Shown here piece after piece: positions 1-64,000 of a stretch of 64,000 nucleotides of DNA. The stretch comes from Tunturiibacter empetritectus (GTDB taxonomy: Bacteria > Acidobacteriota > Terriglobia > Terriglobales > Acidobacteriaceae). How positions within the stretch are numbered: position 1 is the stretch's first letter; every line of letters begins with the position of its first letter. Made by a program: the position numbers and the translations under genes. The notes under the pieces are model-generated. The model saw only the letters and a program-made list of their open reading frames with translations. It did not search any database and was not told where the DNA came from. The DNA lies in the NCBI RefSeq assembly GCF_014201375.1, contig NZ_JACHDZ010000003.1, positions 620,001 to 684,000 on the forward strand, given 5' to 3'.

Positions 1-498
1 CACGGGCATTCGTCACGCCACTACTCTGCCCGTCATAAGAGTTGTAGCCGATGTCGATGCTACCGCTGCCGTTCGCAGCGATGCCGGTCACCGTCCCCGG
101 AACATAAGTGGCTGACTGGCCACTTCCGGTTTTCACTCCTGCGCAGGTTCCAGAGGAGACCGAGACACTTTCGTGGTTGTCGTCGATTCGTGATTGGACC
201 ACGCAGTCATGCCCGTCTGGATCAACACTCGAAAGCGGGTTGTTCCTCACATAGCTGTAGAGATTGAAGCTCTGAGGATTGTCCATGTCGGCATAAGGAA
301 TGGAGTCTGGAATATCACTCCAGTCCGGCGACATGAAACGCCCCATCGAACTGCTGTTATATCTAGCCCCGAAGTAATCCAGCCCTGATTCAGCGTCTCT
401 TTCTTTGCCGGTAGAACGGTATTGCGAAAAACGTGCGTTAGTTGCACAAGCGGCGGACTCCGTCATAGGCATGTGGGCCTCCGAATCCTAGTTACAAA
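1..498 (-). pseudogene. Orphan RHS C-terminal fragment, runs off left edge
   Basis: The minus strand is open from just after a stop at 499-501 to the window edge. It encodes the end of an RHS core (TGKERDAESGLDYFGARY, then MGRFMSPDWS and NPLSSVDPDGHD) followed by a tip unlike that of the complete RHS gene next door. The possible starts are ATG codons at 472 and 466, but none of the signal peptide or YD-repeat body of an RHS protein lies upstream, so this is a 5'-truncated copy. The tip begins HDCVVQSRIDDNHESVSVSS and continues past position 1. It lies downstream of the intact RHS gene and its candidate immunity gene on the same strand, the usual place for an orphan tip module that can recombine onto the full-length gene. 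That role is inference. The 3' end is not in the window. Confidence 0.75.
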
Positions 499-586
499 CC
501 CCAGGTCTGAAAATTGAGGCTTGGCCCACTCGCCACGACATTCGAGCAGTCTCACATAACGGCGCCAACTTGCAGGGCATAATCGT

Positions 587-1108
587 TCATTTTGCTTTAT
601 CTTCTGATCCCTTGTCGGATTCACCGGTTTCGTTGCTGTAATCTGCGAAACTAAAAGAACACTCCAAGTTGAGTTCAGCCAGCCCGCGCATTTGTTCGGG
701 CCAAAGAGATGGACCACCTCCACCATGTTGAGACCACCAAGGACAACTGACATACATCTTGACGCACGGTTTTTCCTGAAGATCGCGCAGCGCTTCGGCC
801 TTTCGTCGCAAACGATCTAGAAGCCAATCAAGGTGGTGTCGGGCATCTCTTGATGAGACATATTCCTCGGAGGACAAAAACCATGCATTCAACTTTCCGA
901 GGCGCGTTCGGCCCAAACTGTTAGGCAATGACACTTCTCCCTTCACGACTACTCTAGTCGGGAGCTGGCTAAGCTGCTGGGTCACGGCCGATGGATGAAT
1001 GTCACCCGAATAAATGATCAGTACCGCACACGTCCTCTCGCACGCGTCAGTTAGAGCGTCTAACGGAGTGAATCGTGAATCTAACTCTGAGCGACTACGC
1101 AGAGTCAT
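587..1108 (-). CDS. DUF4279-like protein, candidate immunity gene of the RHS toxin
   Basis: A 173-residue cytoplasmic-looking protein with no signal peptide or membrane segment. From memory of the family it fits DUF4279: an opening segment with CAVLIIYSGDIHPSAVTQQL, a central W-F-L-S-S turn, a helix rich in LDWLLDRLRRKAEAL, and a late GGPSLWPEQMRGLAELNLE block. Its ATG overlaps the stop of the RHS gene by four bases, so the two are probably translationally coupled. In polymorphic toxin loci the gene directly after the toxin tip normally encodes the cognate immunity protein, and DUF4279-type proteins occur in such positions. The immunity role is inferred from position and family only. The tail after about residue 160 is acidic and probably disordered. 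Confidence 0.7.
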   Translation of the reverse strand: MTLRSRSELDSRFTPLDALTDACERTCAVLIIYSGDIHPSAVTQQLSQLPTRVVVKGEVSLPNSLGRTRLGKLNAWFLSSEEYVSSRDARHHLDWLLDRLRRKAEALRDLQEKPCVKMYVSCPWWSQHGGGGPSLWPEQMRGLAELNLECSFSFADYSNETGESDKGSEDKAK

Positions 1109-4100
1109 GGGATATGGTCTCCTATGTTACCTATCGTTTTTTCGATTCCGTTGACTACACCGCTGACATCACCATTCGACATGATCTTTCCATGGAAATC
1201 ATTTGGTAGTCCCTCGTCGCTCTTTAAGGATTCGAGTGCGCGGCCCCACTCTCGTGGCGTTAGGTCCTCGTCGAATGTCTTGTTGAGAGCATCTGCAGTT
1301 GCTTTTCTGACAGTATTTGAGCCAGTTTGAAGCGTTTTTGGCTTTTCTCCGGTGGGGGTCTTCTTGTCCTTGTCGTCGGGATTTGGATTTGCGGTGTTCG
1401 CAGGAGTGGCTATTGGTGGGGCGACAGGCTTCGATTTTCCAAAGTATTGATTCCAATACGAGGACACCGCGGCATTAAACCTTAGTGAGCGTTGTATGAA
1501 ATCATGCCATAAAAACTGAAAGTCTACAGGCTGATTGCATGCGCAATCCGGATTAAGCCGATAATGACCGTCAGGATCGGTGCGTGACAGCGGATTGTTT
1601 TCTACGTAGCCATACAGGTTGAGACTCTGTGGGTTCTCTAGATTCGCGTACGGAACAGGGTCGGGATCTTCACTCCAGTCGGGTGACATCCACCGCCCCA
1701 TGCTGCTTCCATAGTATCTAGCGCCGAAGTAGTCGAGGCCTGATTCGGCGTCCCGTTCTTTGCCGGTAAAATGTGTCGGGTCATTACCAAGGGAGCTAAG
1801 AGCGTCGCCGAACGGCAACGACGTGTATGAGGTGGGACTGATTGGTACAGCCTGCGAACCGATGTCTCCCTGTCCAGCGCTCTCGTAGCGCTTGGTCCCT
1901 AACCAGTCCGTTCCGGCCCAGAAGAATTGATTTGGTTGCCATGATCCGATCTTTTCCCCATCGATCGTGGCGCTCTGAACCACGTAACCTGAAGTTAGAT
2001 TGTTATTGCTCAAAATCTGACCGTTTTGGTCATACAGGAAAACTTGTGCTCCATTCGGGCCATTCTCAAAGGCAAGGTGACCTTCTGAGTCGTACCTGTA
2101 TCTTGACGTTCCGCCGAGAGTATCGACACGCCCGATACTGTCGTCTGGGTAATAGTAATAGTGTTGGCCCAGGTTATCTATGGTGACATTCCCGGCCGCG
2201 TCGTAGCTAAAACCCCCACTTGCGTCGGCCCTGTTGTTGTTGCCCGAGTAAGTGAAGCTTGACTGGGGAGCCGACCCGGTGCCTGATGCTGTCTGGGTCT
2301 TTCGGTTGCCGAACGAATCATAGGTCCAACCAAGGATGAGGCCCGCTGCAGAAGTGGCGCCCTTGAGTTGATTGAGGGGGTAGTACGTATAAGTCCAGTT
2401 CCCGTTGATACTGTCGTTCGCACTGTTGACATTCCCATTCGGGTAGTAGGTCAAAGCGACGTTGTAGCCGATCGAAGAGTCTGCGTTGAATTGGCTTTTT
2501 GTAAGCACCCTTCCACGCTTGTCGTAGGTTCTATTCTCGGTCAAGCCATTTCCCAATGTGCGAGAGGCCAATGTGCCAAAAGGACTGTACGTTGCGTTGG
2601 CGAAAATTTGATGCGAGTACACGGTTCCCAAGAGACCGGTTGTGGCTTTGTTGGAACTTGCCGCCATAGCGTGCCCCGCAGCGTCGCGGGTCACGGTGAT
2701 ATAGATTCCACCTCCGTTATCGATAAACGTGACATTGCCTGCAAGGTCATAGTTTGCGCCATTGCTGCCCGTTGATGTATTTACTGACGTTCCTGTTGCG
2801 TTGGGAAGCTGAAAGTGCCGTCCAGCCTGACGGCCCATCGCATCATAATAATAGCTATAGCGCGAATAGACTCCCCCATAGATGGCTGAGGACGAGCTTA
2901 GGCGGCCAATCGTGTTCGTCAGGGCGAAAGTGTTCCACGCGACGGTTTTTTCGTCGTAGTTGTAGAGATATGTTGCCCCGTTTTGCGGTGATGGTGTCTT
3001 CGAAAGGAGGCGGTTTAGTGCATCATATGCGTAAATCACTGAGAGACCACGAGCGTCGGTCTTCGTGATCACGTTGCCGTCGGCGTCGTAACTGTAGCTT
3101 ACAACTCCTTGGGGAAGGGAGGACGTTGCGGCGGTCGGACAGGGCACAGAACTGCTTTCGGGATTGGATGCACATATCAATCGAGAAAGAGAGTCATAGG
3201 TAAAACTGCGAACACGCGGCAACTCGTTGCCGGCGCCTTTCTGATACACCCCAACAAGGTTGTTCAGAGAGTCATAACTGTAGTCAGTCTCAAGAGTTGG
3301 GGTCGGACTGGTGGCTGAAGGCTCCAAAACCTGTTTTAGCCGACCCAAGCCATCATTTGTACGTTTCCACTGATTACCTGACTCATCCGTGAAAATGACC
3401 GAGTTGGCATTGTAGAGCCACGATTGAGTGCTGTTGTCCGGTTGGGTCTGCAATATCTTTCGGCTCAATGGATCATAGCCGTAGGTGGTTATTCCATATG
3501 TTAACTCGGTGATCGTCCGAAAGGGATTCGAAACATGCAGCAGCCTTCCCATTGGGTCGTAGTCCCTGGTTACAGTGATGTTTCCACCTGGATCGGTCAA
3601 GATCGTGGTGCTTAGCCGACCGAGGCCATCATAGGAATCAGTGTTGGTAATAGCGGTCCCGTTCGTATCCTGCAGAACCTGCTTTTGAACTGACCAGCCA
3701 GCAGACGAGTCGGTATAGTTTATGCTGCTAGTGCCATTTCCCGACTGATTCGTAGTTCCGTCGACTGTTGAGGGCGGGATTACTTTCCTTATCCGGTTCA
3801 GTGGATCGTCATATTGGAACTGGGTTACCTGGCTGTTCTCATCCGTATGAGAGGCCACGCTACCCGTAAAGTAATTATATGTGTAACTGTCGACATGCGA
3901 TGTACCACCTGTTGTCGGCCGTGTAACTTTTGTGGCATACGCATCTATAGGAGTCGATGGCGATCCTACGACATTAGCGTTCGAATATTCATAATTTGTA
4001 GTGTTGCCCTTTGGATCGGCGGCGCTTACTCGCATCCCAGCTATGTCATATTTGTAAATGCTAGGCGCTTGCCACGAACTGCAGATACCACCAGAGAAGA

Positions 4101-6012
4101 GAATACAGTGCTTCTCGGATGTGAGGTTGCCGCGAGGTCCGATCATCGTTGCTGGGTAATTCGCATCGTCATGATTCAGAATCCCCGCGCTACCACTCAA
4201 AGGAAATTCATCATAGTTGTATTGGACCATTGAAAATGGATTTCCGGCCCCGTCAGTCACAGTAATCTGCGACGGCTTATCAACGATAAAGGCCTGCAGG
4301 TATGGATATGATCGTTGGGTAGAATTAGGGTTGTTCCAAAGATAATTCGTCAACGTCTTCCGGAGCCATCCATTCGGAGGCGAGGAGGCAACTGTGCATG
4401 GAGAACCCGAGCACGCGTAATAGTCGGATTCATCCTTCTCAATAACATTGGAATAGGTGTCATATCTCATCTGCACCTGACGTTGCAGCGGTGTACTTCC
4501 ATCGTAAACGGTCGTGACGATCTGGCTGGGAAGGGGAGGGGTGTCTCCATAGACCGACTCAAGAAGATGATTACTACTATCATATCGATTACGTGAAATC
4601 TCCCGAAATGAAGGGGCGCCTTGAGGAAAGATTATGCTGTTAGTAAATCCCTTGCCTACATAATTAGTATAACCATCTGGGTCCGAGATCTTCGACGTTA
4701 GTTGGTTTGACCCGAACACATATGAGGGGAAGCTATAATTCCAGTGGTTCTCACCTGATCCAGAGGATATGTAGGAATCTTTAACCACAACACAGGAGAT
4801 GTAATTGAAGCTTCCGTATCCTCCGCAGTCGCCCCGGATGCCCCAGTTGAATTTAACGTAACCGCCCGTTGGAAACGTGATCTGCTGGATGGTCCCCCAG
4901 GTAGGATGATACGTAAAGCGATATAACGACGTCCCGTCTGGAAGCGATATCGATGTTACGGCAGTAGTGGTTGATGGAGACATTGGCTGAACATGGCCGG
5001 TGACATTGCCCATCGTTCCACTTGGATCGAGATTTGAGAGCTCCGAGTCCGTTGGGTGGGGAGAAGTATAACCTCCAATCGGAATTGTAGTTACGGTAAT
5101 CGTATATGTTTCATTAGCTCCATTCGCATCGCGCGTTGTTAATGTATAAGTTCCTGCAGGAATCGGTCCAACTTGTGCGATAGGAAAGGTTGTCGTAAAC
5201 GCCGGCCGTCCCGCACTATCCTGTGTTAGTGAAGCAGTATTTCCATTAGCGTCTTCAAGTTGGCCGTGTTGCCAAAACTTGGCCTCTCCCCAATATTGGG
5301 TCCCGTTTGGATAAATGAGTGGCGGTCCATAGCCATCTTTGGTAGTGATTCCTATGTTAGGCCCGAGACCGGGTATAGAAGTACGGATGCTTAAGCCGTC
5401 TCCTATATAGCCGTTCGTTGGTGAATTCTGGTACTCCGTGCATTGCGAATTAGGATTCGCTCCGATTCCACTGACATACGCTATGTCCATGTCATGCGTG
5501 GCGCCATTCTCGTCGGAGTAGAGATAAGGGCCAAATATCTGACATCCTCGTACGGTCGGTCCGGTGGTGCCATTCCCATATACTGGCGTGTAATCCGGAA
5601 TAGTAGTTGCGTTAGAGGTCAGGAAGGGGCCTGTAGTAGACCATGGACCAGTTGGGCCGGCGGGAGCGTTGTAGCTACCAGGAATCCATCCGAAGTCGAT
5701 AATCGTTCCATTGGTAGTGTGGACGTCCGTCTGCTGCAATGTGACGGTCGACGAGGAATTATAGAGAAGAGTGAATGGAATACGTGGTCCACGACCGCCT
5801 GCGGGCCCTGTCGGAAATGGAATTTTCACGGACAGAGTGCCGGTGAGATGGTCGACATCCCACACGGCGTCAAGATTCTGTGGAACAGGAGTCCCGGAAG
5901 GATTATGCTCATCGGCATAAACTCCTGGTGCAGCCTGAGCGTGACCAAAAGAAGATCCAAGAAGCAGGACTACCACGAGGAGACGTGCGGCACAGACAGT
6001 TATCCTCACCAT
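1105..6012 (-). CDS. Secreted RHS/YD-repeat protein with C-terminal polymorphic tip
   Basis: A 1635-residue protein. The start at 6012 is preferred over an upstream in-frame ATG at 6192 because it opens a good signal peptide (MVRITVCAARLLVVVLLLG, then HAQA) and has an AAAGGCGA ribosome site. The N-terminal part is a beta-rich shell segment; the middle and end contain dozens of YD-type repeats such as YDALNRLLSK and YDSLGRL-like units. The RHS core closes with GKERDAESGLDYFGARYYG and DPDGH near residue 1480. About 157 residues follow as a variable tip, with a proline/lysine linker and then a compact segment containing TPREWGRALESLKSDEGLPN and FHGKIMSNGD. That segment resembles recurrent RHS tips, but I cannot assign an activity. 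A secreted antibacterial or surface role is inferred. Base composition is lower in GC than the chromosome to the right. Confidence 0.9.
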   Translation of the reverse strand: MVRITVCAARLLVVVLLLGSSFGHAQAAPGVYADEHNPSGTPVPQNLDAVWDVDHLTGTLSVKIPFPTGPAGGRGPRIPFTLLYNSSSTVTLQQTDVHTTNGTIIDFGWIPGSYNAPAGPTGPWSTTGPFLTSNATTIPDYTPVYGNGTTGPTVRGCQIFGPYLYSDENGATHDMDIAYVSGIGANPNSQCTEYQNSPTNGYIGDGLSIRTSIPGLGPNIGITTKDGYGPPLIYPNGTQYWGEAKFWQHGQLEDANGNTASLTQDSAGRPAFTTTFPIAQVGPIPAGTYTLTTRDANGANETYTITVTTIPIGGYTSPHPTDSELSNLDPSGTMGNVTGHVQPMSPSTTTAVTSISLPDGTSLYRFTYHPTWGTIQQITFPTGGYVKFNWGIRGDCGGYGSFNYISCVVVKDSYISSGSGENHWNYSFPSYVFGSNQLTSKISDPDGYTNYVGKGFTNSIIFPQGAPSFREISRNRYDSSNHLLESVYGDTPPLPSQIVTTVYDGSTPLQRQVQMRYDTYSNVIEKDESDYYACSGSPCTVASSPPNGWLRKTLTNYLWNNPNSTQRSYPYLQAFIVDKPSQITVTDGAGNPFSMVQYNYDEFPLSGSAGILNHDDANYPATMIGPRGNLTSEKHCILFSGGICSSWQAPSIYKYDIAGMRVSAADPKGNTTNYEYSNANVVGSPSTPIDAYATKVTRPTTGGTSHVDSYTYNYFTGSVASHTDENSQVTQFQYDDPLNRIRKVIPPSTVDGTTNQSGNGTSSINYTDSSAGWSVQKQVLQDTNGTAITNTDSYDGLGRLSTTILTDPGGNITVTRDYDPMGRLLHVSNPFRTITELTYGITTYGYDPLSRKILQTQPDNSTQSWLYNANSVIFTDESGNQWKRTNDGLGRLKQVLEPSATSPTPTLETDYSYDSLNNLVGVYQKGAGNELPRVRSFTYDSLSRLICASNPESSSVPCPTAATSSLPQGVVSYSYDADGNVITKTDARGLSVIYAYDALNRLLSKTPSPQNGATYLYNYDEKTVAWNTFALTNTIGRLSSSSAIYGGVYSRYSYYYDAMGRQAGRHFQLPNATGTSVNTSTGSNGANYDLAGNVTFIDNGGGIYITVTRDAAGHAMAASSNKATTGLLGTVYSHQIFANATYSPFGTLASRTLGNGLTENRTYDKRGRVLTKSQFNADSSIGYNVALTYYPNGNVNSANDSINGNWTYTYYPLNQLKGATSAAGLILGWTYDSFGNRKTQTASGTGSAPQSSFTYSGNNNRADASGGFSYDAAGNVTIDNLGQHYYYYPDDSIGRVDTLGGTSRYRYDSEGHLAFENGPNGAQVFLYDQNGQILSNNNLTSGYVVQSATIDGEKIGSWQPNQFFWAGTDWLGTKRYESAGQGDIGSQAVPISPTSYTSLPFGDALSSLGNDPTHFTGKERDAESGLDYFGARYYGSSMGRWMSPDWSEDPDPVPYANLENPQSLNLYGYVENNPLSRTDPDGHYRLNPDCACNQPVDFQFLWHDFIQRSLRFNAAVSSYWNQYFGKSKPVAPPIATPANTANPNPDDKDKKTPTGEKPKTLQTGSNTVRKATADALNKTFDEDLTPREWGRALESLKSDEGLPNDFHGKIMSNGDVSGVVNGIEKTIGNIGDHIP

Positions 6013-6395
6013 CCCAATGTCGCCTTTCCGACACACCGGATATTCATAGATCAATCGAGGCGAGGTTTTAGAGTCGCGAACGATTTGCGCGAGAGGTCGA
6101 AAATTATTTTGAAAGATAGGAAAACGACCCAAGTGGGCTGTGAAATTCTGGACACCAAGGCGCATAGCAGCTCCGAAGAGTAAGTTGCACACACAAACGG
6201 GAAAGGTTCGCTACCTTGGCCGATGGACTTTATCCATCTTTAATTCACAGGATTGCCTAAATCGCAGATGCAATGTTAGGTCGCTTCGTTGTGCCAGTCT
6301 GAAACTAACCGCAATCTGAATTTGAGTCAATACTTTAAATTTGATCTCTATCTTGCTCGTTCCCGGATGAAAGTCAGAAGCGAGCTTACCCTTGA
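6013..6395. other. Non-coding gap upstream of the RHS gene
   Basis: This stretch holds the RHS leader and an AT-richer segment. An in-frame extension of the RHS gene reaches 6192 but lacks a better ribosome site. I see no RNA gene or repeat here. The left boundary of the transposase remnant is close to 6395; I could not find convincing terminal inverted repeats. Confidence 0.4.
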
Positions 6396-7190
6396 CTAGG
6401 TGTTTAGTCGCAGGGTTAGATGGGTTGGATCGAGTTTGAAGCGTTGCGGTTCTTTTGTCCAGATGGCGCAGATGTATTCGTAGGGTGTGAGTCCTTTGAG
6501 GGTCTTGAGTCTTCTGGCGAAGTTGTAGGCATGGACGAAGTCGGTGAGATGCTGCCGGAAGTGTTCGTTGGTCTGGTAGTGGAAGCGTTTGACGGTGGCT
6601 TCCTTAAGGGTTCTGTTCATGCGCTCGACTTGGCCATTGGTCCAGGGGTGCTTGGGCTTGGTGAGGCGGTGGTCGATGTCGGCTTTGGCGCAGGCGAACT
6701 CAAAGGCGTGGGCGCGGAAGAGTTCTCCCCGTTGGAGCGCCAGCTTGATCTCCGCAGCGGCGGAACACCGATTGCCGGGCGTAGTGAAATGCACTCCGTT
6801 ATCAGTGAGCACGGTATGGATCTTGTAAGGCACAGCTTGGAGAAGCGTATTCAAGAAGTTGGCCGCAACCCGCTGAGTGGCCTTCTCATGCACCTCCACG
6901 AAAACGAACTTGGAAGTGCGGTCGATGGCGACCAGAAGATAGAGCTTGCCTTGCTCCGTGCGCACCTCCGCGACATCGATATGGAAGTAGCCGATCGGAT
7001 AGGATTTGAACTTCTTGCGCCTGGGCGGTCTCCTTCCACATCGGAAAGTCTGGAAATATCGTGCCGCCGAAGGCAGCGGTGCAGCGACGATCGGGTCAAC
7101 TCCGAGATCGTGGCCTGCAGCGCATACAGGCAGTCGTCGAGCGGCAGCAGTGTATGCCGGCGAAAGGCAACGACAACAGCTTCCTGTTGA
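6396..7190 (-). pseudogene. IS481-type transposase, frameshifted and N-terminally truncated
   Basis: The integrase core of an IS481-family transposase. One frame begins with AVVVAFRRHTLLPLDDCLYA and continues through LTRSSLHRCLRRHDISRL. The next piece, beginning RRKKFKSYPIGYFHIDVAEV, lies in another frame, so a single-base frameshift near 7025 breaks the gene. The rest (LLVAIDRTSKFVFVEVHEKA, then TVLTDNGVHFTTPG, then WTNGQVERMNRTLKEA) carries the DDE acidic residues in their usual context. The normal N-terminal helix-turn-helix part is missing: the reading frame runs directly into an ATPase fragment near 7190. Both defects make this an inactive remnant. Confidence 0.85.
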
Positions 7191-7194
7191 GGGA

Positions 7195-7613
7195 AAGAAC
7201 CGTAGACTTCGGTGCCGGCGGCGCGTTTGAGGACGCGGACAAAACCCGATTTGCCGGAGCCGTTCTCTCCGAAGATGACCGTTACACCCGACGCGAAGAG
7301 GATCTCCGAGCCGGTCTTGAGCGCGTTGACACCGTCCCCAACCTTCAGGCCGTCTAACCGGACCGTCTCTACCAGACTGCTATCCAGTTGCTTTTCCTCA
7401 ATTTTCGGAACGGCCTCAAAAGGCTCTCTTGAGAGTTTCTTCTCCGATTGCAGCAGCTTCATATAACGGTCGATTTCGAGATCGGACGCCGGGACCCTGT
7501 TCTTTAAGAACATCGCCCGCAATGGCGCGAAGCCATCCGTCCTGGTCGTTTGCCCACCGTGGCAGGAGCGCTTGCGGCGCGCGAGCGCCGGGGTGTTGTT
7601 GTTGATTGAGCAT
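7195..7613 (-). pseudogene. AAA ATPase N-terminal fragment (broken)
   Basis: The N-terminus of a large AAA-type ATPase. It starts at ATG 7613 (MLNQQQHPGARA) and shifts frame near 7505, inside AGDVLKEQGP versus KNRVPASDLEI. It then reads through a Walker A motif, VIFGENGSGKSGFVRVLKRA, before joining transposase sequence near 7190. The body of the protein (coiled coil, Walker B, any nuclease or effector domain) is absent. The GENGSGKSG motif followed by VRVLKRA fits AAA_13/RloC-like ATPases seen in defence islands, but family membership rests on a short segment. The fusion point suggests a deletion that removed the ATPase 3' part and the transposase 5' part together. Confidence 0.7.
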
Positions 7614-7799
7614 TAACCAGACCTTCCAAGGCGGTACCGCGAAAGCGAAACAGGGGAGTGTGAAACTATAGTCCATTTAAACGACCAGAGGAAACATCAA
7701 TTCCAACGCCCAACACCGATGAGAAGTTGTCGACGGAAAAGATGGCGCCTAGGGTGCATTGAGCCTATGGAATGTCTGGCACTGCACTAAACGATTAAA

Positions 7800-9038
7800 T
7801 TATCCCGCAGGCTCGGTCGGAATATCGAATGCCATTATAGTGAGCGTAACTTCGCGATTTTGATCGTTAGGTTGTACGAATACATAACAGAATGTACTTT
7901 CATCTGCTTTACCAAGGTCACGCTTGAAGTTGGGATGCTTGGGACCGGTCTCGGCAATCTTTGCAAGGACAGCAGTGAAATCTGCATTCCTGTTGAACAC
8001 GATGACTGCGGTCTTCGTGTCTCTCCAGCTCAAGTAGGAAAGAAGTTGGTCTATTGTTGCGAGGAAAGCTTTCTCGCCTTTCCAAAACTTGCACTCGCCA
8101 ATAAAAACGTTCTTCCCGTCGACGCGAATAAGAATATCGGTCTTTCCCTGAAAATTGAATGTCTCGCCGGTCGCCTGACCTTGGAAAGCACCGTTGAGTT
8201 GCACAAGGAAATGGGAGCGCAGATCCTCCTCTCCCATGGAGAAAAATGCGTGCGGACTGAGTTCCATCACATGCACCATGTGTTTCACGATGCGCAGGAT
8301 TTCCTGATAATCCTCCGTGGAGAGAACGGGCTCCGGTTTGAAAGGGCCCGACACTTTGATCTGCTCGATCTTCGGCACGCGTCTGGCAACTGGAACAGAA
8401 TAGGTCGATGGCTCCCCTTCACGCTTTTTCATCGGCAAGCCTATGGCTGCTGTCATGCCTGCATCAGCGAGGAGCCTGTCTTTCCTCGATTTCAATTGCG
8501 CCGTCACCAAATTTTCAAGCTGGCTGTTGAACTGGGCAGTTGATTCTGACAAGGAGCGGAGATAACCCTTGATCGAGGTAACAGTTGCTTGATACTCCCG
8601 TTTGATCGCCTCCGCGTTTTGATCCGTTCGCAAGTAGGAGAGCAATATTTCGCTCTTCCCAATCTCGCCCCGCGGGGGGCTTAGTGAGTAGGTTTGGGGC
8701 TGAATTCGGAAGAACTCCGCATCGCCGTCGAACGGTACGGCTATGACCGTTTTGTTGCCTGGTACGTAAAAAGCTCGCGACCGATCGTGAATCATACGCA
8801 TGGGATCGCGGCTCACGTCAATCTGAGTTTCACCTGAATGTGCAATATAGATATCCTCGTCCCGGGTGATGGGGACATTGAGCCGAAATTCTTCTATAAG
8901 TGCCTGCACAAGATCGTGCTCGCTAGCATTCAATAGCGTGTTTGAAGGTAGAGACTGAACGCGTTTTTTAACCGCCTCCGTTTGTCCCTGAACAATGCCG
9001 TATATTTGGAATTTGTTGAAAAGAAGTTCATCACTCAT
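7800..9038 (-). CDS. Hypothetical protein with PD-(D/E)XK nuclease-like C-terminal domain
   Basis: An intact 412-residue gene on the minus strand. The N-terminal two thirds match nothing I can name; they include a helical segment (about 150-210) that could be a coiled coil. The C-terminal part reads GKTDILIRVDGKNVFIGECK, giving Asp301, Glu315 and Lys317 in the spacing of a PD-(D/E)XK active site. A following helix and strand (IDQLLSYLSWRDTKTAVIVF) fit the usual core of that fold. No signal peptide is visible. It sits between two truncated AAA-ATPase genes in an integrase-bounded island, which points to DNA defence or mobile-element competition as its setting. The start at 9038 leaves only four bases between the upstream remnant and this ATG. 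The nuclease call is inference from motif spacing. Confidence 0.6.
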   Translation of the reverse strand: MSDELLFNKFQIYGIVQGQTEAVKKRVQSLPSNTLLNASEHDLVQALIEEFRLNVPITRDEDIYIAHSGETQIDVSRDPMRMIHDRSRAFYVPGNKTVIAVPFDGDAEFFRIQPQTYSLSPPRGEIGKSEILLSYLRTDQNAEAIKREYQATVTSIKGYLRSLSESTAQFNSQLENLVTAQLKSRKDRLLADAGMTAAIGLPMKKREGEPSTYSVPVARRVPKIEQIKVSGPFKPEPVLSTEDYQEILRIVKHMVHVMELSPHAFFSMGEEDLRSHFLVQLNGAFQGQATGETFNFQGKTDILIRVDGKNVFIGECKFWKGEKAFLATIDQLLSYLSWRDTKTAVIVFNRNADFTAVLAKIAETGPKHPNFKRDLGKADESTFCYVFVQPNDQNREVTLTIMAFDIPTEPAG

Positions 9039-9042
9039 GTTT

Positions 9043-9204
9043 TCAGCTTTTCTGTCTCCTCACGCCGCAACTAGAGGGCGCGCTGCCAACGAGGTTTATT
9101 GCTTCGAGCAGTGTAGATTTACCCGACTCGTTGTCTCCGACAATGATGTTTAGGTGTGGGCGGATCTGGAGATTCAGTGAAGCTACCGAACCACTTTTCG
9201 CCAT
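9043..9204 (-). pseudogene. OLD/AAA-type ATPase N-terminal remnant
   Basis: A 53-codon minus-strand frame, MAKSGSVASLNLQIRPHLNI, followed by IVGDNESGKSTLLEAINLVG, which contains a complete Walker A motif. It stops soon after in GVRRQKS. Full members of the OLD/AAA family continue for several hundred residues after this motif, so this is a 3'-truncated remnant. The PD-(D/E)XK gene begins four bases beyond its stop, so the two could once have been one transcription unit, or the nuclease gene may have been joined here by a deletion. Confidence 0.6.
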
Positions 9205-9596
9205 TTCTGGATTGTACAGAGAGCGTCGATTTCGCCACTAAACCGACGTGCAGAATATTCTTACAAGGCAGTTATGGGCGCGAATGACCCCAGTCAGTAG
9301 GGACTTTGCGGCGACCATATCGCCTTTATGTAGTGCTGTCTCGGCGAGCGTCGGGAGGCTGTATGTCCATCGCTCTGTCAGCGAGCGACGACTACCACCG
9401 TTCTTGCAGATCCGTTGAAGATAGGAAGTCCCTTCTCCCATACCGAAGCAGGGTCTGACAAGAGGAGAAGTAGAATGTGACGATAACCGAGCTAGGATAT
9501 ACGAATCAGAGAATGGCATACACAGCGCTGACTACACCGTACCGAGGGTCTTGAGCGTGCGCCCGGTACCGGGCCGAGGCGGGCCGGTTCCGGCCC
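9205..9596. other. Gap without a recognisable gene
   Basis: I see no supported coding region in this stretch between the ATPase remnant and the tRNA terminator. Short frames exist on both strands but lack ribosome sites and recognisable protein content. A GC-rich block with CCGGTACCGGGC-type palindromic runs lies near 9560-9595. Confidence 0.4.
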
Positions 9597-9626
9597 AAAA
9601 ACATGCCAGGATGCTTCCATCCTGGC
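9597..9626 (-). terminator. Rho-independent terminator of tRNA-Leu
   Basis: A perfect 9-bp stem, GCCAGGATG/CATCCTGGC, with a 4-nt loop. On the minus strand it is followed by ATG and a run of five T. It begins about 18 bases after the tRNA 3' end. Confidence 0.8.
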
Positions 9627-9699
9627 CCTCTCGAGTGAAAGGTTTGGTGCGGGCGGGGGGACTTGAACCCCCACGACCTGATAAGGGTCTGCGGATTTT

Positions 9700-9909
9700 C
9701 ATACCACTTCGGCTTTCGCCGCCCCGATAAGCGAGTTCGTGGTCTGGACTATCCCTTCACCATTCCCCATATGAGGTTTAGGTGCTGCCCGTCTAGTCTC
9801 TACACCTTCCCAGAAGTGACTCCGGGCTTGGCTCGGGATTGCCGGATAAGGTTTCCCCGACTTTGAGCAGTTCTACTCCGCCGGTTTCCCGACGGGCACT
9901 CAATTACAT
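9700..9909 (-). ncRNA. Group I self-splicing intron in tRNA-Leu(UAA)
   Basis: A 210-nt intron on the minus strand. The conserved core elements are readable in order: a P-like element GTCGGGGAAACCTT, Q element AATCCCGAGCCAAGCC, R element GAGACTAGACGGGCAGCACC, and S element AAGGGATAGTCC. The base before the intron is T and its last base is G, the standard group I splice-site pair. The core closely resembles the small introns of cyanobacterial and plastid tRNA-Leu(UAA) (subgroup IC3). It has no homing endonuclease reading frame, and its length is at the small end for a catalytic group I intron. Confidence 0.92.
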
Positions 9910-9937
9910 AAGTCCGCTGTGTCTGCCGATTTCACCA
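9910..9937 (-). repeat. 28-bp direct repeat, copy in intact tRNA-Leu (att-like)
   Basis: Positions 9910-9937 are identical to 11409-11436. This copy is exon 1 of the intron-containing tRNA, from base 8 to the first anticodon base. The integrase gene lies between the two copies. Confidence 0.85.
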
Positions 9938-9987
9938 CGCCCGCATGATGAGTACAACAGAACCATCATAAAGCACGGAGCAAAGAT

Positions 9988-11274
9988 CTACGCTTCATCA
10001 GCTAAGGGGATGGCTTTCACTCGGCCTGGACCTTTCTTCGAAATCGGCTCCTTTTTCGAACGGGGTCTCATGATGTTGATGGCGGAAGCATCCAGACGTG
10101 TCTTCAAGTGGGCTGCGTAGTACTTCTCGATCATCTCGACGCTTGTCCGACAGTTCTTTGCGATCTGATAGATATCGGCTCCTTCGAGCAGACGCAGGCA
10201 AATGTAGGTGTGGCGGAGGCTATAAGCCGTTCGCGGCCTACCGTCGCGGTCAGTGCGAAGCTTTTCTTCGCCAAGTATTGCGTTGAACAGATCGCGCGGC
10301 CATTTCGGGAACAAAAGATCGGTAGGTCCTGGCTCGTGCCACTCGCCGTTGGCGATGGAAGCAGTACGGCTGCCTGATCTCCCCGGCCCGCCATCTGGTC
10401 TTGTGCGAGCTTTCAGCCGTTGGAATGGATGCACTGCTCCGGCAGTGCTCTTGCAATAGCCAACACCACGCTTTCCACGTACTTCGATCTCTAAGATGGT
10501 TTGGCCGCTGCCCTCGTCTTCAACCACCGTGACATCGCGAAACTGAAGACGCAATGCCTCATCGGGACGTAGGCCCGTGTTGGCGGAAAAAAGAACGTAA
10601 TCGTGAAGTTGCTCCGCTTCCCAACGGAAACGGGGCTGCTTGGGATCGTGCGCGCGTTTTCGCGTCGCCTCGTAAAGTTGCTTGTACTCCTCCGGGGAGA
10701 ACCACGCTCTATGCGAAATCTTGGACGACGAGCGGTATGGTTCCGACAGGTCCGGCAGATGATCTATCCATCCATGCCGCAGGGCTGTCTTGAAAATCTG
10801 GCGGAGGGTCACGATTTCCTGATGCATGGTGTTGCGCGCTGGCGGCTTGCCACGCGTAGCTTTGCATTCTTCGAGCCTATGGATGCGATATTCGTTGATC
10901 TTGCCCGCCGTGATCTCAGGAAGCACCATGTTCCCAAAGAATGGGACGAGGTGACCATTCGTACGCGCATGCTGTCCACGAGCATAGGTTGGGCTACGTT
11001 GTCCCTGCGTGATGATGTCGAACTCACGCAGGTATAACTTCGCAGCTTCGCGGAACATCTTCCCGCTTTTCAACTCACCGTCGCGAAGTTTACCTCGAAG
11101 CTGCAAGTACCAGTCTTCTGCGAACTCCTTTGCCTTGGAGAGACTGTCTTCCTTCGTGGTCGTGCGTCGATTCTTGCTTGCCAGATAGCTTGCGCATTGC
11201 CAGCTAGAACTATTGGGACGTCTGTAGATGTGTACCTTGCCGCCAAGGATCGTGTGATGTTCGGACACGCGCAT
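9988..11274 (-). CDS. Tyrosine-type site-specific integrase
   Basis: A 428-residue tyrosine recombinase. An N-terminal arm-binding/core-binding region (about 50-190) precedes the catalytic domain. Arg236 lies in TGLRPDEALRL, the second catalytic block is AYSLRHTY with Arg354-His355, and the tyrosine is in IEKYYAAHL (385 or 386). The usual LGH segment is replaced by NCRTS, a variation I have seen in divergent integrases; activity therefore is likely but not certain. The gene reads toward the intact tRNA-Leu, its 3' end 43 bases from the tRNA 5' end, and its own upstream region holds the truncated tRNA copy. This layout is typical of an integrative element using a tRNA gene as attachment site. 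Confidence 0.9.
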   Translation of the reverse strand: MRVSEHHTILGGKVHIYRRPNSSSWQCASYLASKNRRTTTKEDSLSKAKEFAEDWYLQLRGKLRDGELKSGKMFREAAKLYLREFDIITQGQRSPTYARGQHARTNGHLVPFFGNMVLPEITAGKINEYRIHRLEECKATRGKPPARNTMHQEIVTLRQIFKTALRHGWIDHLPDLSEPYRSSSKISHRAWFSPEEYKQLYEATRKRAHDPKQPRFRWEAEQLHDYVLFSANTGLRPDEALRLQFRDVTVVEDEGSGQTILEIEVRGKRGVGYCKSTAGAVHPFQRLKARTRPDGGPGRSGSRTASIANGEWHEPGPTDLLFPKWPRDLFNAILGEEKLRTDRDGRPRTAYSLRHTYICLRLLEGADIYQIAKNCRTSVEMIEKYYAAHLKTRLDASAINIMRPRSKKEPISKKGPGRVKAIPLADEA

Positions 11275-11402
11275 TCACCTCCACACTCTCATGAATAACA
11301 CGAAAAATGTGTGAGGGTTGCGTAAGGTTTGTGATCATTCTCGAAATCTAACATGTATTTTATTTTCATGAATTTATGTGAGATAGACGTACAAACTGAA
11401 TC

Positions 11403-11443
11403 GATTTTAAGTCCGCTGTGTCTGCCGATTTCACCATCCGGGC
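11403..11443 (-). pseudogene. 5' half of an intronless tRNA-Leu(UAA), split att site
   Basis: On the minus strand this reads as a tRNA-Leu 5' half: acceptor strand GCCCGGA, D-arm region GGTGAAATCGGCAGACAC, anticodon stem GCGGA and loop CTTAAAA, then breaks off after the first base pair partners (TC). The anticodon loop is continuous, so this copy has no intron. Its acceptor strand (GCCCGGA) cannot pair with the 3' end of the intact gene nearby (CGCCCGC), so the two halves do not belong to one gene. Its true 3' half should end in TCCGGGC and is not seen in the window. Confidence 0.85.
11409..11436 (-). repeat. 28-bp direct repeat, copy in split tRNA-Leu (att-like)
   Basis: Identical to 9910-9937. 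To its left are AT-rich sequences with ATGAAT/ATGTGAG motifs, near 11290-11310 and 11368-11385, that could be integrase arm sites. The arm-site idea is tentative. Confidence 0.8.
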
Positions 11444-11566
11444 TTGCGAGAGAGGACCCGCCTGCACCATCTTAACGCATTCCGAAAGATTCCCGTCAGG
11501 GAACCTCAGCCGGCATCTTTGCGTATCTTCGAAAAGTTTGCATCTTATCTCGATCGGTTCCCCTCT

Positions 11567-12823
11567 ATGCCTTTCCACGAAATCCTGATGCAAACTTTGT
11601 CTGCGCTCTGGGACACCAAGCTTCGCAGCTTTCTTACAATGTTCGGCATCGTCTGGGGGATCACTTCGGTGATCCTGCTTGTTGGCCTTGGCATCGGCTT
11701 CAACGTGGATCAAAAGGAGCATCTCCGCACGATTGGCACCGACATCGCCATCATCTTTGGCGGCAAGACCGGTGCCCAGGCGGGAGGATACGCCGCAGGC
11801 CGAGACATTCATCTCACCGTTGATGACGCCATCGCTATCCAGCAGCAGGCCCCTCTGGTGAAGACCGTAAGCCCCGAACTCCGCCGCAGCGTCGCCGAGG
11901 TCAGCCAGTGGAACGCAGCCAACCGAGCCGTGCGCGGAGTATGGCCGGAGTATCAGCGATTCCGCTCCCTCACCGTCGAGCAGGGGCGTCTCATGACCGC
12001 GCAGGACGAGGACGAAGGAGCACGAGTCATTCTGCTCGGTGCCGAAGCCAGCCGGCAGCTCTTCCCCGGTAAACTAGTCGTCGGACAACCTCTGATGGTA
12101 AGCGGCTATCAATACACCGTCATCGGAGTACTCGCAAAAAAGAAGCAGAATGGCAGCTACGGCAGTGGCCCGGACAACACGCAACTCTTCACAACCTACT
12201 CCGCAATGGCCCGCGACTTCCCACCCACCGAAGGCCCAGGAGTCATTCGCGGATATGTAAACAACATCGTCGTCGAACCGGTTTCCGCCGGCATGCACGA
12301 AAAAGCCCTGGACCAGGTCTCGCGAATCATCGCAGAGCGTCACCACTACGATCCCAACGACAAAGAAGCTCTCTGGATATGGGACACCCTCGAAGGCTCG
12401 AAGTTTACCGAACGCATCTTCAGCGTCATGACATTTTTCTTCGGAGCCGTAGCGCTGCTCACACTCGCCCTGGGCGGAATCGGCGTCATGAACATCATGC
12501 TGGTCGCAGTCACCGAACGCACTCGCGAAATCGGGGTCCGCAAAGCCCTGGGAGCCACAGCCATCGATATCAAACGCCAATTTCTCGTCGAGTCAGCAAT
12601 CATCACACTGGTCAGCGGACTCGGCGGCCTGGCACTCGGAGTCGGGGTCTGCGCCGCAATGCGCTACGTCCCGCTTCCCGACTTCGTGCCGCACCCCGTA
12701 ATCTCTCCAGTAGCTATCGCCGCATCGCTCACCACCCTTGCAGCCATCACTATCTTTGCAGGAATGTACCCTGCCCTTCGCGCCGCCAATCTTAGCCCGA
12801 TGGAATGCCTGAGGACAGAATAG
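11567..12823 (+). CDS. MacB/FtsX-type ABC transporter permease
   Basis: A 418-residue inner-membrane permease. The start at 11567 gives MPFHEILMQTLSALWDTKLR followed directly by transmembrane segment 1, as in the MacB family; an in-frame ATG at 11444 would add 41 residues that overlap the split tRNA region and look non-coding. A periplasmic MacB_PCD domain (about 45-270) is followed by an FtsX domain with three transmembrane segments. The latter contains the signature GGIGVMNIMLVAVTERTREI and ALGATAIDIKRQFLVES. No ATPase subunit is encoded next to it. It is followed after two bases by a paralogue, so the pair may form a heterodimer. The exported substrate is unknown. Confidence 0.88.
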   Translation: MPFHEILMQTLSALWDTKLRSFLTMFGIVWGITSVILLVGLGIGFNVDQKEHLRTIGTDIAIIFGGKTGAQAGGYAAGRDIHLTVDDAIAIQQQAPLVKTVSPELRRSVAEVSQWNAANRAVRGVWPEYQRFRSLTVEQGRLMTAQDEDEGARVILLGAEASRQLFPGKLVVGQPLMVSGYQYTVIGVLAKKKQNGSYGSGPDNTQLFTTYSAMARDFPPTEGPGVIRGYVNNIVVEPVSAGMHEKALDQVSRIIAERHHYDPNDKEALWIWDTLEGSKFTERIFSVMTFFFGAVALLTLALGGIGVMNIMLVAVTERTREIGVRKALGATAIDIKRQFLVESAIITLVSGLGGLALGVGVCAAMRYVPLPDFVPHPVISPVAIAASLTTLAAITIFAGMYPALRAANLSPMECLRTE

Positions 12824-12825
12824 AG

Positions 12826-14082
12826 ATGAGCCTGCTTGAAATCATTCGCCAAAGCCTCGACTCACTCCTCCGCAACCGTCTGCGCTCTGGCCTCACCATG
12901 CTCGGAATTATCTGGGGACTGGTGACCGTCGTCCTTTTGCTCAGCTATGGCAAGAGCCTCGGCGAAGGCGTACTCAATGGCTTCATGGGTCTCGGGGACA
13001 ACGTCATCATGGTGTGGGGGGGCCAAACCAGCATGCAGGCTGGCGGCGAACGATCCGGTAAAAAAGTAAAGTTCCTTGACGGCGACACGGAAGCAATTCG
13101 CGACGCAGTTCCCTTCCTCAAAGCAGTCAGCTCCGAGACTGACGACGGCTTCAGCTTCAAGTACGGCTCCAAGGTGGTCAACATCCAAAGCAAAGCAATC
13201 GACTTCCCCTACGGAGGAATGCGCCGGCTCAACGTCGATCAAGGCCGCTACTTCGAAGCAGCTGACTTCACCGATCATCGCCAGGTCGTCATCTTCGGTC
13301 CGCACGCCGCGCAAAAACTTTTCAACGGCGATCCTCCCGTCGGCGAGTCGGTCCAGATCGAAGGCCACGTCTTTCAAGTGATCGGCGTTCTAAAAAACAA
13401 AATCCAGGACTCCTCCAACAACGGTCCCGACAATGAAAACGCCTTCGTCCCCTTCGACATGATGCGCCTGCTCCGCAGCCAGCGCAACCCCGACAGCATC
13501 GTCTTCCAGCCCAGCGCGCCCGAACTCCACCTCAAGGCACTGCAGGCCGTACGCGCCGTGCTCGCCCAGCGGCACCACTTCGATCCCAAGGATGACAAGG
13601 CCGTCCCCAGTTGGGACACCGTCGCCGACTCAGCCGAGATCATGCAGTTCAGCACCGCGCTCGACCTTCTCCTCGGCATCATCGGCGCCATGACGCTTGG
13701 CGTCGGTGGAGTCGGCGTCATGAACATCATGCTAGTCTCGGTCACCGAGCGCACCCGCGAGATCGGCCTGCTCAAAGCTCTCGGAGCACGCCGCAAAGAC
13801 ATCCTCACGCAGTTTCTCCTGGAAAGTCTGACGTTAACCTTCCTCGCAGGCATCGTCGGAATGATTGTAGCCGTCATCGTCGCGTACCTTATCCCACCGA
13901 TGCCGCTCTACTCCGACATCTACAAGACAGCCAACCACGAGGGCGACATCCTTCTCCGCGCCTCCCCAACCATCATGCTCGTCTCGTTCGCAATCCTCGC
14001 CGCAGTCGGCGTCATCTCCGGGCTTCTACCGGCAGTGCGCGCCTCACGCATGGACCCCGTCGTCGCTCTAAGACACGAGTAA
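12826..14082 (+). CDS. MacB/FtsX-type ABC transporter permease, paralogue
   Basis: A 418-residue permease of the same architecture as the gene before it: transmembrane segment 1, a MacB_PCD periplasmic domain, then an FtsX domain with GGVGVMNIMLVSVTERTREI and ALGARRKDILTQFLLES. I chose the ATG at 12826 because it has GAGG upstream and aligns with the paralogue's start; an ATG at 12805 would overlap the previous gene. The two permeases are clearly related through tandem duplication but differ through most of the periplasmic domain. A dedicated ATP-binding subunit must be supplied from elsewhere. No terminator with a T-run is evident after the stop. Confidence 0.88.
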   Translation: MSLLEIIRQSLDSLLRNRLRSGLTMLGIIWGLVTVVLLLSYGKSLGEGVLNGFMGLGDNVIMVWGGQTSMQAGGERSGKKVKFLDGDTEAIRDAVPFLKAVSSETDDGFSFKYGSKVVNIQSKAIDFPYGGMRRLNVDQGRYFEAADFTDHRQVVIFGPHAAQKLFNGDPPVGESVQIEGHVFQVIGVLKNKIQDSSNNGPDNENAFVPFDMMRLLRSQRNPDSIVFQPSAPELHLKALQAVRAVLAQRHHFDPKDDKAVPSWDTVADSAEIMQFSTALDLLLGIIGAMTLGVGGVGVMNIMLVSVTERTREIGLLKALGARRKDILTQFLLESLTLTFLAGIVGMIVAVIVAYLIPPMPLYSDIYKTANHEGDILLRASPTIMLVSFAILAAVGVISGLLPAVRASRMDPVVALRHE

Positions 14083-14200
14083 CCCATCCGTTTCTCCCGA
14101 CCAACGGCGAGACCCCGTGTACTCACCCCAGCCAAGACGGGTATACAAGTCACGACGTGCCCGCCCGCACAGAGCGAGCCCGTCCGGCAGGACGCATTCC

Positions 14201-14464
14201 CTAATTTGCCAGCCGATACCGAATTGTCTGATCCTCAAGAAAATACTCTGCTGAGCAATCCGAAGCCCCGCAGATCATTGACTCCAGCCCCGCACACTGC
14301 TGCTTCGTAATCAGCCCCAACGACCCGCACGACGGACACGCCAGCACCGCCCAATAAGGGTTATCCGCCTTACCCAGCTCGCCCGCCTGCTCCAGCAGAA
14401 ACAACGTACCCGGCTGCATCTGCTCCGGGATCCACACTTCAAGTAGGTTCAATTCCGCTACCAT
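14201..14464 (-). CDS. Small zinc-ribbon-like hypothetical protein
   Basis: An 87-residue protein; ATG 14464 (MVAELNLLEVW) is preferred to an upstream ATG at 14500. It carries CPSC, then further cysteines in KQQCAGLESMICGASDC, giving two possible metal-binding pairs. I do not recognise a named family. No signal peptide or membrane segment is seen. It stands alone, convergent with the permease operon. Function unknown. Confidence 0.55.
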   Translation of the reverse strand: MVAELNLLEVWIPEQMQPGTLFLLEQAGELGKADNPYWAVLACPSCGSLGLITKQQCAGLESMICGASDCSAEYFLEDQTIRYRLAN

Positions 14465-14666
14465 GCTTGCCTCTTCTCCCAACGGTTGTCTGCGGTTCAC
14501 GACTCACGTTCTAGCGCCAATACCGAATTGTCAGGCTGCGGAAGAGACCTCCTGGATGACTTTGTGTCGCCGTCGCTCTATGCACTACTTCTGGTGCAAA
14601 GAATAACGGAATTCCCGCTCCTGTCAATCCCACATTTTGCACAGAAAGAAGACAGCGTGGTTCACC

Positions 14667-17099
14667 CTATTGTCCCGCATACAACGCACGATAGATCTCA
14701 CGATTACGCAGAATCGCCTGCACGTACTCCCGCGTCTCACTGTAAGGAATTGACTCAACGAACTCAGCGATGTCTTTGTAGTCCCCGATTGCTATCCACT
14801 GCCGCACCGGCACGTCCCCTGCGTTGTAGGCAGCCAGCGCATACTCAGCCTGGCCACCGAATCTGTCCATCACCTCCCGCAGATTCAGTGTTCCCAACTG
14901 CAGGTTCGTCGTCGGATTCAACAGCATATTCGCATCGAAGTGTTTGATTCCCTGCTTCTTCGCCGCCGACTTCCCCACCGAAGGCAGCAGTTGCATCAGC
15001 CCCCAGGCGTTTGCATGACTCACTACTCCTGCATTGAACTCCGACTCTTGCCGAATTAGCGACGCCACTAGGAAAGGGTCCAACCCGTTCTTCCGAGAGT
15101 CCGCCGTCAGATCCGCCCAGTACGGCTGCGGAAACAGAAGCTTCCAATACACCGTCGGAACCTCATCCAGGGGTAGCGAAAAAAAGGAGATCCCGCTGTG
15201 CTTCATCGATTGAATCGCCCGCGTTGTCTCCCCATACGACGAGTAGATCTCCGCCTGTGCCAGCGTGCCCCATTCGCTCGAGGTCTCACTCGCCTGAATC
15301 TCCGGCCCGATGTATTCATTCAGCGCCGCATTCGCCAGCAGCCTCGCCTTGATCAGATGAGGCTCGTTCTCCGGCAACTCCCCCGTCAAATCCGGAACCA
15401 CCGGCACGTGCACCGCGCTCAAAGCCGCAGCAGGAGCGACACTCGCCGTCTGCGTCTTCAGCACATTCAGTCGCTGCCTCGCCAGTCCCGCATAGTAGGA
15501 GTGGATGTACGAGGCAGTCAGCGCGCGATAGTAGTTCACAGCCTGCCCGAAGTTCTTCTCTTCATCCTCGTAGATTCGCCCGCGCCAGTAGAGCGCCCCA
15601 GGAATCTCGATCCCCCCGCCAAACATCTGGATCTGCTCCTCCATCAACCGCGCCGCCTCGGCATAGTTATGCTGCCGATAGTTCATCCACGCCGCCCGCC
15701 AGTGTGCCGAAGGCGCATATAAACTCTTCGGAAACAGCTTCACCAGCAGCGCATAGTGATAGGTTGCCTGTTGCGCATCATGCTTCAGCAGATACATATT
15801 TCCGCCGGAATACAGTGCCTCCTCCAGCCACCGGCTCGTCGGAAAATCCCTCACCATCCGCGCAATTAAAGCGTCATGTGCGCTCTGGTCATCCTCATTA
15901 CGCGACAACTCAGCCAGCAGATACAGCTTCAGCGCCGCACTGTCGTCCCTGGTGTCCGGCAGCTTCTCCACCTCTCGCCGGCTGATCTTCTTCAACCTCA
16001 TATCCGAGGCCGCAGCGTAGATCAACAGCGCATCATGGTCCGCCGAGCTCAGACCCGAACCATCCCGCTCGATCGAGTGATACTCCTCCCCAGCCTCCGC
16101 ATATCGCTTGGCGTTGAACAACTGGTCCGCATGAACCTTACGCTCCGCAACAATAGGTGGCATATTCATCGCCTGCAACTGCGTACGTGCCTGAGCCGCC
16201 TCAACGCTTAAAGGAAATCCAACATAAATACTTCTGAAAATAGAAGCCGCGTGCGCCGTGTCGCCCGAGGTCTGGTAAGCCCGCGCCAAAGCATAACGAA
16301 AGTCGACGTGCGACCCCTGCGCCGAATCCGCGAGCGGCACCAGAACCTTCAACGCGCCTTGTGGATCATTTTGTTGCAAATGAGCATTCGCCAGCGACAC
16401 CGGCGCACTCGCGTCGAAGATGCTCTCAGGATGTCGTTCCGCAAAGCCGTCCAGCAACCCATACGCATCTGCCCCATGCCCGCCCTGTATCGCCGCCTGC
16501 GCCCCCAGGTAATCGGCGTAGTCGTCCAGTGCCGTACCGCTTACATTGGCCTGTCGATAGCTGTGCACCGCCTCGTCATACCGATGATCCAGCATCGCAG
16601 CATGCCCCAGCGCCAGGTAAGCCGCCGCCGCGCCTTCTCCGGGATGCTGTCGCGCATAAGCCTCCACCCCGCTGTAAGCCGCTGCCGATCGAGTCGCCGC
16701 CAGCTGCTGCGCCATCGGACGAAGCTGCTCTGAAGCCTTGAACGCACTTGTCAAACGAATCGTCTGCGCCGTTGGCTTCCGCGAGACGATGTGGTGCTTC
16801 CGCCTCGCAGCGCCCTTCTTCCCCGTCGCCTTGCTGCCCGGCGTCTTGGCAGATGTCCCGGCCTTCGCCTTCCCGCTCGCCCCCTTCGTCTTCGATCCCG
16901 AGGCCTTCCCTGCGCCTGCAGAAGATGTCCCAGACTTGGAAGGTGTCGGTGCCTTCTTAGGTTGTGGTTTAGACTGCGGAGTCGCCGGTGTTGTGGTCTG
17001 CGCCTGCCCAACCGTGTAGCCCGCCGAACACGGCACGCTCATCCCCATCAAAGCAGCGGCAACTACCGCCGACCAAACCTTACCCCTGATGGTCCCCAT
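14667..17099 (-). CDS. Slt-type soluble lytic murein transglycosylase
   Basis: An 810-residue exported protein. ATG 17099 has AAGGGA upstream and opens a signal peptide (VWSAVVAAALMGMSVPCSAG). A lysine/alanine/threonine-rich linker (about 35-100) is followed by a long alpha-helical, TPR-like superhelix. The C-terminal SLT domain carries catalytic Glu at about residue 685 in SLIRQESEFNAGVVSHANAW, then GLMQLLP and the AAYNAG motif. It cleaves the glycan strand of peptidoglycan to 1,6-anhydromuropeptides in the periplasm. The E. coli Slt70 is about 645 residues; the extra length here is in the low-complexity linker and the helical part. It is transcribed alone. Confidence 0.9.
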   Translation of the reverse strand: MGTIRGKVWSAVVAAALMGMSVPCSAGYTVGQAQTTTPATPQSKPQPKKAPTPSKSGTSSAGAGKASGSKTKGASGKAKAGTSAKTPGSKATGKKGAARRKHHIVSRKPTAQTIRLTSAFKASEQLRPMAQQLAATRSAAAYSGVEAYARQHPGEGAAAAYLALGHAAMLDHRYDEAVHSYRQANVSGTALDDYADYLGAQAAIQGGHGADAYGLLDGFAERHPESIFDASAPVSLANAHLQQNDPQGALKVLVPLADSAQGSHVDFRYALARAYQTSGDTAHAASIFRSIYVGFPLSVEAAQARTQLQAMNMPPIVAERKVHADQLFNAKRYAEAGEEYHSIERDGSGLSSADHDALLIYAAASDMRLKKISRREVEKLPDTRDDSAALKLYLLAELSRNEDDQSAHDALIARMVRDFPTSRWLEEALYSGGNMYLLKHDAQQATYHYALLVKLFPKSLYAPSAHWRAAWMNYRQHNYAEAARLMEEQIQMFGGGIEIPGALYWRGRIYEDEEKNFGQAVNYYRALTASYIHSYYAGLARQRLNVLKTQTASVAPAAALSAVHVPVVPDLTGELPENEPHLIKARLLANAALNEYIGPEIQASETSSEWGTLAQAEIYSSYGETTRAIQSMKHSGISFFSLPLDEVPTVYWKLLFPQPYWADLTADSRKNGLDPFLVASLIRQESEFNAGVVSHANAWGLMQLLPSVGKSAAKKQGIKHFDANMLLNPTTNLQLGTLNLREVMDRFGGQAEYALAAYNAGDVPVRQWIAIGDYKDIAEFVESIPYSETREYVQAILRNREIYRALYAGQ

Positions 17100-17427
17100 T
17101 GTTCCCTTGTTTCTCCAACCCACATCTCCACTCTAAGCTGAGCCGCTCTGGCTCCGCAGCACCAATCGACCGCGAACCACCACAGATACCACTAAAGATA
17201 CTTCATCGGATGCGTCCACCTTGCGCCAATTGCCTCTCTTATCGGCGCCGAGCGCTCCCGAGATTACCAATTGCCAATCTTTTTCCACAACTAGGGTAAA
17301 GATCTCCCATTCAAGGCCGAATAGACAAAGAGGACTGCAGATATGCAGGAAAAATCCAGATCTCTCTTGTCCCGCGCTTGCGTTCTCCCACTCCAAAAGA
17401 GTTTCCAGACCTCCCCTGAGGAATACT
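17100..17427. other. Divergent promoter region
   Basis: A non-coding gap between the divergent transglycosylase and PEP-CTERM genes. I see a good ribosome site (CTGAGGAA) at its right end. No convincing regulatory palindrome was found. Confidence 0.4.
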
Positions 17428-18072
17428 ATGCGCCTAAGCCTGTTCACCCGTGCCTCTATCCTCGCCCTTGCTTCCATTCCTCTCTTCGCCGACCCTATTC
17501 CCTACGCAAACGTCGGACAACTAGCTCCGGACCATTCCTTTACGGCAACCGGCAACGGAATAGTCACCGCCTACTTCTACTCTTCCAGCGCCGGCAACGA
17601 TGACAAGATCATTCTCTGGGACAAGACCTCCAACACACGGACCGCCCCCTCTCTCGACAACCACAACTCCGCCATCGGATCCTCCATCTCACTCTCCGTC
17701 AAAGCCGGTGACTCCCTCATCTTCGTCCTTGACGACGTCACAACCGGCCAGGACTTCAGCTCCGTCGACTACTTCGGCGTTGTCTCACCAGCCAACTACA
17801 ACGACGACGGCTACAACCACGCCTACTCCACCCCCTACTCCGGCGGAGTCAGCGGTATTCCTGCAGGCATCTATCTCGGGATGGAAGATCTCGGAGTCAT
17901 AGGCCTCAAGCCGCTCACCGGCTCCGACCTCGATTACAACGACGACAACTTCGTCGTCACCAACGCCACCGCGACTCCAGCCTCGACACCGGAGCCGAGC
18001 ACCATCATCCTCTTCGGCACTGGCTTGGTCGCAGCAGCCGGCGCCCTCCGCCGCAAGTTCGCCCGCGGCTAA
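17428..18072 (+). CDS. PEP-CTERM secreted protein
   Basis: A 214-residue protein starting at ATG 17428, preceded by GAGGAA; the reading frame extends upstream but without a better start. A signal peptide (RASILALASIPLFADP) is followed by a beta-rich domain with acidic clusters (DYNDDNFVV, DDVTTGQDF) resembling calcium-loaded DUF4114-type domains. The C-terminus is a textbook PEP-CTERM signal: PEPSTIILFGTGLVAAAGAL then RRKFARG. Such proteins are cut and anchored or released by an exosortase. No exosortase is encoded in this window. The function of the mature domain is unknown. Confidence 0.87.
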   Translation: MRLSLFTRASILALASIPLFADPIPYANVGQLAPDHSFTATGNGIVTAYFYSSSAGNDDKIILWDKTSNTRTAPSLDNHNSAIGSSISLSVKAGDSLIFVLDDVTTGQDFSSVDYFGVVSPANYNDDGYNHAYSTPYSGGVSGIPAGIYLGMEDLGVIGLKPLTGSDLDYNDDNFVVTNATATPASTPEPSTIILFGTGLVAAAGALRRKFARG

Positions 18073-18293
18073 GTCCTTTCTCCATCAACGTTCGGCAACA
18101 CCGGAGAGCGTGAACCTTCCAGGCCATGTTCTCCGGTAACCGCTTCTTTTCGGCAACAAGACCTCTCCGCAAAAGCAGCTCCCCAATCCTAACTTTGCTC
18201 TCTAGCTCACCGACATTTACTATGTTGTAGATACTGAATCTTCCGCTCCTTAAAACGGGCGATTCAAGTGTTTGTTTCCGCACCTTTTCATTC

Positions 18294-18920
18294 ATGCCCG
18301 CCATCCAATCTCCAGCCACGGAAGAGGTACACCCCGACGTAGCGCTTGTAGCGCGCGCGAAAGAGGGGGATACCGCAGCATTTGAGCAGTTGGTTCGTCA
18401 GTATGAGCGCCAGATCTTCCGGGTAGCGCAGCATATTACTCAAAACCGTGAAGACGCCGAAGACATCACGCAGGACGCATTCCTCAAGGCCTACGAGAAG
18501 CTTGACCAGTTCCAGGGAAACTCGAAGTTCTCGACTTGGCTCGTCCGCATCGCGGTCAATGAGAGTCTCATGCGGCTGCGCAAGCGCAAAACCAGCAAGA
18601 CCGTCTCCATGGACGAAGACGTCCAGACCGACGAAGGATCTATCCCTCGCGACTTCGCCGAGTGGCGGCCGAACCCCGAGCAGCAGTATAACCAGGCTGA
18701 GCTCGCCGACATCCTCCGCAAGACCATTCAGGGTCTTCCTCCAGGATTCCGCACCGTCTTCACTCTTCGTGACGTTGAAAATCTCTCCACGGAAGAGACT
18801 GCGGAGGCACTCGGCTTGAGCGTTCCCGCAGTGAAATCCAGATTATTGCGCGCGCGGCTTCAACTGCGCGAGCGTCTCAGCCGATACTTCCGGCAGAAGC
18901 AGGAGGGCCAGCCAGCATGA
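18294..18920 (+). CDS. ECF-type RNA polymerase sigma factor
   Basis: A 208-residue sigma-70 family factor of the RpoE/ECF group. Region 2 reads FRVAQHITQNREDAEDITQD and FSTWLVRIAVNESL. Region 4 reads LPPGFRTVFTLRDVENLSTE with the helix-turn-helix ETAEALGLSVPAVKSRLLRA. The Asn-Glu-rich linker between them (about 100-135) is longer than in minimal ECF factors. It directs polymerase to a regulon probably tied to envelope stress. The stop overlaps the ATG of the next gene by four bases, and that gene encodes a zinc-finger anti-sigma candidate, so regulation is likely by direct sequestration. Confidence 0.9.
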   Translation: MPAIQSPATEEVHPDVALVARAKEGDTAAFEQLVRQYERQIFRVAQHITQNREDAEDITQDAFLKAYEKLDQFQGNSKFSTWLVRIAVNESLMRLRKRKTSKTVSMDEDVQTDEGSIPRDFAEWRPNPEQQYNQAELADILRKTIQGLPPGFRTVFTLRDVENLSTEETAEALGLSVPAVKSRLLRARLQLRERLSRYFRQKQEGQPA

Positions 18921-19153
18921 ACTGCACGGACCTATTGAGCCATCTTTCCGACTACTTCGATGACCAGCTCACCACCGAACTCCGCGAAGAGATCAGCGAA
19001 CACACCGCCGGATGCCAGCACTGCCGCGTCGTGCTCAACACGACCCACCAGACCATCGAGGTCTACAAGGGCAACGAGCTCTATGAGGTCTCTCCCGGGC
19101 TACGCGAGCGCCTTCACTCCGCTATCATGGCCAAGTGTCTCGCCAAAAAATAA
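18917..19153 (+). CDS. Short zinc-finger (zf-HC2) anti-sigma factor candidate
   Basis: A 78-residue protein translationally coupled to the sigma gene. It has the anti-sigma zinc-binding motif HTAGCQHC with an upstream Cys in MNCTDLLSHLSDYFDDQLT. Full anti-sigma factors of this kind usually continue into a membrane segment and periplasmic domain; this one ends right after the zinc domain in KCLAKK. It should therefore act in the cytoplasm, perhaps as a redox or metal sensor of ZAS type. Pairing with the upstream sigma is inferred from overlap. Confidence 0.83.
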   Translation: MNCTDLLSHLSDYFDDQLTTELREEISEHTAGCQHCRVVLNTTHQTIEVYKGNELYEVSPGLRERLHSAIMAKCLAKK

Positions 19154-19186
19154 CTTTTCCGCTTAGACGTAACGAAGCCACCTCGA

Positions 19187-19564
19187 TCAGATCCGCCCCG
19201 CCGCCCTGAGAGCACCAATCTCCACATCCGTGAACACCCTCGACCGGATCAGAAACCGGACCCCTTCCCCGTTCTCCAGCGAAAACATCCCCCCACGTCC
19301 CGGCACCACATCTAATATCAGCTGCGTGTGCTTCCAGTATTCGAACTGGCTCCCGCTCATATAAAACGGAGTCTCCCCCAACGTCGCCAGCAGCACATCC
19401 CCGTCGCCGACTAGAAACTCTCCACGCGGATAGCACATGGGGGAGCTGCCGTCACAGCAACCTCCCGACTGATGGAACATCAGCTCCCCATGTTTGTTCG
19501 ACAACCTGCCCATCAACTCCACAGCGGCAGGCGTCGTCACAACCTGTTCCGGTAAATCGCTCAT
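19187..19564 (-). CDS. DUF779 protein, partner of aldehyde dehydrogenase
   Basis: A 125-residue DUF779 protein with the characteristic HQSGGCCDGSSPMCYPRGEF and FYMSGSQFEYWKHTQLILDV blocks. The cysteine cluster suggests metal or iron-sulfur binding. DUF779 genes are typically found next to acetaldehyde dehydrogenase genes, as here: its ATG lies 15 bases after the stop of the dehydrogenase and both are on the minus strand, so they form an operon. The molecular role of DUF779 is not established. Confidence 0.88.
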   Translation of the reverse strand: MSDLPEQVVTTPAAVELMGRLSNKHGELMFHQSGGCCDGSSPMCYPRGEFLVGDGDVLLATLGETPFYMSGSQFEYWKHTQLILDVVPGRGGMFSLENGEGVRFLIRSRVFTDVEIGALRAAGRI

Positions 19565-19579
19565 CTCTACCCATGTCCT

Positions 19580-21109
19580 CTAAAAAAATCCCATCGCATT
19601 CGGGCTATAGCTCACCAGCTGATTCTTCGTCTGCTGATAATGCTCCAGCATCATCTTGTGATTCTCGCGCCCAACGCCCGACTGCTTATACCCTCCAAAC
19701 GCCGCATGAGCCGGATACAGGTGATAGCAGTTCGTCCACACCCGTCCCGCCTCAATCGCCCGCCCAAAGTGGTAAGCCCGATTCATATCTCGCGTCCAAA
19801 CGCCTGCGCCCAGCCCATAGAGCGTGTCGTTCGCCAGCGCCAGTGCCTCATCTTCATCGTGGAAGGTCGTCACCGAAACCACCGGCCCGAAGATCTCCTC
19901 CTGGAAGATACGCATTTTGTTGTTGCCTTTGAAGACGGTAGGTTCAATATAGAACCCCTCGGCCAGATCGCCCGTCTGCGTAGCACGCTTCCCGCCGATC
20001 AGCACCTCCGCACCCTCCTGCTTGCCGATATCAAAGTAAGAAAGAATCTTCTCCATCTGCTCGCTCGAAGCCTGCGCCCCGATCATTGTCGTTTTATCCA
20101 GCGGATTCCCCTGCTTAATCGCACCCACGCGCTTCAGGGCACGCTCCATGAACTGGTCGTAGAGCGTGTCCTGAATCAGTGCGCGCGAAGGGCAAGTACA
20201 TACCTCGCCCTGGTTCAATGCGAACATCGTAAAACCTTCCAACGCCTTATCAAAGAACGCATCATCCGCGCTCGCAACATCCTTGAAGAAGATATTCGGG
20301 CTCTTTCCGCCAAGTTCCAACGTCACCGGAATAATATTCTGCGAGGCATACTGCATAATCAGCCGGCCCGTCGTCGTCTCGCCCGTAAACGCAACCTTGT
20401 TAATACGTTTGCTAGAAGCCAGTGGCTTACCCGCCTCCAGCCCGAACCCATTGACGATATTCACCACGCCCGGCGGCAAAATATCCTGGATCAGCTCCAT
20501 CAAAACCAGAATCGACATCGGCGTCTGCTCTGCTGGTTTCAACACCACGCAGTTCCCTGCCGCCAGCGCCGGCGCCAGCTTCCACGTCGCCATCAAAATC
20601 GGAAAGTTCCACGGAATAATCAGCCCAATCACACCCAGCGGCTCATGGTAGTGGTAAGCAATCGTGTCCTTGTCGATCTCCGAGATCGACCCCTCCTGCG
20701 CCCGAATCACGCCTGCAAAATAACGGAAATGATCGATCGCCAGAGGCATATCCGCGGCCATGGTCTCGCGAATCGGCTTCCCGTTATCCCACGTCTCCAC
20801 CGTTGCCAGCATCTCAAGATTGTCTTCAATCCGCTGCGCAATCTTCTCCAGCATCCGGCCGCGTTCCGTCGTCGAGGTCTTCCCCCAGGCCTTCTTCGCC
20901 GCATGCGCCGCATCGAGCGCGCGATCCACATCTGCCGCGTTCGAGCGCGCAATCTCGCACAGCACCTGCCCCGTCACCGGCGTCACATTCTCAAAATACT
21001 GTCCCGACAGCGGCGCCACCCACTCCCCGCCAATGTAGTTCTCATACCGTTTCTTGATCGACACAGGAAACCCAAAAGTCCCCGGCTGAACTGCAGTCAT
21101 CGTAGCCAT
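19580..21109 (-). CDS. NAD-dependent aldehyde dehydrogenase (acetaldehyde type)
   Basis: A 509-residue enzyme. ATG 21109 ([10 protein letters not shown]) has GAGGGAG upstream and matches the family start; longer frames are not supported. The Rossmann region has [20 protein letters not shown], the general base lies in [15 protein letters not shown] and the nucleophile in [15 protein letters not shown]. It oxidises short aliphatic aldehydes to acids with NAD(P)+. The family match and the DUF779 partner point to the AcoD/ExaC-like acetaldehyde dehydrogenases of ethanol or acetoin metabolism. No alcohol dehydrogenase is adjacent. Confidence 0.92.
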
Positions 21110-21186
21110 AGAATCCACTCCCTCGAGATCGTTATCTACACCGCGCCCGAAATTGTAGTCCTCCGCACCGAAATCTGTCACAGCCC

Positions 21187-21792
21187 TCAGCAGACAGCCT
21201 CAACCACCCTTCCTTTTTCGCTGAAGACGTGAATAAAAGCGTACTGCAGCAGCATGATCGTCTTGCCATCCGCAATCTCACCCCGCTCGATCCCTCCCAT
21301 CGCATCCTCAATCGAAAGCTCCAGAACCTCAATGTCTTCGCCCTCAACAAAGTTTCCGCCGCCAACCGTCACCCTGCTGCCGCTGTCGTACTCCGCCAGA
21401 AAAAAGTAAAGCTTCTCAGTCACCGACCCCGGACTCATAAAAGCCTCAAATATCTTTCGGACATGCTCGACGCGATATCCCGTCTCCTCCTCCACCTCAG
21501 CCTTAATCCGCTCCTCCGGACTTGCCTTATCCAAAAGCCCCGCCGCAGTCTCAATTAACAAACCCGGATGCCCATTCACAAAAACCGGAAAGCGGAACTG
21601 CCGCGTCAGCACAACCGTGCGGCGCTCCAGGTTATACAGCAGAATCGTGGCACCATTGCCGCGGTCATAGGTCTCCCTGCTCTGCTGCTGCCACGTTCCA
21701 TCGCTCCGCTGCAGGTCGAAGGTCGTCTTCTTCAACACGTACCAATCATCCGACAGCGTTTCAACTTTCTTGATCCGCACGCGGTCTTTCAT
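21187..21792 (-). CDS. nudK: Nudix hydrolase, NudK-like GDP-mannose pyrophosphatase
   Basis: A 201-residue Nudix enzyme when started at ATG 21792, which aligns with the start of NudK and has an AGG nine bases upstream; ATG codons at 21816 and 21855 are alternatives. NudK-like blocks are [35 protein letters not shown] and the Nudix box [20 protein letters not shown] with GY, then [20 protein letters not shown]. The E. coli homologue hydrolyses GDP-mannose and related sugar nucleotides. It is divergent from a DeoR regulator with shared operator-like repeats between them. Confidence 0.85.
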
Positions 21793-21802
21793 CGAAGGTG
21801 CC

Positions 21803-21867
21803 TGCACGAAATTCATCCTGCCGAAACGATATCGTGCAGTTTCGTGCAAAGTCAAGTATTATCGTGA
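21803..21867. promoter_or_regulatory. Repeated TTTCGTGCA operator-like sites between nudK and deoR-type gene
   Basis: TTTCGTGCA occurs at 21840-21848 and in inverted form (TGCACGAAA) at 21803-21811. Related half sites are TATCGTGCA at 21830-21838 and TATCGTGAA at 21859-21867. All lie in the divergent intergenic region, just upstream of the DeoR regulator's start, so autoregulation by that protein is likely. This is inference from position and repetition. Confidence 0.6.
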
Positions 21868-21875
21868 AAAGGAAA

Positions 21876-22631
21876 ATGTTAACCACTCACCGAAAACAGC
21901 AGATCCTCTCCATCCTGAAGCGCCAGGGCCAAGTCATCGCAAAAGAAGTGAGCCAGACCATGGGCGTCTCAGAAGACACCATCCGGCGCGACCTTCGCGA
22001 AATGGCCCACGAGGGCCTCCTCCAACGCGTTCACGGCGGAGCCCTCCCTGCCTCTCCCGCCGTCGCAGATTTTCCCAGCCGCGAACGAATCGCCCCCGAG
22101 GGCAAAGTAGCCATCGGCCGCGCCGCAGCTAAGATGATTCAACCCGGTCAGGTCATCCTCCTCGACGGCGGCACCACCGCCAGACAAGTCGCACGCCACA
22201 TTCCTCTCTACCTCAAGGCCACCATCGTCACCCACAGCCCCACCATCGCCCTCGAGCTCATCAACCATCAGAACATCGAAGTCATCCTCATCGGGGGACG
22301 TCTCTTCCGCCACTCCGTCGTCGCCGTCGGAGCCTCAGCAATCGAGGCCATCGCTCAGATCCACGCAGACACCTACTTCATGGGAGTCACCGGCATCCAT
22401 CCAAAAACCGGCCTCACCACAGGCGACTACGAAGAAGCCGCGATCAAGCGAGCCCTGAGCCACGCAGCAGCAGAAACCATTGTCCTTGCCTCCACCGAAA
22501 AGCTCAACGCAGCCTCACCCTACGTCGTCGTCCCGCTCACAGAGATCAGCGGCATCATCACAGAACGCTCTGCGGAAAAGACTCTTCTGCGCCCTTACGA
22601 AAAGCTCGGAATCACCGTCACACGAGCCTGA
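21876..22631 (+). CDS. DeoR-family transcriptional regulator
   Basis: A 251-residue regulator. ATG 21876 (MLTTHRKQQILSILKRQG) has AAAAGGAAA upstream. An N-terminal winged helix-turn-helix (SQTMGVSEDTIRRDLREMAH then VHGGALP) is the DeoR signature. The C-terminal DeoRC sensor domain (about 75-235) has VILLDGGTTARQVARHIP, VILIGGRLFRHSVVAVGA and the ISGIITE strand. DeoR proteins usually sense phosphorylated sugars. The effector is not known, but the zwf-gnd-pgi genes converge on it and nudK diverges from it, so a sugar-phosphate signal fits. Confidence 0.9.
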   Translation: MLTTHRKQQILSILKRQGQVIAKEVSQTMGVSEDTIRRDLREMAHEGLLQRVHGGALPASPAVADFPSRERIAPEGKVAIGRAAAKMIQPGQVILLDGGTTARQVARHIPLYLKATIVTHSPTIALELINHQNIEVILIGGRLFRHSVVAVGASAIEAIAQIHADTYFMGVTGIHPKTGLTTGDYEEAAIKRALSHAAAETIVLASTEKLNAASPYVVVPLTEISGIITERSAEKTLLRPYEKLGITVTRA

Positions 22632-22662
22632 GAGAGCCCCGGCCACCGCCGAGGCTCTCTCA
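22629..22662. terminator. Bidirectional terminator between deoR-type gene and zwf
   Basis: A 10-bp stem (TGAGAGAGCC/GGCTCTCTCA) spans the gap between two convergent genes. The plus strand continues ATTATCTTG, a weak T-run. Confidence 0.65.
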
Positions 22663-24069
22663 TTATCTTGCGACAACCCTGAAGTCATCCGGCTCCTGGG
22701 CAAGCGGCTTGTCCCATCCGCAGCACGGAACAAGATGATCACCTGCCTCCTCCGGACCCCACGTGTGAGGCTCATAAACATACACAGGCGTATCTTCCTT
22801 CAAAACAGGATCGACAATCCGCCAGGCCTCTTCAACGTAATCCTGTCGCGCAAACAACGTAGCGTCCCCGGCAATCGCGTCCGTCAACACCCGCTCATAC
22901 GCTTCCATCTCCTCTGGACTCGGGTGGCGGCTAGCAATTAGTTCCACTGACTCGCGACCCGAACCCTCAAGCTCATTCGCAATCGAGACCGACATCGCCA
23001 CCGTCATCTCGGGACTGATCCGGAAGCGCATATAGTTCTGCGCCGTGTTCGGCTCCGTGATGTTCGTGTGTGGTGGTTTGCGAAACCGCGCCATCACCTC
23101 CATGCACGTCACCGGAAGATTCTTTCCGGCACGAATGTAAAAAGGAACGCCATCCCATCGCCACGAGTTAATCCCAAGCTTCAGACAAGCAAACGTCTCC
23201 ACCTTGGAGTTAGGCGCAACACCCTTCTCATCGAGATAGCCACGAAACTGCCCGCGAACCAGGTTTTTCGCCTCAATTGGTGGAATTGCCTTGAGCACCT
23301 TCACCTTCTCATCACGCATCGACTCAGCATCGCCGCGCGCAGGACACTCCATCGCAAGATTACACATCACCTGGAAGATGTGGTTCTGAATCACATCGCG
23401 AATAGCGCCAGTCTGGTCGTAAAACCCCCCACGGCCCTGAACCCCAAAGTCCTCCGCCATCGTGATCTGAACGGTCTCAACATAATCGCGATTCCAGATC
23501 GGTTCCAGGAACGCATTTGAAAAGCGAAAGGACACCATATTGTGAACCGGGCCCTTCGCCAGGTAGTGATCGATGCGAAAGATCGACGACTCGGGAAACG
23601 CAGACAGCAGAATCCGATTCAGCTCCTGCGCCGAAGCCAGATCATGTCCGAACGGCTTCTCCACAATCATCCGCGCGCCTTTGGCCGAACCCGACTTCAC
23701 AAGCTGTTCGACAACCTCCTCAAACAGAGAAGGAGGAATCGCCAGATAATGTGCTGGTCGCTCCGACGAACCCAGAGCCTTTCGCACCGCAACGAACGTC
23801 GAGGGATCCACATAGTCTCCATCGACATACTGCAGCAGCGCACTCATCTTCGCCCACGCGTCCGGATCTAGCCCCCCATGCTTCTCGAGACTGTCCTGGG
23901 CGCGCGCCTTGAACTGATCAAGGTTCCATCCAGCCTTCGCCACGCCAATCACCGGCACGTTGAGCGTGCCCCGCTTGACCATCGATTGAAGCGCCGGAAA
24001 AATCTTCTTATAAGCAAGATCGCCGGTTGCACCAAAGAAGACTAGCGCATCGGAATGAGATTGACTCAC
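22663..24069 (-). CDS. zwf: Glucose-6-phosphate 1-dehydrogenase
   Basis: A 468-residue cytoplasmic enzyme. The nucleotide-binding N-terminus reads [28 protein letters not shown] lies near 134-143. The substrate motif RIDHYLAK at 165-172 holds the catalytic His-Asp context, although the usual Lys-Glu after it is Lys-Gly. It oxidises glucose 6-phosphate to 6-phosphogluconolactone and makes NADPH, the entry step of the oxidative pentose phosphate pathway. It follows gnd by 25 bases on the same strand, so it is probably cotranscribed with gnd and pgi. Confidence 0.95.
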
Positions 24070-24094
24070 GAGTTTTCTCCTTCAAGTCCCAAGA

Positions 24095-25117
24095 CTATTT
24101 TTCGTGTGGCTTCTCAAGATGGCCGCCAAAGGCAAAGCGCATCGCAGACAACAGCTTGTTGGAAAAGTCGGCCTCACCTCGCGAACTAAACCGCGAATAG
24201 AGCGCCGTCGTCAGCACAGGAGTCGGAACGCCTTCATCAATCGCAGCCTTGATCGTCCAGCGGCCTTCCCCAGAATCCGAAACTCTTCCGCCATACTTCG
24301 AAAGCTCAGGGTCCACAATCAGCGCAGACGCGGTCAGATCCAGCAGCCACGACGCAATCACGCTCCCGCGTCGCCAGACCTCGGCGACATCAGGCAGGTT
24401 GAAGTCGTAAAGATAGTGTTCAGGATCGCGCAACGGCGTCGTCTCAGCATCGATCTCCGCCGTGTGCTTGCCAATGTCAGCCGCCTTCAGTACGCCCAGC
24501 CCCTCGGCATACGCCGCCATCATCCCGTACTCAATTCCGTTATGCACCATCTTGACGAAGTGTCCGCCGCCAGTCTCGCCGCAGTGCAAATACCCCATCT
24601 CCGCCGTGCCACCAACCTTCTCACGCCCCGGAGTCTTGGGGATATCGCCCACCCCAGGTGCAATCGTCTTGAAGATCGGATCCAGATGCTCCACAACGGC
24701 CTTCGGTCCGCCAATCATCATGCAGTACCCGCGCTCCAGTCCCCAGACGCCTCCACTGGTGCCCACGTCGACATAACGGATTCCCTTGGGCTCAAGCTCT
24801 TTGGAACGGCGAATATCGTCGATGTAATACGAATTCCCACCGTCGATCAAAATGTCGTCCTTCTCCAAGTGAGGCACCAGTTCAGCGATCGTCTGATCCA
24901 CCACTCCCGCAGGAATCATCAGCCAGATAGCGCGCGGCTTGGACAGCTTGCTAACAAAGTCCTCAAGCGAAGTTCCTCCCGTGACGCCCTTCTCCTTCGC
25001 AAGGTCAGAGACAACCTGTTGCGACCTGTCGAAGACAACGCATTCATGCCCATTTTTAGCCAACCGTTTCACCATGTTGGCTCCCATCCTGCCCAGGCCT
25101 ATCATTCCAAGTTGCAT
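24095..25117 (-). CDS. gnd: 6-phosphogluconate dehydrogenase (decarboxylating), short type
   Basis: A 340-residue enzyme; ATG 25117 has GGGAGGGAG upstream and opens MQLGMIGLGRMGANMVKRLA, the NADP/NAD Rossmann start. Further signatures are ILIDGGNSYYIDDIRRSKEL, VDVGTSGGVWGLERGYCMMI and VKMVHNGIEYGMMAAYAEGL. The length fits the short, often NAD-using GndA/YqeC-like branch rather than the 470-residue E. coli enzyme. It makes ribulose 5-phosphate from 6-phosphogluconate. It lies between pgi and zwf. No pgl (lactonase) gene is visible in the cluster. Confidence 0.93.
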   Translation of the reverse strand: MQLGMIGLGRMGANMVKRLAKNGHECVVFDRSQQVVSDLAKEKGVTGGTSLEDFVSKLSKPRAIWLMIPAGVVDQTIAELVPHLEKDDILIDGGNSYYIDDIRRSKELEPKGIRYVDVGTSGGVWGLERGYCMMIGGPKAVVEHLDPIFKTIAPGVGDIPKTPGREKVGGTAEMGYLHCGETGGGHFVKMVHNGIEYGMMAAYAEGLGVLKAADIGKHTAEIDAETTPLRDPEHYLYDFNLPDVAEVWRRGSVIASWLLDLTASALIVDPELSKYGGRVSDSGEGRWTIKAAIDEGVPTPVLTTALYSRFSSRGEADFSNKLLSAMRFAFGGHLEKPHEK

Positions 25118-25198
25118 TGAACGCTCCCTCCCAATACTTGCTGGTTCACTGAACATCAAAACGGTGCAGAGTTTTCTTGCAACCGCAGCCGCCGACCC

Positions 25199-26833
25199 TT
25201 ATTTGTTCTTCCTGTATCTCCGAATCAAATTCGTTGTAGAAGTATCATGCGAAAGCGCAGGCTCCGTCTTGCTCTCAAGCTCTCCAATAATCTTCTGGGC
25301 CAGCACCTTCCCAAGCTCAACGCCCCATTGATCGAAAGAGTCGATGCTCCAGATAGTACCCTGCGTGAACACCGCATGCTCATAAAGAGCAATCAACTTG
25401 CCCAGCACCTCCGGAGTCAGATGATCCGCAAGAATCACGTTCGACGGACGATTGCCTTCGAACACACGATGCGGAACCAGCCAATCCGGCGTCCCCTCAG
25501 CCTTCACCTGCTCCGCCGTCTTGCCGAACGCCAGCGCCTCAGCCTGCGCAAACACATTTGCCATCAGCATGTCATGATGCTGCCCCAGCGGATTGAGTGT
25601 CTTATAGAATCCAATAAAATCGCAAGGAATCAAACGCGTCCCCTGATGAATCAGCTGATAAAACGAGTGCTGACCATTCGTCCCAGGCTCGCCCCAGTAG
25701 ATCGGCCCTGTCTCGGTCGTAACATGTGTGCCATCAAGAGTTACATGTTTTCCGTTGCTCTCCATCGTCAGCTGCTGGAGATACGCCGGGAACCGCTTCA
25801 GGTACTGCTCATACGGCAGAATCGCAACCGTCTGCGCATCGAAGAAGTCGGTGTACCAGACCGTTAGCAGCCCCAGCAAAACTGGCAGATTGCGGGCGAA
25901 CGGTGCAGTGCGGAAGTGCTCATCCATCTGATGAAACCCATCCAGCATCGCGCGAAAGTTATCCGGCCCAATCGCCAGCATCGTCGACAGCCCAATTGCC
26001 GAATCCATCGAGTATCGGCCGCCGACCCAGTCCCAAAACTCAAACATATTTGCCGTATCAATGCCGAACTTCGCAACCTCCTTGGCGCTCGTCGAAATCG
26101 CGACAAAGTGTTTCGCAACCGCCTTCTCATCACCACCCAATCCAGCAAGCGACCAGTCCCTCGCCGAGTGAGCATTCGTCATTGTCTCCAGCGTCGTAAA
26201 GGTTTTCGAGGCGACGAGAAACAGCGTCTCATCTGCATTCAGATCCTGCACCGCCTCAACAAAGTCCGTTCCATCTACATTCGACACAAAGCGGAACGTA
26301 ATATCGCGCTGGCTATAGTGCTTCAACGCCTCATACGCCATCACCGGTCCAAGATCCGAGCCGCCTATCCCAATATTGATGACGTTCTTAATTCGCTTGC
26401 CCGTATGTCCCTTCCACGCCCCACTCCGCACCCGATCCGCGAAGGCCGCCATCTTGTCCAGTACCGCATGAACCGCCGGCACAACATCCTCGCCATCGAC
26501 GACGATCTTTTCACCCTTCGGCGCGCGCAAGGCAACATGCAGCACTGCCCGATTCTCGGTGATATTGATCTTCTCCCCGAGGAACATCGCGTCGATCCGC
26601 GCCCTCAGTCCCGACTCCTCCGCTAACTGAACCAGAAGTTTCAGCGTCTCGTCCGTAATGCGATTCTTCGAGTAGTCGAGAAAGATGCCCGCAGCCTCAA
26701 GGGTAAAACGCTCTCCCCGCCCAGGGTCATCAGCAAACAATGCTTTAAGCTTAGTGTCTTTGATCTTCTGATAATGAGCACCCAGTGCCTTCCATGCTGA
26801 ACGCTCACTCAGCGGCGTCAATTTCGTCGTCAT
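25199..26833 (-). CDS. pgi: Glucose-6-phosphate isomerase
   Basis: A 544-residue enzyme. ATG 26833 has AAGGAG seven bases upstream; the ATG at 26839 is too close to that site. Family signatures are [40 protein letters not shown], the PGI signature [12 protein letters not shown] and the C-terminal [16 protein letters not shown]. It interconverts glucose 6-phosphate and fructose 6-phosphate. As the first gene of a pgi-gnd-zwf unit, it links glycolysis and the oxidative pentose phosphate branch. Confidence 0.95.
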
Positions 26834-27168
26834 CTGCATACTCCTTGCATCTCTGTTTGTTTCCGCCAGACCAGACTACTATTCATTCCCGTTACAAATA
26901 TCGTGTTGAAGAGGGAAGGTGGAAAAACCTGTAACATTCCCGCAATTTTAACGAAGACTCCCGGAAAGCAGCCTATACAAATCCACGGACCCAACTCCAG
27001 CATCTCTTTATTGATGTTCGAAATGCAAATAGATATTCCATAAAAAAGCTGACCTATTTCATCGCCCATAAGACACACTTCGACGGCATAAGTTACCACT
27101 CTCCGAAACAAGGATTGGACAGGTCTTGCATCCTAGACGGCCGCCGCGATCAGTTAGATGCAGGTCCT
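26834..27168. other. Gap upstream of pgi
   Basis: The pgi leader and the 3' side of glmM. A minus-strand frame at 26830-27111 has no recognisable protein and overlaps the pgi start, so I do not call it. No terminator with a clear T-run was found after glmM. Confidence 0.4.
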
Positions 27169-28515
27169 TCAGATCCCGATCTCAGTCCGTATCGCGGCCG
27201 CAATCGTATCGGCATGGTGCCGCATCAATGGCTCTGATTCCGCTTCGATCATCACGCGGGCCAGCGCCTCGGTGCCGCTATAACGAATCACCACTCGACC
27301 CGAATCAGCAAGTTCCACCTCGGCGGCGCGAATTGCAGCTGCCACGTTCGGAATCCCCTGAAGCGGTCTTTTCTCGCGCACTTTGACGTTCACAATTACC
27401 TGCGGAAAAACCTTCAGATCTGCCACAAGCTCCGCCAAAGACTTCCCGCTCCGATGTACGACATCCAGCAACAGCAACGCCGTCAGCAGTCCATCCCCCG
27501 TCGTGCTGCGTCCGCTAAAGATAATATGGCCGGACTGTTCTCCTCCCAGGGCCGCCCCTGTGGCGATCATCTGCTCAAGAACATACTTGTCGCCTACCGC
27601 GGCGCGAAGCATCTCAATTCCGCTGCGTTTTAGTGCCGCCTCAAGCCCCATGTTAGACATCGTCGTCGCAACCACCGTCGAGTTCGTCAAAAGTCCACGA
27701 CGCTGCAAATCGCGTGCCGCGAGCAGCAGCACCGCATCCCCGTTCACAACCCGACCATGCTCATCTGCAAAGAGCGCACGGTCGGCATCGCCATCAAACG
27801 TAATGCCCATCGACGCTTTGCAGCTTTTCACCTTTTCGGCAACGATCTCCGGGTGCAACGCACCGCAAGCCTCATTGATATTTCTCCCGTCGGGACTGGC
27901 ATGGGTAATCAAAACCTCTCCGCCGAGGTCGGAGAACAACTGAGGCGCGACCGACGAAGCAGCCCCGTTGGCACAGTCGACCACGATCTGCTTCCCATCC
28001 AGTGAAAGCTCTGGGACGGACGCCAGCAGAAAGCGAACATACTCTGCGCGATCGGCCTCATTCACAGCAGGCGGCACAGTCCTTTGCGGCACAGCCCTCG
28101 ACGCCGCAAGTTGGCGGAAGATCTCCTCTTCGATCGCAAGCTCCACCGCATCCGGAAGCTTATAACCATCTGGTCCAAAGAGTTTAATGCCATTGTCCTG
28201 CCACGGATTATGCGAGGCCGAGATAACGACGCCGGCTGCGAAGCCATGAGTATGCGTAAGGAACGCAACAGCCGGGGTCGTAATCACACCAGCGCTTTCA
28301 ACAGAAGCACCGCCCGCGTCCAGCCCGGCAGTCAACGTTGCGGCAATCCATTCGCTCGACTCGCGAGTATCCATCCCGAGCAACACGCGGGGCCTCGGAG
28401 TTTTCACGCCGAGAATATGCGCCAGTGCAAGTCCGATAGCGTATACCGTAGTCGCATCAAGGGGCGACTGCCCAGCGACAGCGCGAATGCCGTCGGTTCC
28501 AAAGAGCTTCTTCAT
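27169..28515 (-). CDS. glmM: Phosphoglucosamine mutase
   Basis: A 448-residue enzyme of the alpha-D-phosphohexomutase family. It begins MKKLFGTDGIRAVAGQSPLD. The active-site serine is Ser101 in VVISASHNPWQDNGIK, the metal loop is TFDGDADRALF, the sugar-binding loop is LGGEQSGHIIF, and the phosphate loop is VIRYSGTEALARVM. It converts glucosamine 6-phosphate to glucosamine 1-phosphate for UDP-GlcNAc and thus peptidoglycan and LPS. Its ATG overlaps the xseA stop by four bases (ATGA), so it is the last gene of the operon-like run. Confidence 0.95.
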   Translation of the reverse strand: MKKLFGTDGIRAVAGQSPLDATTVYAIGLALAHILGVKTPRPRVLLGMDTRESSEWIAATLTAGLDAGGASVESAGVITTPAVAFLTHTHGFAAGVVISASHNPWQDNGIKLFGPDGYKLPDAVELAIEEEIFRQLAASRAVPQRTVPPAVNEADRAEYVRFLLASVPELSLDGKQIVVDCANGAASSVAPQLFSDLGGEVLITHASPDGRNINEACGALHPEIVAEKVKSCKASMGITFDGDADRALFADEHGRVVNGDAVLLLAARDLQRRGLLTNSTVVATTMSNMGLEAALKRSGIEMLRAAVGDKYVLEQMIATGAALGGEQSGHIIFSGRSTTGDGLLTALLLLDVVHRSGKSLAELVADLKVFPQVIVNVKVREKRPLQGIPNVAAAIRAAEVELADSGRVVIRYSGTEALARVMIEAESEPLMRHHADTIAAAIRTEIGI

Positions 28516-30158
28516 GACTTGCTGGTCTCCATTATGTTTGCTTCGTCCCTCTGAGTCTGAGTTATTTCGGCTTCAAGCGTCCCCTGTGCAAGCCGCGCAC
28601 GTATCGTCTGGCCCGGCGCAGCATCTGTAGAAGAACGCAACAACGTGCCGTCTCCAGCGCCACCTTGCAAGTACACCAGAGCATAGCCGCGTGACAAAAC
28701 CGCAAGCGGCGACAGTACATCAAGCCTCGTCGATGCCCTTTCAACCCGCGTACGACGGCCGCCAACGTTCTCCATCGCGGTGCGCTGCAACCGCTGTGTG
28801 GCGGCCTGCAAACGATGGTTCGTCGCGGCGATGCGAACAGAGATATCCTGGCGGCGAAGACGGTCGCTCTCCGCATTCAGACGTTGGGCGGGAACGCGAA
28901 GACATCGTTGCGCAGCCGCGTCAAGACGAAAGCGAAGTTCGTCGAGCCGCTGATCCTTCCGGCTGACTGTATCTCGCAATCGATTCAAAACCGCCTCTGC
29001 AGAGAGTCGTGTATAGCGCTGTCTCGCATGCATCAAATGGAATCTTCCGGCACGCTTCACCCTCGCGCCCAACGCAGCAACGCGCTCCTCGATGCGATGT
29101 TGAGCGGCAGTAATCAGTTCCGCAGCAGCCGACGGCGTCGGCGCACGAAGATCCGCAACGAAATCAGCAATCGTGAAGTCGGTCTCGTGGCCAATCGCCG
29201 AGACCACAGGAAGCGCGGACGCGGCAACTGTGCGCGCCAACGCCTCGTCGTTGAAGCCGGCAAGATCTTCCATCGAGCCGCCCCCTCTCGCAATCACAAT
29301 GGCATCGACTAGCGAAGAGTTGGTATTGAACCAGCGAATCCCCGCAGCAACAGACTCCGGACTGGAGGCACCTTGCATCATAGCGGGATATACCAACAGA
29401 TTCAGCCGCGCATGGCGACGGCGAACTACCGTAACGATGTCGCGAATTACCGCGCCGGACAGCGAAGTAACGATGCCAACGCACTTCGGAAACGAAGGCA
29501 GCTGCCGTTTACGCTCCGCGTCGAAGAGTCCTTCCGCCAGTAATCGCGCCTTCAGTTGCTCGAACGCAAGCTGCAACGAACCGGCACCGCGAGGCTCCAT
29601 CGTTTCCCCAATGAGTTGGAGTTGCCCCCGGCTCTCATACACCGAGACGCGGCCGCGAACCAGAACGGCAAGCCCATCCTCAGGCCGGAAGCGCAACAGT
29701 CCTGCCTGACGGCGAAACAGCACCACCGGTAACTGAGCCTCGCCATCCTTCAGCGTAAAGTAGATGTGGCCAGAGGGTGCCGGCCTGCAGTTGGAGATCT
29801 CACCTTCGACCCAAAGATCGCCATAGGCCGTTTCAATCTCCTGCCTTATGTTCATCACAAGCGCGTGAACGCTCCAGATACGACGCTCTGTTGCCCGTTC
29901 GCTCATGTCCGAAATACTTCGCGGGGTGGGCTTTATCGCAATCTCGCAAGACTCTTCTCTGCCAGAAACCGGCTTAGCAGAAGCAACAACCGCTATTGCG
30001 CCGTCTTCTTCAAAGAAAGAGAAAAGCTCCGATTGGAGCAGCGGGTCCGGCGCAGGGATTGTCGAGGTCTTCGACGTCGACCGTCTTTGGGTCCGGACCT
30101 TCCCCCGCCGCGCTCGCAGGCTGGCCAGTGTCGGCGGATTGTCTTCCCGTTCGGACAT
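28512..30158 (-). CDS. xseA: Exodeoxyribonuclease VII large subunit
   Basis: About 548 residues from ATG 30158, which has an AGG upstream; 30176 is an alternative. An unusual low-complexity N-terminal extension of about 95 residues precedes the normal start of the family, WSVHALVMNIRQEIETAYGD. Then comes the OB domain (LWVEGEISNCRPAPSGHIYF) and the nuclease core (IVTSLSGAVIRDIV, IARGGGSMEDLAGFNDEALA, VSAIGHETDFTIADFVADLR, APTPSAAAEL). The coiled-coil C-terminus follows. With XseB it degrades single-stranded DNA. No xseB is seen here. It is cotranscribed with glmM. Confidence 0.92.
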   Translation of the reverse strand: MSEREDNPPTLASLRARRGKVRTQRRSTSKTSTIPAPDPLLQSELFSFFEEDGAIAVVASAKPVSGREESCEIAIKPTPRSISDMSERATERRIWSVHALVMNIRQEIETAYGDLWVEGEISNCRPAPSGHIYFTLKDGEAQLPVVLFRRQAGLLRFRPEDGLAVLVRGRVSVYESRGQLQLIGETMEPRGAGSLQLAFEQLKARLLAEGLFDAERKRQLPSFPKCVGIVTSLSGAVIRDIVTVVRRRHARLNLLVYPAMMQGASSPESVAAGIRWFNTNSSLVDAIVIARGGGSMEDLAGFNDEALARTVAASALPVVSAIGHETDFTIADFVADLRAPTPSAAAELITAAQHRIEERVAALGARVKRAGRFHLMHARQRYTRLSAEAVLNRLRDTVSRKDQRLDELRFRLDAAAQRCLRVPAQRLNAESDRLRRQDISVRIAATNHRLQAATQRLQRTAMENVGGRRTRVERASTRLDVLSPLAVLSRGYALVYLQGGAGDGTLLRSSTDAAPGQTIRARLAQGTLEAEITQTQRDEANIMETSKS

Positions 30159-30198
30159 CTTGCCTGAGTCTAGCATCGCGACGCAGCCAATCAGACGG

Positions 30199-30423
30199 TC
30201 AACGGCGCAGCCGTCCCACAAACCAAAGAAGCAAACTCAGAAGAACACTGATCAGAATGGAAGTTGCGATGGGAAAGGAAACCGACCATACCCGCCCATG
30301 CCAGCTAAGGTCACCAGGAAGACGACCAAGGGGAAGATTCAGGCGATTCAACCCGAGGATGAGCGCACCTGCCAGAGCCAGCAGCAACCCGAGGATGACA
30401 AGAGTACGACCCAGGTCAGGCAT
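30199..30423 (-). CDS. DUF2905 membrane protein
   Basis: A 74-residue protein with two transmembrane segments (LVILGLLLALAGALILGL and VSFPIATSILISVLLSLLLW) joined by the DUF2905 loop LNLPLGRLPGDLSW. The function of the family is unknown. It lies 11 bases after a response regulator and upstream of xseA on the same strand. Confidence 0.85.
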   Translation of the reverse strand: MPDLGRTLVILGLLLALAGALILGLNRLNLPLGRLPGDLSWHGRVWSVSFPIATSILISVLLSLLLWFVGRLRR

Positions 30424-30434
30424 GTTGCACCACT

Positions 30435-30806
30435 CTAAGCAGTCGCCAGCAGCGCAGAAGCCTCACGCAGAAGCTCCGCAGGCTGACACGGCTTGGTAAG
30501 AATGCCTACAGGTCGCGACAAGGTACTGGCCCGCTCCCGCACACTCTTCAGATTGGAATAAAAACCGGTCAGCATAAGGATGCGACACGCCGGCAGCTCC
30601 CGCGTCACATCGTTTACCAGCGACAGTCCGTCCCGGCCAGGCATGGACACATCACACAAAAGAAGATTTGGCTCAAACTCGCGAGAACACTCCAGTCCCT
30701 GATCTGCGGAGTAAGCGGCCATCGCCTTGAAACCACTCTTCTCAAAGATGAGAGTCAGCGTATCGGCTACAAGACGGTCATCATCAACCACCAGAACTCG
30801 CTTCAT
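30435..30806 (-). CDS. Single-domain response regulator
   Basis: A 123-residue CheY-like receiver without an output domain. The acidic pocket is VVDDDRLV, the phosphoacceptor Asp lies in LLCDVSMPGRDG, the Thr in ILMLTGFYS and the Lys in ILTKPCQP. It probably relays phosphate or acts by protein contact. No histidine kinase is adjacent. It is the first gene of the run ending in glmM, though common transcription with those housekeeping genes is only inferred from spacing. Confidence 0.88.
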   Translation of the reverse strand: MKRVLVVDDDRLVADTLTLIFEKSGFKAMAAYSADQGLECSREFEPNLLLCDVSMPGRDGLSLVNDVTRELPACRILMLTGFYSNLKSVRERASTLSRPVGILTKPCQPAELLREASALLATA

Positions 30807-31080
30807 CGGTGCCCTCCGTGCGAATCGTTCGGGTTGCGTGCGTCAACACATGCCTGAAGAATCCAGACTAGGCCTCAAAAAGCATATTTGTCGAATCAAA
30901 ATTCAATGATTTCATCTCTGAAGAGATAGACTCCGCTCTTCAAACAGAGTCAACGACGAGGCTGTGCAAAAGAAAGTTTGCGAACCACGGCCTGCGACTT
31001 CACCCGTACAGAATCGCAACTTCAGTCTCTGGTAAGGTTTACGACAGAACGCTGACTCCGAATCGATTGAGGATCTCACC

Positions 31081-32271
31081 TTGCACGTCGCCGCATTCAT
31101 CGCCGGTCTGCTCTTTTGCCTGGGAGTCGCCCTCGACGCCTTTCAGACCATCATCCTTCCCCGCCGTCCCACCGGGCGATTTCGAATCACCCGAATCTTC
31201 TTCATCGCCACCTGGGCCCCCTGGGTCTACATGGCCGAACGCGCCACAGACAAAAAGCTGCGCGAGCAGATCTACAGCATTTATGGCCCGCTCTCTCTTC
31301 TTCTGCTTCTCCTGCTTTGGGCGATTCTTCTAATCTTCGGCTTCGGAATGTTTTATTTCTCCATGCATTCCCCCTTTGGTGACGCCATGATGACCCACGC
31401 CAACAACCCCTTGGCACAGTTCGGCACCGACCTCTACGTAAGCGGCACGACCCTCTTCACCCTCGGCCTGGGAGATGTCGTCCCCCATAGTCTTCTCGCA
31501 CGGGCCTTCATTATCCTCGAGTCCGGCGTAGGCCTCGGCTTCGTCGCCCTCGTCATCGGCTATCTTCCTGTGCTCTATCAGGCATTTTCGCATCGCGAGA
31601 TCAACGTTGCCCTCCTCGATGCACGCGCCGGCTCCCCTCCCAACGCCGCCGAACTACTCCGCCGCCATGCCTTCGAAGGAAGCGAAGAAGCCCTGATCGA
31701 TCTGCTGGAGGAGTGGGAGCGCTGGTCCGCCGAGATCCTCGAGTCGCACATCTCCTACCCCATTCTCTGCTTCTACCGCTCGCAGCACGACACCCAGAGC
31801 TGGCTCGCCGCCCTCATCTCAATCCTCGACACCTGCGCCCTCCTGATCTCGGTCATCGAAGGCACCCACTCCCGCCAGGCCCAACTCACCTTCGTCATGT
31901 CCCGCCACGCCCTCATCGATATCGGTGAGGTCTTCGAAGTTCTCGAACGCAACCCCGGACAGCCTCGAACCGACCCCGACCGCCTCCCGTCCAAAGACTT
32001 CTACCATCTCTGCGAGGCGCTTGGCGAAAATCAGCTCCGGCTCTGTGGCGATCCCGCCGCGGCAAAACGCCTCCACACTATCCGTGCTCTCTACGAGCCT
32101 CACGCCCACGGTCTCTCCGAATACCTGCGCCTGCCCCTCCCCGTCTGGGTCGCGCCCCCAAAAGTAAACGACCAGTGGAGTCTTCTGACCAGAATGCGAA
32201 CCGACGCCGCCACAGCCATGAAGTCCGCAGGCGACCGCACGCCCTTCTTTCCCGACGAAGACCACGGCTGA
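31081..32271 (+). CDS. Two-transmembrane ion channel-like protein
   Basis: A 396-residue membrane protein with a TTG start at 31081, preceded by GAGG nine bases upstream. Transmembrane segments lie at about 3-25, 70-95 and 138-166. A pore-like stretch LYVSGTTLFTLGLGD at about 118-132 resembles the potassium channel pore loop, but the filter is TLGLGD where most channels have T-V-G-Y-G-D. A 230-residue cytoplasmic C-terminal helical domain follows, with no RCK/TrkA nucleotide-binding motif that I can see. Ion channel function is inferred; selectivity may differ because of the Leu in place of Tyr/Phe. Confidence 0.72.
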   Translation: MHVAAFIAGLLFCLGVALDAFQTIILPRRPTGRFRITRIFFIATWAPWVYMAERATDKKLREQIYSIYGPLSLLLLLLLWAILLIFGFGMFYFSMHSPFGDAMMTHANNPLAQFGTDLYVSGTTLFTLGLGDVVPHSLLARAFIILESGVGLGFVALVIGYLPVLYQAFSHREINVALLDARAGSPPNAAELLRRHAFEGSEEALIDLLEEWERWSAEILESHISYPILCFYRSQHDTQSWLAALISILDTCALLISVIEGTHSRQAQLTFVMSRHALIDIGEVFEVLERNPGQPRTDPDRLPSKDFYHLCEALGENQLRLCGDPAAAKRLHTIRALYEPHAHGLSEYLRLPLPVWVAPPKVNDQWSLLTRMRTDAATAMKSAGDRTPFFPDEDHG

Positions 32272-32293
32272 TTCCCGCAACCCACAACGAAGA

Positions 32294-32329
32294 TTCGGGA
32301 TGCAAGGCGTACAGCCCTCGCATCCCGAA
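32294..32329. terminator. Bidirectional terminator
   Basis: A 10-bp perfect stem TTCGGGATGC/GCATCCCGAA between convergent genes, followed on the plus strand by CTTCTTT. Confidence 0.7.
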
Positions 32330-32356
32330 CTTCTTTCCAAATCTGTATCCAGAAAG

Positions 32357-33148
32357 CTACTGACCAGCAGGCCCCGCAGGCGCAGGATTCAGCTTCTGAG
32401 CAGCCAGCGTCCCGGCAGCGCCCTTAGCGTCTTTGTCCTTCAACTGCGCATAGATCTTCTTCGCCAGCTCAGGCTTCCCCTGTGCCTCATACAGTTCCGC
32501 AAGCTGCAGTTGCGCCAGGCCGGAAGGCACAGTCGTCGTCGGCTTGGCCGTCAGCTCGTTATAGATATCCACAGCCTGAGAATCACGCCCCGTCTGGCGA
32601 TAGAGTTGTGCCAGCGAAAGCTTCGCGAGCGCCGCAAGATCCCCATTCCAACCACCCGCCACCTGCTTCAGCGTGCTCTCCGCCGGGCCGTTCTGTCCCT
32701 CTTCCATATAGGTCAACCCACCAAAGTAGCGAGCCACCTTGCCATCCGGGGTCATACCGTACTTGTCCGCGACGCCCATGAAAAGATCATTGGCCGCCTT
32801 AGCCCGTTCGGTCGGAGACGCATACGTCTTCACCCCAGCAGGCACCGGCTGCCCAGGCGCTGCCAGCGGCGTCTGGTAAGCCTGCATGGCTGCGCCAAAG
32901 GCCACGGAAGCCTGATTTGCGCGGCTGTTATAGATCAGAAAGCCACCCACCACCACCAGGATCGCCGCGAGGGCAATTGCACTGGTAGCGATCACGGAGC
33001 GGCGGTTTTCGCTGGCCCACTCAAGGCCATGCTGTGTGGTATCGACGAACTGGTCATGCTTGAGAGCTTGCTTGGTCTGCTGGTCCACTTTGTCTTGTTC
33101 TTCCTTTTTGCTCGTCCCGCGTTGAGGGATCTGGTAGCGCGAAGTCAC
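32357..33148 (-). CDS. Membrane-anchored TPR protein, YfgM-like
   Basis: About 263 residues from a GTG at 33148 (read as MTSRYQIPQRGTSKKEEQDK); the reading frame continues far upstream across the divergent pckG promoter and start, so the long version is rejected. A charged cytoplasmic N-terminus, one transmembrane segment (VIATSAIALAAILVVVGGFL, about 52-73) and a periplasmic TPR region (about 95-245) follow, with a Pro/Ala-rich end. The arrangement is that of YfgM-type proteins, which associate with the SecYEG translocon. The assignment is by architecture. The exact start is uncertain because no strong ribosome site is visible. Confidence 0.7.
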   Translation of the reverse strand: MTSRYQIPQRGTSKKEEQDKVDQQTKQALKHDQFVDTTQHGLEWASENRRSVIATSAIALAAILVVVGGFLIYNSRANQASVAFGAAMQAYQTPLAAPGQPVPAGVKTYASPTERAKAANDLFMGVADKYGMTPDGKVARYFGGLTYMEEGQNGPAESTLKQVAGGWNGDLAALAKLSLAQLYRQTGRDSQAVDIYNELTAKPTTTVPSGLAQLQLAELYEAQGKPELAKKIYAQLKDKDAKGAAGTLAAQKLNPAPAGPAGQ

Positions 33149-33358
33149 AGCGCAGAACTTTAAGTCTATCAGCGCGGTAATCGAAGTGCGACTCGCCCGC
33201 GCCTGAATCGCCTCAAAATCAGCAACGCGCGCAAAATGAGGCAATTCCGTGCACTCTCTATGCCCTGAATTTGAACCACTATCTCTGTACCCTCTCCAGA
33301 GGGTTGACAGCCCCACGGTAGAGGCGAAGACTTGTACCCGAAGGAATTGCGCCCACTT

Positions 33359-35206
33359 ATGAAGACTGTAGCCGTCGAATCCGCTATCGCGACCCCGCCC
33401 ACTACCAACAAACACCTCATCCGCTGGGTCGAAAAGATGGCCGACCTCTGCCAGCCCGACCGCATTCACTGGATCGACGGATCGCAGGCCGAGTACGACT
33501 TCCTCTGCAACCAGCTCGTCCACACCGGCACCTTTACCAAGCTCAACGAAAAGCTCTGGCCCGGCTGCTTCCTCGCCCGCTCCGCCCCCAACGACGTCGC
33601 CCGAGTCGAAGACCGCACCTTCATCTGCTCCCTGTCGAAGGATACCGCCGGTCCCACCAACAACTGGGAAGACCCCTTCGTGATGCGCAAGAAGCTCAAG
33701 GCCCTCTTCAAAGGAGCCATGCGCGGCCGCACCATGTACGTCCTGCCCTACTCCATGGGCCCGGTCGGATCGCCCATGTCGCAGATCGGCGTCCAGCTCA
33801 CCGACTCCGCCTACGCCGTCGTCAACATGCGCATCATGGCCCGTATCGGAGCCCCCGTCTTCGCCGAAATCGACAAGGACGAGAAGCGCGTCGTCCCCTG
33901 CATGCACACCGTAGGCGCACCCCTTGCACCCGGCGAGCAGGATGTCCCCTGGCCCTGCAACGACGAGAAATACATCGTCCACTTCCCCGAAACCCGCGAG
34001 ATCTGGTCCTACGGCTCGGGTTACGGCGGCAACGCGTTGCTCGGCAAAAAATGTTTCGCCCTACGCATCGCCTCCAACATCGCCCGCGACGAGGGCTGGA
34101 TGGCGGAACACATGTTGATCGTCGGCGTGGAATCGCCCAAGCGCCCCGACGGCACCACCGAAAAGACCTACGTAGCGGCCGCCTTCCCCAGTGCCTGCGG
34201 CAAGACCAACTTTGCCATGATGATCCCACCCGCAGGCTTCGAGGGCTGGAAGGTCTGGACCGTAGGCGACGATATCGCCTGGATCAAACCAGACGAGAAT
34301 GGACAGCTCCGCGCCATCAACCCTGAGGCCGGCTTCTTCGGCGTGGCCCCCGGCACCAGCGCCAAGACCAATCCCAACGCCATGGCCACGCTGGCCAAAA
34401 ACACCATCTTCACCAATGTAGCGCTCACCCCCGAGGGCGGCGTCTGGTGGGAGGGCATGACCGATACCCCACCCGCCGAGCTCATCGACTGGCGCGGCAA
34501 CCGCTGGACCCCGGCCATCGCCAAGGAAACCGGCCAACCCGCCGCCCATCCCAACGGCCGCTTCACCGCTCCGGCTTCGCAGTGTCCCACCATCGACCCC
34601 GACTGGGAGAATCCGAACGGTGTTCCCATCTCCGCGTTCATCTTTGGCGGTCGACGACCCACCACCATGCCGCTTGTCTATCAGGCCTTCAACTGGTCTG
34701 CCGGCGTCTACATTGGGGCCACCATGGGCTCGGAGACCACTGCTGCAGCGGGCGGTGCTATCGGCAAGGTGCGGCGCGACCCTATGGCCATGCTGCCTTT
34801 CTGCGGCTATCACATGGGCGACTACTTCCGGCACTGGCTCAAGATGCAGCGCAACCTCTCTGCCACGCCCCGCGTCTTCCACGTCAACTGGTTCCGCAAG
34901 GGTCCTGACGGGCAGTTCCTCTGGCCTGGTTTCGGCGAGAACATGCGTGTTCTCAAGTGGATCGTCGATCGTGTCCGCGGCCGCGCCCAGGGCAAAGAGA
35001 CGCCCATTGGCTGGACGCCGCACTTTGACGACATCAACTGGAAGGGGCTCGACTTTCCGCGTGAGACCTTCGACGTGCTCCAAACGGTAGATCGCGGCCA
35101 GTGGAAGCAGGAGGTTATGGGCCATGAGGAGCTCTTCCTCGCCCTTCATGACCACCTGCCTCCGGAGATGATCTATGAGCGCGAACTGCTCATCTGCAGA
35201 CTTTAG
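33359..35206 (+). CDS. pckG: Phosphoenolpyruvate carboxykinase (GTP)
   Basis: A 615-residue GTP-type PEP carboxykinase. ATG 33359 is chosen; a TTG at 33332 with GAGG seven bases upstream is a real alternative. Signatures: substrate-binding [40 protein letters not shown], the P-loop-like [12 protein letters not shown] at 276-286 with the reactive cysteine, and [20 protein letters not shown]. It converts oxaloacetate to PEP and CO2 with GTP, the first step of gluconeogenesis, in the cytoplasm. It is monocistronic and divergent from the TPR gene. Codon use is very biased to C-ending codons, consistent with high expression. Confidence 0.96.
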
Positions 35207-35517
35207 TCAGGTGTTTTTTTCTGTATGGTGGCATGTGCGTTTTTGCAGGGGTTTTTGCGAAATGCTAGTGCTAAAACGTGGTTTTCTGGATGGTGAAACG
35301 TGGTGAGATCGTGGTGAAATGCTGGCTGAAAACACCACGATTTCAGGTCACGAAAAATACGCCACGTTTTGACAATTTATTTTGACCTGCCTTGTTCAGA
35401 GTTATTTGGCATGGCTGTTCAGAGCCAACTGGTTCGAAGGTTCCGGTTCCCCCTTTGAATGGTGATTGACCTTCAAAGTCTCCCGGAAGCAATATTCAGA
35501 GAGCTAAGCAGGATCCT
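35207..35517. other. Intergenic region with nested inverted repeats
   Basis: A 311-bp gap after pckG. It contains an outer inverted repeat AAAACGTGG (35273-35281) / CCACGTTTT (35362-35370) and an inner one ATCGTGGTG (35308-35316) / CACCACGAT (35333-35341). Direct copies of CGTGGTGA lie inside. No gene is supported. It could be a structured 3' element, a repeat remnant or a regulator array. Confidence 0.6.
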
Positions 35518-36324
35518 ATGTCGAATCAGCACGCTGCACCCGTCAACCCCGATCCGCGGCCGCCAGTGCCAGAGCCCAGCCACGCCGAACGCTCCCGCAC
35601 CCTGCTTCACCAGGCCAGCGTGGCGACGCTTTCGACCGTCTCCCGCAAGCAGCCGGGCTTCCCCTTCGGCTCCCTGATGCCCTACGCGCTCGATGCTGCG
35701 GGGCGGCCCCTGTTCCTCATCAGCACGATGGCGATGCACACTCAGAACATGAAGGCGGACCCACGCGCCAGCCTCTTTGTTGCCCAGCCGGCGGCCGATG
35801 GGGACGTGCTTGGGGCGGCACGTGTCACCCTCGTCGGGGCGGTCCACCAGATCATCGAGAAGGAGAAGCCTGAGGCTCGGGAACTCTACCTAAAGGCTCA
35901 CCCCAACAGCCACTACTGGGTGGACTTTACCGACTTCGCCTTCTTTCGTCTGGAGCCGGTGGATGTGTACTACGTGGGCGGCTTCGGCGTGATGGGCTGG
36001 GTCACTGCGGCGGACTACGCCGCAGCCTCTCCCGACCCTCTTGCCGGGACAGCGCAGGGCATCCTGGACCACATGAACGCCGATCACGGCGACGCGCTCG
36101 TTCTGCTGACGAAGGCACATGCCGGGCTTGAAGCCGAGTCGGCAACGATGACCTCGGTCGACCGGCTGGGGTTCCATGTTCGGGCCGTCACACCAGCAGG
36201 AGTCAAGGGTGCGCGCATCGCTTTTTTACGTGAGGCGAAGACGGCTGGGGACACACGTTCCATTTTGGTCGAGATGGTAAAACACGCGCGCCAGAACAGT
36301 GCACTCCCCACAAATGCCTATTGA
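35518..36324 (+). CDS. HugZ-like heme/FMN-binding split-barrel protein with DUF2470
   Basis: A 268-residue protein. An N-terminal pyridoxamine-phosphate-oxidase-like split barrel (about 25-165) has VATLSTVSRKQPGFPFGSLM and AMHTQNMKADPRASLFVAQP. A C-terminal DUF2470 domain carries GILDHMNADHGDALVLLTKA. This two-domain layout is that of HugZ-family heme utilisation proteins, though many members are only FMN- or heme-binding oxidoreductases of unknown substrate. It has no signal peptide. It is followed by a structured RNA segment and a strong terminator. Confidence 0.83.
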   Translation: MSNQHAAPVNPDPRPPVPEPSHAERSRTLLHQASVATLSTVSRKQPGFPFGSLMPYALDAAGRPLFLISTMAMHTQNMKADPRASLFVAQPAADGDVLGAARVTLVGAVHQIIEKEKPEARELYLKAHPNSHYWVDFTDFAFFRLEPVDVYYVGGFGVMGWVTAADYAAASPDPLAGTAQGILDHMNADHGDALVLLTKAHAGLEAESATMTSVDRLGFHVRAVTPAGVKGARIAFLREAKTAGDTRSILVEMVKHARQNSALPTNAY

Positions 36325-36362
36325 CTCCTATCTTCTTTGCCTTTATCTTTAACTAGTGGCAA

Positions 36363-36410
36363 GACTCCCTTCGGGTTGAGTCAGTCATAACGAAGTCCAC
36401 CCACTTCGTT
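36363..36410 (+). promoter_or_regulatory. Two consecutive RNA hairpins downstream of the HugZ-like gene
   Basis: Hairpin 1 pairs GACTC (36363-36367) with GAGTC (36378-36382) around a CCTTCGGG core. Hairpin 2 is a perfect 8-bp AACGAAGT/ACTTCGTT stem at 36389-36410 with a 6-nt loop. Together with the terminator that follows they resemble a riboswitch-like or small-RNA leader. No known class is recognised. Confidence 0.45.
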
Positions 36411-36423
36411 GCTTTACCGGAAT

Positions 36424-36466
36424 ACCCACGCAACAGCCCCCACCGCGCTGCGTGGGTTTCCTTTTT
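36424..36466 (+). terminator. Strong rho-independent terminator
   Basis: A perfect 9-bp stem, ACCCACGCA (36424-36432) / TGCGTGGGT (36449-36457), followed by TTCCTTTTT. Confidence 0.85.
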
Positions 36467-36497
36467 AACATCCCTTTGATTGTTTGGAGGAGGCCAA

Positions 36498-36731
36498 ATG
36501 GAAGAGCAGATCACGCTTGCGAAGCTCCAGTTTTGCCTTGCACTTCAGGTTCGAGATTGGGAACTGATGAGGACTAATCCGATCGCCGACACAGCATACT
36601 GCTCCGGCAGTATGCTGTGTCGGCTCTTACATCAATCGCTCCGGAGAGAGCGTCGTTCGGGACTGACACTCCTCGCTTGCAGGTCGGGACTACTTCGGTG
36701 CTGGCCTTTGCGCTTTAGAAATTCAGCTTGA
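36498..36731 (+). CDS. Small ORF with strong ribosome site, doubtful
   Basis: ATG 36498 is preceded by GGAGGAGG at good distance, the best ribosome site in the area. It encodes MEEQITLAKLQFCLALQVRD followed by a less protein-like, Arg/Leu/Cys-rich tail; the frame runs through an 18-bp perfect hairpin and into the end of the convergent TonB gene. Only the first 25-30 residues look like a natural peptide. It might be a leader peptide, a decaying gene or noise. Confidence 0.3.
   Translation: MEEQITLAKLQFCLALQVRDWELMRTNPIADTAYCSGSMLCRLLHQSLRRERRSGLTLLACRSGLLRCWPLRFRNSA
36585..36624. repeat. Perfect 18-bp inverted repeat with 4-nt loop
   Basis: GCCGACACAGCATACTGC at 36585-36602, loop TCCG, then its exact complement at 36607-36624, followed on the plus strand by TCTTAC. 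It is located between convergent genes, so it may end transcription from either side although the T-run is weak. Confidence 0.85.
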
Positions 36732-39700
36732 GGGCCAGTTGTATTAAGCGCGGATTGTTGACGATTGAACTCACTGAGCCGAAGGAGTCTGAGACTTGGC
36801 CCGCAGCCGGTGAGTTGAAGTTGATGTCGGCGATTGGCGATCCGTATTGCGGATGATTGAACAGGTTGAAGAACTCAGCGCGGAAGTTCAAGCCCATCTC
36901 ACGGGGCAGGCGAAATTGCTTGATGAGTGAGAAGTCAGAGTTGACGAAATCGGGTCCCGCGACGGGGACACGATTGGCATTGCCGAGTTTGCCTGCAGCC
37001 GGTGGAGCAAAGCATTTAGGGTTGATCCAGTTGTACGTGCTGTGATTTGCTGTGTGCGTATTGCAACCGGGAATCTGGTCGGGCCGGTTGAAGTTGAAGC
37101 TGTTGCCGCCTTCATTGAAGGTAGTGCCCGACTGGTTACTGCTGTCGATCAGTGGAACCGGGAACCCGGAGGAGATCCTTTCAATCAGCGTAACCTGCCA
37201 GTTGCCTAGAAGACTGTCGGTCACAGGGCCCCAAGTGTTTCCGAACGCTTTGCCTTTGCCGAAGGGCAGATCATAGATGATGCTTGCGGTGAAGCTGTGA
37301 TTCAGGTTGATCTGCGACAGTCCCCAGTCGAGGTTTTCCCAGTTGGGCAGCGGAAAATACGGGGCGCTCAACAACGAGCCAAGGCCGTCGCTTAGACCAT
37401 TGTCGTAGGTGCGCGAGTAGGTGTAAGCGATCAGCGCGTAAAGACCATGCTTGGGCGTCTTGGTCTCTGCTTTAATCTGCAGCGAGTTGTAGTGGGTTTT
37501 GCCCACATCACCAAAGAGAATGATCGAGTTAAAGTTCTTGGTGGGGTAGGGATAGATGTAGGGTGCGCCACCGGGCAGGCAGCCGATCGTATAGGTAGAG
37601 TCGACTCCGCAAGCAGAGGGGCTGTTGACGTTGATGGCATTGCCGCTTACCAGTATGTGGCCGGCGACCGCGCCGGCATAGCCGGCGGTGAGCAGAACAT
37701 CGCCCGGTAGCTGGCGTTCCACGTTGACGTTATATTGATGAACCCTGCCGGGCTGGAAGTTGGGTGGCTGGTAGTAGAACGTACCCTGGAAGTTGTCCAC
37801 AGTCCCCGGTGTGGGTGGAATGGGAAAGCCGGTGGAGAGGTAGAAGGTTCCCGAAGGTTTCTGGCCGTTGAGGGCGCAGAATGAAGTTGCAAAGGCGCAT
37901 CCCGCGTCGGCGAATTGATCGGTCTCGCCGAGGTTGGGTGGATTTTGCCACAGGCCCTGCGCGCCCTGGCTCCAGACGGAGTCGTGATAGATGCCGAAGC
38001 CGCCGCGGAGCACTGTCTTGTCGCTGCCGAGAACCTTCCAGGCGAAGCCCAGACGGGGTTCGTACGCGCCCCCGAACCTGTTGATGCCCGCTGATCGGCT
38101 CACTCCGTTCTGGCCGGCGATCTGAAGCTCTCGGGTCGAGGGGATGTAGTTCGCCATCCGGTTATGGACCTCGGTGATCGGACTTGTGACGGCCCACGCC
38201 AAGCCCAGATTGAGGGTCAGCGACGGGATGATCCGCCAGTCATCCTCGACGAAGGGCCTTACGATCTTCCAGCGGCGGCCGGTGACTGCGCCATTGAATG
38301 TCTGGTCGTGGATGGCGCCTCCGCTGATCCCCATGAGCAGGTCGGCCAGGGGATTACCTTGGGCTACACCCGCCCCGCTGAAGTTTCCGGTGGCACCCGG
38401 GAGCAAGAAGCCGGATCCAAAGGCTTCTGTGCCCACATTCATCTGATTGGCACGGAGATCGATGCCGACGTGAATATCGTGTTTGCCGCGGATGAGGTCG
38501 AGATCGTCTTTGAAGGAGTAGATATTGGTTCCACCCTGGAAGGGAGAGTAGCCGCGATCACCGATTGCCCAATATCCGCTGGTGGGCAGGACGGAGACCA
38601 CACCTTGACTGTAGGAGCCTCCGGCAATAGGGGTACCGGTGGCTGAGCAGCCGGTATTGGCATTGGGAATGCCCAGGAGAGCCGATCCGCAGGTGAAGTT
38701 ACCCTGTGAGTCAATGTAGTTGAAGATGCGGTCGTAGCCGAAGGTTGCCTGGTTGAGTGTGGTGGCCGCGAAGACGTGGCTCCAGCCCACGCCGGCATTG
38801 CGTGCGTGATTGATGAGGTTTTCATTGCTGCCGAAGGCATTGGCTTCGGCTAGGTCGGGCGCGCCGCCGGGCGCAAAAGAGAACGCCTGGTCGTAGCTGA
38901 AGCGGCCGAACAGGTTGTCGTTGGCCGTGAGCGTCTCGTCCAGTCGAATATCGAATTTGGTTTCGTTCAGGATGCGGACTGGCTCGTTGAGATAGTTATA
39001 GCCATTACCGGATGCATTGGGCGTAGGGTAGATATTGAGCAACCCCTGTCCGGCGCTGTTAATCAGGTTTGAAGGAATCTTGTTGCAGTTCTGTCCCGGT
39101 GCCTGGCTGCCGTCGGCGTTCGCGGGTATCGCATTGCCGGAGGCGTCGCACTGGAAGGCAGGGTTTGATGATCCGTACACATTAGGGTTGGCGATGGCGA
39201 GACCTGTTTTGGGAGTACCGAAGGGGTCGGCCGAAAAGTCGCCTTTGCGCATGGCCAGGGAAGGAACCAGCCCGGTAAAGGTGATTCCCTGACGCTGATA
39301 CTTCTGCTCGCCATCCACGAAGAAGAACGTTTTGTTGTGGAGGATGGGCCCCCCAATAGAGCCGCCAAACTGGTTCAGATTGAACTTTGGGGTTGTCGTG
39401 GAAAAGGGGCCTTTCGCGTCGAAGGCGGTGTTGCGGACGAACTCGAAGAGAGATCCGTGGAAGTTATTTGTACCCGACTTGGTTGTGACCAGCACGGTGG
39501 GGCCGGCGCGGGAGCCGTATTCCGCGGAATAGCTATAGGTGAGCACCTTGAATTCCGCGATATCGTCGATGGAAGAAAAGACGCCAATTCCGCCTGCCGT
39601 CAGTTCGTTATTGTCGACTCCATCGAGGAGCCAATCGGTACTGTTGGGCCGGGAGCCCCCGACAGACAGGGAGAAGGAACCGCGCGCGGCCACCTCGCTG

Positions 39701-40293
39701 TCGGTGCCGGAGGTGAAAAAGCTGTTGGGGTTGGTCTCTGCTGTAGCGCCTGCGGTGAGCGTGGCGAGTTGAACGAAGTCGCGACCGTTTAAGGGAAGCT
39801 GCGACACCTGCTGCGAGGTGATGACCTGGCCGAGGGAAGGGTTATTGGTCTCGGCAGTGACGGCGTCACCGGAGACTACCACTGTAGTGACTACTGTCGC
39901 AGGTGCGATGGAAAAATCGAGCTCACGAGCTTCATCAATCTGGAGACGCAGATCTTTGGACTCGGCGCTTTGAAAGCCCTGCATGTCGACGCGCACGGTG
40001 TAGTTCGCCGGTGGGAGTAACGGAATCAGATAGTGTCCGGCACTGTCGGTCTTGCTGTCTCGAGTGAGGCCGGTTGCCTGAGAGGTAGCTTTGACGGTAG
40101 CTCCAGGGATAGCCGATCCGGATTTATCGAGGACATTGCCGGAGAAACTTCCAACGGCCTGGCCATGGAGGGCAGGCGGGATCAGAAGTGCGAGGACACA
40201 GACAACCAGGAGAAGAAGTATCTTGTGGGATTTTGTATCGGCTGGGCCTGCAACCGATTTCGGACACGTCGTACCAACCATCGTGCGTCTCAT
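36715..40293 (-). CDS. TonB-dependent receptor, Oar-like with carboxypeptidase-regulatory domain
   Basis: A 1192-residue outer-membrane protein. ATG 40293 has AAAGGG upstream. A signal peptide (KILLLLVVCVLALLIPPALH then GQA) is followed by a CarboxypepD_reg-like beta-sandwich (about 48-130; GNVLDKSGSAIPGATVKATS). A plug-type region contains SQQVSQLPLNGRDFVQLATL and VDNNELTAGG, then a long barrel ending in the aromatic C-terminus LIQLALKLNF. This Oar-like layout is the abundant acidobacterial TonB receptor type, often linked to uptake of plant polysaccharide fragments. The substrate is unknown. It is divergently oriented to an MFS exporter, with a heptanucleotide repeat in the shared promoter region. 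Confidence 0.92.
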   Translation of the reverse strand: MRRTMVGTTCPKSVAGPADTKSHKILLLLVVCVLALLIPPALHGQAVGSFSGNVLDKSGSAIPGATVKATSQATGLTRDSKTDSAGHYLIPLLPPANYTVRVDMQGFQSAESKDLRLQIDEARELDFSIAPATVVTTVVVSGDAVTAETNNPSLGQVITSQQVSQLPLNGRDFVQLATLTAGATAETNPNSFFTSGTDSEVAARGSFSLSVGGSRPNSTDWLLDGVDNNELTAGGIGVFSSIDDIAEFKVLTYSYSAEYGSRAGPTVLVTTKSGTNNFHGSLFEFVRNTAFDAKGPFSTTTPKFNLNQFGGSIGGPILHNKTFFFVDGEQKYQRQGITFTGLVPSLAMRKGDFSADPFGTPKTGLAIANPNVYGSSNPAFQCDASGNAIPANADGSQAPGQNCNKIPSNLINSAGQGLLNIYPTPNASGNGYNYLNEPVRILNETKFDIRLDETLTANDNLFGRFSYDQAFSFAPGGAPDLAEANAFGSNENLINHARNAGVGWSHVFAATTLNQATFGYDRIFNYIDSQGNFTCGSALLGIPNANTGCSATGTPIAGGSYSQGVVSVLPTSGYWAIGDRGYSPFQGGTNIYSFKDDLDLIRGKHDIHVGIDLRANQMNVGTEAFGSGFLLPGATGNFSGAGVAQGNPLADLLMGISGGAIHDQTFNGAVTGRRWKIVRPFVEDDWRIIPSLTLNLGLAWAVTSPITEVHNRMANYIPSTRELQIAGQNGVSRSAGINRFGGAYEPRLGFAWKVLGSDKTVLRGGFGIYHDSVWSQGAQGLWQNPPNLGETDQFADAGCAFATSFCALNGQKPSGTFYLSTGFPIPPTPGTVDNFQGTFYYQPPNFQPGRVHQYNVNVERQLPGDVLLTAGYAGAVAGHILVSGNAINVNSPSACGVDSTYTIGCLPGGAPYIYPYPTKNFNSIILFGDVGKTHYNSLQIKAETKTPKHGLYALIAYTYSRTYDNGLSDGLGSLLSAPYFPLPNWENLDWGLSQINLNHSFTASIIYDLPFGKGKAFGNTWGPVTDSLLGNWQVTLIERISSGFPVPLIDSSNQSGTTFNEGGNSFNFNRPDQIPGCNTHTANHSTYNWINPKCFAPPAAGKLGNANRVPVAGPDFVNSDFSLIKQFRLPREMGLNFRAEFFNLFNHPQYGSPIADINFNSPAAGQVSDSFGSVSSIVNNPRLIQLALKLNF

Positions 40294-40510
40294 AATTAAA
40301 CCCTTTCGACAACCTAGGGTGGTTCTTGTATCGACCGCGCTGCGCTGGATTAGATTAATAGACTGTAAGAATTGGTTGGTCGAAAGTCAACGTAAGTTTT
40401 GCCGATTCACAGATTTCGCGGTTTTCAGGGAACTTCTACCGTAACGAGCTCGCTGAATTGGCCGGTTGGGCCGAACTGCGGACCAGCTGCTTGAAACTCT
40501 TGTCTTCATG

Positions 40511-40552
40511 TTTTCTGTTTTCTGTTTTCTATCTTCTGTCTTCTGTCTTCGC
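40511..40552. repeat. Heptanucleotide tandem repeat in divergent promoter region
   Basis: Six 7-bp units: TTTTCTG twice, TTTTCTA, TCTTCTG twice, TCTTCGC. The repeat lies 48 bases before the MFS start and about 220 bases before the TonB receptor start. Copy-number change here would alter promoter spacing. Functional effect is speculative. Confidence 0.7.
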
Positions 40553-40600
40553 ATGCGAATGCGTTTACGAAGGACGTTGAGACCGTAAACTAACGTAGCG

Positions 40601-42295
40601 ATGCCACTCGAATCTCCCAACACCGCTGCAGAACCTCCGATGGTAGACAAGTCCGGCGGCTTCGCTCCCCTGAAGATTCCTCTGTTTCGAGATCGCTGGA
40701 TTGCGAGCACGATCTCTTCGGTGGGGACGTGGATGCAGGACACTGCGGGCACTTGGCTGATGACCTCGCTGACCACCTCGCCTCTACTGATTGCGCTGAT
40801 GCAGACCGCGGCCAGCCTGCCGGTGCTGCTGCTGGGGCTACTGGCTGGGGCTACTGCGGACATCTTCGACAGGCGCAAGCTGCTGATCTTCTGGCAGGCG
40901 TGGATGCTGGCTTCGGTCGGCGTACTGGCTGTGCTCACCTTCGTTGGTTATATCTCGCCGTGGGCCCTGCTTGCGTTTACGTTTCTGCTGAACATCGGGT
41001 CGGCGATGAACAACCCGGCGTGGCAGGCGATTGTGCCGGAACTGGTGCCTCGCGAACTGATACCGGATACGGTGTCGCTGAATGCTGCGAGTAATAACCT
41101 GGCGCGTGCGGTGGGCCCGGCGCTTGGTGGATTGATGGTTGCGGGTTTTCAGCGGGTCTACACCGGCGCAGGATCTGTGTTTGCGCTGAATGCAGTGTCG
41201 TTTGCAGGCGTGATCTGGGTGCTGGTGAACTGGAAGAGGATTCCGCTGTTCAAGTCGGCGCTGCCGTCGGAGCGCATCGCGGGTTCGATTCGCTCGGGGC
41301 TGCGGTATGTGCGATACGCTCCGGATCTGCAGTCGTCGCTGGTACGCGCGTTCATTTATACGTTCTTCATCTCGGCGATCTGGTCGCTGCTGGCAGTCGT
41401 CGCAAAGCGTGATTTGAAGCAGGGTCCGCTGGGCTACGGAATTCTGAACGGGTCGCTTGGGTTGGGCGCGGTGATCGCGGCTACTACGCTCCATCGCATT
41501 CGTCAGCGATTTTCCGCGGACCAGATTCTGGCGGCATCGACGCTGTACAACGTGGTGGTGCTGCTGGTGCTGGCGTTTGTGCGCAGCCCGTCGATACTGA
41601 TCGCGACGCTGATCCTGTCGGGCGCGGCGTGGACGAGCACGATGTCGACGATCAACGTCTCGGTGCAGCTTGCGGTGCCGGCGTGGGTGCAGGCTCGCGC
41701 GCTGGGGACTTACATGACGACGTTTCAGGGGGGCATGGCGTTTGGTGCGATTCTGTGGGGATACATCGCGGAACATACTTCGACGACGATCGCGCTGACT
41801 ACTGCGGCGTGCGGTTTGTTGATCACCTTTCCGTTCGCGCGACGGTTTCATATCCTGCAGGGTCCGCTACCCGACCATACGCCGTATCAGTGGAAGCATC
41901 CGGCACCGCAGCTTGCGCTGGATACGGAGCCTACCGACGGGCCGGTGCGCATCTCGGTTGAATATTGCGTGCCGATCGAAAATTATGCGGAGTTCACCTC
42001 TGCGATTCACCAGCTTCGAGGCGTGCGTCTGCGTGATGGTGCGATACGCTGGGGCATCTACCGCGACGCCATCGATCCAACACATTTGAACGAGACCTTC
42101 GTGATGGAGTCGTGGCTGGATTACCTGCGTTCGCGCGAACGCATTACTGCGGCTGATGAGGCGATTCGCGCTCGCGTGCGTGCGTTACATCAGCATGAAG
42201 ATCCGCCGAAGACAACGTACCAGATCTATGCGCGCGAGGTTGCGAATCCGATACCGTCCGGCTCTCCTGCGAGCGCTGTTGAAACGAAGCCGTAA
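40601..42295 (+). CDS. MFS-type exporter with C-terminal monooxygenase-like domain
   Basis: A 564-residue protein. Eleven to twelve transmembrane segments (about 40-430) follow a short N-terminus, starting DRWIASTISSVGTWMQDTAG. The motif GLLAGATADIFDRRKLLIFW is the MFS loop 2-3 signature. This is the MFS_3 (EntS-like) group. From about 440 on, a soluble domain contains VRISVEYCVPIENYAEFTSA and LRDGAIRWGIYRDAIDP, reminiscent of ABM-type small ferredoxin-like folds, as known in part of this family. Export substrate unknown. Start at ATG 40601; ATG 40640 is an alternative. Confidence 0.87.
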   Translation: MPLESPNTAAEPPMVDKSGGFAPLKIPLFRDRWIASTISSVGTWMQDTAGTWLMTSLTTSPLLIALMQTAASLPVLLLGLLAGATADIFDRRKLLIFWQAWMLASVGVLAVLTFVGYISPWALLAFTFLLNIGSAMNNPAWQAIVPELVPRELIPDTVSLNAASNNLARAVGPALGGLMVAGFQRVYTGAGSVFALNAVSFAGVIWVLVNWKRIPLFKSALPSERIAGSIRSGLRYVRYAPDLQSSLVRAFIYTFFISAIWSLLAVVAKRDLKQGPLGYGILNGSLGLGAVIAATTLHRIRQRFSADQILAASTLYNVVVLLVLAFVRSPSILIATLILSGAAWTSTMSTINVSVQLAVPAWVQARALGTYMTTFQGGMAFGAILWGYIAEHTSTTIALTTAACGLLITFPFARRFHILQGPLPDHTPYQWKHPAPQLALDTEPTDGPVRISVEYCVPIENYAEFTSAIHQLRGVRLRDGAIRWGIYRDAIDPTHLNETFVMESWLDYLRSRERITAADEAIRARVRALHQHEDPPKTTYQIYAREVANPIPSGSPASAVETKP

Positions 42296-42443
42296 TACTG
42301 GACCGAAGAGTTTTCTTTCGTTCCTGCAGATTTTTGCGGTTCTTTGCGAGAGGTAAGACGGAGTCAAGAAGCGGCCAGTCTGCAAATCTCTGAAAATAAT
42401 GGCGCGGTGAGTTGCCAGGTTTCCGGGAGGGCCGAAAAAGTGT

Positions 42444-42460
42444 TTGGCCGTCGGCGTGCT
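42444..42460 (+). promoter_or_regulatory. Possible sigma-54-type promoter before PEP-CTERM gene
   Basis: TTGGCC, then GG-N10-GC spacing to GTGCT (GG at 42446-42447, GC at 42458-42459), about 50 bases before the ATG. The -24 part fits better than the -12 part. PEP-CTERM genes are known to be driven by RpoN with the PrsR activator in some bacteria, which is the reason for noting it. Confidence 0.3.
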
Positions 42461-42508
42461 GCTTACCCGGGCAGGCCCCTTTACTGAAAACTTTCCCGAG
42501 GTCTCGCC

Positions 42509-42880
42509 ATGAGGTTAACGCTACGTGTGTTTTGCGCTACATCCTCGTTGGTCGTTGCGTTATTTTTTGCCAAATTCGCTTCTGCCGACACCATCCCTAA
42601 CCCGTTTCTTGCATCGACAATGCCGCAGATGGGCAGCGGCTCGATAATGACTTACCCCGTCCCAAACGGCTCGGCGACCCATAACGCTGCCAATGGATCC
42701 CCTGAGGCGGAAGACTCTTTCCTTCCGCTCTCTGAGGAAGACTACGATGACGCAGTTGTCTTCAAGGCTGCTGCTCCTGCGGCACCGGAGACGCGCAACT
42801 TTGTCTTGCTGGGGAGCGGACTGCTGACCGCTGCGGGCTTTATTCGCCGCAGAAAGGTCGCGGTACAGATCGCTGAGTAA
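42509..42880 (+). CDS. Short PEP-CTERM-like secreted protein (PET variant)
   Basis: A 123-residue protein. A signal peptide (VFCATSSLVVALFFAKFASA) is followed by only about 65 residues of low-complexity, Ser/Pro/Asn-rich sequence with an acidic patch (LSEEDYDDAV). The C-terminal sorting region reads APETRNFVLLGSGLLTAAGF then IRRRK: the helix and basic tail are standard but the motif is P-E-T, not P-E-P. It may be a divergent exosortase substrate. RBS near CCCGAGG. No known domain in the mature part. Confidence 0.75.
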   Translation: MRLTLRVFCATSSLVVALFFAKFASADTIPNPFLASTMPQMGSGSIMTYPVPNGSATHNAANGSPEAEDSFLPLSEEDYDDAVVFKAAAPAAPETRNFVLLGSGLLTAAGFIRRRKVAVQIAE

Positions 42881-42899
42881 ACTGTTGCGATGAATGACG

Positions 42900-42939
42900 A
42901 CGGGCACAGCCAAAACCAAGGCTGTGCCCGTGAATTTTT
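42900..42939. terminator. Terminator between PEP-CTERM gene and sucA
   Basis: A perfect 12-bp stem ACGGGCACAGCC/GGCTGTGCCCGT with an 8-nt loop, then GAA and five T on the plus strand. It lies between convergent genes and may serve both. Confidence 0.85.
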
Positions 42940-42949
42940 CAGAGTTGGG

Positions 42950-45436
42950 TTAGACTGCGGATCCGAGTGCCAGATCGATCAGGGTTTTTTCTTCGATCTC
43001 GTGAGCCTTGGCCGAGCCGGTTGCCGGTGTTGCGCTGGCACTGCGCTTGACGCTGAGCACTGCGCGGTCGCCGGCCATGCGGCGTAGCAGAGGCATGACG
43101 TAGGAGAAGGCTCCCATGTTGGCGGGCTCTTCCTGGACCCAGATGATCTCTTGTGCGTCTGGGTGCTGGTCGAGGGCGGCCTGCAACTCTTGCTCTGGCC
43201 AGGGGTACATCTGTTCGAGGAAGATGATGCCAACGCTGAAGTCCTTGCGCTTCGCGCGCTCGACGCGGAGGTTGTGGCCGATTTTTCCGCTACAGACGAG
43301 AAGGCGGCGTGGATTTTTTACGTCGTTGTCGGGGAGGACGTTCTGGAAGTGCTCGATGGCGAAGTCGGCCAGGGTTGAGGAGGCATCGGGATGGCGAAGC
43401 ATGCTCTTGGGGGTGAAGAGGACGAGCGGCTTGCGCCATGGACTGAGAGCCTGACGGCGCAGGAGATGGAAGTACTGCGCTGCGTTCGAGGGCTGGCAGA
43501 TCTGGATGTTGTCGTTGGCGGCGAGCTGCAGGTAACGCTCGATGCGCGCGCTGGAGTGCTCGGGGCCCTGGCCTTCGTAGCCGTGCGGGAGAAGCATGAC
43601 GAGGCCGGAGAGGAGGCCCCACTTGGCTTCGCTGGCGGCGATGAACTGATCCATGATGATCTGCGCACCGTTGGCGAAGTCGCCGAACTGCGCCTCCCAC
43701 AGGACGAGAGCTTCGGGAAAGTCGCGGGAGAAGCCGTACTCGAAGCCGAGGACTGCGGCTTCAGAGAGGAGCGAGTTGTAGACCTCGAACTTTCCTTGCT
43801 TGTCGCTGAGGTGAGCGAGGGGCGTGTAGCGGACTTCGGTTTCAGTATCGACCATGACGGCGTGGCGCTGGTTGAAGGTTCCGCGCTGCGAGTCCTGTCC
43901 GCTGAGACGCACGGGAACGCCAGCCTCGAGGACTGAGGCGAAGGCTACGAGCTCAGCCATGCCGTAGTCGAAGAGGCGTGTGCCTGCGCCCATCTCCTGG
44001 CGCTGCTCGAAGAGCTTTTTCACCTTGGGATGGATGTGGAACTCTTTGGGGTAGGAGGTCAGCGAGGTGACGAGTTGATTGATGCGCTCTGCTGGCAGCC
44101 CGGTGGGTACGTTGTACTCGGGCTCGCATTCGCCGCCTTTGTAGGGGTCCCAGTAGGCGGGCAGCTGAGCCAGGTGCGGCTTGTGATCAGCCTGGCTCGC
44201 GGCCTTCTGATCGTCGAGGAGCTCTTGCTGGATCTGCTGGACCTCGGCTGTGGGGTCGACGCCGATCTGTTTTGCATAGAGCTGGTAGAGCGCGGGGCGA
44301 TCCTTGATGATGGCGTAGCGGCGGGGCTGGGTGACGGTGGGATCGTCGACTTCGCTGTGCCCGTGTTTGCGATAGCCTACGAGATCGACGACGATGTCGG
44401 AGTGGAAGCGATTGCGGTACTCTGCGGCGATTGCAGCGACTCGCACGACGGCGTCTGGATCTTCGGCGTTGACGTGGAAGATCGGAATGGGAAGGCGCTT
44501 TGCGATGTCGGTGGCGAATCGTGAGGAGTTCGACTCTTCGGGGACTGCGGTGAAGCCGAGGAGGTTGTTGACGATGACGTGGATAGTGCCGCCTACGTTG
44601 TAGCCATGCAGGGTGGCCATGTTCAAGGTCTCGGCGAGGATGCCTTGACCTGCGAAGGCTGCGTCGCCGTGGATGATCAACGGAAGAACGTGGTCGTTGC
44701 CGTCTTTGCCGATGCGCTCCTGCTTGGCGCGGGTGCGTCCGAGGACTACGGGGTCGACGGCTTCGAGGTGGCTTGGGTTCGAGGCGAGATGGAGCGAGAT
44801 GGTTTTTCCGTCGGGGGAGTGGTATTCGCCGGTCGCGCCGACGTGATACTTCACATCTCCACCACCCATGGTGCTGCGCGGATCGACGTCTTCGAATTTG
44901 GTGAATATCTCGGAGGGAGAACGGCCTATGGTGTTGGTCATCACGTTGAGGCGGCCGCGATGGCTCATTGCGATCATGGCCGTGGCGACGCCGGTTCCGG
45001 CGCTGACGGCGAAGACGCGATCAAGGAATGGGATTAGCGCTGTGATCCCCTCGAGGGAGAAACGTTTGGTGCCGAGGTAGCGGGACTGAATGACCTGCTC
45101 GAAGATGTCGGCGCGAATGAGTTGCGTGAGGATGAGTGCTTGATCGGGCTTGGCCGGGAGTTGTTCGATGCGCTCCTGCAGCCACTGCCGCTGTTCGTTG
45201 CTGGGAAGGTGCATGAACTCTGCGGCGATGGTTCCGCAGTAGTAGCTGCGCGCTTCTTTCGCGATATCGCCTTCGGGTGCGGGGGTGGGAAATGGCTCGG
45301 GAGGAAGGTACTGGCCGAGAGGGTCAAGCGATGCCTGGAGGTAGCCCCAGCGGCGGAAGATATCGAAGATTGTCTCTCGTTCGTGTTGTTCAACTGCGGA
45401 TGTTGTTGCAGTCAGTGCCTCTGCCTTCGTGGCCAT
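42950..45436 (-). CDS. sucA: 2-oxoglutarate dehydrogenase E1 component
   Basis: An 828-residue thiamine-diphosphate enzyme. ATG 45436 has GAGGAAGC upstream. Signatures: RFSLEGITALIPFLDRVF, MSHRGRLNVMTNTIGRSPSE, GGGDVKYHVGATGEY, LASNPSHLEAVDPVVLGRTR, IIHGDAAFAGQGILAETLNM, YRKHGHSEVDDPTVTQP and RGTFNQRHAV. It decarboxylates 2-oxoglutarate in the TCA cycle and passes the succinyl group to E2. It is about 100 residues shorter than E. coli SucA, the difference lying in the N-terminus. Neither sucB nor lpd is adjacent, so the complex is encoded at separate sites. Confidence 0.94.
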   Translation of the reverse strand: MATKAEALTATTSAVEQHERETIFDIFRRWGYLQASLDPLGQYLPPEPFPTPAPEGDIAKEARSYYCGTIAAEFMHLPSNEQRQWLQERIEQLPAKPDQALILTQLIRADIFEQVIQSRYLGTKRFSLEGITALIPFLDRVFAVSAGTGVATAMIAMSHRGRLNVMTNTIGRSPSEIFTKFEDVDPRSTMGGGDVKYHVGATGEYHSPDGKTISLHLASNPSHLEAVDPVVLGRTRAKQERIGKDGNDHVLPLIIHGDAAFAGQGILAETLNMATLHGYNVGGTIHVIVNNLLGFTAVPEESNSSRFATDIAKRLPIPIFHVNAEDPDAVVRVAAIAAEYRNRFHSDIVVDLVGYRKHGHSEVDDPTVTQPRRYAIIKDRPALYQLYAKQIGVDPTAEVQQIQQELLDDQKAASQADHKPHLAQLPAYWDPYKGGECEPEYNVPTGLPAERINQLVTSLTSYPKEFHIHPKVKKLFEQRQEMGAGTRLFDYGMAELVAFASVLEAGVPVRLSGQDSQRGTFNQRHAVMVDTETEVRYTPLAHLSDKQGKFEVYNSLLSEAAVLGFEYGFSRDFPEALVLWEAQFGDFANGAQIIMDQFIAASEAKWGLLSGLVMLLPHGYEGQGPEHSSARIERYLQLAANDNIQICQPSNAAQYFHLLRRQALSPWRKPLVLFTPKSMLRHPDASSTLADFAIEHFQNVLPDNDVKNPRRLLVCSGKIGHNLRVERAKRKDFSVGIIFLEQMYPWPEQELQAALDQHPDAQEIIWVQEEPANMGAFSYVMPLLRRMAGDRAVLSVKRSASATPATGSAKAHEIEEKTLIDLALGSAV

Positions 45437-45759
45437 TGCTTCCTCACTTCAGATCTATTCGCGTGATGCGCGTCCTCTTCTATGCTAGACCTTTCGGCGG
45501 TTGGGTGCACGCTCTGGAGGGGCCTGCCAGGGGCTGTGACCATAAAGTTGCACCCCTCTTTTGCCCCTCTTTGAGATCAGCTAGCGAAAAAACAACGGGG
45601 CCAGCCAGCGGTTCTTCTGCTCTGGTGTGTTGGAGGGATTTTCCCTGTCGGTGGAGATGTTGTAAGCCATTTTTTCCCAGCGGGTTAGGGCGGAGTTCCC
45701 GATTATCGGACAAGCCTTGGAGGAGCGGAGTCGCGATGGGCCGCTTATAGTGAGAAGTT
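45437..45759. other. Divergent promoter region of sucA and a secreted protein gene
   Basis: A 323-bp gap between divergent genes. I see no RNA gene or strong palindrome. A purine-rich GGAGGAGCGG lies near 45720. Short frames in this gap look like noise. Confidence 0.4.
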
Positions 45760-46806
45760 ATGGTGGTTGAGGCTCGCAGGGTTTTGGTTTTGCTCGCAGG
45801 GGTGGGTCTGATGGGTTTGTCCGAGGGGGCCGCTCTGAGCCTTCCGGGGCAGGCAAACACAGTTGCGCAGCCATCCACTCAGGAGCCTGCACAACAGGAG
45901 CCTGCACAGACTGTCGATCCTTCTGCTCCGGTCGCTCCTGCTCCAGCCACTCCTTCTGCTCCGGCAGCGAACGACGTGAAGGCTGCGGACGTGAAGGCTG
46001 GGGAACGTCCGCTGCCGGATATTGCTGCTCTGATGCATGACGTTGAGACGAATCAGAGAGCCGCAGAGGCGATTGAGAAGGACTATCTATATCGGTCTCT
46101 GGTGACGGAACAGCGGCTGGATTCGCATGGCGGATTGAAGAAGACCGAGACCAGGGAGTATGAGGTCTTTTGGGAGAATGGCGTGCCGGTGGCTCGGCTG
46201 GTAAAGAAGGATGGGCAGGAGCTAAGCCCGGACGAGCAGAAGAAAGAGAGTGACCGGATTGACAAGGACTCCGAGAAGGCCAAGGAGAGACGAGAGAAGG
46301 CCGATGAGAAGGGGAAGGAGTCGGATGCGCGCGGGCACGAGCTGATGACGGCCTCGCGGGCGCTGGAGCTGGGAAGCTTTACCAATCCGCGGCGAGTGCA
46401 GCTGAATGGCAGGGACACGATTGTGGCGGACTATGCGGGTGACCCGAAGGCCAAGACACGAACCAAATTCGAAGAGGTGGTTCGGGACATGATGGGCACG
46501 GTATGGGTGGATGAACAGGACCGTGTGCTGGTGAAGGCTGAAGGACACTTCGTGAATAACTTCAAGATTGGCGGCGGGCTGATGGCGAATATTCAGAAGG
46601 GGACGAGCTTCTCGATGGAGCAGAGAAAGGTGAATGGCGAGGTGTGGCTGCCGGCGAGAGAAGAGGGCCAGGGGTCTGCACGAGCCTTGCTGTTTCTGGG
46701 TTTCAACGGCCGCGTTGAGGCGGTGGAGTCGGACTATCGGAAGTTCAAGGCGACTTCGAAGATTGTGCCGGTGGAGAGTCCCATGCCGGAGTCTATGCCT
46801 CAGTGA
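45760..46806 (+). CDS. Secreted hypothetical protein with charged linker
   Basis: A 348-residue protein. A signal peptide (ARRVLVLLAGVGLMGLSEGA) is followed by a Pro/Ala/Gln-rich low-complexity part (about 30-80). A globular part with DIAALMHDVETNQRAAEAIE and YLYRSLVTEQ follows, then a highly charged coiled stretch (about 155-190; SDRIDKDSEKAKERREKADE), and then a beta-rich end with FVNNFKIGGGLMANIQKG. The pattern resembles outer-membrane lipoprotein-sorting-like (LolA/LolB-like) folds loosely, but I do not assign a family. It has no membrane segment after the signal. Function unknown. Confidence 0.7.
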   Translation: MVVEARRVLVLLAGVGLMGLSEGAALSLPGQANTVAQPSTQEPAQQEPAQTVDPSAPVAPAPATPSAPAANDVKAADVKAGERPLPDIAALMHDVETNQRAAEAIEKDYLYRSLVTEQRLDSHGGLKKTETREYEVFWENGVPVARLVKKDGQELSPDEQKKESDRIDKDSEKAKERREKADEKGKESDARGHELMTASRALELGSFTNPRRVQLNGRDTIVADYAGDPKAKTRTKFEEVVRDMMGTVWVDEQDRVLVKAEGHFVNNFKIGGGLMANIQKGTSFSMEQRKVNGEVWLPAREEGQGSARALLFLGFNGRVEAVESDYRKFKATSKIVPVESPMPESMPQ

Positions 46807-46809
46807 TCT

Positions 46810-47466
46810 TCAGGCTTTGGTGGAGGCGGAGCGTGATCTCGCTAGAAGCCGGTCGATGGCGACGAGAACCATCCCCAGGACCCAGAAACCTAGCAGCAGG
46901 AAGGCTGTGTTGAGGAGTGCTCGAGGGTACCCGAGGAGGGTGACATCGGCGAAGTGATAGGGGTAGAAGCCGGTTAATGCTCCGCGAAGGATGCAATAGG
47001 CAACGTAAAGCAGAGGATAGACGAGCCAGTAGAGGGGCAGGCTCCAGCGCAGGGTGCCTTTGGGAACGAAGAGAAGCCAGTAGAGGACGTAGAGGACCGG
47101 CGTCACGTCGTGCAAGGCTGTGTCCAGGACTGCGTTGAGACCGGTTGGACTCCAAGTCGCACGGAGCAGGAGCGTGTAGATAAGCCCTACAACGAAGATA
47201 TAGAGCGCGACAGCCGACTGCGTGGAGGGACGGGTAAGGAGGGTGTCGGCGTCGCCGCGAAGAAAGCACGCGGTCGTTACGATGGCGAGGAGCAGGTTTG
47301 TGAGGATCGTGAAGTAGCTGAGTGTGTTGATGACCCCGAAGATTAGGGAGCGACCATCTGCGACCAGTCCTTTTGTCGCTGAGATGATCTGTACGAGGAC
47401 GGCTAGCCAGGCGATAAGGGCTATGAGGACGAGAGAGGTCTGTTTGAGTGTTCCCGTCTTCGGCAT
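46810..47466 (-). CDS. Pr6Pr-family membrane protein
   Basis: A 218-residue integral membrane protein with six predicted transmembrane segments from ATG 47466 (MPKTGTLKQTSLVLIALIAW). The Pr6Pr/FAR-17a-like features are SYFTILTNLLLAIVTTACFL, the LLRATWSPTGLNAVLDTALH loop with a conserved His, and YWLVYPLLYVAYCILRGALT followed by GFYPYHF. Six-helix proteins of this family are widespread; in bacteria the function is unknown. It is convergent with the secreted protein before it (stop codons two to four bases apart). Confidence 0.82.
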   Translation of the reverse strand: MPKTGTLKQTSLVLIALIAWLAVLVQIISATKGLVADGRSLIFGVINTLSYFTILTNLLLAIVTTACFLRGDADTLLTRPSTQSAVALYIFVVGLIYTLLLRATWSPTGLNAVLDTALHDVTPVLYVLYWLLFVPKGTLRWSLPLYWLVYPLLYVAYCILRGALTGFYPYHFADVTLLGYPRALLNTAFLLLGFWVLGMVLVAIDRLLARSRSASTKA

Positions 47467-47601
47467 CGCGCCACCACGATAGCAGAAAGGGGAAGAAGAT
47501 CCCCGATTTTCAGGAAAGCATACGTTAAAAACGCGCAAAGGGATAGCCGAGGCCATCCCTTCCGCAAAACTTGGTTGTCGCTGTAGTCGTAGTGCTAAAG
47601 A

Positions 47602-47802
47602 CTAGAGAGGCTGGACGTCAGACGCCTGCCAACCCTTGGGTCCCTTTACCACGTTGAACTGTACAGCCTGGCCCTCTTGAAGGCTCTTGAAACCGTTCGA
47701 ATTGATCGCCGAGTAGTGTACGAATACATCCTCGCCATTCTGACGGCTGATAAAGCCAAACCCCTTGGCATCGTTAAACCACTTCACTGTTCCCTGTTCC
47801 AT
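47602..47802 (-). CDS. Cold-shock protein, CspA family
   Basis: A 66-residue single cold-shock domain. RNP1 is KGFGFISR and RNP2 is [12 protein letters not shown] 47802 has AAGGAAA upstream. It binds single-stranded RNA and DNA and acts as an RNA chaperone. A 260-bp non-coding leader precedes it, as is usual for csp genes with thermoregulated 5' untranslated regions. Confidence 0.95.
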
Positions 47803-48065
47803 ATCCGTTATTTCCTTATTACTGTTGAATTTGCCGCTAGATCCAAATCGGGGTTCGTACAGTACGAGCTTTGCAGAAATCCAATCTGTTTCAAACGATG
47901 TGTGAAGGTTAGCACAGTTGCCAAGTTTTTTTTACTTATTCTCCTAAATAGTTACAACTGCACTATTTATAGTGCAAGAAATGTGAATTTTAGGGCGTAG
48001 TTGAGGATATCGGGGTTCGGCGGATTCGACAAACGTACTACCACAATGCTAAGTATCACGCAGCG
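47803..48065. other. AT-rich gap holding the csp leader
   Basis: A locally AT-rich region between cmk and csp. On the csp strand it contains the promoter and leader. No cold-box consensus is confidently seen, and no gene is supported. Confidence 0.4.
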
Positions 48066-48875
48066 TTATGCTTTGAGGTGGGTTCGGACGATCTCTTCGG
48101 CTTGATTCAGCACCTCGTGGAGGGTCATTGACGTGGAGTCGAGGATGACTGCGTCTGCGGCGGGCCTGAGGGGTGATTCGGCCCGGTTGCGATCGCGGTA
48201 GTCGCGGTCTTTCAGTTCGCGAAGGACGGCCTCTTCGTTAAGGCGCTGCTGCTCGGCGGAGATGGGATCGGGAGACTGACGGCTGGAGTTTTGGCGGGCG
48301 GTCGGTTCGTCGGCGTTCGATCCAATGTTCGATGTGGGAGCGGCCTGGCGGTAGCGGCGATTGCCGCGAACCTCGGGGGCGGCGTCGAGGAAGATCTTGA
48401 CTTCTGCGTCGGGAAAGACGGCGGTGCCGATATCGCGGCCTTCCATGACAACCCCACCGGCCTCACCGAGCAGGCGCTGCTGGTGGACCATCCAGGCGCG
48501 AAGTTGCGGGTGGACGGAGACTTTGGAGGCGGCGTTGGTGACATCGGTCTCGCGAATGCGACGGGAGACGTCCCGGCCGTCGAGCAGGACGCGGTTGCCT
48601 TCAAGTTGCGGCTCGAGGGTGATGCGGGTGTGGGCGGCGAGGTCCAGGAGCGGGGCCTCGTCGTCGAAGTCGTAGTCGTTGTCGATGGCTTTGAGGGCGA
48701 GAGCGCGGTACATGGCGCCGGTCTCCAGATTGAGGAATCCGAAGCGGCGGGCGAGATGAGCGGCGAGGGTGCTTTTGCCGGCTCCAGCAGGCCCGTCGAT
48801 GGCGATGACGGGGCGCTGGCGCTTTTTGGTTTCAGGCTGCGTTGCGGGTGCGGAGTCCACGTGCGGCTGCGTCAT
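48066..48875 (-). CDS. cmk: Cytidylate kinase with inserted LID segment
   Basis: A 269-residue CMP/dCMP kinase, longer than the usual ~225. The P-loop is IDGPAGAGKSTLAAHLARRF (about 26-45). The CMP domain has LNLETGAMYRALAL and RRIRETDVTNAASKVSVHP; the phosphate-binding turn is VVMEGRDIGTAVFPDAEVKI. The LID carries a ~30-residue Ser/Asn/Gln-rich insertion at about 179-210, before LKDRDYRDRNRAESPL. An N-terminal tail of about 20 residues also is extra. It makes CDP from CMP. It starts five bases after the repeat-tail gene on the same strand. Confidence 0.92.
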   Translation of the reverse strand: MTQPHVDSAPATQPETKKRQRPVIAIDGPAGAGKSTLAAHLARRFGFLNLETGAMYRALALKAIDNDYDFDDEAPLLDLAAHTRITLEPQLEGNRVLLDGRDVSRRIRETDVTNAASKVSVHPQLRAWMVHQQRLLGEAGGVVMEGRDIGTAVFPDAEVKIFLDAAPEVRGNRRYRQAAPTSNIGSNADEPTARQNSSRQSPDPISAEQQRLNEEAVLRELKDRDYRDRNRAESPLRPAADAVILDSTSMTLHEVLNQAEEIVRTHLKA

Positions 48876-48880
48876 CCGGC

Positions 48881-51154
48881 TTATTCCCCTTCCTCACGTT
48901 TGAACTTGCGGGCGGGAGGCCGATTGCCGAAGGGCTTCTTGTTGCCCTTGAACTTGTCGAAGGTGCTGGCGGGTTTGCCGGTTCCGGCGGCGGATTTGCT
49001 GTAGGGTTTTTTGCCGGCGAAGCTGCCAGTGGATTTGCCGGCGAAGCTGCCGCCTGAGAAGCTGCCGCCCGATTTGCTGTATGGCTTTTTGGCGCCGAAG
49101 CTGCTGCCGGTTTTGCTGTACGGTTTTTTCTCGCCGAAGCCGCCGCTGGGTTTGCCTTCGAAGGTGCCCTTGGGACGCGGGGTGCGAGGTGCGTCGAACT
49201 TGCGGAAGGGGGGACCGTCGGGACGTGCTGCGCGGCCCTCTGTGCGACGGGGTCGGGCTTCGGAGTCACGGGTGTCGCGGGTGGCGGGGGTGTCACGGGA
49301 GAAGTTTTTGCGCGGAGCGAAGCCGTTGGTGCGGTCGCCGCCGTCGAAGCTGCGTTGCGGGCGGGCGGAGAAGCTGCCGGGTTTGCGGGGGCCACCGAAG
49401 CTGGGCTTGGCTGGCCTGTCGCCGAAGGTGCGGCGAGGTGGGCGGGCGTCACCGGAGTCTGCGTCGGGACGGGGCGCGAAGTCGCGGCGTGGGGGGCGAG
49501 CGTCGCCAAAATCGCGGCGGGGTGGACGGGAGTCGCTGCTGTCGCGGCTGAAGCTGGGCTTCCCGGCGAAGCCTTCGCGCTTGCGGCCGAAGGTGCCTGG
49601 CTTGGAGAAGGTCTTGCGCGGACGGTCGCCTTCTCCGGCGGAGGAGTCGTTGTAGGGGCGCGGAGTGTATTCGCGACGGGGTGGGCGGCTTTCGCCTGAG
49701 TCTGCGCTGCGGCGGTAGGTGGGGCGGTCGCCGCCGGTAGTGGGGCGATCGCTGCTGAAGCGGGGCTTGCTGCCGAACGCTGGCTTGCTGCCAAAACTGG
49801 GGCGGCTGCCGAAGGATGGCTTTGATCCAAAAGCAGGCTTCGAGCCAAACGAGGGCTTTGCGCCGAAGGATGGTTTCGATCCGAAGGAGGGCCGCTTCCC
49901 TGCTCGGTCAGAGGCGGGCTTGTAGGTGCGAGGAGTGCGGGGTGCTTCGGCACTGTCGCCTTCGTTTGGCACCTCGGAGGAGGACTTCGCTGCGGCGAGG
50001 CGGTCGGCCTTCTCTTCTTCCCAGGGCTTGGTGAAGCTGGGGCGGTCGGGGCGGTTGGATTCGCGAGTGAATGGGCGGCGCTCGCGTGGGGAAGGAGTTG
50101 ATTCTGAACTGCGACCAGGTTTGGTTACAAATCCAGTGCCGACCTTGCGGGGCTTGGGAATGAACTTCTTGATGCGGCCGGTCTCCTCGGCGGATTCGGC
50201 GCTGTGGCCTTCGGTGGTGGCGGCGATGGAGTCGACGTCGTCCGGTGCGGGAGCGGCGATGGCGAGGAAGGCGGGGAGTTCGCCGGTGACGTGGAGGACG
50301 GTGCGGCCTTCTACTGCAATGGTCTCCAACTGGCGCGCGGAGATGAGAGCGTGGATGACATCGCGGATGCGCGAGCGGGCGGCGATGGGCGAGAGGAAGG
50401 TCTCGATGTCCTCCTCAGAAGCTACGATGGCCTGACCGAGATAGAGAGAGATGAGTGCGGAGAGGGCAGTGGGCTGTCCGGCGTTGGCTCCGGCCTTGAT
50501 CTGCTTGGTGAAACGGGTGGTGATGAGCTCCCAGAGTGTGGCTGCTCCATCGGGCTGGGGGACGGGGATGACGCGGAGGTGCTGCCAGAGTTCGGTGAGA
50601 GAGCGCAGTACGGCGGTTTCGGTGACCTCTTTGCCGAGCTGCGTGGTGAGGTCGTAGGAGCTCATGCCGGTGGAGTGGTCTTTGGCTCGCTCGGCGAGGA
50701 GGGTGTAGGTGTTGAGGGCGAGCGGGGAGACCTTCGTGGCGCCGCTGGTGGTGGGGGGCTGCTTCCAGGCCTTGTCGCCGCGCAGGGTGAAGATGTAGGG
50801 GAAGGCGAGCGGGGAGACGATGAAGTCGGGTGTTTCACTGCCGGTGCCGCTGGGTGAGCCGAGGAGATTGAGCGGGATGGCGCCGCTGTCGAGGATGAGA
50901 CGGGAGAGGAGGCTGCGGGACTGGTCGGTGTCGGCGAGGGTAGGCGTGGCGTTGGGGGTGCCGAGGATGGCTTCGACGAAGGATGGCGCGGGAGCGGGAA
51001 GCTGTGCGGCGCGGGGAGTGAAGAAGACCAGGCCTGAGGTGTTGAGCCAGTCGCGAAGCATGTTGAGGGTGAGGATGGGATCGGTGTTTTGATGCCAATG
51101 CGCGAGACGGGCGGCGGCGAGCTGGTCAGCCGTGGGAGTGCTTAGGTTACTCAA
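48881..51154 (-). CDS. Conserved globular protein with 450-residue basic low-complexity tail
   Basis: A 757-residue protein with a TTG start at 51154, preceded by AGGAAGG. Residues 1-300 form a globular, winged-helix-like part (LRDWLNTSGLVFFTPRAAQL, RSLLSRLILDSGAIPLNLLG, SALISLYLGQAIVASEEDIE) that faintly recalls AlkZ-like DNA-binding folds. From about 305 to the end it is low complexity and strongly basic. Eight KP[SA]FG[SA]-type repeats lie at 421-466. These are followed by SRPPRR/DARPPRRDF and KKPYSKSGG-type repeats and a lysine-rich end. The tail is built like RNA-binding disordered regions of DEAD helicases. An RNA- or DNA-binding role is likely, but no function is known. It is followed by cmk. 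Confidence 0.75.
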   Translation of the reverse strand: MSNLSTPTADQLAAARLAHWHQNTDPILTLNMLRDWLNTSGLVFFTPRAAQLPAPAPSFVEAILGTPNATPTLADTDQSRSLLSRLILDSGAIPLNLLGSPSGTGSETPDFIVSPLAFPYIFTLRGDKAWKQPPTTSGATKVSPLALNTYTLLAERAKDHSTGMSSYDLTTQLGKEVTETAVLRSLTELWQHLRVIPVPQPDGAATLWELITTRFTKQIKAGANAGQPTALSALISLYLGQAIVASEEDIETFLSPIAARSRIRDVIHALISARQLETIAVEGRTVLHVTGELPAFLAIAAPAPDDVDSIAATTEGHSAESAEETGRIKKFIPKPRKVGTGFVTKPGRSSESTPSPRERRPFTRESNRPDRPSFTKPWEEEKADRLAAAKSSSEVPNEGDSAEAPRTPRTYKPASDRAGKRPSFGSKPSFGAKPSFGSKPAFGSKPSFGSRPSFGSKPAFGSKPRFSSDRPTTGGDRPTYRRSADSGESRPPRREYTPRPYNDSSAGEGDRPRKTFSKPGTFGRKREGFAGKPSFSRDSSDSRPPRRDFGDARPPRRDFAPRPDADSGDARPPRRTFGDRPAKPSFGGPRKPGSFSARPQRSFDGGDRTNGFAPRKNFSRDTPATRDTRDSEARPRRTEGRAARPDGPPFRKFDAPRTPRPKGTFEGKPSGGFGEKKPYSKTGSSFGAKKPYSKSGGSFSGGSFAGKSTGSFAGKKPYSKSAAGTGKPASTFDKFKGNKKPFGNRPPARKFKREEGE

Positions 51155-51512
51155 GGTGTTGCCTTCCTGCTGGGCGGAGCGGGGCTCGCGCTACAACATA
51201 TCCTTAGCCTGGGCTAAAAGGATGACACTAAAAGATTGGATTCGAGCGATAAGCGGCCGGATGCGCTGAGATGCTTTTTGTATGTCTTTATAAGAATACC
51301 GCAAAGCGGCGGGGTTCCGTGGATGAGTGAAGGAATTGGTAGCGGGTCGATTGAAACCTGGGCAACCAAGTTATCTATAACCTCGTTTTCAAGGAACCTC
51401 AATTCAGACCAACCGGAGAGGAAGCGAAACCGTTGGCGCGATCGTTCAGGGAATACAAGCAAGCTGCGAAACCTTGTATGCTACCGTTGCGCTACCAAGA
51501 GGCTGCAGCACA
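51155..51512. other. Gap without a recognisable gene
   Basis: Holds the promoter region of the repeat-tail protein gene and the leader of the next membrane protein gene. Local composition is more AT-rich than neighbours. No RNA gene is identified. Confidence 0.4.
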
Positions 51513-51995
51513 ATGGAATTTCGAGCTGATAACTCTCCTCCAGAAGATGAGCCGGAATTAGTGGGCTTACGCGTCAGTGCTGGCCTGCTCGCGAGTGTAG
51601 GCTGCATATTCGCCATTTACCCACTTGGTTTTGCTCTGCTGCTGATCGTTCTCGCGATTCAAGTTCTAACAGGACGAGCTTCGACCTTACGCCCTCAATC
51701 GTGGCCGCTGATGCTGATCGGTATGTGTGTTTCCGCTGCAATTACATATCTGATCTTTTGTGCTGCTTCAGCTCTTAGGAAGAGACAACTGTGGGCTGCA
51801 TACCTGGCCATGCTATTTGGAGTCATGTTTCTCCTCCTAAGCGGAGGTTTCGTTTATGACCTTTATCATCCTGAGCGAGCTGGCCCAGATGAAGGGTTCG
51901 GAATATTCTTCATACCCTTTTGCTTCCTTATCGGCATGTGGTGGTGTGTTTATCTGAACCTGCCTCACGTGCGTCGCCAACTCAGGCGCGCATGA
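51513..51995 (+). CDS. Small membrane protein of unknown function
   Basis: A 160-residue protein from ATG 51513, which has AAGAGG upstream. It has four likely transmembrane segments: LLASVGCIFAIYPLGFALLL, WPLMLIGMCVSAAITYLIFC, LWAAYLAMLFGVMFLLLSGG and GIFFIPFCFLIGMWWCVYLN. The N-terminus is acidic (NSPPEDEPEL). I do not recognise a family. Codon use and composition are less GC-rich than flanking genes, which may point to recent transfer. It is convergent with pstS, with the stop codons adjacent. Confidence 0.68.
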   Translation: MEFRADNSPPEDEPELVGLRVSAGLLASVGCIFAIYPLGFALLLIVLAIQVLTGRASTLRPQSWPLMLIGMCVSAAITYLIFCAASALRKRQLWAAYLAMLFGVMFLLLSGGFVYDLYHPERAGPDEGFGIFFIPFCFLIGMWWCVYLNLPHVRRQLRRA

Positions 51996-53090
51996 TTATG
52001 GGATTGGCTGGCCCGCGGCAGTCATTAGTTGGACCTGCTGGCGGTCGTAGGCTTTGACGCCGTCGGGGAGCGGGGCGTAGTTGAGTGTGGCTGCAGCGGC
52101 CTGTCCGTCGGTGATGACGTACTGGATGAAGTTTCTGAGGGCCGTTCGCTTGGCGACGTCGGGGCCGTCCTTCGGGATGATGAGGAAGGTGAGGGTGGAG
52201 ATCGGGTAGGCGTCCGGCGCGGAGGCGGGGGCGTTGACGATGGGAGTGCGCGGGTCTTTGGAGAGCTGATCGGTGAAGGCTGCGATGGCGGCGGTGGTGC
52301 TGGAGGTATCGGGCAGGATGTATTTGCCGGCGAGGTTTTTGACCGAGGCTACGGGCAGCTTGTTCTGCTGGGCGAAGGTAAGTTCGACGTAGCCGATGGC
52401 TCCGGGAGTTTGACGGACCTGGCCGGTGACACCCTCACTTCCCTTGCCTCCCATGCCGACGGGCCAGTCGACGGAGTTGCCCTTGCCGACCTTCTGCTGC
52501 CACTCCGGGCTAACGGCTGAGAGATAGGTGGTGAAGGCGTTGGTGGTGCCACTGCCATCGGTGCGGTGGGCGACGAGGATCTTGGTGTTGGGCAGAGCGA
52601 CGCCGGGGTTGTCTTTGACCAGGATGGGATCGTGCCAGGAGGTGATCTTGCCGAGGAAGATGCCTGCGATGGCGTCTGAGGAGAGCTGGATCGGCTTGGC
52701 GAGGCCGGGCAGCGAGTAGGTGATGCAGACGGGGCCTGCGGATTCGGGGATCTGGATGACGGGCTTCATGCCGCTGAGTTGATCGTCGTTGAGCGCGGCA
52801 TCGGAGGCGCCGAAGTCGACTGTGCCGTTCTTGACCTGCTGGACGCCGCCGCCAGAGCCGATGGATTGATAGTTGATGCGGACGTTAGAGTGGGCGTTGG
52901 CGAAAGCGGACGTCCATTGGGACATTACGGGATATACGAAGGTGCTTCCAGCGCCGTTGAGTTCCACGCTCTGAGCTTCGCTGCCGCCGGAGCTTGATTT
53001 GCAGCCCGCAAGGGAGACCATAAAAAGAGCGGATGCAAAACAGAGAACATAGGCTGATCGGAGACGGGGGCTATCGATGGATTTGCGCAT
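51996..53090 (-). CDS. pstS: Phosphate ABC transporter substrate-binding protein
   Basis: A 364-residue lipoprotein-type binding protein. The N-terminal signal ends in a lipobox, MVSLAGC. The phosphate-binding family features are ELNGAGSTFVYPVMSQWTSA, GSGGGVQQVKNGTVDFGASD, HRTDGSGTTNAFTTYLSAV and PGAIGYVELTFA. It captures phosphate for PstCAB in the periplasm. None of pstC, pstA, pstB or phoU is nearby. A candidate Pho box lies 77 bases before the ATG. The mutL gene is upstream on the same strand, but the gap and Pho box suggest its own promoter. Confidence 0.93.
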   Translation of the reverse strand: MRKSIDSPRLRSAYVLCFASALFMVSLAGCKSSSGGSEAQSVELNGAGSTFVYPVMSQWTSAFANAHSNVRINYQSIGSGGGVQQVKNGTVDFGASDAALNDDQLSGMKPVIQIPESAGPVCITYSLPGLAKPIQLSSDAIAGIFLGKITSWHDPILVKDNPGVALPNTKILVAHRTDGSGTTNAFTTYLSAVSPEWQQKVGKGNSVDWPVGMGGKGSEGVTGQVRQTPGAIGYVELTFAQQNKLPVASVKNLAGKYILPDTSSTTAAIAAFTDQLSKDPRTPIVNAPASAPDAYPISTLTFLIIPKDGPDVAKRTALRNFIQYVITDGQAAAATLNYAPLPDGVKAYDRQQVQLMTAAGQPIP

Positions 53091-53166
53091 AGGTTCTCCA
53101 GTGGAACGAAGATGGATATTAGTTTGGTTGCATGACCATGGAGAGATGGTTGCCGCCAGAGGGGCA

Positions 53167-53188
53167 TATTTGCAGAGTCTTTACAGAG
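53167..53188 (-). promoter_or_regulatory. Candidate Pho box upstream of pstS
   Basis: Two 11-bp direct repeats on the minus strand, CTCTGTAAAGA (53188-53178) and CTCTGCAAATA (53177-53167). The 11-bp period and the CTGT-like heads match the PhoB binding site pattern. Confidence 0.5.
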
Positions 53189-53205
53189 GCTGAGTCTTTA
53201 TGGAG

Positions 53206-55263
53206 TTAGATGCGCTGGAAGGCCTTCGCAATGTCCTTATAGGAGTAGCGCAAGGCGATGGGTCTGCCGTGAGGGCACGCGGTGGGGTGCTCGGTCTTTC
53301 CAAGGGCGTCGAGCAGCCATTCGATCTTCGAGTGTTCGAGGGGCTGATTGATCTTGATCGCGGCGTGGCAGGCGATGGAGGCTGCGATGCGACGACGGCG
53401 GGCTTCGGAGTTCTCGGTCTGGCGATTGCGGTCGGGGATGGCCAGGACTTCTTCGAGGAGGTGCTCAAGCTCGCGGCCCTCGAGACCGATGGGTGCAGCC
53501 TTGACTGCCAGAGTGCGAGGGCCGAAGGGCTCTGCTTCAAAGCCGTTGCGCTCCAACTCTTCGGCGATCTCGGCGAAGGTGATCATTTGGGCGGGGAGGA
53601 GGTCGATGAGCAGAGGCATGAGCAGACGCTGTCGCTGAATCTGTTCGGTGTCACGGTCGCGGAGAACCTTTTCGAAGAGGATGCGCTCATGAGCTACATG
53701 CTGGTCGATGATCCAGAGCCCCTCTTCGTTGGTGGCGAGGATGAAGGAGTCGCGGAGTTGGCCGAGTGGCTTGAGGGTTGAAAGCGCGGTGAGCGTGTCG
53801 GCTTGCTGAGGCGAGGCTGATTCGTAAGTGGATTCGGCGTCGGTGGATTCGTAACCGATGGGGATCGAGTGCCCGGAGAAGGCGAAGCGGCCGGGAGAGG
53901 GTGGCACGATGGGAGCGGCAAGGTAGAAGGTGGGGGACTTTATGGTTTCAGCTGAGGTTGGATTGTCCCACTGGGCGGTTTCGGAGCCGTTCGAAAAATA
54001 GAGGGCGCCTTCGCCTTCGACACTCAGAGGAGCCCGCTGATGGTCTTTGAAGGTAGATGGTGGATGCGTGGGGTCGAAGACTGGTTGGGGGATAGCGTCG
54101 CTGCCATCGGGAGGGCCGGGGAGCGGGCTTACGTCGATAAGGAGAGAGCTTGAGATGCCTTGCGGGCCCTTCTGAAGCGCGGTGGCGAAGCTCGCGGCGG
54201 GACGGGCCTGCATGAGCGTGGTTCGGATCGTGTCGCGGACGAAGTCGTGCACGAAGCTTGGCTGGCGGAAGCGGACCTCGGTTTTTGCTGGGTGGACGTT
54301 TACGTCGACCTCTTGGGGGGGCATCTCGAGATAGAGCAGGACGACCGGGTAGGAGGTTGGGGGGAGGATGTTGCGGTAGGCCTCGGAGAGCGCGTGGAGG
54401 ATGAGTTTGTCGCGGATGAGACGCTGATTGACGAAGACGTAGATGGAGTTGCGATTGAGCTTTTGCAGTTCGGGTTTGGAGACGAAGCCTGTCATGCGGA
54501 GGAAGCCGGGATCGGGCGTTTCGTAGTCTTCTTCGCGCTTCCAGGGCGGGGGTTCGGGGAGGCCGGCTCGGGTGAAGTCGAGTTCGGCTGTGGTGGGGAG
54601 CATGTAGTTGCTGGTGTCTCTGCCGAAGATCTGGAAGAGGCGTTCGGCGGCATTGGCAACGGCGGGGGCGACGAGGAGAGCCTGGGTGGAGGAGTGAAGC
54701 TCGATGTGTTTTGTTGGATGAACGAGCGCGTAGTGCGTGACGAGGGCGGCGATATGGGAGAGCTCGGTCTGCTCGGACTTGAGGAATTTGCGGCGGGCGG
54801 GGGTATTGAAGAAGAGATCGCGGAGGGTGATGGTGGTGCCGACGGGAAGGCCGGCGTCTTCGACACGGAGGATATTGCCGCCGGCGATCTCGACCAGGGT
54901 GCCTGATGCCTCTTCGGCGACGCGCGTCTCGAGTTGGAGGCGGGAGACGCTGGCGATCGATGGCAAGGCTTCTCCACGAAAGCCCAGGGTGGCGATGGAG
55001 AGGAGGTCGTCCGCGCTGCGGAGCTTTGAGGTGGCGTGGCGCTCAAAGGCGAGAAGAGCGTCGTCGCGCACCATGCCGTGACCGTTGTCGGTGATGCGGA
55101 TGAGCTTGCGGCCTCCGGCTTCGACCTCGATTCGGATGCGGGTGGCCTGAGCGTCGAGGGAGTTTTCGAGGAGTTCTTTGACGACGGAGGCGGGTCGTTC
55201 GACGACTTCGCCGGCGGCGATCTGGTTCGCCACGAGGTCGGAAAGGATGCGAATGCGGCCCAT
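53206..55263 (-). CDS. mutL: DNA mismatch repair protein MutL, endonuclease type
   Basis: A 685-residue protein. The GHKL ATPase N-terminus reads IRILSDLVANQIAAGEVVER, ITDNGHGMVRDDALLAFERH with TSK, and LGFRGEALPSIASVSRLQL. A long Pro/Ser-rich linker (about 340-500) follows. The C-terminal dimerisation domain has DQHVAHERILFEKV at 520-533, which fits the endonuclease motif DQHA-x2-E-x4-E with Ala replaced by Val, plus ACHAAIK and the CPHGRP metal site. It should nick DNA in mismatch repair like MutL of bacteria lacking MutH. No mutS is near. Confidence 0.94.
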   Translation of the reverse strand: MGRIRILSDLVANQIAAGEVVERPASVVKELLENSLDAQATRIRIEVEAGGRKLIRITDNGHGMVRDDALLAFERHATSKLRSADDLLSIATLGFRGEALPSIASVSRLQLETRVAEEASGTLVEIAGGNILRVEDAGLPVGTTITLRDLFFNTPARRKFLKSEQTELSHIAALVTHYALVHPTKHIELHSSTQALLVAPAVANAAERLFQIFGRDTSNYMLPTTAELDFTRAGLPEPPPWKREEDYETPDPGFLRMTGFVSKPELQKLNRNSIYVFVNQRLIRDKLILHALSEAYRNILPPTSYPVVLLYLEMPPQEVDVNVHPAKTEVRFRQPSFVHDFVRDTIRTTLMQARPAASFATALQKGPQGISSSLLIDVSPLPGPPDGSDAIPQPVFDPTHPPSTFKDHQRAPLSVEGEGALYFSNGSETAQWDNPTSAETIKSPTFYLAAPIVPPSPGRFAFSGHSIPIGYESTDAESTYESASPQQADTLTALSTLKPLGQLRDSFILATNEEGLWIIDQHVAHERILFEKVLRDRDTEQIQRQRLLMPLLIDLLPAQMITFAEIAEELERNGFEAEPFGPRTLAVKAAPIGLEGRELEHLLEEVLAIPDRNRQTENSEARRRRIAASIACHAAIKINQPLEHSKIEWLLDALGKTEHPTACPHGRPIALRYSYKDIAKAFQRI

Positions 55264-55599
55264 AGGTCGATTGTACGAGGAGCGATCTTGAGATGTCGTG
55301 AGGTGTATCGGAGATGTCTTGAAGGTGTGCCGTCAGGTAAAAAATTCCGACGCGAGAAGTGAAACTATGGCCCTTTGTAAGTTTAGTCAACTTATATCAA
55401 GAGATAGAGGATATCACTGTCTTCTCGCAGGGAATTTTAGTTCCACTTTGCATGGCAAAAATTTGCACACTGACAAAGTGGCAATCTTGCGTATGCGCTA
55501 AAAAAGACCGAATTTACGGACTTCCTGCGGGATCTGAATTGGCTATCAGAATGCAACCAGATGGTTGGAACGGCATTCATTCGGCACTTATGGAGTGTT
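55264..55599. other. Divergent promoter region of mutL and PEP-CTERM gene
   Basis: An AT-rich non-coding gap of 336 bp. It contains TGGCAAAAATTTGC, which resembles a sigma-54 site but has nine rather than ten bases between GG and GC. A good ribosome site (GGAGTGTT) precedes the PEP-CTERM start. Confidence 0.4.
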
Positions 55600-56133
55600 A
55601 TGAAACTTAGAACTGTTGGACTTTGCATCCTTGCCTTGGCTGTTGCTTGCACGTCGGCAGCTCACGCAGACACGTTCTCCTTCAACTTCACCGGCTCAGC
55701 TTTCAATGGATCGGGGACCATAACGGCATCCGCAAACGGCAGCGGCGTCTACACCATCACCAATATATCGGGAATCGTTGATAATCAGGCCATCTCCAAC
55801 CTGCTCAGCGTCAACGCCTTCGATAACAACGACAACCTGCTCTACAGCCCTGGTTTCCTGTTTGGAGCCTATAACTTCGATACCCAAGGGGTCTCGTTTC
55901 AGCTTGGAAGCGGGGGAGACAGGGTCAACATTGGACAGGGTGGCTTCCTCAATTTATTTGAAGTTGCCGACCTGGATCCTTCGAAAAGCAATTGGGATAT
56001 CACTGAATACATCAACATCGACGTAGAAAAGATCGCATCTACCTCTCCGGTTCCTGAACCGGGAACGCTTGCCCTTCTGGGCACGGGGATCCTGGGAGCA
56101 GCTGGTGTCATGCGTCGCCGTCTTACCACCTAA
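55600..56133 (+). CDS. PEP-CTERM secreted protein
   Basis: A 177-residue protein starting at ATG 55600 with GGAG upstream. A signal peptide (LRTVGLCILALAVACTSAAH then AD) is followed by a beta-rich domain typical of PEP-CTERM proteins: FSFNFTGSAFNGSGTITAS, YTITNISGIVDNQAISNLLS, DNDNLLYSP-type segments. The sorting tail is VPEPGTLALLGTGILGAAGV then MRRRLTT, a canonical PEP-CTERM. The mature domain recurs in acidobacterial and planctomycete PEP-CTERM proteins but has no assigned function. Followed at once by a terminator. Confidence 0.88.
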   Translation: MKLRTVGLCILALAVACTSAAHADTFSFNFTGSAFNGSGTITASANGSGVYTITNISGIVDNQAISNLLSVNAFDNNDNLLYSPGFLFGAYNFDTQGVSFQLGSGGDRVNIGQGGFLNLFEVADLDPSKSNWDITEYINIDVEKIASTSPVPEPGTLALLGTGILGAAGVMRRRLTT

Positions 56134-56147
56134 GCCTTGTAGGCAAA

Positions 56148-56177
56148 CAAAAGCCACCTTATGGCAGGTGGCTTTTG
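56148..56177. terminator. Terminator after PEP-CTERM gene
   Basis: A perfect 12-bp stem CAAAAGCCACCT/AGGTGGCTTTTG with a 6-nt loop, rich in T on both strands; it can serve the PEP-CTERM gene and pyk. Confidence 0.88.
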
Positions 56178-56213
56178 TTTCGTTAAGGGCTAAAGCACCC
56201 GCGGCCTGGCGGT

Positions 56214-57737
56214 TCACTTTCTTTTTTTCGAGGCCCTCGCCCTGGCGACCTCGGTGTCGCGATCCCCAACCATGTGTAACCGCATGAAGTTGGTGGCGCC
56301 GGATTTGGTCCTCGTACCGGCGACGATGCCGACGATCTGGCGCTGGTGAACATGACCTTGCGTTTCCAGGATTTGTTCGGCCATGTCGACCAATTTGTCC
56401 GTATCGCGAAAGCGCGCGCAGAGGATAGGGGAGGTGCCCCAGAGAAGCATGCAGCGGTTGATGACCTTCTCGAAGGGCGAGAGCGCGAAGATGGGTGGAT
56501 CGGGGTGGTACTTCGAAAGAAGCCGTGCCGTCATGCCGCTTTCGGTGAAGATGGCAATTGCGGCTACGTCGAGGTCGTCGGCTGCGTGCGACATGCACTC
56601 GCAGATGGTCTCCGCGATGGAGAGGCGGACGCTGGGGTGATGGCCGAGGGCAGGGCGAGGATCGAGGCGGATCTGGTGCTCAGTCTCGGTGATGATCTTG
56701 GCCATCATGGCAACGGCTTCGACGGGGTACTTGCCTGCGGCGCTCTCGCCGGAGAGCATGACAGAGTCGGTGCCGTCGTAGATGGCGTTGGCGACGTCTG
56801 ACGCCTCGGCGCGGGTGGGGCGCGGGTTGTCGATCATCGACTCCAACATTTGGGTCGCGGTAATGACGGGTTTGCGGAACTCGGCGGCTCGGCGAATGAT
56901 GTGCTTCTGGATCGCCGGAACCTTTTCTGGTGGAACCTCCACCCCCAGATCGCCGCGGGCGACCATGATGGCATCGGTGACTTCGAGGATGCTGTCGAGG
57001 TGCTCGATGGCCTGTGGCTTTTCGAGTTTGGCGACGACCCATGCGTCGGACTTGAGAGCGGCCAAACGATTCTTCACGTGGCGTACATCGTCGGCGGTGC
57101 GGACGAAGGAGACGGCGACGGTATCTACCCCTTGAGCGATGGCGAAGATGAGATCCTCTTCATCCTTCTCGGTAAGGGAGGGGACGTTGACGGCGATGCC
57201 GGGGAGGTTGATGCCCTTGTTTTCGCCGAGCATACCGCCGTTGATGATCTCACAGGTTACGTCTACGCCCTTGACGGCTTCGACGCGCAGCTCGATGAGG
57301 CCGTCGGAGAGCAGGATGCGTGAGCCGGGCTCGAGGTTTTCAGCGAGCGTCTTGAAGGTTGTGCCGACCAGAGCGGCTGTGCCTTCGATCTCTTGCGGGG
57401 TGATGGTGAGGCGCTTGCCGGCGATAAGCTGCACGGGCTTATGGCCTTTGAGCTTGCCGGTGCGAATCTTGGGGCCTTGCAGGTCGGCGAGGATGCAGAT
57501 GGGCTTGCCCTCCTCTTTCGAGATCTTGCGGACCATGCGAATGAGTTCGGTCTTTTGCTCGTGGGTGCCATGAGAGAAGTTCAGGCGGGCGACGTCGAGT
57601 CCGGCGCGGACCAGCTGGCGAAATATCTCCGGCGTACTGGAAGCGGGGCCGAGGGTGGCGACGATCTTGGCGCGGCGACCACGCTCCATTGCGGCAAAGG
57701 GGGCAACGTTGGGCATTGAGTTCACAGATTTCTTCAT
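56214..57737 (-). CDS. pyk: Pyruvate kinase
   Basis: A 507-residue enzyme. The start is RRAKIVATLGPASSTPEIFR after a short extra tail (about 20 residues). The barrel has LDVARLNFSHGTHEQ, CILADLQGPKIRTGKLKG, the active-site segment VEVPPEKVPAIQKHIIRRAA, and the signature ITATQMLESMIDNPRPTRAE. A regulatory C-domain follows, with SGMTARLLSKYHPDPPIFAL. It makes pyruvate and ATP from PEP and ADP. The extreme C-terminus is Arg/Lys-rich. ATG 57737 lacks a strong ribosome site; ATG 57716 is an alternative. Confidence 0.95.
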   Translation of the reverse strand: MKKSVNSMPNVAPFAAMERGRRAKIVATLGPASSTPEIFRQLVRAGLDVARLNFSHGTHEQKTELIRMVRKISKEEGKPICILADLQGPKIRTGKLKGHKPVQLIAGKRLTITPQEIEGTAALVGTTFKTLAENLEPGSRILLSDGLIELRVEAVKGVDVTCEIINGGMLGENKGINLPGIAVNVPSLTEKDEEDLIFAIAQGVDTVAVSFVRTADDVRHVKNRLAALKSDAWVVAKLEKPQAIEHLDSILEVTDAIMVARGDLGVEVPPEKVPAIQKHIIRRAAEFRKPVITATQMLESMIDNPRPTRAEASDVANAIYDGTDSVMLSGESAAGKYPVEAVAMMAKIITETEHQIRLDPRPALGHHPSVRLSIAETICECMSHAADDLDVAAIAIFTESGMTARLLSKYHPDPPIFALSPFEKVINRCMLLWGTSPILCARFRDTDKLVDMAEQILETQGHVHQRQIVGIVAGTRTKSGATNFMRLHMVGDRDTEVARARASKKRK

Positions 57738-57814
57738 GGGTCGCTTGCGGAAACTTTCTCACCATCGCGAAGGAATGATGGTATGGCCAGTGAGTTTTAC
57801 CTGCCGTGGCCATT

Positions 57815-58714
57815 CTAACCGGGCAGGAGGGTATTTGGGGGCGCGGGTTTGGAATGAGGCAGATGAGGGTGGAAGAAACGAGCGTGAAATTCGGCGTTGA
57901 ACTCGGCTCCGCAGAGAACGCAGAGCGAGATGATGTAGAGCCAGAAGAGAAGCGCTATGCCGGCGCCAAGGGAGCCGTAGACCTGAGAGTAGTTGGCGAA
58001 ACGTGTGACATACCAGCCGAAGACGACGGTGGCAAGAAACCACATGGCGGTGGAGACGAAGGCCCCGGGGAGGGTACGCTTCCACGACTGCTGCATGGGA
58101 GTTCCCATGTGATAGATGAGGGCGGTGACGCCTATGCTGCCGGTAAGCGCGACGCTCCACCGAATGAGCAGAGCAAGGATATAGACCGGGGTACGGGCGG
58201 AGGGTGTGATGTGCAGGGCGAGCCAGGTTGTGATGAAGTGACCGAAGACCACAAGGATGCTGGCGAGCGCGAAGGGGACCAGCGAGAGGGGAACCAGAAG
58301 GAGTGCTCGCAAGCGCCGCTGCCAGAAGGTCCAGCAGTCGAACGGGAGGTCGTTCGCACGGCGCAGGCCTTCCATGATCGTGGCCAGGACGCTGGAGGCG
58401 CCGATGAGGCTGACGAGCGCCGCAACGCCCAGGGCGTGGGTGGAACGGATGGTTTGTGGTGAAGCGACAAAATAACTTTGCAGCAGGGGGCTGACGTCCG
58501 GAGGGAGAATGCGGTCGAAGAAGAGCGCGAACTGGAAGCGCAGGGGAGTTGTATCGGGAACCATGCTGATAACGGCGGCAGCGACGATGAGGGCTGGAAA
58601 GAGTGACACCATCGCCGAGTAAGCGGTGGACTGGGCGAGGTTGAGGCTATCGTGCCTCATTGCCCGGAGCAGTGTTCCATGAAGGATTCTGGGGAGACGG
58701 AGGAGTCTTCTCAT
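57815..58714 (-). CDS. YihY/RBN-family inner membrane protein
   Basis: A 299-residue protein with six transmembrane segments. Family features are AYSAMVSLFPALIVAAAVIS, GASSVLATIMEGLRRANDLP, the VALTGSIGVTALIYHMGTPM segment and YGSLGAGIALLFWLYIISLC then VLCGAEFNAEF. The family was once called ribonuclease BN, but that role has been withdrawn; its present function is unknown, with some members linked to virulence or lipid handling. It starts 30 bases after the thioredoxin-like gene stop on the same strand. Confidence 0.88.
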   Translation of the reverse strand: MRRLLRLPRILHGTLLRAMRHDSLNLAQSTAYSAMVSLFPALIVAAAVISMVPDTTPLRFQFALFFDRILPPDVSPLLQSYFVASPQTIRSTHALGVAALVSLIGASSVLATIMEGLRRANDLPFDCWTFWQRRLRALLLVPLSLVPFALASILVVFGHFITTWLALHITPSARTPVYILALLIRWSVALTGSIGVTALIYHMGTPMQQSWKRTLPGAFVSTAMWFLATVVFGWYVTRFANYSQVYGSLGAGIALLFWLYIISLCVLCGAEFNAEFHARFFHPHLPHSKPAPPNTLLPG

Positions 58715-58744
58715 GGGAGACGTCCAGGGGACGAAGGAGACGGA

Positions 58745-59230
58745 CTATGCCTTCCACCGGTTGAGGAAAGCCGTGACGGCTTCAACGCTGGTGTGCTCGA
58801 ACTCCTTCTCGTGTTCGGCGTAGAGGAGGTTGCCGTGAGCGTCGATGACAGCGAGAGAAGGAATGCCATGGGCGATGGGAACATGATACTTCTTTGCCAC
58901 ATCGACGTTATGGTCCACATGGCCGGTATCGATGTGCACAACAAGGAAGTGCTTGGCGAGGAGTTCCGCATTGGGGCTTTGGCGGTAGTAGTAGTCCAGA
59001 ACCTGGCAGTCGCCGCACCAGTTTGCACCGAAGTCGAGGATGATGCGCTTGTGTTCGCGGCGGGCGGTGACCATTGCGGCGGCAATGTCGGCACTGGCAT
59101 TGGCGGTCTCGGAGTAGAGGTTCCGGTTGACCGTGAAGACAGCCTGAGCAGAGGCCGGAGTGAGCGGGGTAAGAGTGAGCGCTAGAAGCACTACTGCGAC
59201 AGTGCGGATGATGCGATGTGTCGTGTTCAT
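58745..59230 (-). CDS. Periplasmic thioredoxin-like protein
   Basis: A 161-residue protein with a signal peptide (IIRTVAVVLLALTLTPLTPA). A thioredoxin fold carries the redox pair WCGDC in LDFGANWCGDCQVLDYY, and the cis-Pro region is in AHGIPSLAVIDAHGNLLYAE. The CGDC active site resembles the thioredoxin_7/DUF255-type rather than classic CGPC. It could reduce or isomerise disulfides in the periplasm. It precedes the YihY gene with a gap of 30 bases. Confidence 0.87.
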   Translation of the reverse strand: MNTTHRIIRTVAVVLLALTLTPLTPASAQAVFTVNRNLYSETANASADIAAAMVTARREHKRIILDFGANWCGDCQVLDYYYRQSPNAELLAKHFLVVHIDTGHVDHNVDVAKKYHVPIAHGIPSLAVIDAHGNLLYAEHEKEFEHTSVEAVTAFLNRWKA

Positions 59231-59367
59231 AGAGGCCTTGTTCGTGGGACTGTGAGGACGCTCGTTGCGATCGGATATCTCATGCGATCCGAATATCCGG
59301 AAGTCTATCGATGATGCATGAAGATCACGGAGTGACGCAAAACTATGACGCGCGAAGACGGCGAGAG

Positions 59368-60528
59368 TTACTTCCCGGCGTAGTAACCATCGCGGGTCTG
59401 GACGACGAGGCCTTTCTGGTGAATGTCGACTGCGACCTGATGGTAGCCGTTGGAAGCTGCGTCCTGAGTGGGGGTATAACCGAGGCGGTACTGTGCCCGG
59501 AGCTCCTCCGCAATCTGGTTATAGATCTGAGCGACGTCTTGATTTTTCTTGACCTCGAAGAGGCGGCCGCCGGTCTCCTGTGCCATACGTTCGAGGATCT
59601 TCTTTCCGTCGACGTGGCTCTGGGTGGGATAGTTCCCCCCGTTCCCGCCACCGTTGCCTCCACCAGGATAGCCCCCGCCACGACCGCCGGGGTAGCCGCC
59701 ACCTCCACCAGGATATCCGCCTCCGGGGAGGCCACCGCCAGGGTAGCCGCCGCGGCCGCGCTGTTGGTTGTTGTTCTGCGGATGGGTCTCTTCTCCCTTG
59801 AAGTAGATGGCGTAGATGACGGTATCGGCCCGCTGCGAGGCTTCGATGGATCGGACGAGATTCTCCTTGCTGTTTCGGTCGACGCCATCGGAGAGGATGA
59901 TCAGGGCTTTGCGGCCGGTCTGCTTGCTCATCAGCTCGTCGGAGGCCAGAAAGAGAGCGTCATAAAGAACGGTTCCACCCCGACTGTGACGTCGGCTGTC
60001 GCTATCGTCGTCGACGGAGTTGGGGCTTGGAGTATCGATCTCTTTGAGCGCCTTCTGGAGAAGCGGGCGCGAGGTGGTGAGGTCCTGCAGCAGCTCGGTT
60101 TGGCGCGCAAACTGGATGATGAAGGCCTGATCCTTCGGGTTGGTCAGCATCTGGTCGAGGAAGGTGCTGCTGGCGGTGCGTTCTTCGTCCAGTACGCTGC
60201 GCTGGGACTGGCTGATGTCGACTAGAAGACCGAGGGTAAGGGGGAGATTGGTGTCCTTGTCGAAGTAGCGAATGGTCTGTGGTTTACCGTCCACCTGGAG
60301 GGTGAAGTCGTCTTTTGTCAGGTTCTGGATGAGTGCTCCCTTTTTGTCACGGACGACGACGGGGAGATTGACCAGACGGGCGTCAACTGCGATCGTGCCC
60401 CCGGCGGGTGGAGGAGACTGATCGGAGGGAGAGTTTTTTTGCTGCGCGGCGAGGTCCGTAACGTGGAGGGCAGGGCTGAGGAAGACAACGGCCATCAGAA
60501 AGGGCCAAAGTAAGGAGGGGGCGGTCAT
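59368..60528 (-). CDS. VWFA-domain secreted protein of acidobacterial type
   Basis: A 386-residue exported protein. A signal peptide (LLWPFLMAVVFLSPALHV) is followed by a small beta domain (VVVRDKKGALIQNLTKDDFT, then LQVDGKPQTIRYFD) and a von Willebrand A domain with the metal motif in GLLVDISQSQRS (Asp-x-Ser-x-Ser). A glycine-rich insert with repeats of GGYPGG-type (about 258-300) interrupts the VWA fold, then it resumes with DGKKILERMAQETGGRLFEV. This is the VWFA-related acidobacterial family. Function unknown, likely extracellular protein interaction. Confidence 0.88.
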   Translation of the reverse strand: MTAPSLLWPFLMAVVFLSPALHVTDLAAQQKNSPSDQSPPPAGGTIAVDARLVNLPVVVRDKKGALIQNLTKDDFTLQVDGKPQTIRYFDKDTNLPLTLGLLVDISQSQRSVLDEERTASSTFLDQMLTNPKDQAFIIQFARQTELLQDLTTSRPLLQKALKEIDTPSPNSVDDDSDSRRHSRGGTVLYDALFLASDELMSKQTGRKALIILSDGVDRNSKENLVRSIEASQRADTVIYAIYFKGEETHPQNNNQQRGRGGYPGGGLPGGGYPGGGGGYPGGRGGGYPGGGNGGGNGGNYPTQSHVDGKKILERMAQETGGRLFEVKKNQDVAQIYNQIAEELRAQYRLGYTPTQDAASNGYHQVAVDIHQKGLVVQTRDGYYAGK

Positions 60529-60875
60529 GTGAGTTTAGACGACCCCGGCTTGATGGGGTTTCAATTCAGGGGCAGACCTGACGTTTTTGCTGACGAGAAA
60601 TCTTTGACTTGCTACTATCGAGTCATCGTTTCAATCTGCTCCTCCTTGCTCCTTTTCGGGTCAAGTGGGGTGCTTGAGTAAATTCTCGGCCCATGTGGTC
60701 GTTGTAGGTCATCGAACTCTGAAACCGCCGCACCCCCGCAGCTCTTCGCGATTGTGAGCGGAAATTTCTGAAGAAGCATGGCGAATGACAGGCAGGATTG
60801 CTCCACGCTATAACCTGTTGACACTCCCATTGCAGTATTCTGAGTGGGTTTGGAGATGCTGGAAAATAGAACGCA
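60529..60875. other. Non-coding divergent region
   Basis: A gap between the VWFA and diguanylate cyclase genes. No gene, RNA or strong palindrome is seen. Short frames here lack recognisable content. Confidence 0.4.
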
Positions 60876-62426
60876 ATGGACCTAAGCAAGACTGTTGGCG
60901 AAGCGTCGCTGGAGGTGGGGTTGGCTGATTGTGCTGCTCCTGAGGCCACTTATGCCCAATCGCGCTCTGAGTCTATTCGTTGGGTGCACCTGACCGCCAC
61001 GTTCTTCACTCTGCTGCTGTTTTCCTGGCTGGGAATCGTGCTTTCGCGACAGTCGGATGGGGTTGCGACGATCTGGTTTACCAACGGACTTTTGTTTGCG
61101 CTGGTGGTTACGCGTCCGAAGAAGACCTGGATCCCTTATTTCATCGCAGGTTTCCTGGCCGATACGCTGGCCGATGTCCTCTACGGCGATCCGCTGCGAC
61201 TGGCGATCGGCGTGTCGGTTGCCAACTCCGTGGAGGTCATTACCTCGTCCGTGTTGTTGACGCGTTGGTTCGGCAGCCCTTTGCTGCTGACGAAGCGCCT
61301 TCCTTTGCTGGGCTTTCTCGGCGTCGCGGTCGTTGGGGCAACGGCTGTGACCAGTGCACTGGGAGCTTCGTGGACGATGCTCTTTGTGAACGCAGGCCCC
61401 TGGTGGATGCTGTTTCGCACCTGGTACCTGGGCGATGTGCTGGGCATGGCGATCATCGCGCCGCTGGTCTTTATCTTGCAGCGGCCGGGTTTCTTTACGA
61501 TGCTCCACCGTCAGCAGCTGCCGAGAACACTGTTGTTGCTGATGGTTCCTGCCGCCGCGACAGCACTGGTGTTCAGCCACAGCAAAGACCCGCTCATCTT
61601 TTTCATCTTTCCCGCGCTGTTGCTGGTGGTGTTTCGGCTGGGTTTCCCTGGCACTGTACTCGCCGTCTTTGTGATTGCACTGATCTCGATCTGGTTCACC
61701 GTCACCGGACATGGGCCGTTGATGTTGATCACTGGTACAAATCTGCTTCATAAGATTGTGGTTGAGCAGATCTTCCTTGCGGTGGCCCTCTTCACCTTCT
61801 TTCCGGTGGCGGCTCTGCTTGAGGAACGTAAGGCGCTCGAGATTTCGTTGCAGAAGAGCGAACTGCGATACCGCGAGCTGGCCAATGCGGATGCGCTGAC
61901 CGGCCTGGCGAACCGGCGAGCCTTTGATGAGAGGCTGGAGGTGGCATGGTATCGGGCGATGCGGGAGGAGCAGTCGCTGGCACTGCTGCTGATCGATGTG
62001 GATCTTTTCAAGGCGTATAACGACCTCAATGGACATGTTGGCGGAGATGAATGTCTGCGCTGCATTGCGAAGGTGATTGCCAGTGCGCTGCAGGGTAAAG
62101 CTGAGATCGCAGCACGCTTTGGGGGCGAAGAGTTTGCCGTGATCCTCCAGAACACGACAATCGAAGTTGCGATGCAAGTCGGTGAAGACGTCCGCGAGGC
62201 CGTCGCATCCCTCAAGGTGCCGCACTCGGGAAATCAACTTGGAATCCAAACCATCAGCGTAGGTGTGGCGGCGGAGGTACCGAACCGGAATACCACGGTG
62301 ATATCTTTGCTGACGGCCTCCGATCACGCGTTGTATCGTGCCAAGTATCTGGGACGAAACCGGGTAGAGTCGGCAGCGGCATTGATGCCAAAGAGCGAGA
62401 TGTTCACTGCGGATTCGACGGTCTGA
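60876..62426 (+). CDS. MASE1-GGDEF diguanylate cyclase
   Basis: A 516-residue membrane enzyme. A MASE1 sensor of about eight transmembrane segments (about 35-310; GVATIWFTNGLLFALVV, IPYFIAGFLADTLADVLYGD) is followed by a GGDEF domain. The start of that domain is ANADALTGLANRRAFDERLE and the active site is RFGGEEFAVIL (GGEEF variant, competent). No clear RxxD inhibitory site is seen five residues upstream. It makes c-di-GMP from two GTP in response to an unknown membrane signal. The gene is monocistronic. Confidence 0.91.
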   Translation: MDLSKTVGEASLEVGLADCAAPEATYAQSRSESIRWVHLTATFFTLLLFSWLGIVLSRQSDGVATIWFTNGLLFALVVTRPKKTWIPYFIAGFLADTLADVLYGDPLRLAIGVSVANSVEVITSSVLLTRWFGSPLLLTKRLPLLGFLGVAVVGATAVTSALGASWTMLFVNAGPWWMLFRTWYLGDVLGMAIIAPLVFILQRPGFFTMLHRQQLPRTLLLLMVPAAATALVFSHSKDPLIFFIFPALLLVVFRLGFPGTVLAVFVIALISIWFTVTGHGPLMLITGTNLLHKIVVEQIFLAVALFTFFPVAALLEERKALEISLQKSELRYRELANADALTGLANRRAFDERLEVAWYRAMREEQSLALLLIDVDLFKAYNDLNGHVGGDECLRCIAKVIASALQGKAEIAARFGGEEFAVILQNTTIEVAMQVGEDVREAVASLKVPHSGNQLGIQTISVGVAAEVPNRNTTVISLLTASDHALYRAKYLGRNRVESAAALMPKSEMFTADSTV

Positions 62427-62491
62427 GCCGCGGATCTGCCATCTCGTGTTGTTGCAATGGCAATGGGTTGAGAAGCATGTATTTTGACGGG

Positions 62492-63454
62492 ATGATGCGA
62501 CCACTTCTTTGGCTGACAGTTGGATGTTTCTGTGCGCTGTCTGGAGTGGGTTGCGCTTCAAACTCGGCTACAGCAGCTACCTCGGCGCACGCTACAGCGG
62601 AGGCAACGGTAACGAAGCCTCCGATGGGATTCGCAAAGACCATCGTGCTATGGCCGAACGGAGCGCCAGGTGCGTTGGGAGAAGAGGAAGGTGACATTCC
62701 AAAGATGTATGTGTATCCCGCCCCCGGCGCCGGCGTGCATTCTGCAGTGATCGTGATGCCAGGGGGAGGATATGTTCACCTTGCGATCGAAAAGGAAGGT
62801 GGGGAGGAGGCGCGTTGGCTTAATGCGCATGGCGTGACAGCTTTTGTGTTGGCGTACCGGCTCGGGCCGCGATACCACTTCCCTTCTCCAATGCTGGATG
62901 GTGCGCGGGCGATGCGCTATGTGCGCAGCCACGCTGCAGAGTTGGGAGTGGCGAAGGATAAGATCGGGCTTTGGGGCTTCTCCGCGGGTGGTCACCTGGC
63001 AGGTTATCTCGCAGCGGTAAACGATAAGGGCGCCGCGAGCGCTGCGGACCCAATTGATAGAGTCAGCGACAGGCCCGACTTCGCCATTGTCTCCTATGGC
63101 CGGTTTACCATGGACGCCTCGATACCCAGAAAGACTAACCTGGAGGGGCTGCTGGGCAACCATCCGACGCAGGCAATGCTGGACTCGGTCTCGGTGGTGA
63201 AGCTGGTGACGAAGAATACCTCTCCCTGCTTTATCTTCTCTACGACGGCCGATCAGCAAGTAAGTCCACTCAATGCGACGGCGTTCTACGACGCATTGAA
63301 GGAAGCCGGTGTCCCCGCGGAGCTGCACATCTTCGAGCGGGGACAGCACGGGACGGGAATGGCGCAGGGGATGAAAGGAATGGCCGAGCTGGCCATCTAT
63401 CCGACTCTGCTCGCGAACTGGATGGAGATGCACGGCTGGATGTCGCAGGAATAG
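62492..63454 (+). CDS. Secreted alpha/beta-hydrolase, acetyl-xylan esterase-like lipoprotein
   Basis: About 320 residues from ATG 62492 (MMRPLLWLTVGCFC); upstream ATG 62477 is an alternative. A signal ends in a lipobox-like LSGVGC. The hydrolase has the oxyanion loop VIVMPGGGYVHLAIEKEGGE, the nucleophile elbow IGLWGFSAGGHLAGYLAAVN, an Asp region after CFIFSTTADQQVSPLNATAF, and the His in IFERGQHGTGMAQG. This matches esterases of the BD-FAE/acetyl-xylan type that act on plant cell-wall esters. Periplasmic or outer-membrane location is inferred from the lipobox. Confidence 0.86.
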   Translation: MMRPLLWLTVGCFCALSGVGCASNSATAATSAHATAEATVTKPPMGFAKTIVLWPNGAPGALGEEEGDIPKMYVYPAPGAGVHSAVIVMPGGGYVHLAIEKEGGEEARWLNAHGVTAFVLAYRLGPRYHFPSPMLDGARAMRYVRSHAAELGVAKDKIGLWGFSAGGHLAGYLAAVNDKGAASAADPIDRVSDRPDFAIVSYGRFTMDASIPRKTNLEGLLGNHPTQAMLDSVSVVKLVTKNTSPCFIFSTTADQQVSPLNATAFYDALKEAGVPAELHIFERGQHGTGMAQGMKGMAELAIYPTLLANWMEMHGWMSQE

Positions 63455-63700
63455 TGTGACGGAGAGATTGTTGTGCTCTTCAACACAGATGGAGCAAAAT
63501 AGTTGATCCCAGGCTGCGAGGAACGAATAGACTGCATTTGGTATCGCTGTGGAATAAAAGGTCGAAGGCAAACGTTTACAAGTTGCGCGGCAGCACGCAT
63601 TTTTTGACGGCGAAAGAAGTTGCTTCGTTCGGTTACGGCGTTGACGAGGATAGAGAGACACGATGCTGGCACGATCCTGACTTGTTTTTCGAGGTATTTC

Positions 63701-64000
63701 TTGAAGGCTTCTGCGCTCGAATCCCAGCGATCCTGGGTTTGGAAGACGATTCTTATAGCAGCGCCGGTTTCGCTGGTGGTGGCAGGGCTCTGGCGAATCG
63801 AGCATGGGGCCGAGTTCGGGAAGTTGAGCACCATCTTTATTGCGATGTCTGGCACTGCCGTTGCCCTGTGGGCGTTGTGGCGCGAACGCAGCCGGGTAGA
63901 GAAGCTAAGAGGAGCCGAGCAGGCGCATTCGCAGTTTTTGGCAGCCGCTGAGACGAGCCTGGACGCCTTTGGGCTCTTTGAATCCGTGCGAGACGAAGAA
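63701..64000 (+). CDS. Membrane PAS-sensor protein, N-terminal part, runs off right edge
   Basis: A reading frame open to the window end, begun at a TTG at 63701 with GAGG seven bases upstream. It encodes MKASALESQRSWVWKTILIA and continues through transmembrane segment 1 (IAAPVSLVVAGLW), a short loop with RIEHGAEFGKLST, transmembrane segment 2 (IFIAMSGTAVALWALW) and a coiled linker RERSRVEKLRGAEQAHSQ. The last segment, FLAAAETSLDAFGLFESVRD, is the typical start of a PAS domain in diguanylate cyclases or histidine kinases. The output domain lies outside the window. A longer open frame in a different phase (63538-63951) is not protein-like. Confidence 0.65.
   Translation, partial: MKASALESQRSWVWKTILIAAPVSLVVAGLWRIEHGAEFGKLSTIFIAMSGTAVALWALWRERSRVEKLRGAEQAHSQFLAAAETSLDAFGLFESVRDEE

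Follow-up and report, generated by a model that had tools for sequence, protein, structure and literature searches.

An intron-bearing tRNA-Leu(UAA) as the probable replacement gene of an acidobacterial integrative element, probably shielded by its group I intron from the element's own integrase

The tRNA-Leu(UAA) genes of cyanobacteria and plastids carry group I introns, the cyanobacterial ones being of a subgroup that we take to be IC3. Other work has dealt with what happens to a host tRNA gene when a mobile element integrates into it. In tRNA-dependent lysogeny, actinobacteriophages carry replacement tRNAs (Guerrero-Bustamante and Hatfull 2024, PMC10865867), and prophage Lj965 of Lactobacillus johnsonii is also named in the discussion of that paper. 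Across the whole paper the word intron occurs in a reference title only, and sections 6, 10 and 11 do not raise how the phage tRNA escapes the integrase. For integration hot spots of Sinorhizobium meliloti, the substitution of a host tRNA gene by an incoming one is discussed, with a citation of tRNA-dependent lysogeny (PMC11476347); the passages on this substitution concern phage-related sequences and mention no intron. The genomic islands described with Islander have a tyrosine integrase acting in a tRNA gene and restore that gene (PMC4383910). In Archaea, tRNA introns have been linked to gain via mobile elements, and PMC3293823 cites the proposal of Randau and Soll by which an intron keeps elements from integrating at a tRNA gene; there an archaeal tRNA intron is proposed to shield the host or the integrated element from other elements.

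Here we describe a locus of Tunturiibacter empetritectus, contained in a stretch of 64,000 nucleotides (the window), at which an integrative element splits the host tRNA-Leu(UAA) gene and carries a complete tRNA-Leu(UAA) gene with a group I intron. Judging from sequence comparison, this gene is probably the element's replacement for the one it splits, with the intron shielding the spare from the element's own integrase. Unlike the temperate phages to which tRNA-dependent lysogeny refers, the element encodes a MobF relaxase and a TrwB/TraD-type coupling protein; its kind is found in other phyla, and the replacement genes have either a group I intron in the attachment core or an altered anticodon arm. 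Unlike the tRNA-restoring islands, it does not restore its target. In contrast to the archaeal case, a group I intron sits in the element's own spare gene, and both the empty site and the far end of the element were identified. The gene, the insertion point and, to our knowledge, the kind of ribozyme core are those of the cyanobacterial and plastid introns, whereas the core motif is one of a set from Alphaproteobacteria, Acidobacteriota and Binatota (among the matches listed) and is carried in an element's replacement gene. Our searches of open-licence papers turned up no replacement tRNA described as having a group I intron, and no account of anticodon-arm changes as integrase avoidance. Replacement tRNAs themselves are known from actinophages; what appears to be new is an intron that would protect such a gene from the integrase of the same element. 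If the reading is right, a group I intron has the concrete job of protecting a gene from a site-specific recombinase, and replacement tRNAs are a feature not only of phages but also of elements with conjugative relaxases in several phyla. The old idea that tRNA introns block integration would then be directly testable in ordinary soil bacteria.

The original prediction, that a group I intron interrupts the anticodon of a tRNA-Leu(UAA), was borne out by three lines of evidence. With introns allowed, ARAGORN placed a tRNA-Leu(taa) at exactly 9645-9944, its 210-nt intron following base 35; the joined exons make a normal 90-nt tRNA-Leu(taa). The covariance model RF00028 gave a significant match at 9729-9919 on the minus strand (44.1 bits, E 2.5e-9) over the whole length of the model (positions 1-253), below the curated Rfam cut-off of 50 bits. 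The default Rfam scan of the window at curated thresholds did not list the intron, and ARAGORN without intron handling returned zero tRNAs in the window; these blanks were not read as absence, and they illustrate how gene callers miss such tRNAs. The third line is covariation. In an alignment of 40 introns, 21 of the 53 predicted pairs had at least one sequence changed on both sides with pairing kept, by a method that cannot draw the core pseudoknot. The core is invariant in this alignment, as are G9, G11 and the final G, and A10 is nearly so. In the window, the 5' exon ends in ACUU, the U before the 5' splice site faces an internal G and the last intron base is G; the exon-intron pairing CUU/GAG was judged by eye. 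A parsing pattern that required ACTT and the final G, and no base pairing, yielded 87 distinct intron-bearing genes of the same kind from all the loci collected. All 87 have at least six of seven acceptor pairs and at least four of five anticodon-stem pairs, and since the pattern ignored pairing, the gene type is not a product of chance. Seven loci hand-picked across phyla all matched the same Rfam family (E 1.2e-7 to 8.8e-11, one above the cut-off). The locus thus holds an entire tRNA-Leu(UAA) gene whose anticodon is interrupted, between U34 and A35, by a group I intron that is predicted to be self-splicing. At 210 nt the intron is too short for a homing endonuclease gene. The -10-like hexamer ahead of the gene reads TATGAT in 11 and TATCAT in two of the 13 element copies compared. 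The features of the locus are collected in Table 1.

Table 1. Features of the intron-bearing tRNA gene and of the surrounding element, in window coordinates
Feature	Position	Strand	Basis or remark
Complete intron-bearing tRNA-Leu(UAA)	9645-9944	minus	ARAGORN with introns allowed
5' exon of replacement tRNA-Leu(UAA), acceptor GCGGGCG to U34	9910-9944	minus	
Group I intron, 210 nt, between U34 and A35	9700-9909	minus	RF00028, ARAGORN, covariation
3' exon of replacement tRNA-Leu(UAA), CCA included	9645-9699	minus	
TATGAT, -10-like hexamer, ending 20 bases ahead of the tRNA	9965-9970	minus	predicted promoter role
Tyrosine integrase of the element, 428 aa	9988-11274	minus	Pfam in relatives, alignment
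attL, 5' half of the host uninterrupted tRNA-Leu(UAA), cut in the anticodon arm	11403-11443	minus	
35-bp repeat common to attL and attR	11403-11437	minus	
Element portion within the window	1-11437	not assigned	about 21.8 kb more beyond the window start
RHS-repeat protein, element cargo	1108-6165	minus	PF05593, E 4.8e-26

The integrase gene lies just upstream of the intron tRNA on the same strand, and upstream of the integrase gene lies the 5' half of the host tRNA. This order of 5' half, recombinase and intron tRNA is the same as in the account of Caldiarchaeum tRNA-Thr in PMC3293823, and the intron copy could likewise be taken for the attR junction of a small element whose insertion of 1.5 kb introduced the intron into the host tRNA. 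The window genome (G000; 4.83 Mb, 15 contigs, 99.3% complete) indicates otherwise. On the same contig, at G000:C3:598184 and 33 kb from attL, lies the partner 3' half of the host gene, whose acceptor strand makes 7 of 7 pairs with the 5' half at 11403-11443; the acceptor stem of the intron gene is different and pairs with itself. In the related genome G047, an intact uninterrupted tRNA-Leu(UAA) stands between both of these flanks, with identity to G000 of 93.7% over 1.5 kb on the left and 88.5% over 1.5 kb on the right. This empty site and attR refute the small-element reading for the window genome, and we regard it as exceedingly improbable. The element is instead 33 kb long, and its target is not regenerated: the 3' half is absent from attL, and the 5' strand of the acceptor stem from attR. 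The att core shared by the two ends is 35 bp in the window genome and goes down to GGACT[TC]AAAATC in relatives.

Elements with related integrases split either tRNA-Leu(UAA) or tRNA-Leu(CAA). Acceptor pairing is 7/7 where the att halves lie on one contig (UAA: G000, G011 and G073; CAA: G003, G014, G043, G010:C30, G405 and G725), and also for presumed halves on separate contigs (UAA: G052, G021 and G010; CAA: G015). The replacement 5' strand makes only 4 of 7 pairs with attR in the 12 of these 13 elements in which a replacement was found; acceptor stems are alike in most compared genomes, and the pairing test is most telling in G011, whose stem differs. Both element ends were readable in the window's own class only, a short remnant in G485 counted.

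The element is probably integrative and mobilizable and not a phage. An integrase, both ends and, between them, a MobF/TrwC relaxase and a TrwB/TraD-type coupling protein are present (the Pfam scan covered 11 of the 23 listed element ORFs). Of the other eight elements compared, seven have the relaxase (G003 a 254-aa matching ORF only) and six the coupling protein. No integrase relatives were found at E 1e-20 among 50,697 phage records. In IMG/VR, six contigs encode integrase relatives, three at 51-59% identity, which weighs against the non-phage reading. Four full-length plasmid relatives of the integrase have no adjoining tRNA-Leu. Pfam Phage_integrase was found in 8 of 12 aligned relatives, and the window integrase itself gave only a SAM-like domain match slightly below its cut-off. 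Cargo seen at L032 comprises a CHAT-domain protein (7179-9335) and a pro-kumamolisin-type peptidase (3691-5373). The suggestion that intron and tRNA gene move together with the adjacent integrative element is upheld. To it we add the minus strand, the host tRNA that the element splits, the element's distal end, the role as a replacement and the placement of the intron in the core.

The tRNA complement of the window genome suggests why the element carries such a gene. The genome has 48 tRNA-model matches, with leucine anticodons GAG, CAA, TAG and CAG. One match is the attR remnant, which ARAGORN does not call a tRNA, and in seven of 71-75 bases the anticodon was unread; these are too short for leucine tRNA. 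A second tRNA-Leu(UAA) supplying the function had been named as the finding that would speak against the original prediction, and when the exons of the intron gene were searched against the genome, no second intact copy turned up. UUA codons are used in four of the six genes counted. Because no other intact tRNA-Leu(UAA) was found, we infer that the intron copy is the replacement for the split host gene; decoding rules, together with the same search result, suggest that the element's tRNA would be needed for host survival after integration.

This is consistent with the distribution in the genus. Eight of 62 genomes have the intron gene, in 10 copies of which one is cut by a contig end (G074 has a fragment), and all 10 adjoin this integrase or its remains. 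Nine lie in a split tRNA-Leu(UAA) or at a tandem junction, and one (G015:C9) lies in a split tRNA-Leu(CAA). Seven of the eight intron-carrying genomes showed no further intact tRNA-Leu(UAA) at the search sensitivity used; G015 also has an intact uninterrupted tRNA-Leu(UAA), which counts against the replacement reading. G073 has two tandem elements, the second at the att junction of the first, with both intron genes intact. In G010:C72, G008, the first G073 element and L329 the tRNA gene is retained and the integrase frame is broken or truncated, possibly through assembly error. Partial matches to the intron or intron tRNA also occur in genomes without the integrase (G079:C1:2901529-2901665, G061:C2:176041-176112 and G074:C126:4145-4259). 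As a separate observation, the host attR 3' half (G000:C3:598184) and the exon at 9645-9699 have a common variable loop, CCCTTATCAGG, unseen in the other compared copies, which hints at gene conversion between them.

The position of the intron relative to the att core is what suggests a shield. With its exons joined, the replacement departs from the 90-base host tRNA at eight positions, which together form four pairs of the acceptor stem; from base 8 to 79, att core included, the two are identical. The intron splits the shortest core seen at its middle, between GGACTT and AAAATC. Since the exons match the split host gene over the whole core, an intron-free replacement would hold a perfect integrase target. 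We propose that the tyrosine integrase acts on the anticodon arm of the host gene for tRNA-Leu(UAA), recombining it with a short, putative attP; as attL, attR and the empty site show, that gene is left split and not rebuilt. The element brings its own complete tRNA-Leu(UAA), just downstream of the integrase gene, and this replacement would decode UUA codons, so that the host stays alive. With the core interrupted by the intron, the integrase should be unable to use the spare gene, and RNA splicing would restore a normal tRNA from it. Relatives without the intron apparently evade the integrase by altered anticodon-arm bases.

The intron might guard the replacement from other tRNA-Leu elements, or from another agent, and not from the element's own integrase. 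Extra tRNA-Leu(UAA) 3' halves in G005, G015 and G021 suggest further elements there, and phage tRNAs with anticodon-loop changes that evade nucleases have been published. A spliced intron, however, leaves the mature tRNA unchanged and would not hide it from a nuclease, and a guard against foreign integrases would not conflict with avoidance of the element's own. We consider this reading very unlikely and retain the element's own integrase as the probable agent avoided.

A natural control is provided by elements that target the other leucine tRNA. We assembled an integrase-first sample, chosen regardless of the intron, with a cut-off of E 1e-60 in the 62 genomes of the genus and of E 1e-50 in 399 genomes of the class; with L113 (G010:C72), which was known from the intron search and whose degenerate integrase falls under the 1e-60 cut, this comprised 36 loci. 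The target was readable in 33, with L105, L417 and L419 left out as unreadable, L198, L201, L416, L418 and L423 classed from the loop alone, and weaker integrase relatives (at most 35% identity, or short pieces) left unclassed. An intron gene lay directly downstream of the integrase in 14 of 16 UAA targets compared to 1 of 17 CAA targets (Fisher p 2e-6, kinship ignored). The p value was 5e-6 without L113 and 1e-5 without L113 and the five loop-only targets. In a tree of 60 integrases, which also takes in intron-selected loci, the UAA-with-intron label needs six changes, five of them forced by well-supported branches. The exceptions are L408 (G780:C228), where UAA is split and the 14 kb that remain of the contig hold no intron gene; L423 (G649:C19), a UAA element with an uninterrupted tRNA-Leu(UAA) whose stem is changed; and G015:C9, split in CAA yet with a UAA intron gene. 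The integrase-first sample and the intron-first sample described below overlap, and their counts are not independent; L322, L324, L328 and L350 of the latter are records of genomes also in the former.

Elements without the intron can carry a different kind of replacement. Eleven of the 17 CAA elements have their own uninterrupted tRNA-Leu(CAA) with an altered anticodon arm and 5/5 stem pairs. Overall, uninterrupted replacements altered in this arm, with 5/5 stem pairs, come in six kinds. In seven genomes (G003, G014, G043, G015, G070, G078 and G725) the 29:41 pair is changed from G-C to A-U. In the genus, six of the 62 genomes match this type at 97-100% identity, and each of the six has a CAA element; a 95% identical fragment is present in G073, which has no such element. 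The replacement of G405 has 31:39 changed from A-U to U-A plus other changes, that of G649:C1 has U-A at 31:39 (the split target was compared by eye), and that of G491 has A31 changed to G plus other changes, the same gene being present in G485. On the IMG/VR contig L426 the replacement differs from the split target by one anticodon-arm loop base, C32 to U, which counts against avoidance by altered arms. No replacement was seen in the CAA elements G010:C30 (read end to end) and G013 (genome search), nor within 12-19 kb around each of G661:C2, G632, G709 and G780:C189, where the elements are partly covered. A UAA anticodon can read UUG as well, and the loss of the CAA tRNA may therefore be bearable. 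A 2-kb remnant in G485:C167 (L418) has both tRNA-Leu(CAA) halves, a partial integrase and, on the opposite strand, the replacement tRNA-Leu(CAA).

To place the intron more broadly, a 27-base intron core motif was compared with 84,980 prokaryote species genomes, giving at least 118 stretches with at least 119 motif places. The 80 motif matches listed included no cyanobacteria and came mostly from Alphaproteobacteria and Acidobacteria. The surprise expressed at an intron outside cyanobacteria is thus not supported, and the intron does not look like a cyanobacterial stray; of the original prediction, the intron in the tRNA-Leu(UAA) anticodon and its movement with the element stand. Hosts among the listed matches include Bradyrhizobium lablabi, Afipia, Caulobacter, a Micavibrio, a Binataceae genome and Acidobacteriaceae, and at least 72 full intron-bearing tRNA-Leu(UAA) genes were parsed from the 118 stretches listed. 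Among the 119 motif places listed, 32 have an integrase relative upstream on the same strand, and these relatives occur in Acidobacteriota, Alphaproteobacteria and Binatota. Fourteen of the 32 also have a split 5' half 1489-1624 bases before the motif; the count leaves out split halves without an integrase at L277, L287, L340 (the gene's own exon) and L385, and degenerate halves at L306, L330 and L346 and a core-only one at L351, which were seen and not counted.

The other places bear on whether the intron is a mere passenger, brought by a real replacement gene from a lineage with a resident intron, so that avoidance of the integrase is incidental. No integrase relative was found in the available flanking DNA of 87 of the 119 listed places (32 of the 119 have less than 1.7 kb upstream), many of them tRNA-Leu(UAA) genes of Alphaproteobacteria and Acidobacteriota with the same intron type, and the intron can thus live without this role. 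In the intron tree, moreover, the 32 integrase-adjoining introns are scattered among 55 others, with 16 label changes of which at least three are forced. The window intron belongs to a clade of 13, all element introns; these 13, from Acidobacteriaceae, have as their nearest kin a Caulobacter element and two proteobacterial genes beside which no integrase was seen. Branches outside the clade are weakly supported. Three observations oppose a passenger. Intron aside, the replacement equals the split gene over the entire core; among UAA elements the intron is present in several phyla; and where a replacement is uninterrupted, its anticodon arm is altered instead. On balance a passenger is unlikely, and we favour an intron that shields the replacement.

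More tentatively, group I introns of bacterial tRNA-Leu(UAA) may have been selected and spread as integrase shields, since elements that split this gene would require a spare hidden from their integrase, and may have been carried by the integrases, with the resident copies of Alphaproteobacteria and Acidobacteriota being in part fossils of replacement genes. If this were true, transport by integrases would explain how a 210-nt intron without a homing gene moved between phyla, and would offer a possible route for the spread of tRNA-Leu introns.

Several further loci were noted in the course of these searches. The acidobacterial intron genes of G092 and G359 were considered as the source of the window intron and set aside, the intron tree placing its nearest kin elsewhere. 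G359 has two intron-bearing tRNA-Leu(UAA) genes about 3 kb apart (G359:C6:41778-45129, L236), with an 860-codon open frame and no integrase seen between them. At L287 and L385 a split tRNA-Leu(UAA) 5' half lies about 300 bases before the intron tRNA-Leu(UAA), with no related integrase between; these are perhaps collapsed elements. The extra tRNA-Leu(UAA) 3' halves lie at G015:C32 (L080), G021:C11 (L077), and G005:C211 and C94 (L091, L093), and some are in genomes with an intact copy, suggesting other, tRNA-restoring islands at the same gene. The IMG/VR contigs L430-L433 (140-540 kb) were rejected as elements of this kind, having the core motif in a class I tRNA and no related integrase; on L430 a tRNA-Leu(UAA) at 4114-4437 is interrupted by a related intron as well. 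Group I intron matches were found in 30 of 396 Acidobacteriota genomes (L207-L235), where the hosts, assigned with ARAGORN and by eye, include tRNA-Asn(GUU), tRNA-Pro, tRNA-Arg(UCU), tRNA-Leu and 23S rRNA, and some of these introns come with endonuclease-like sequence.
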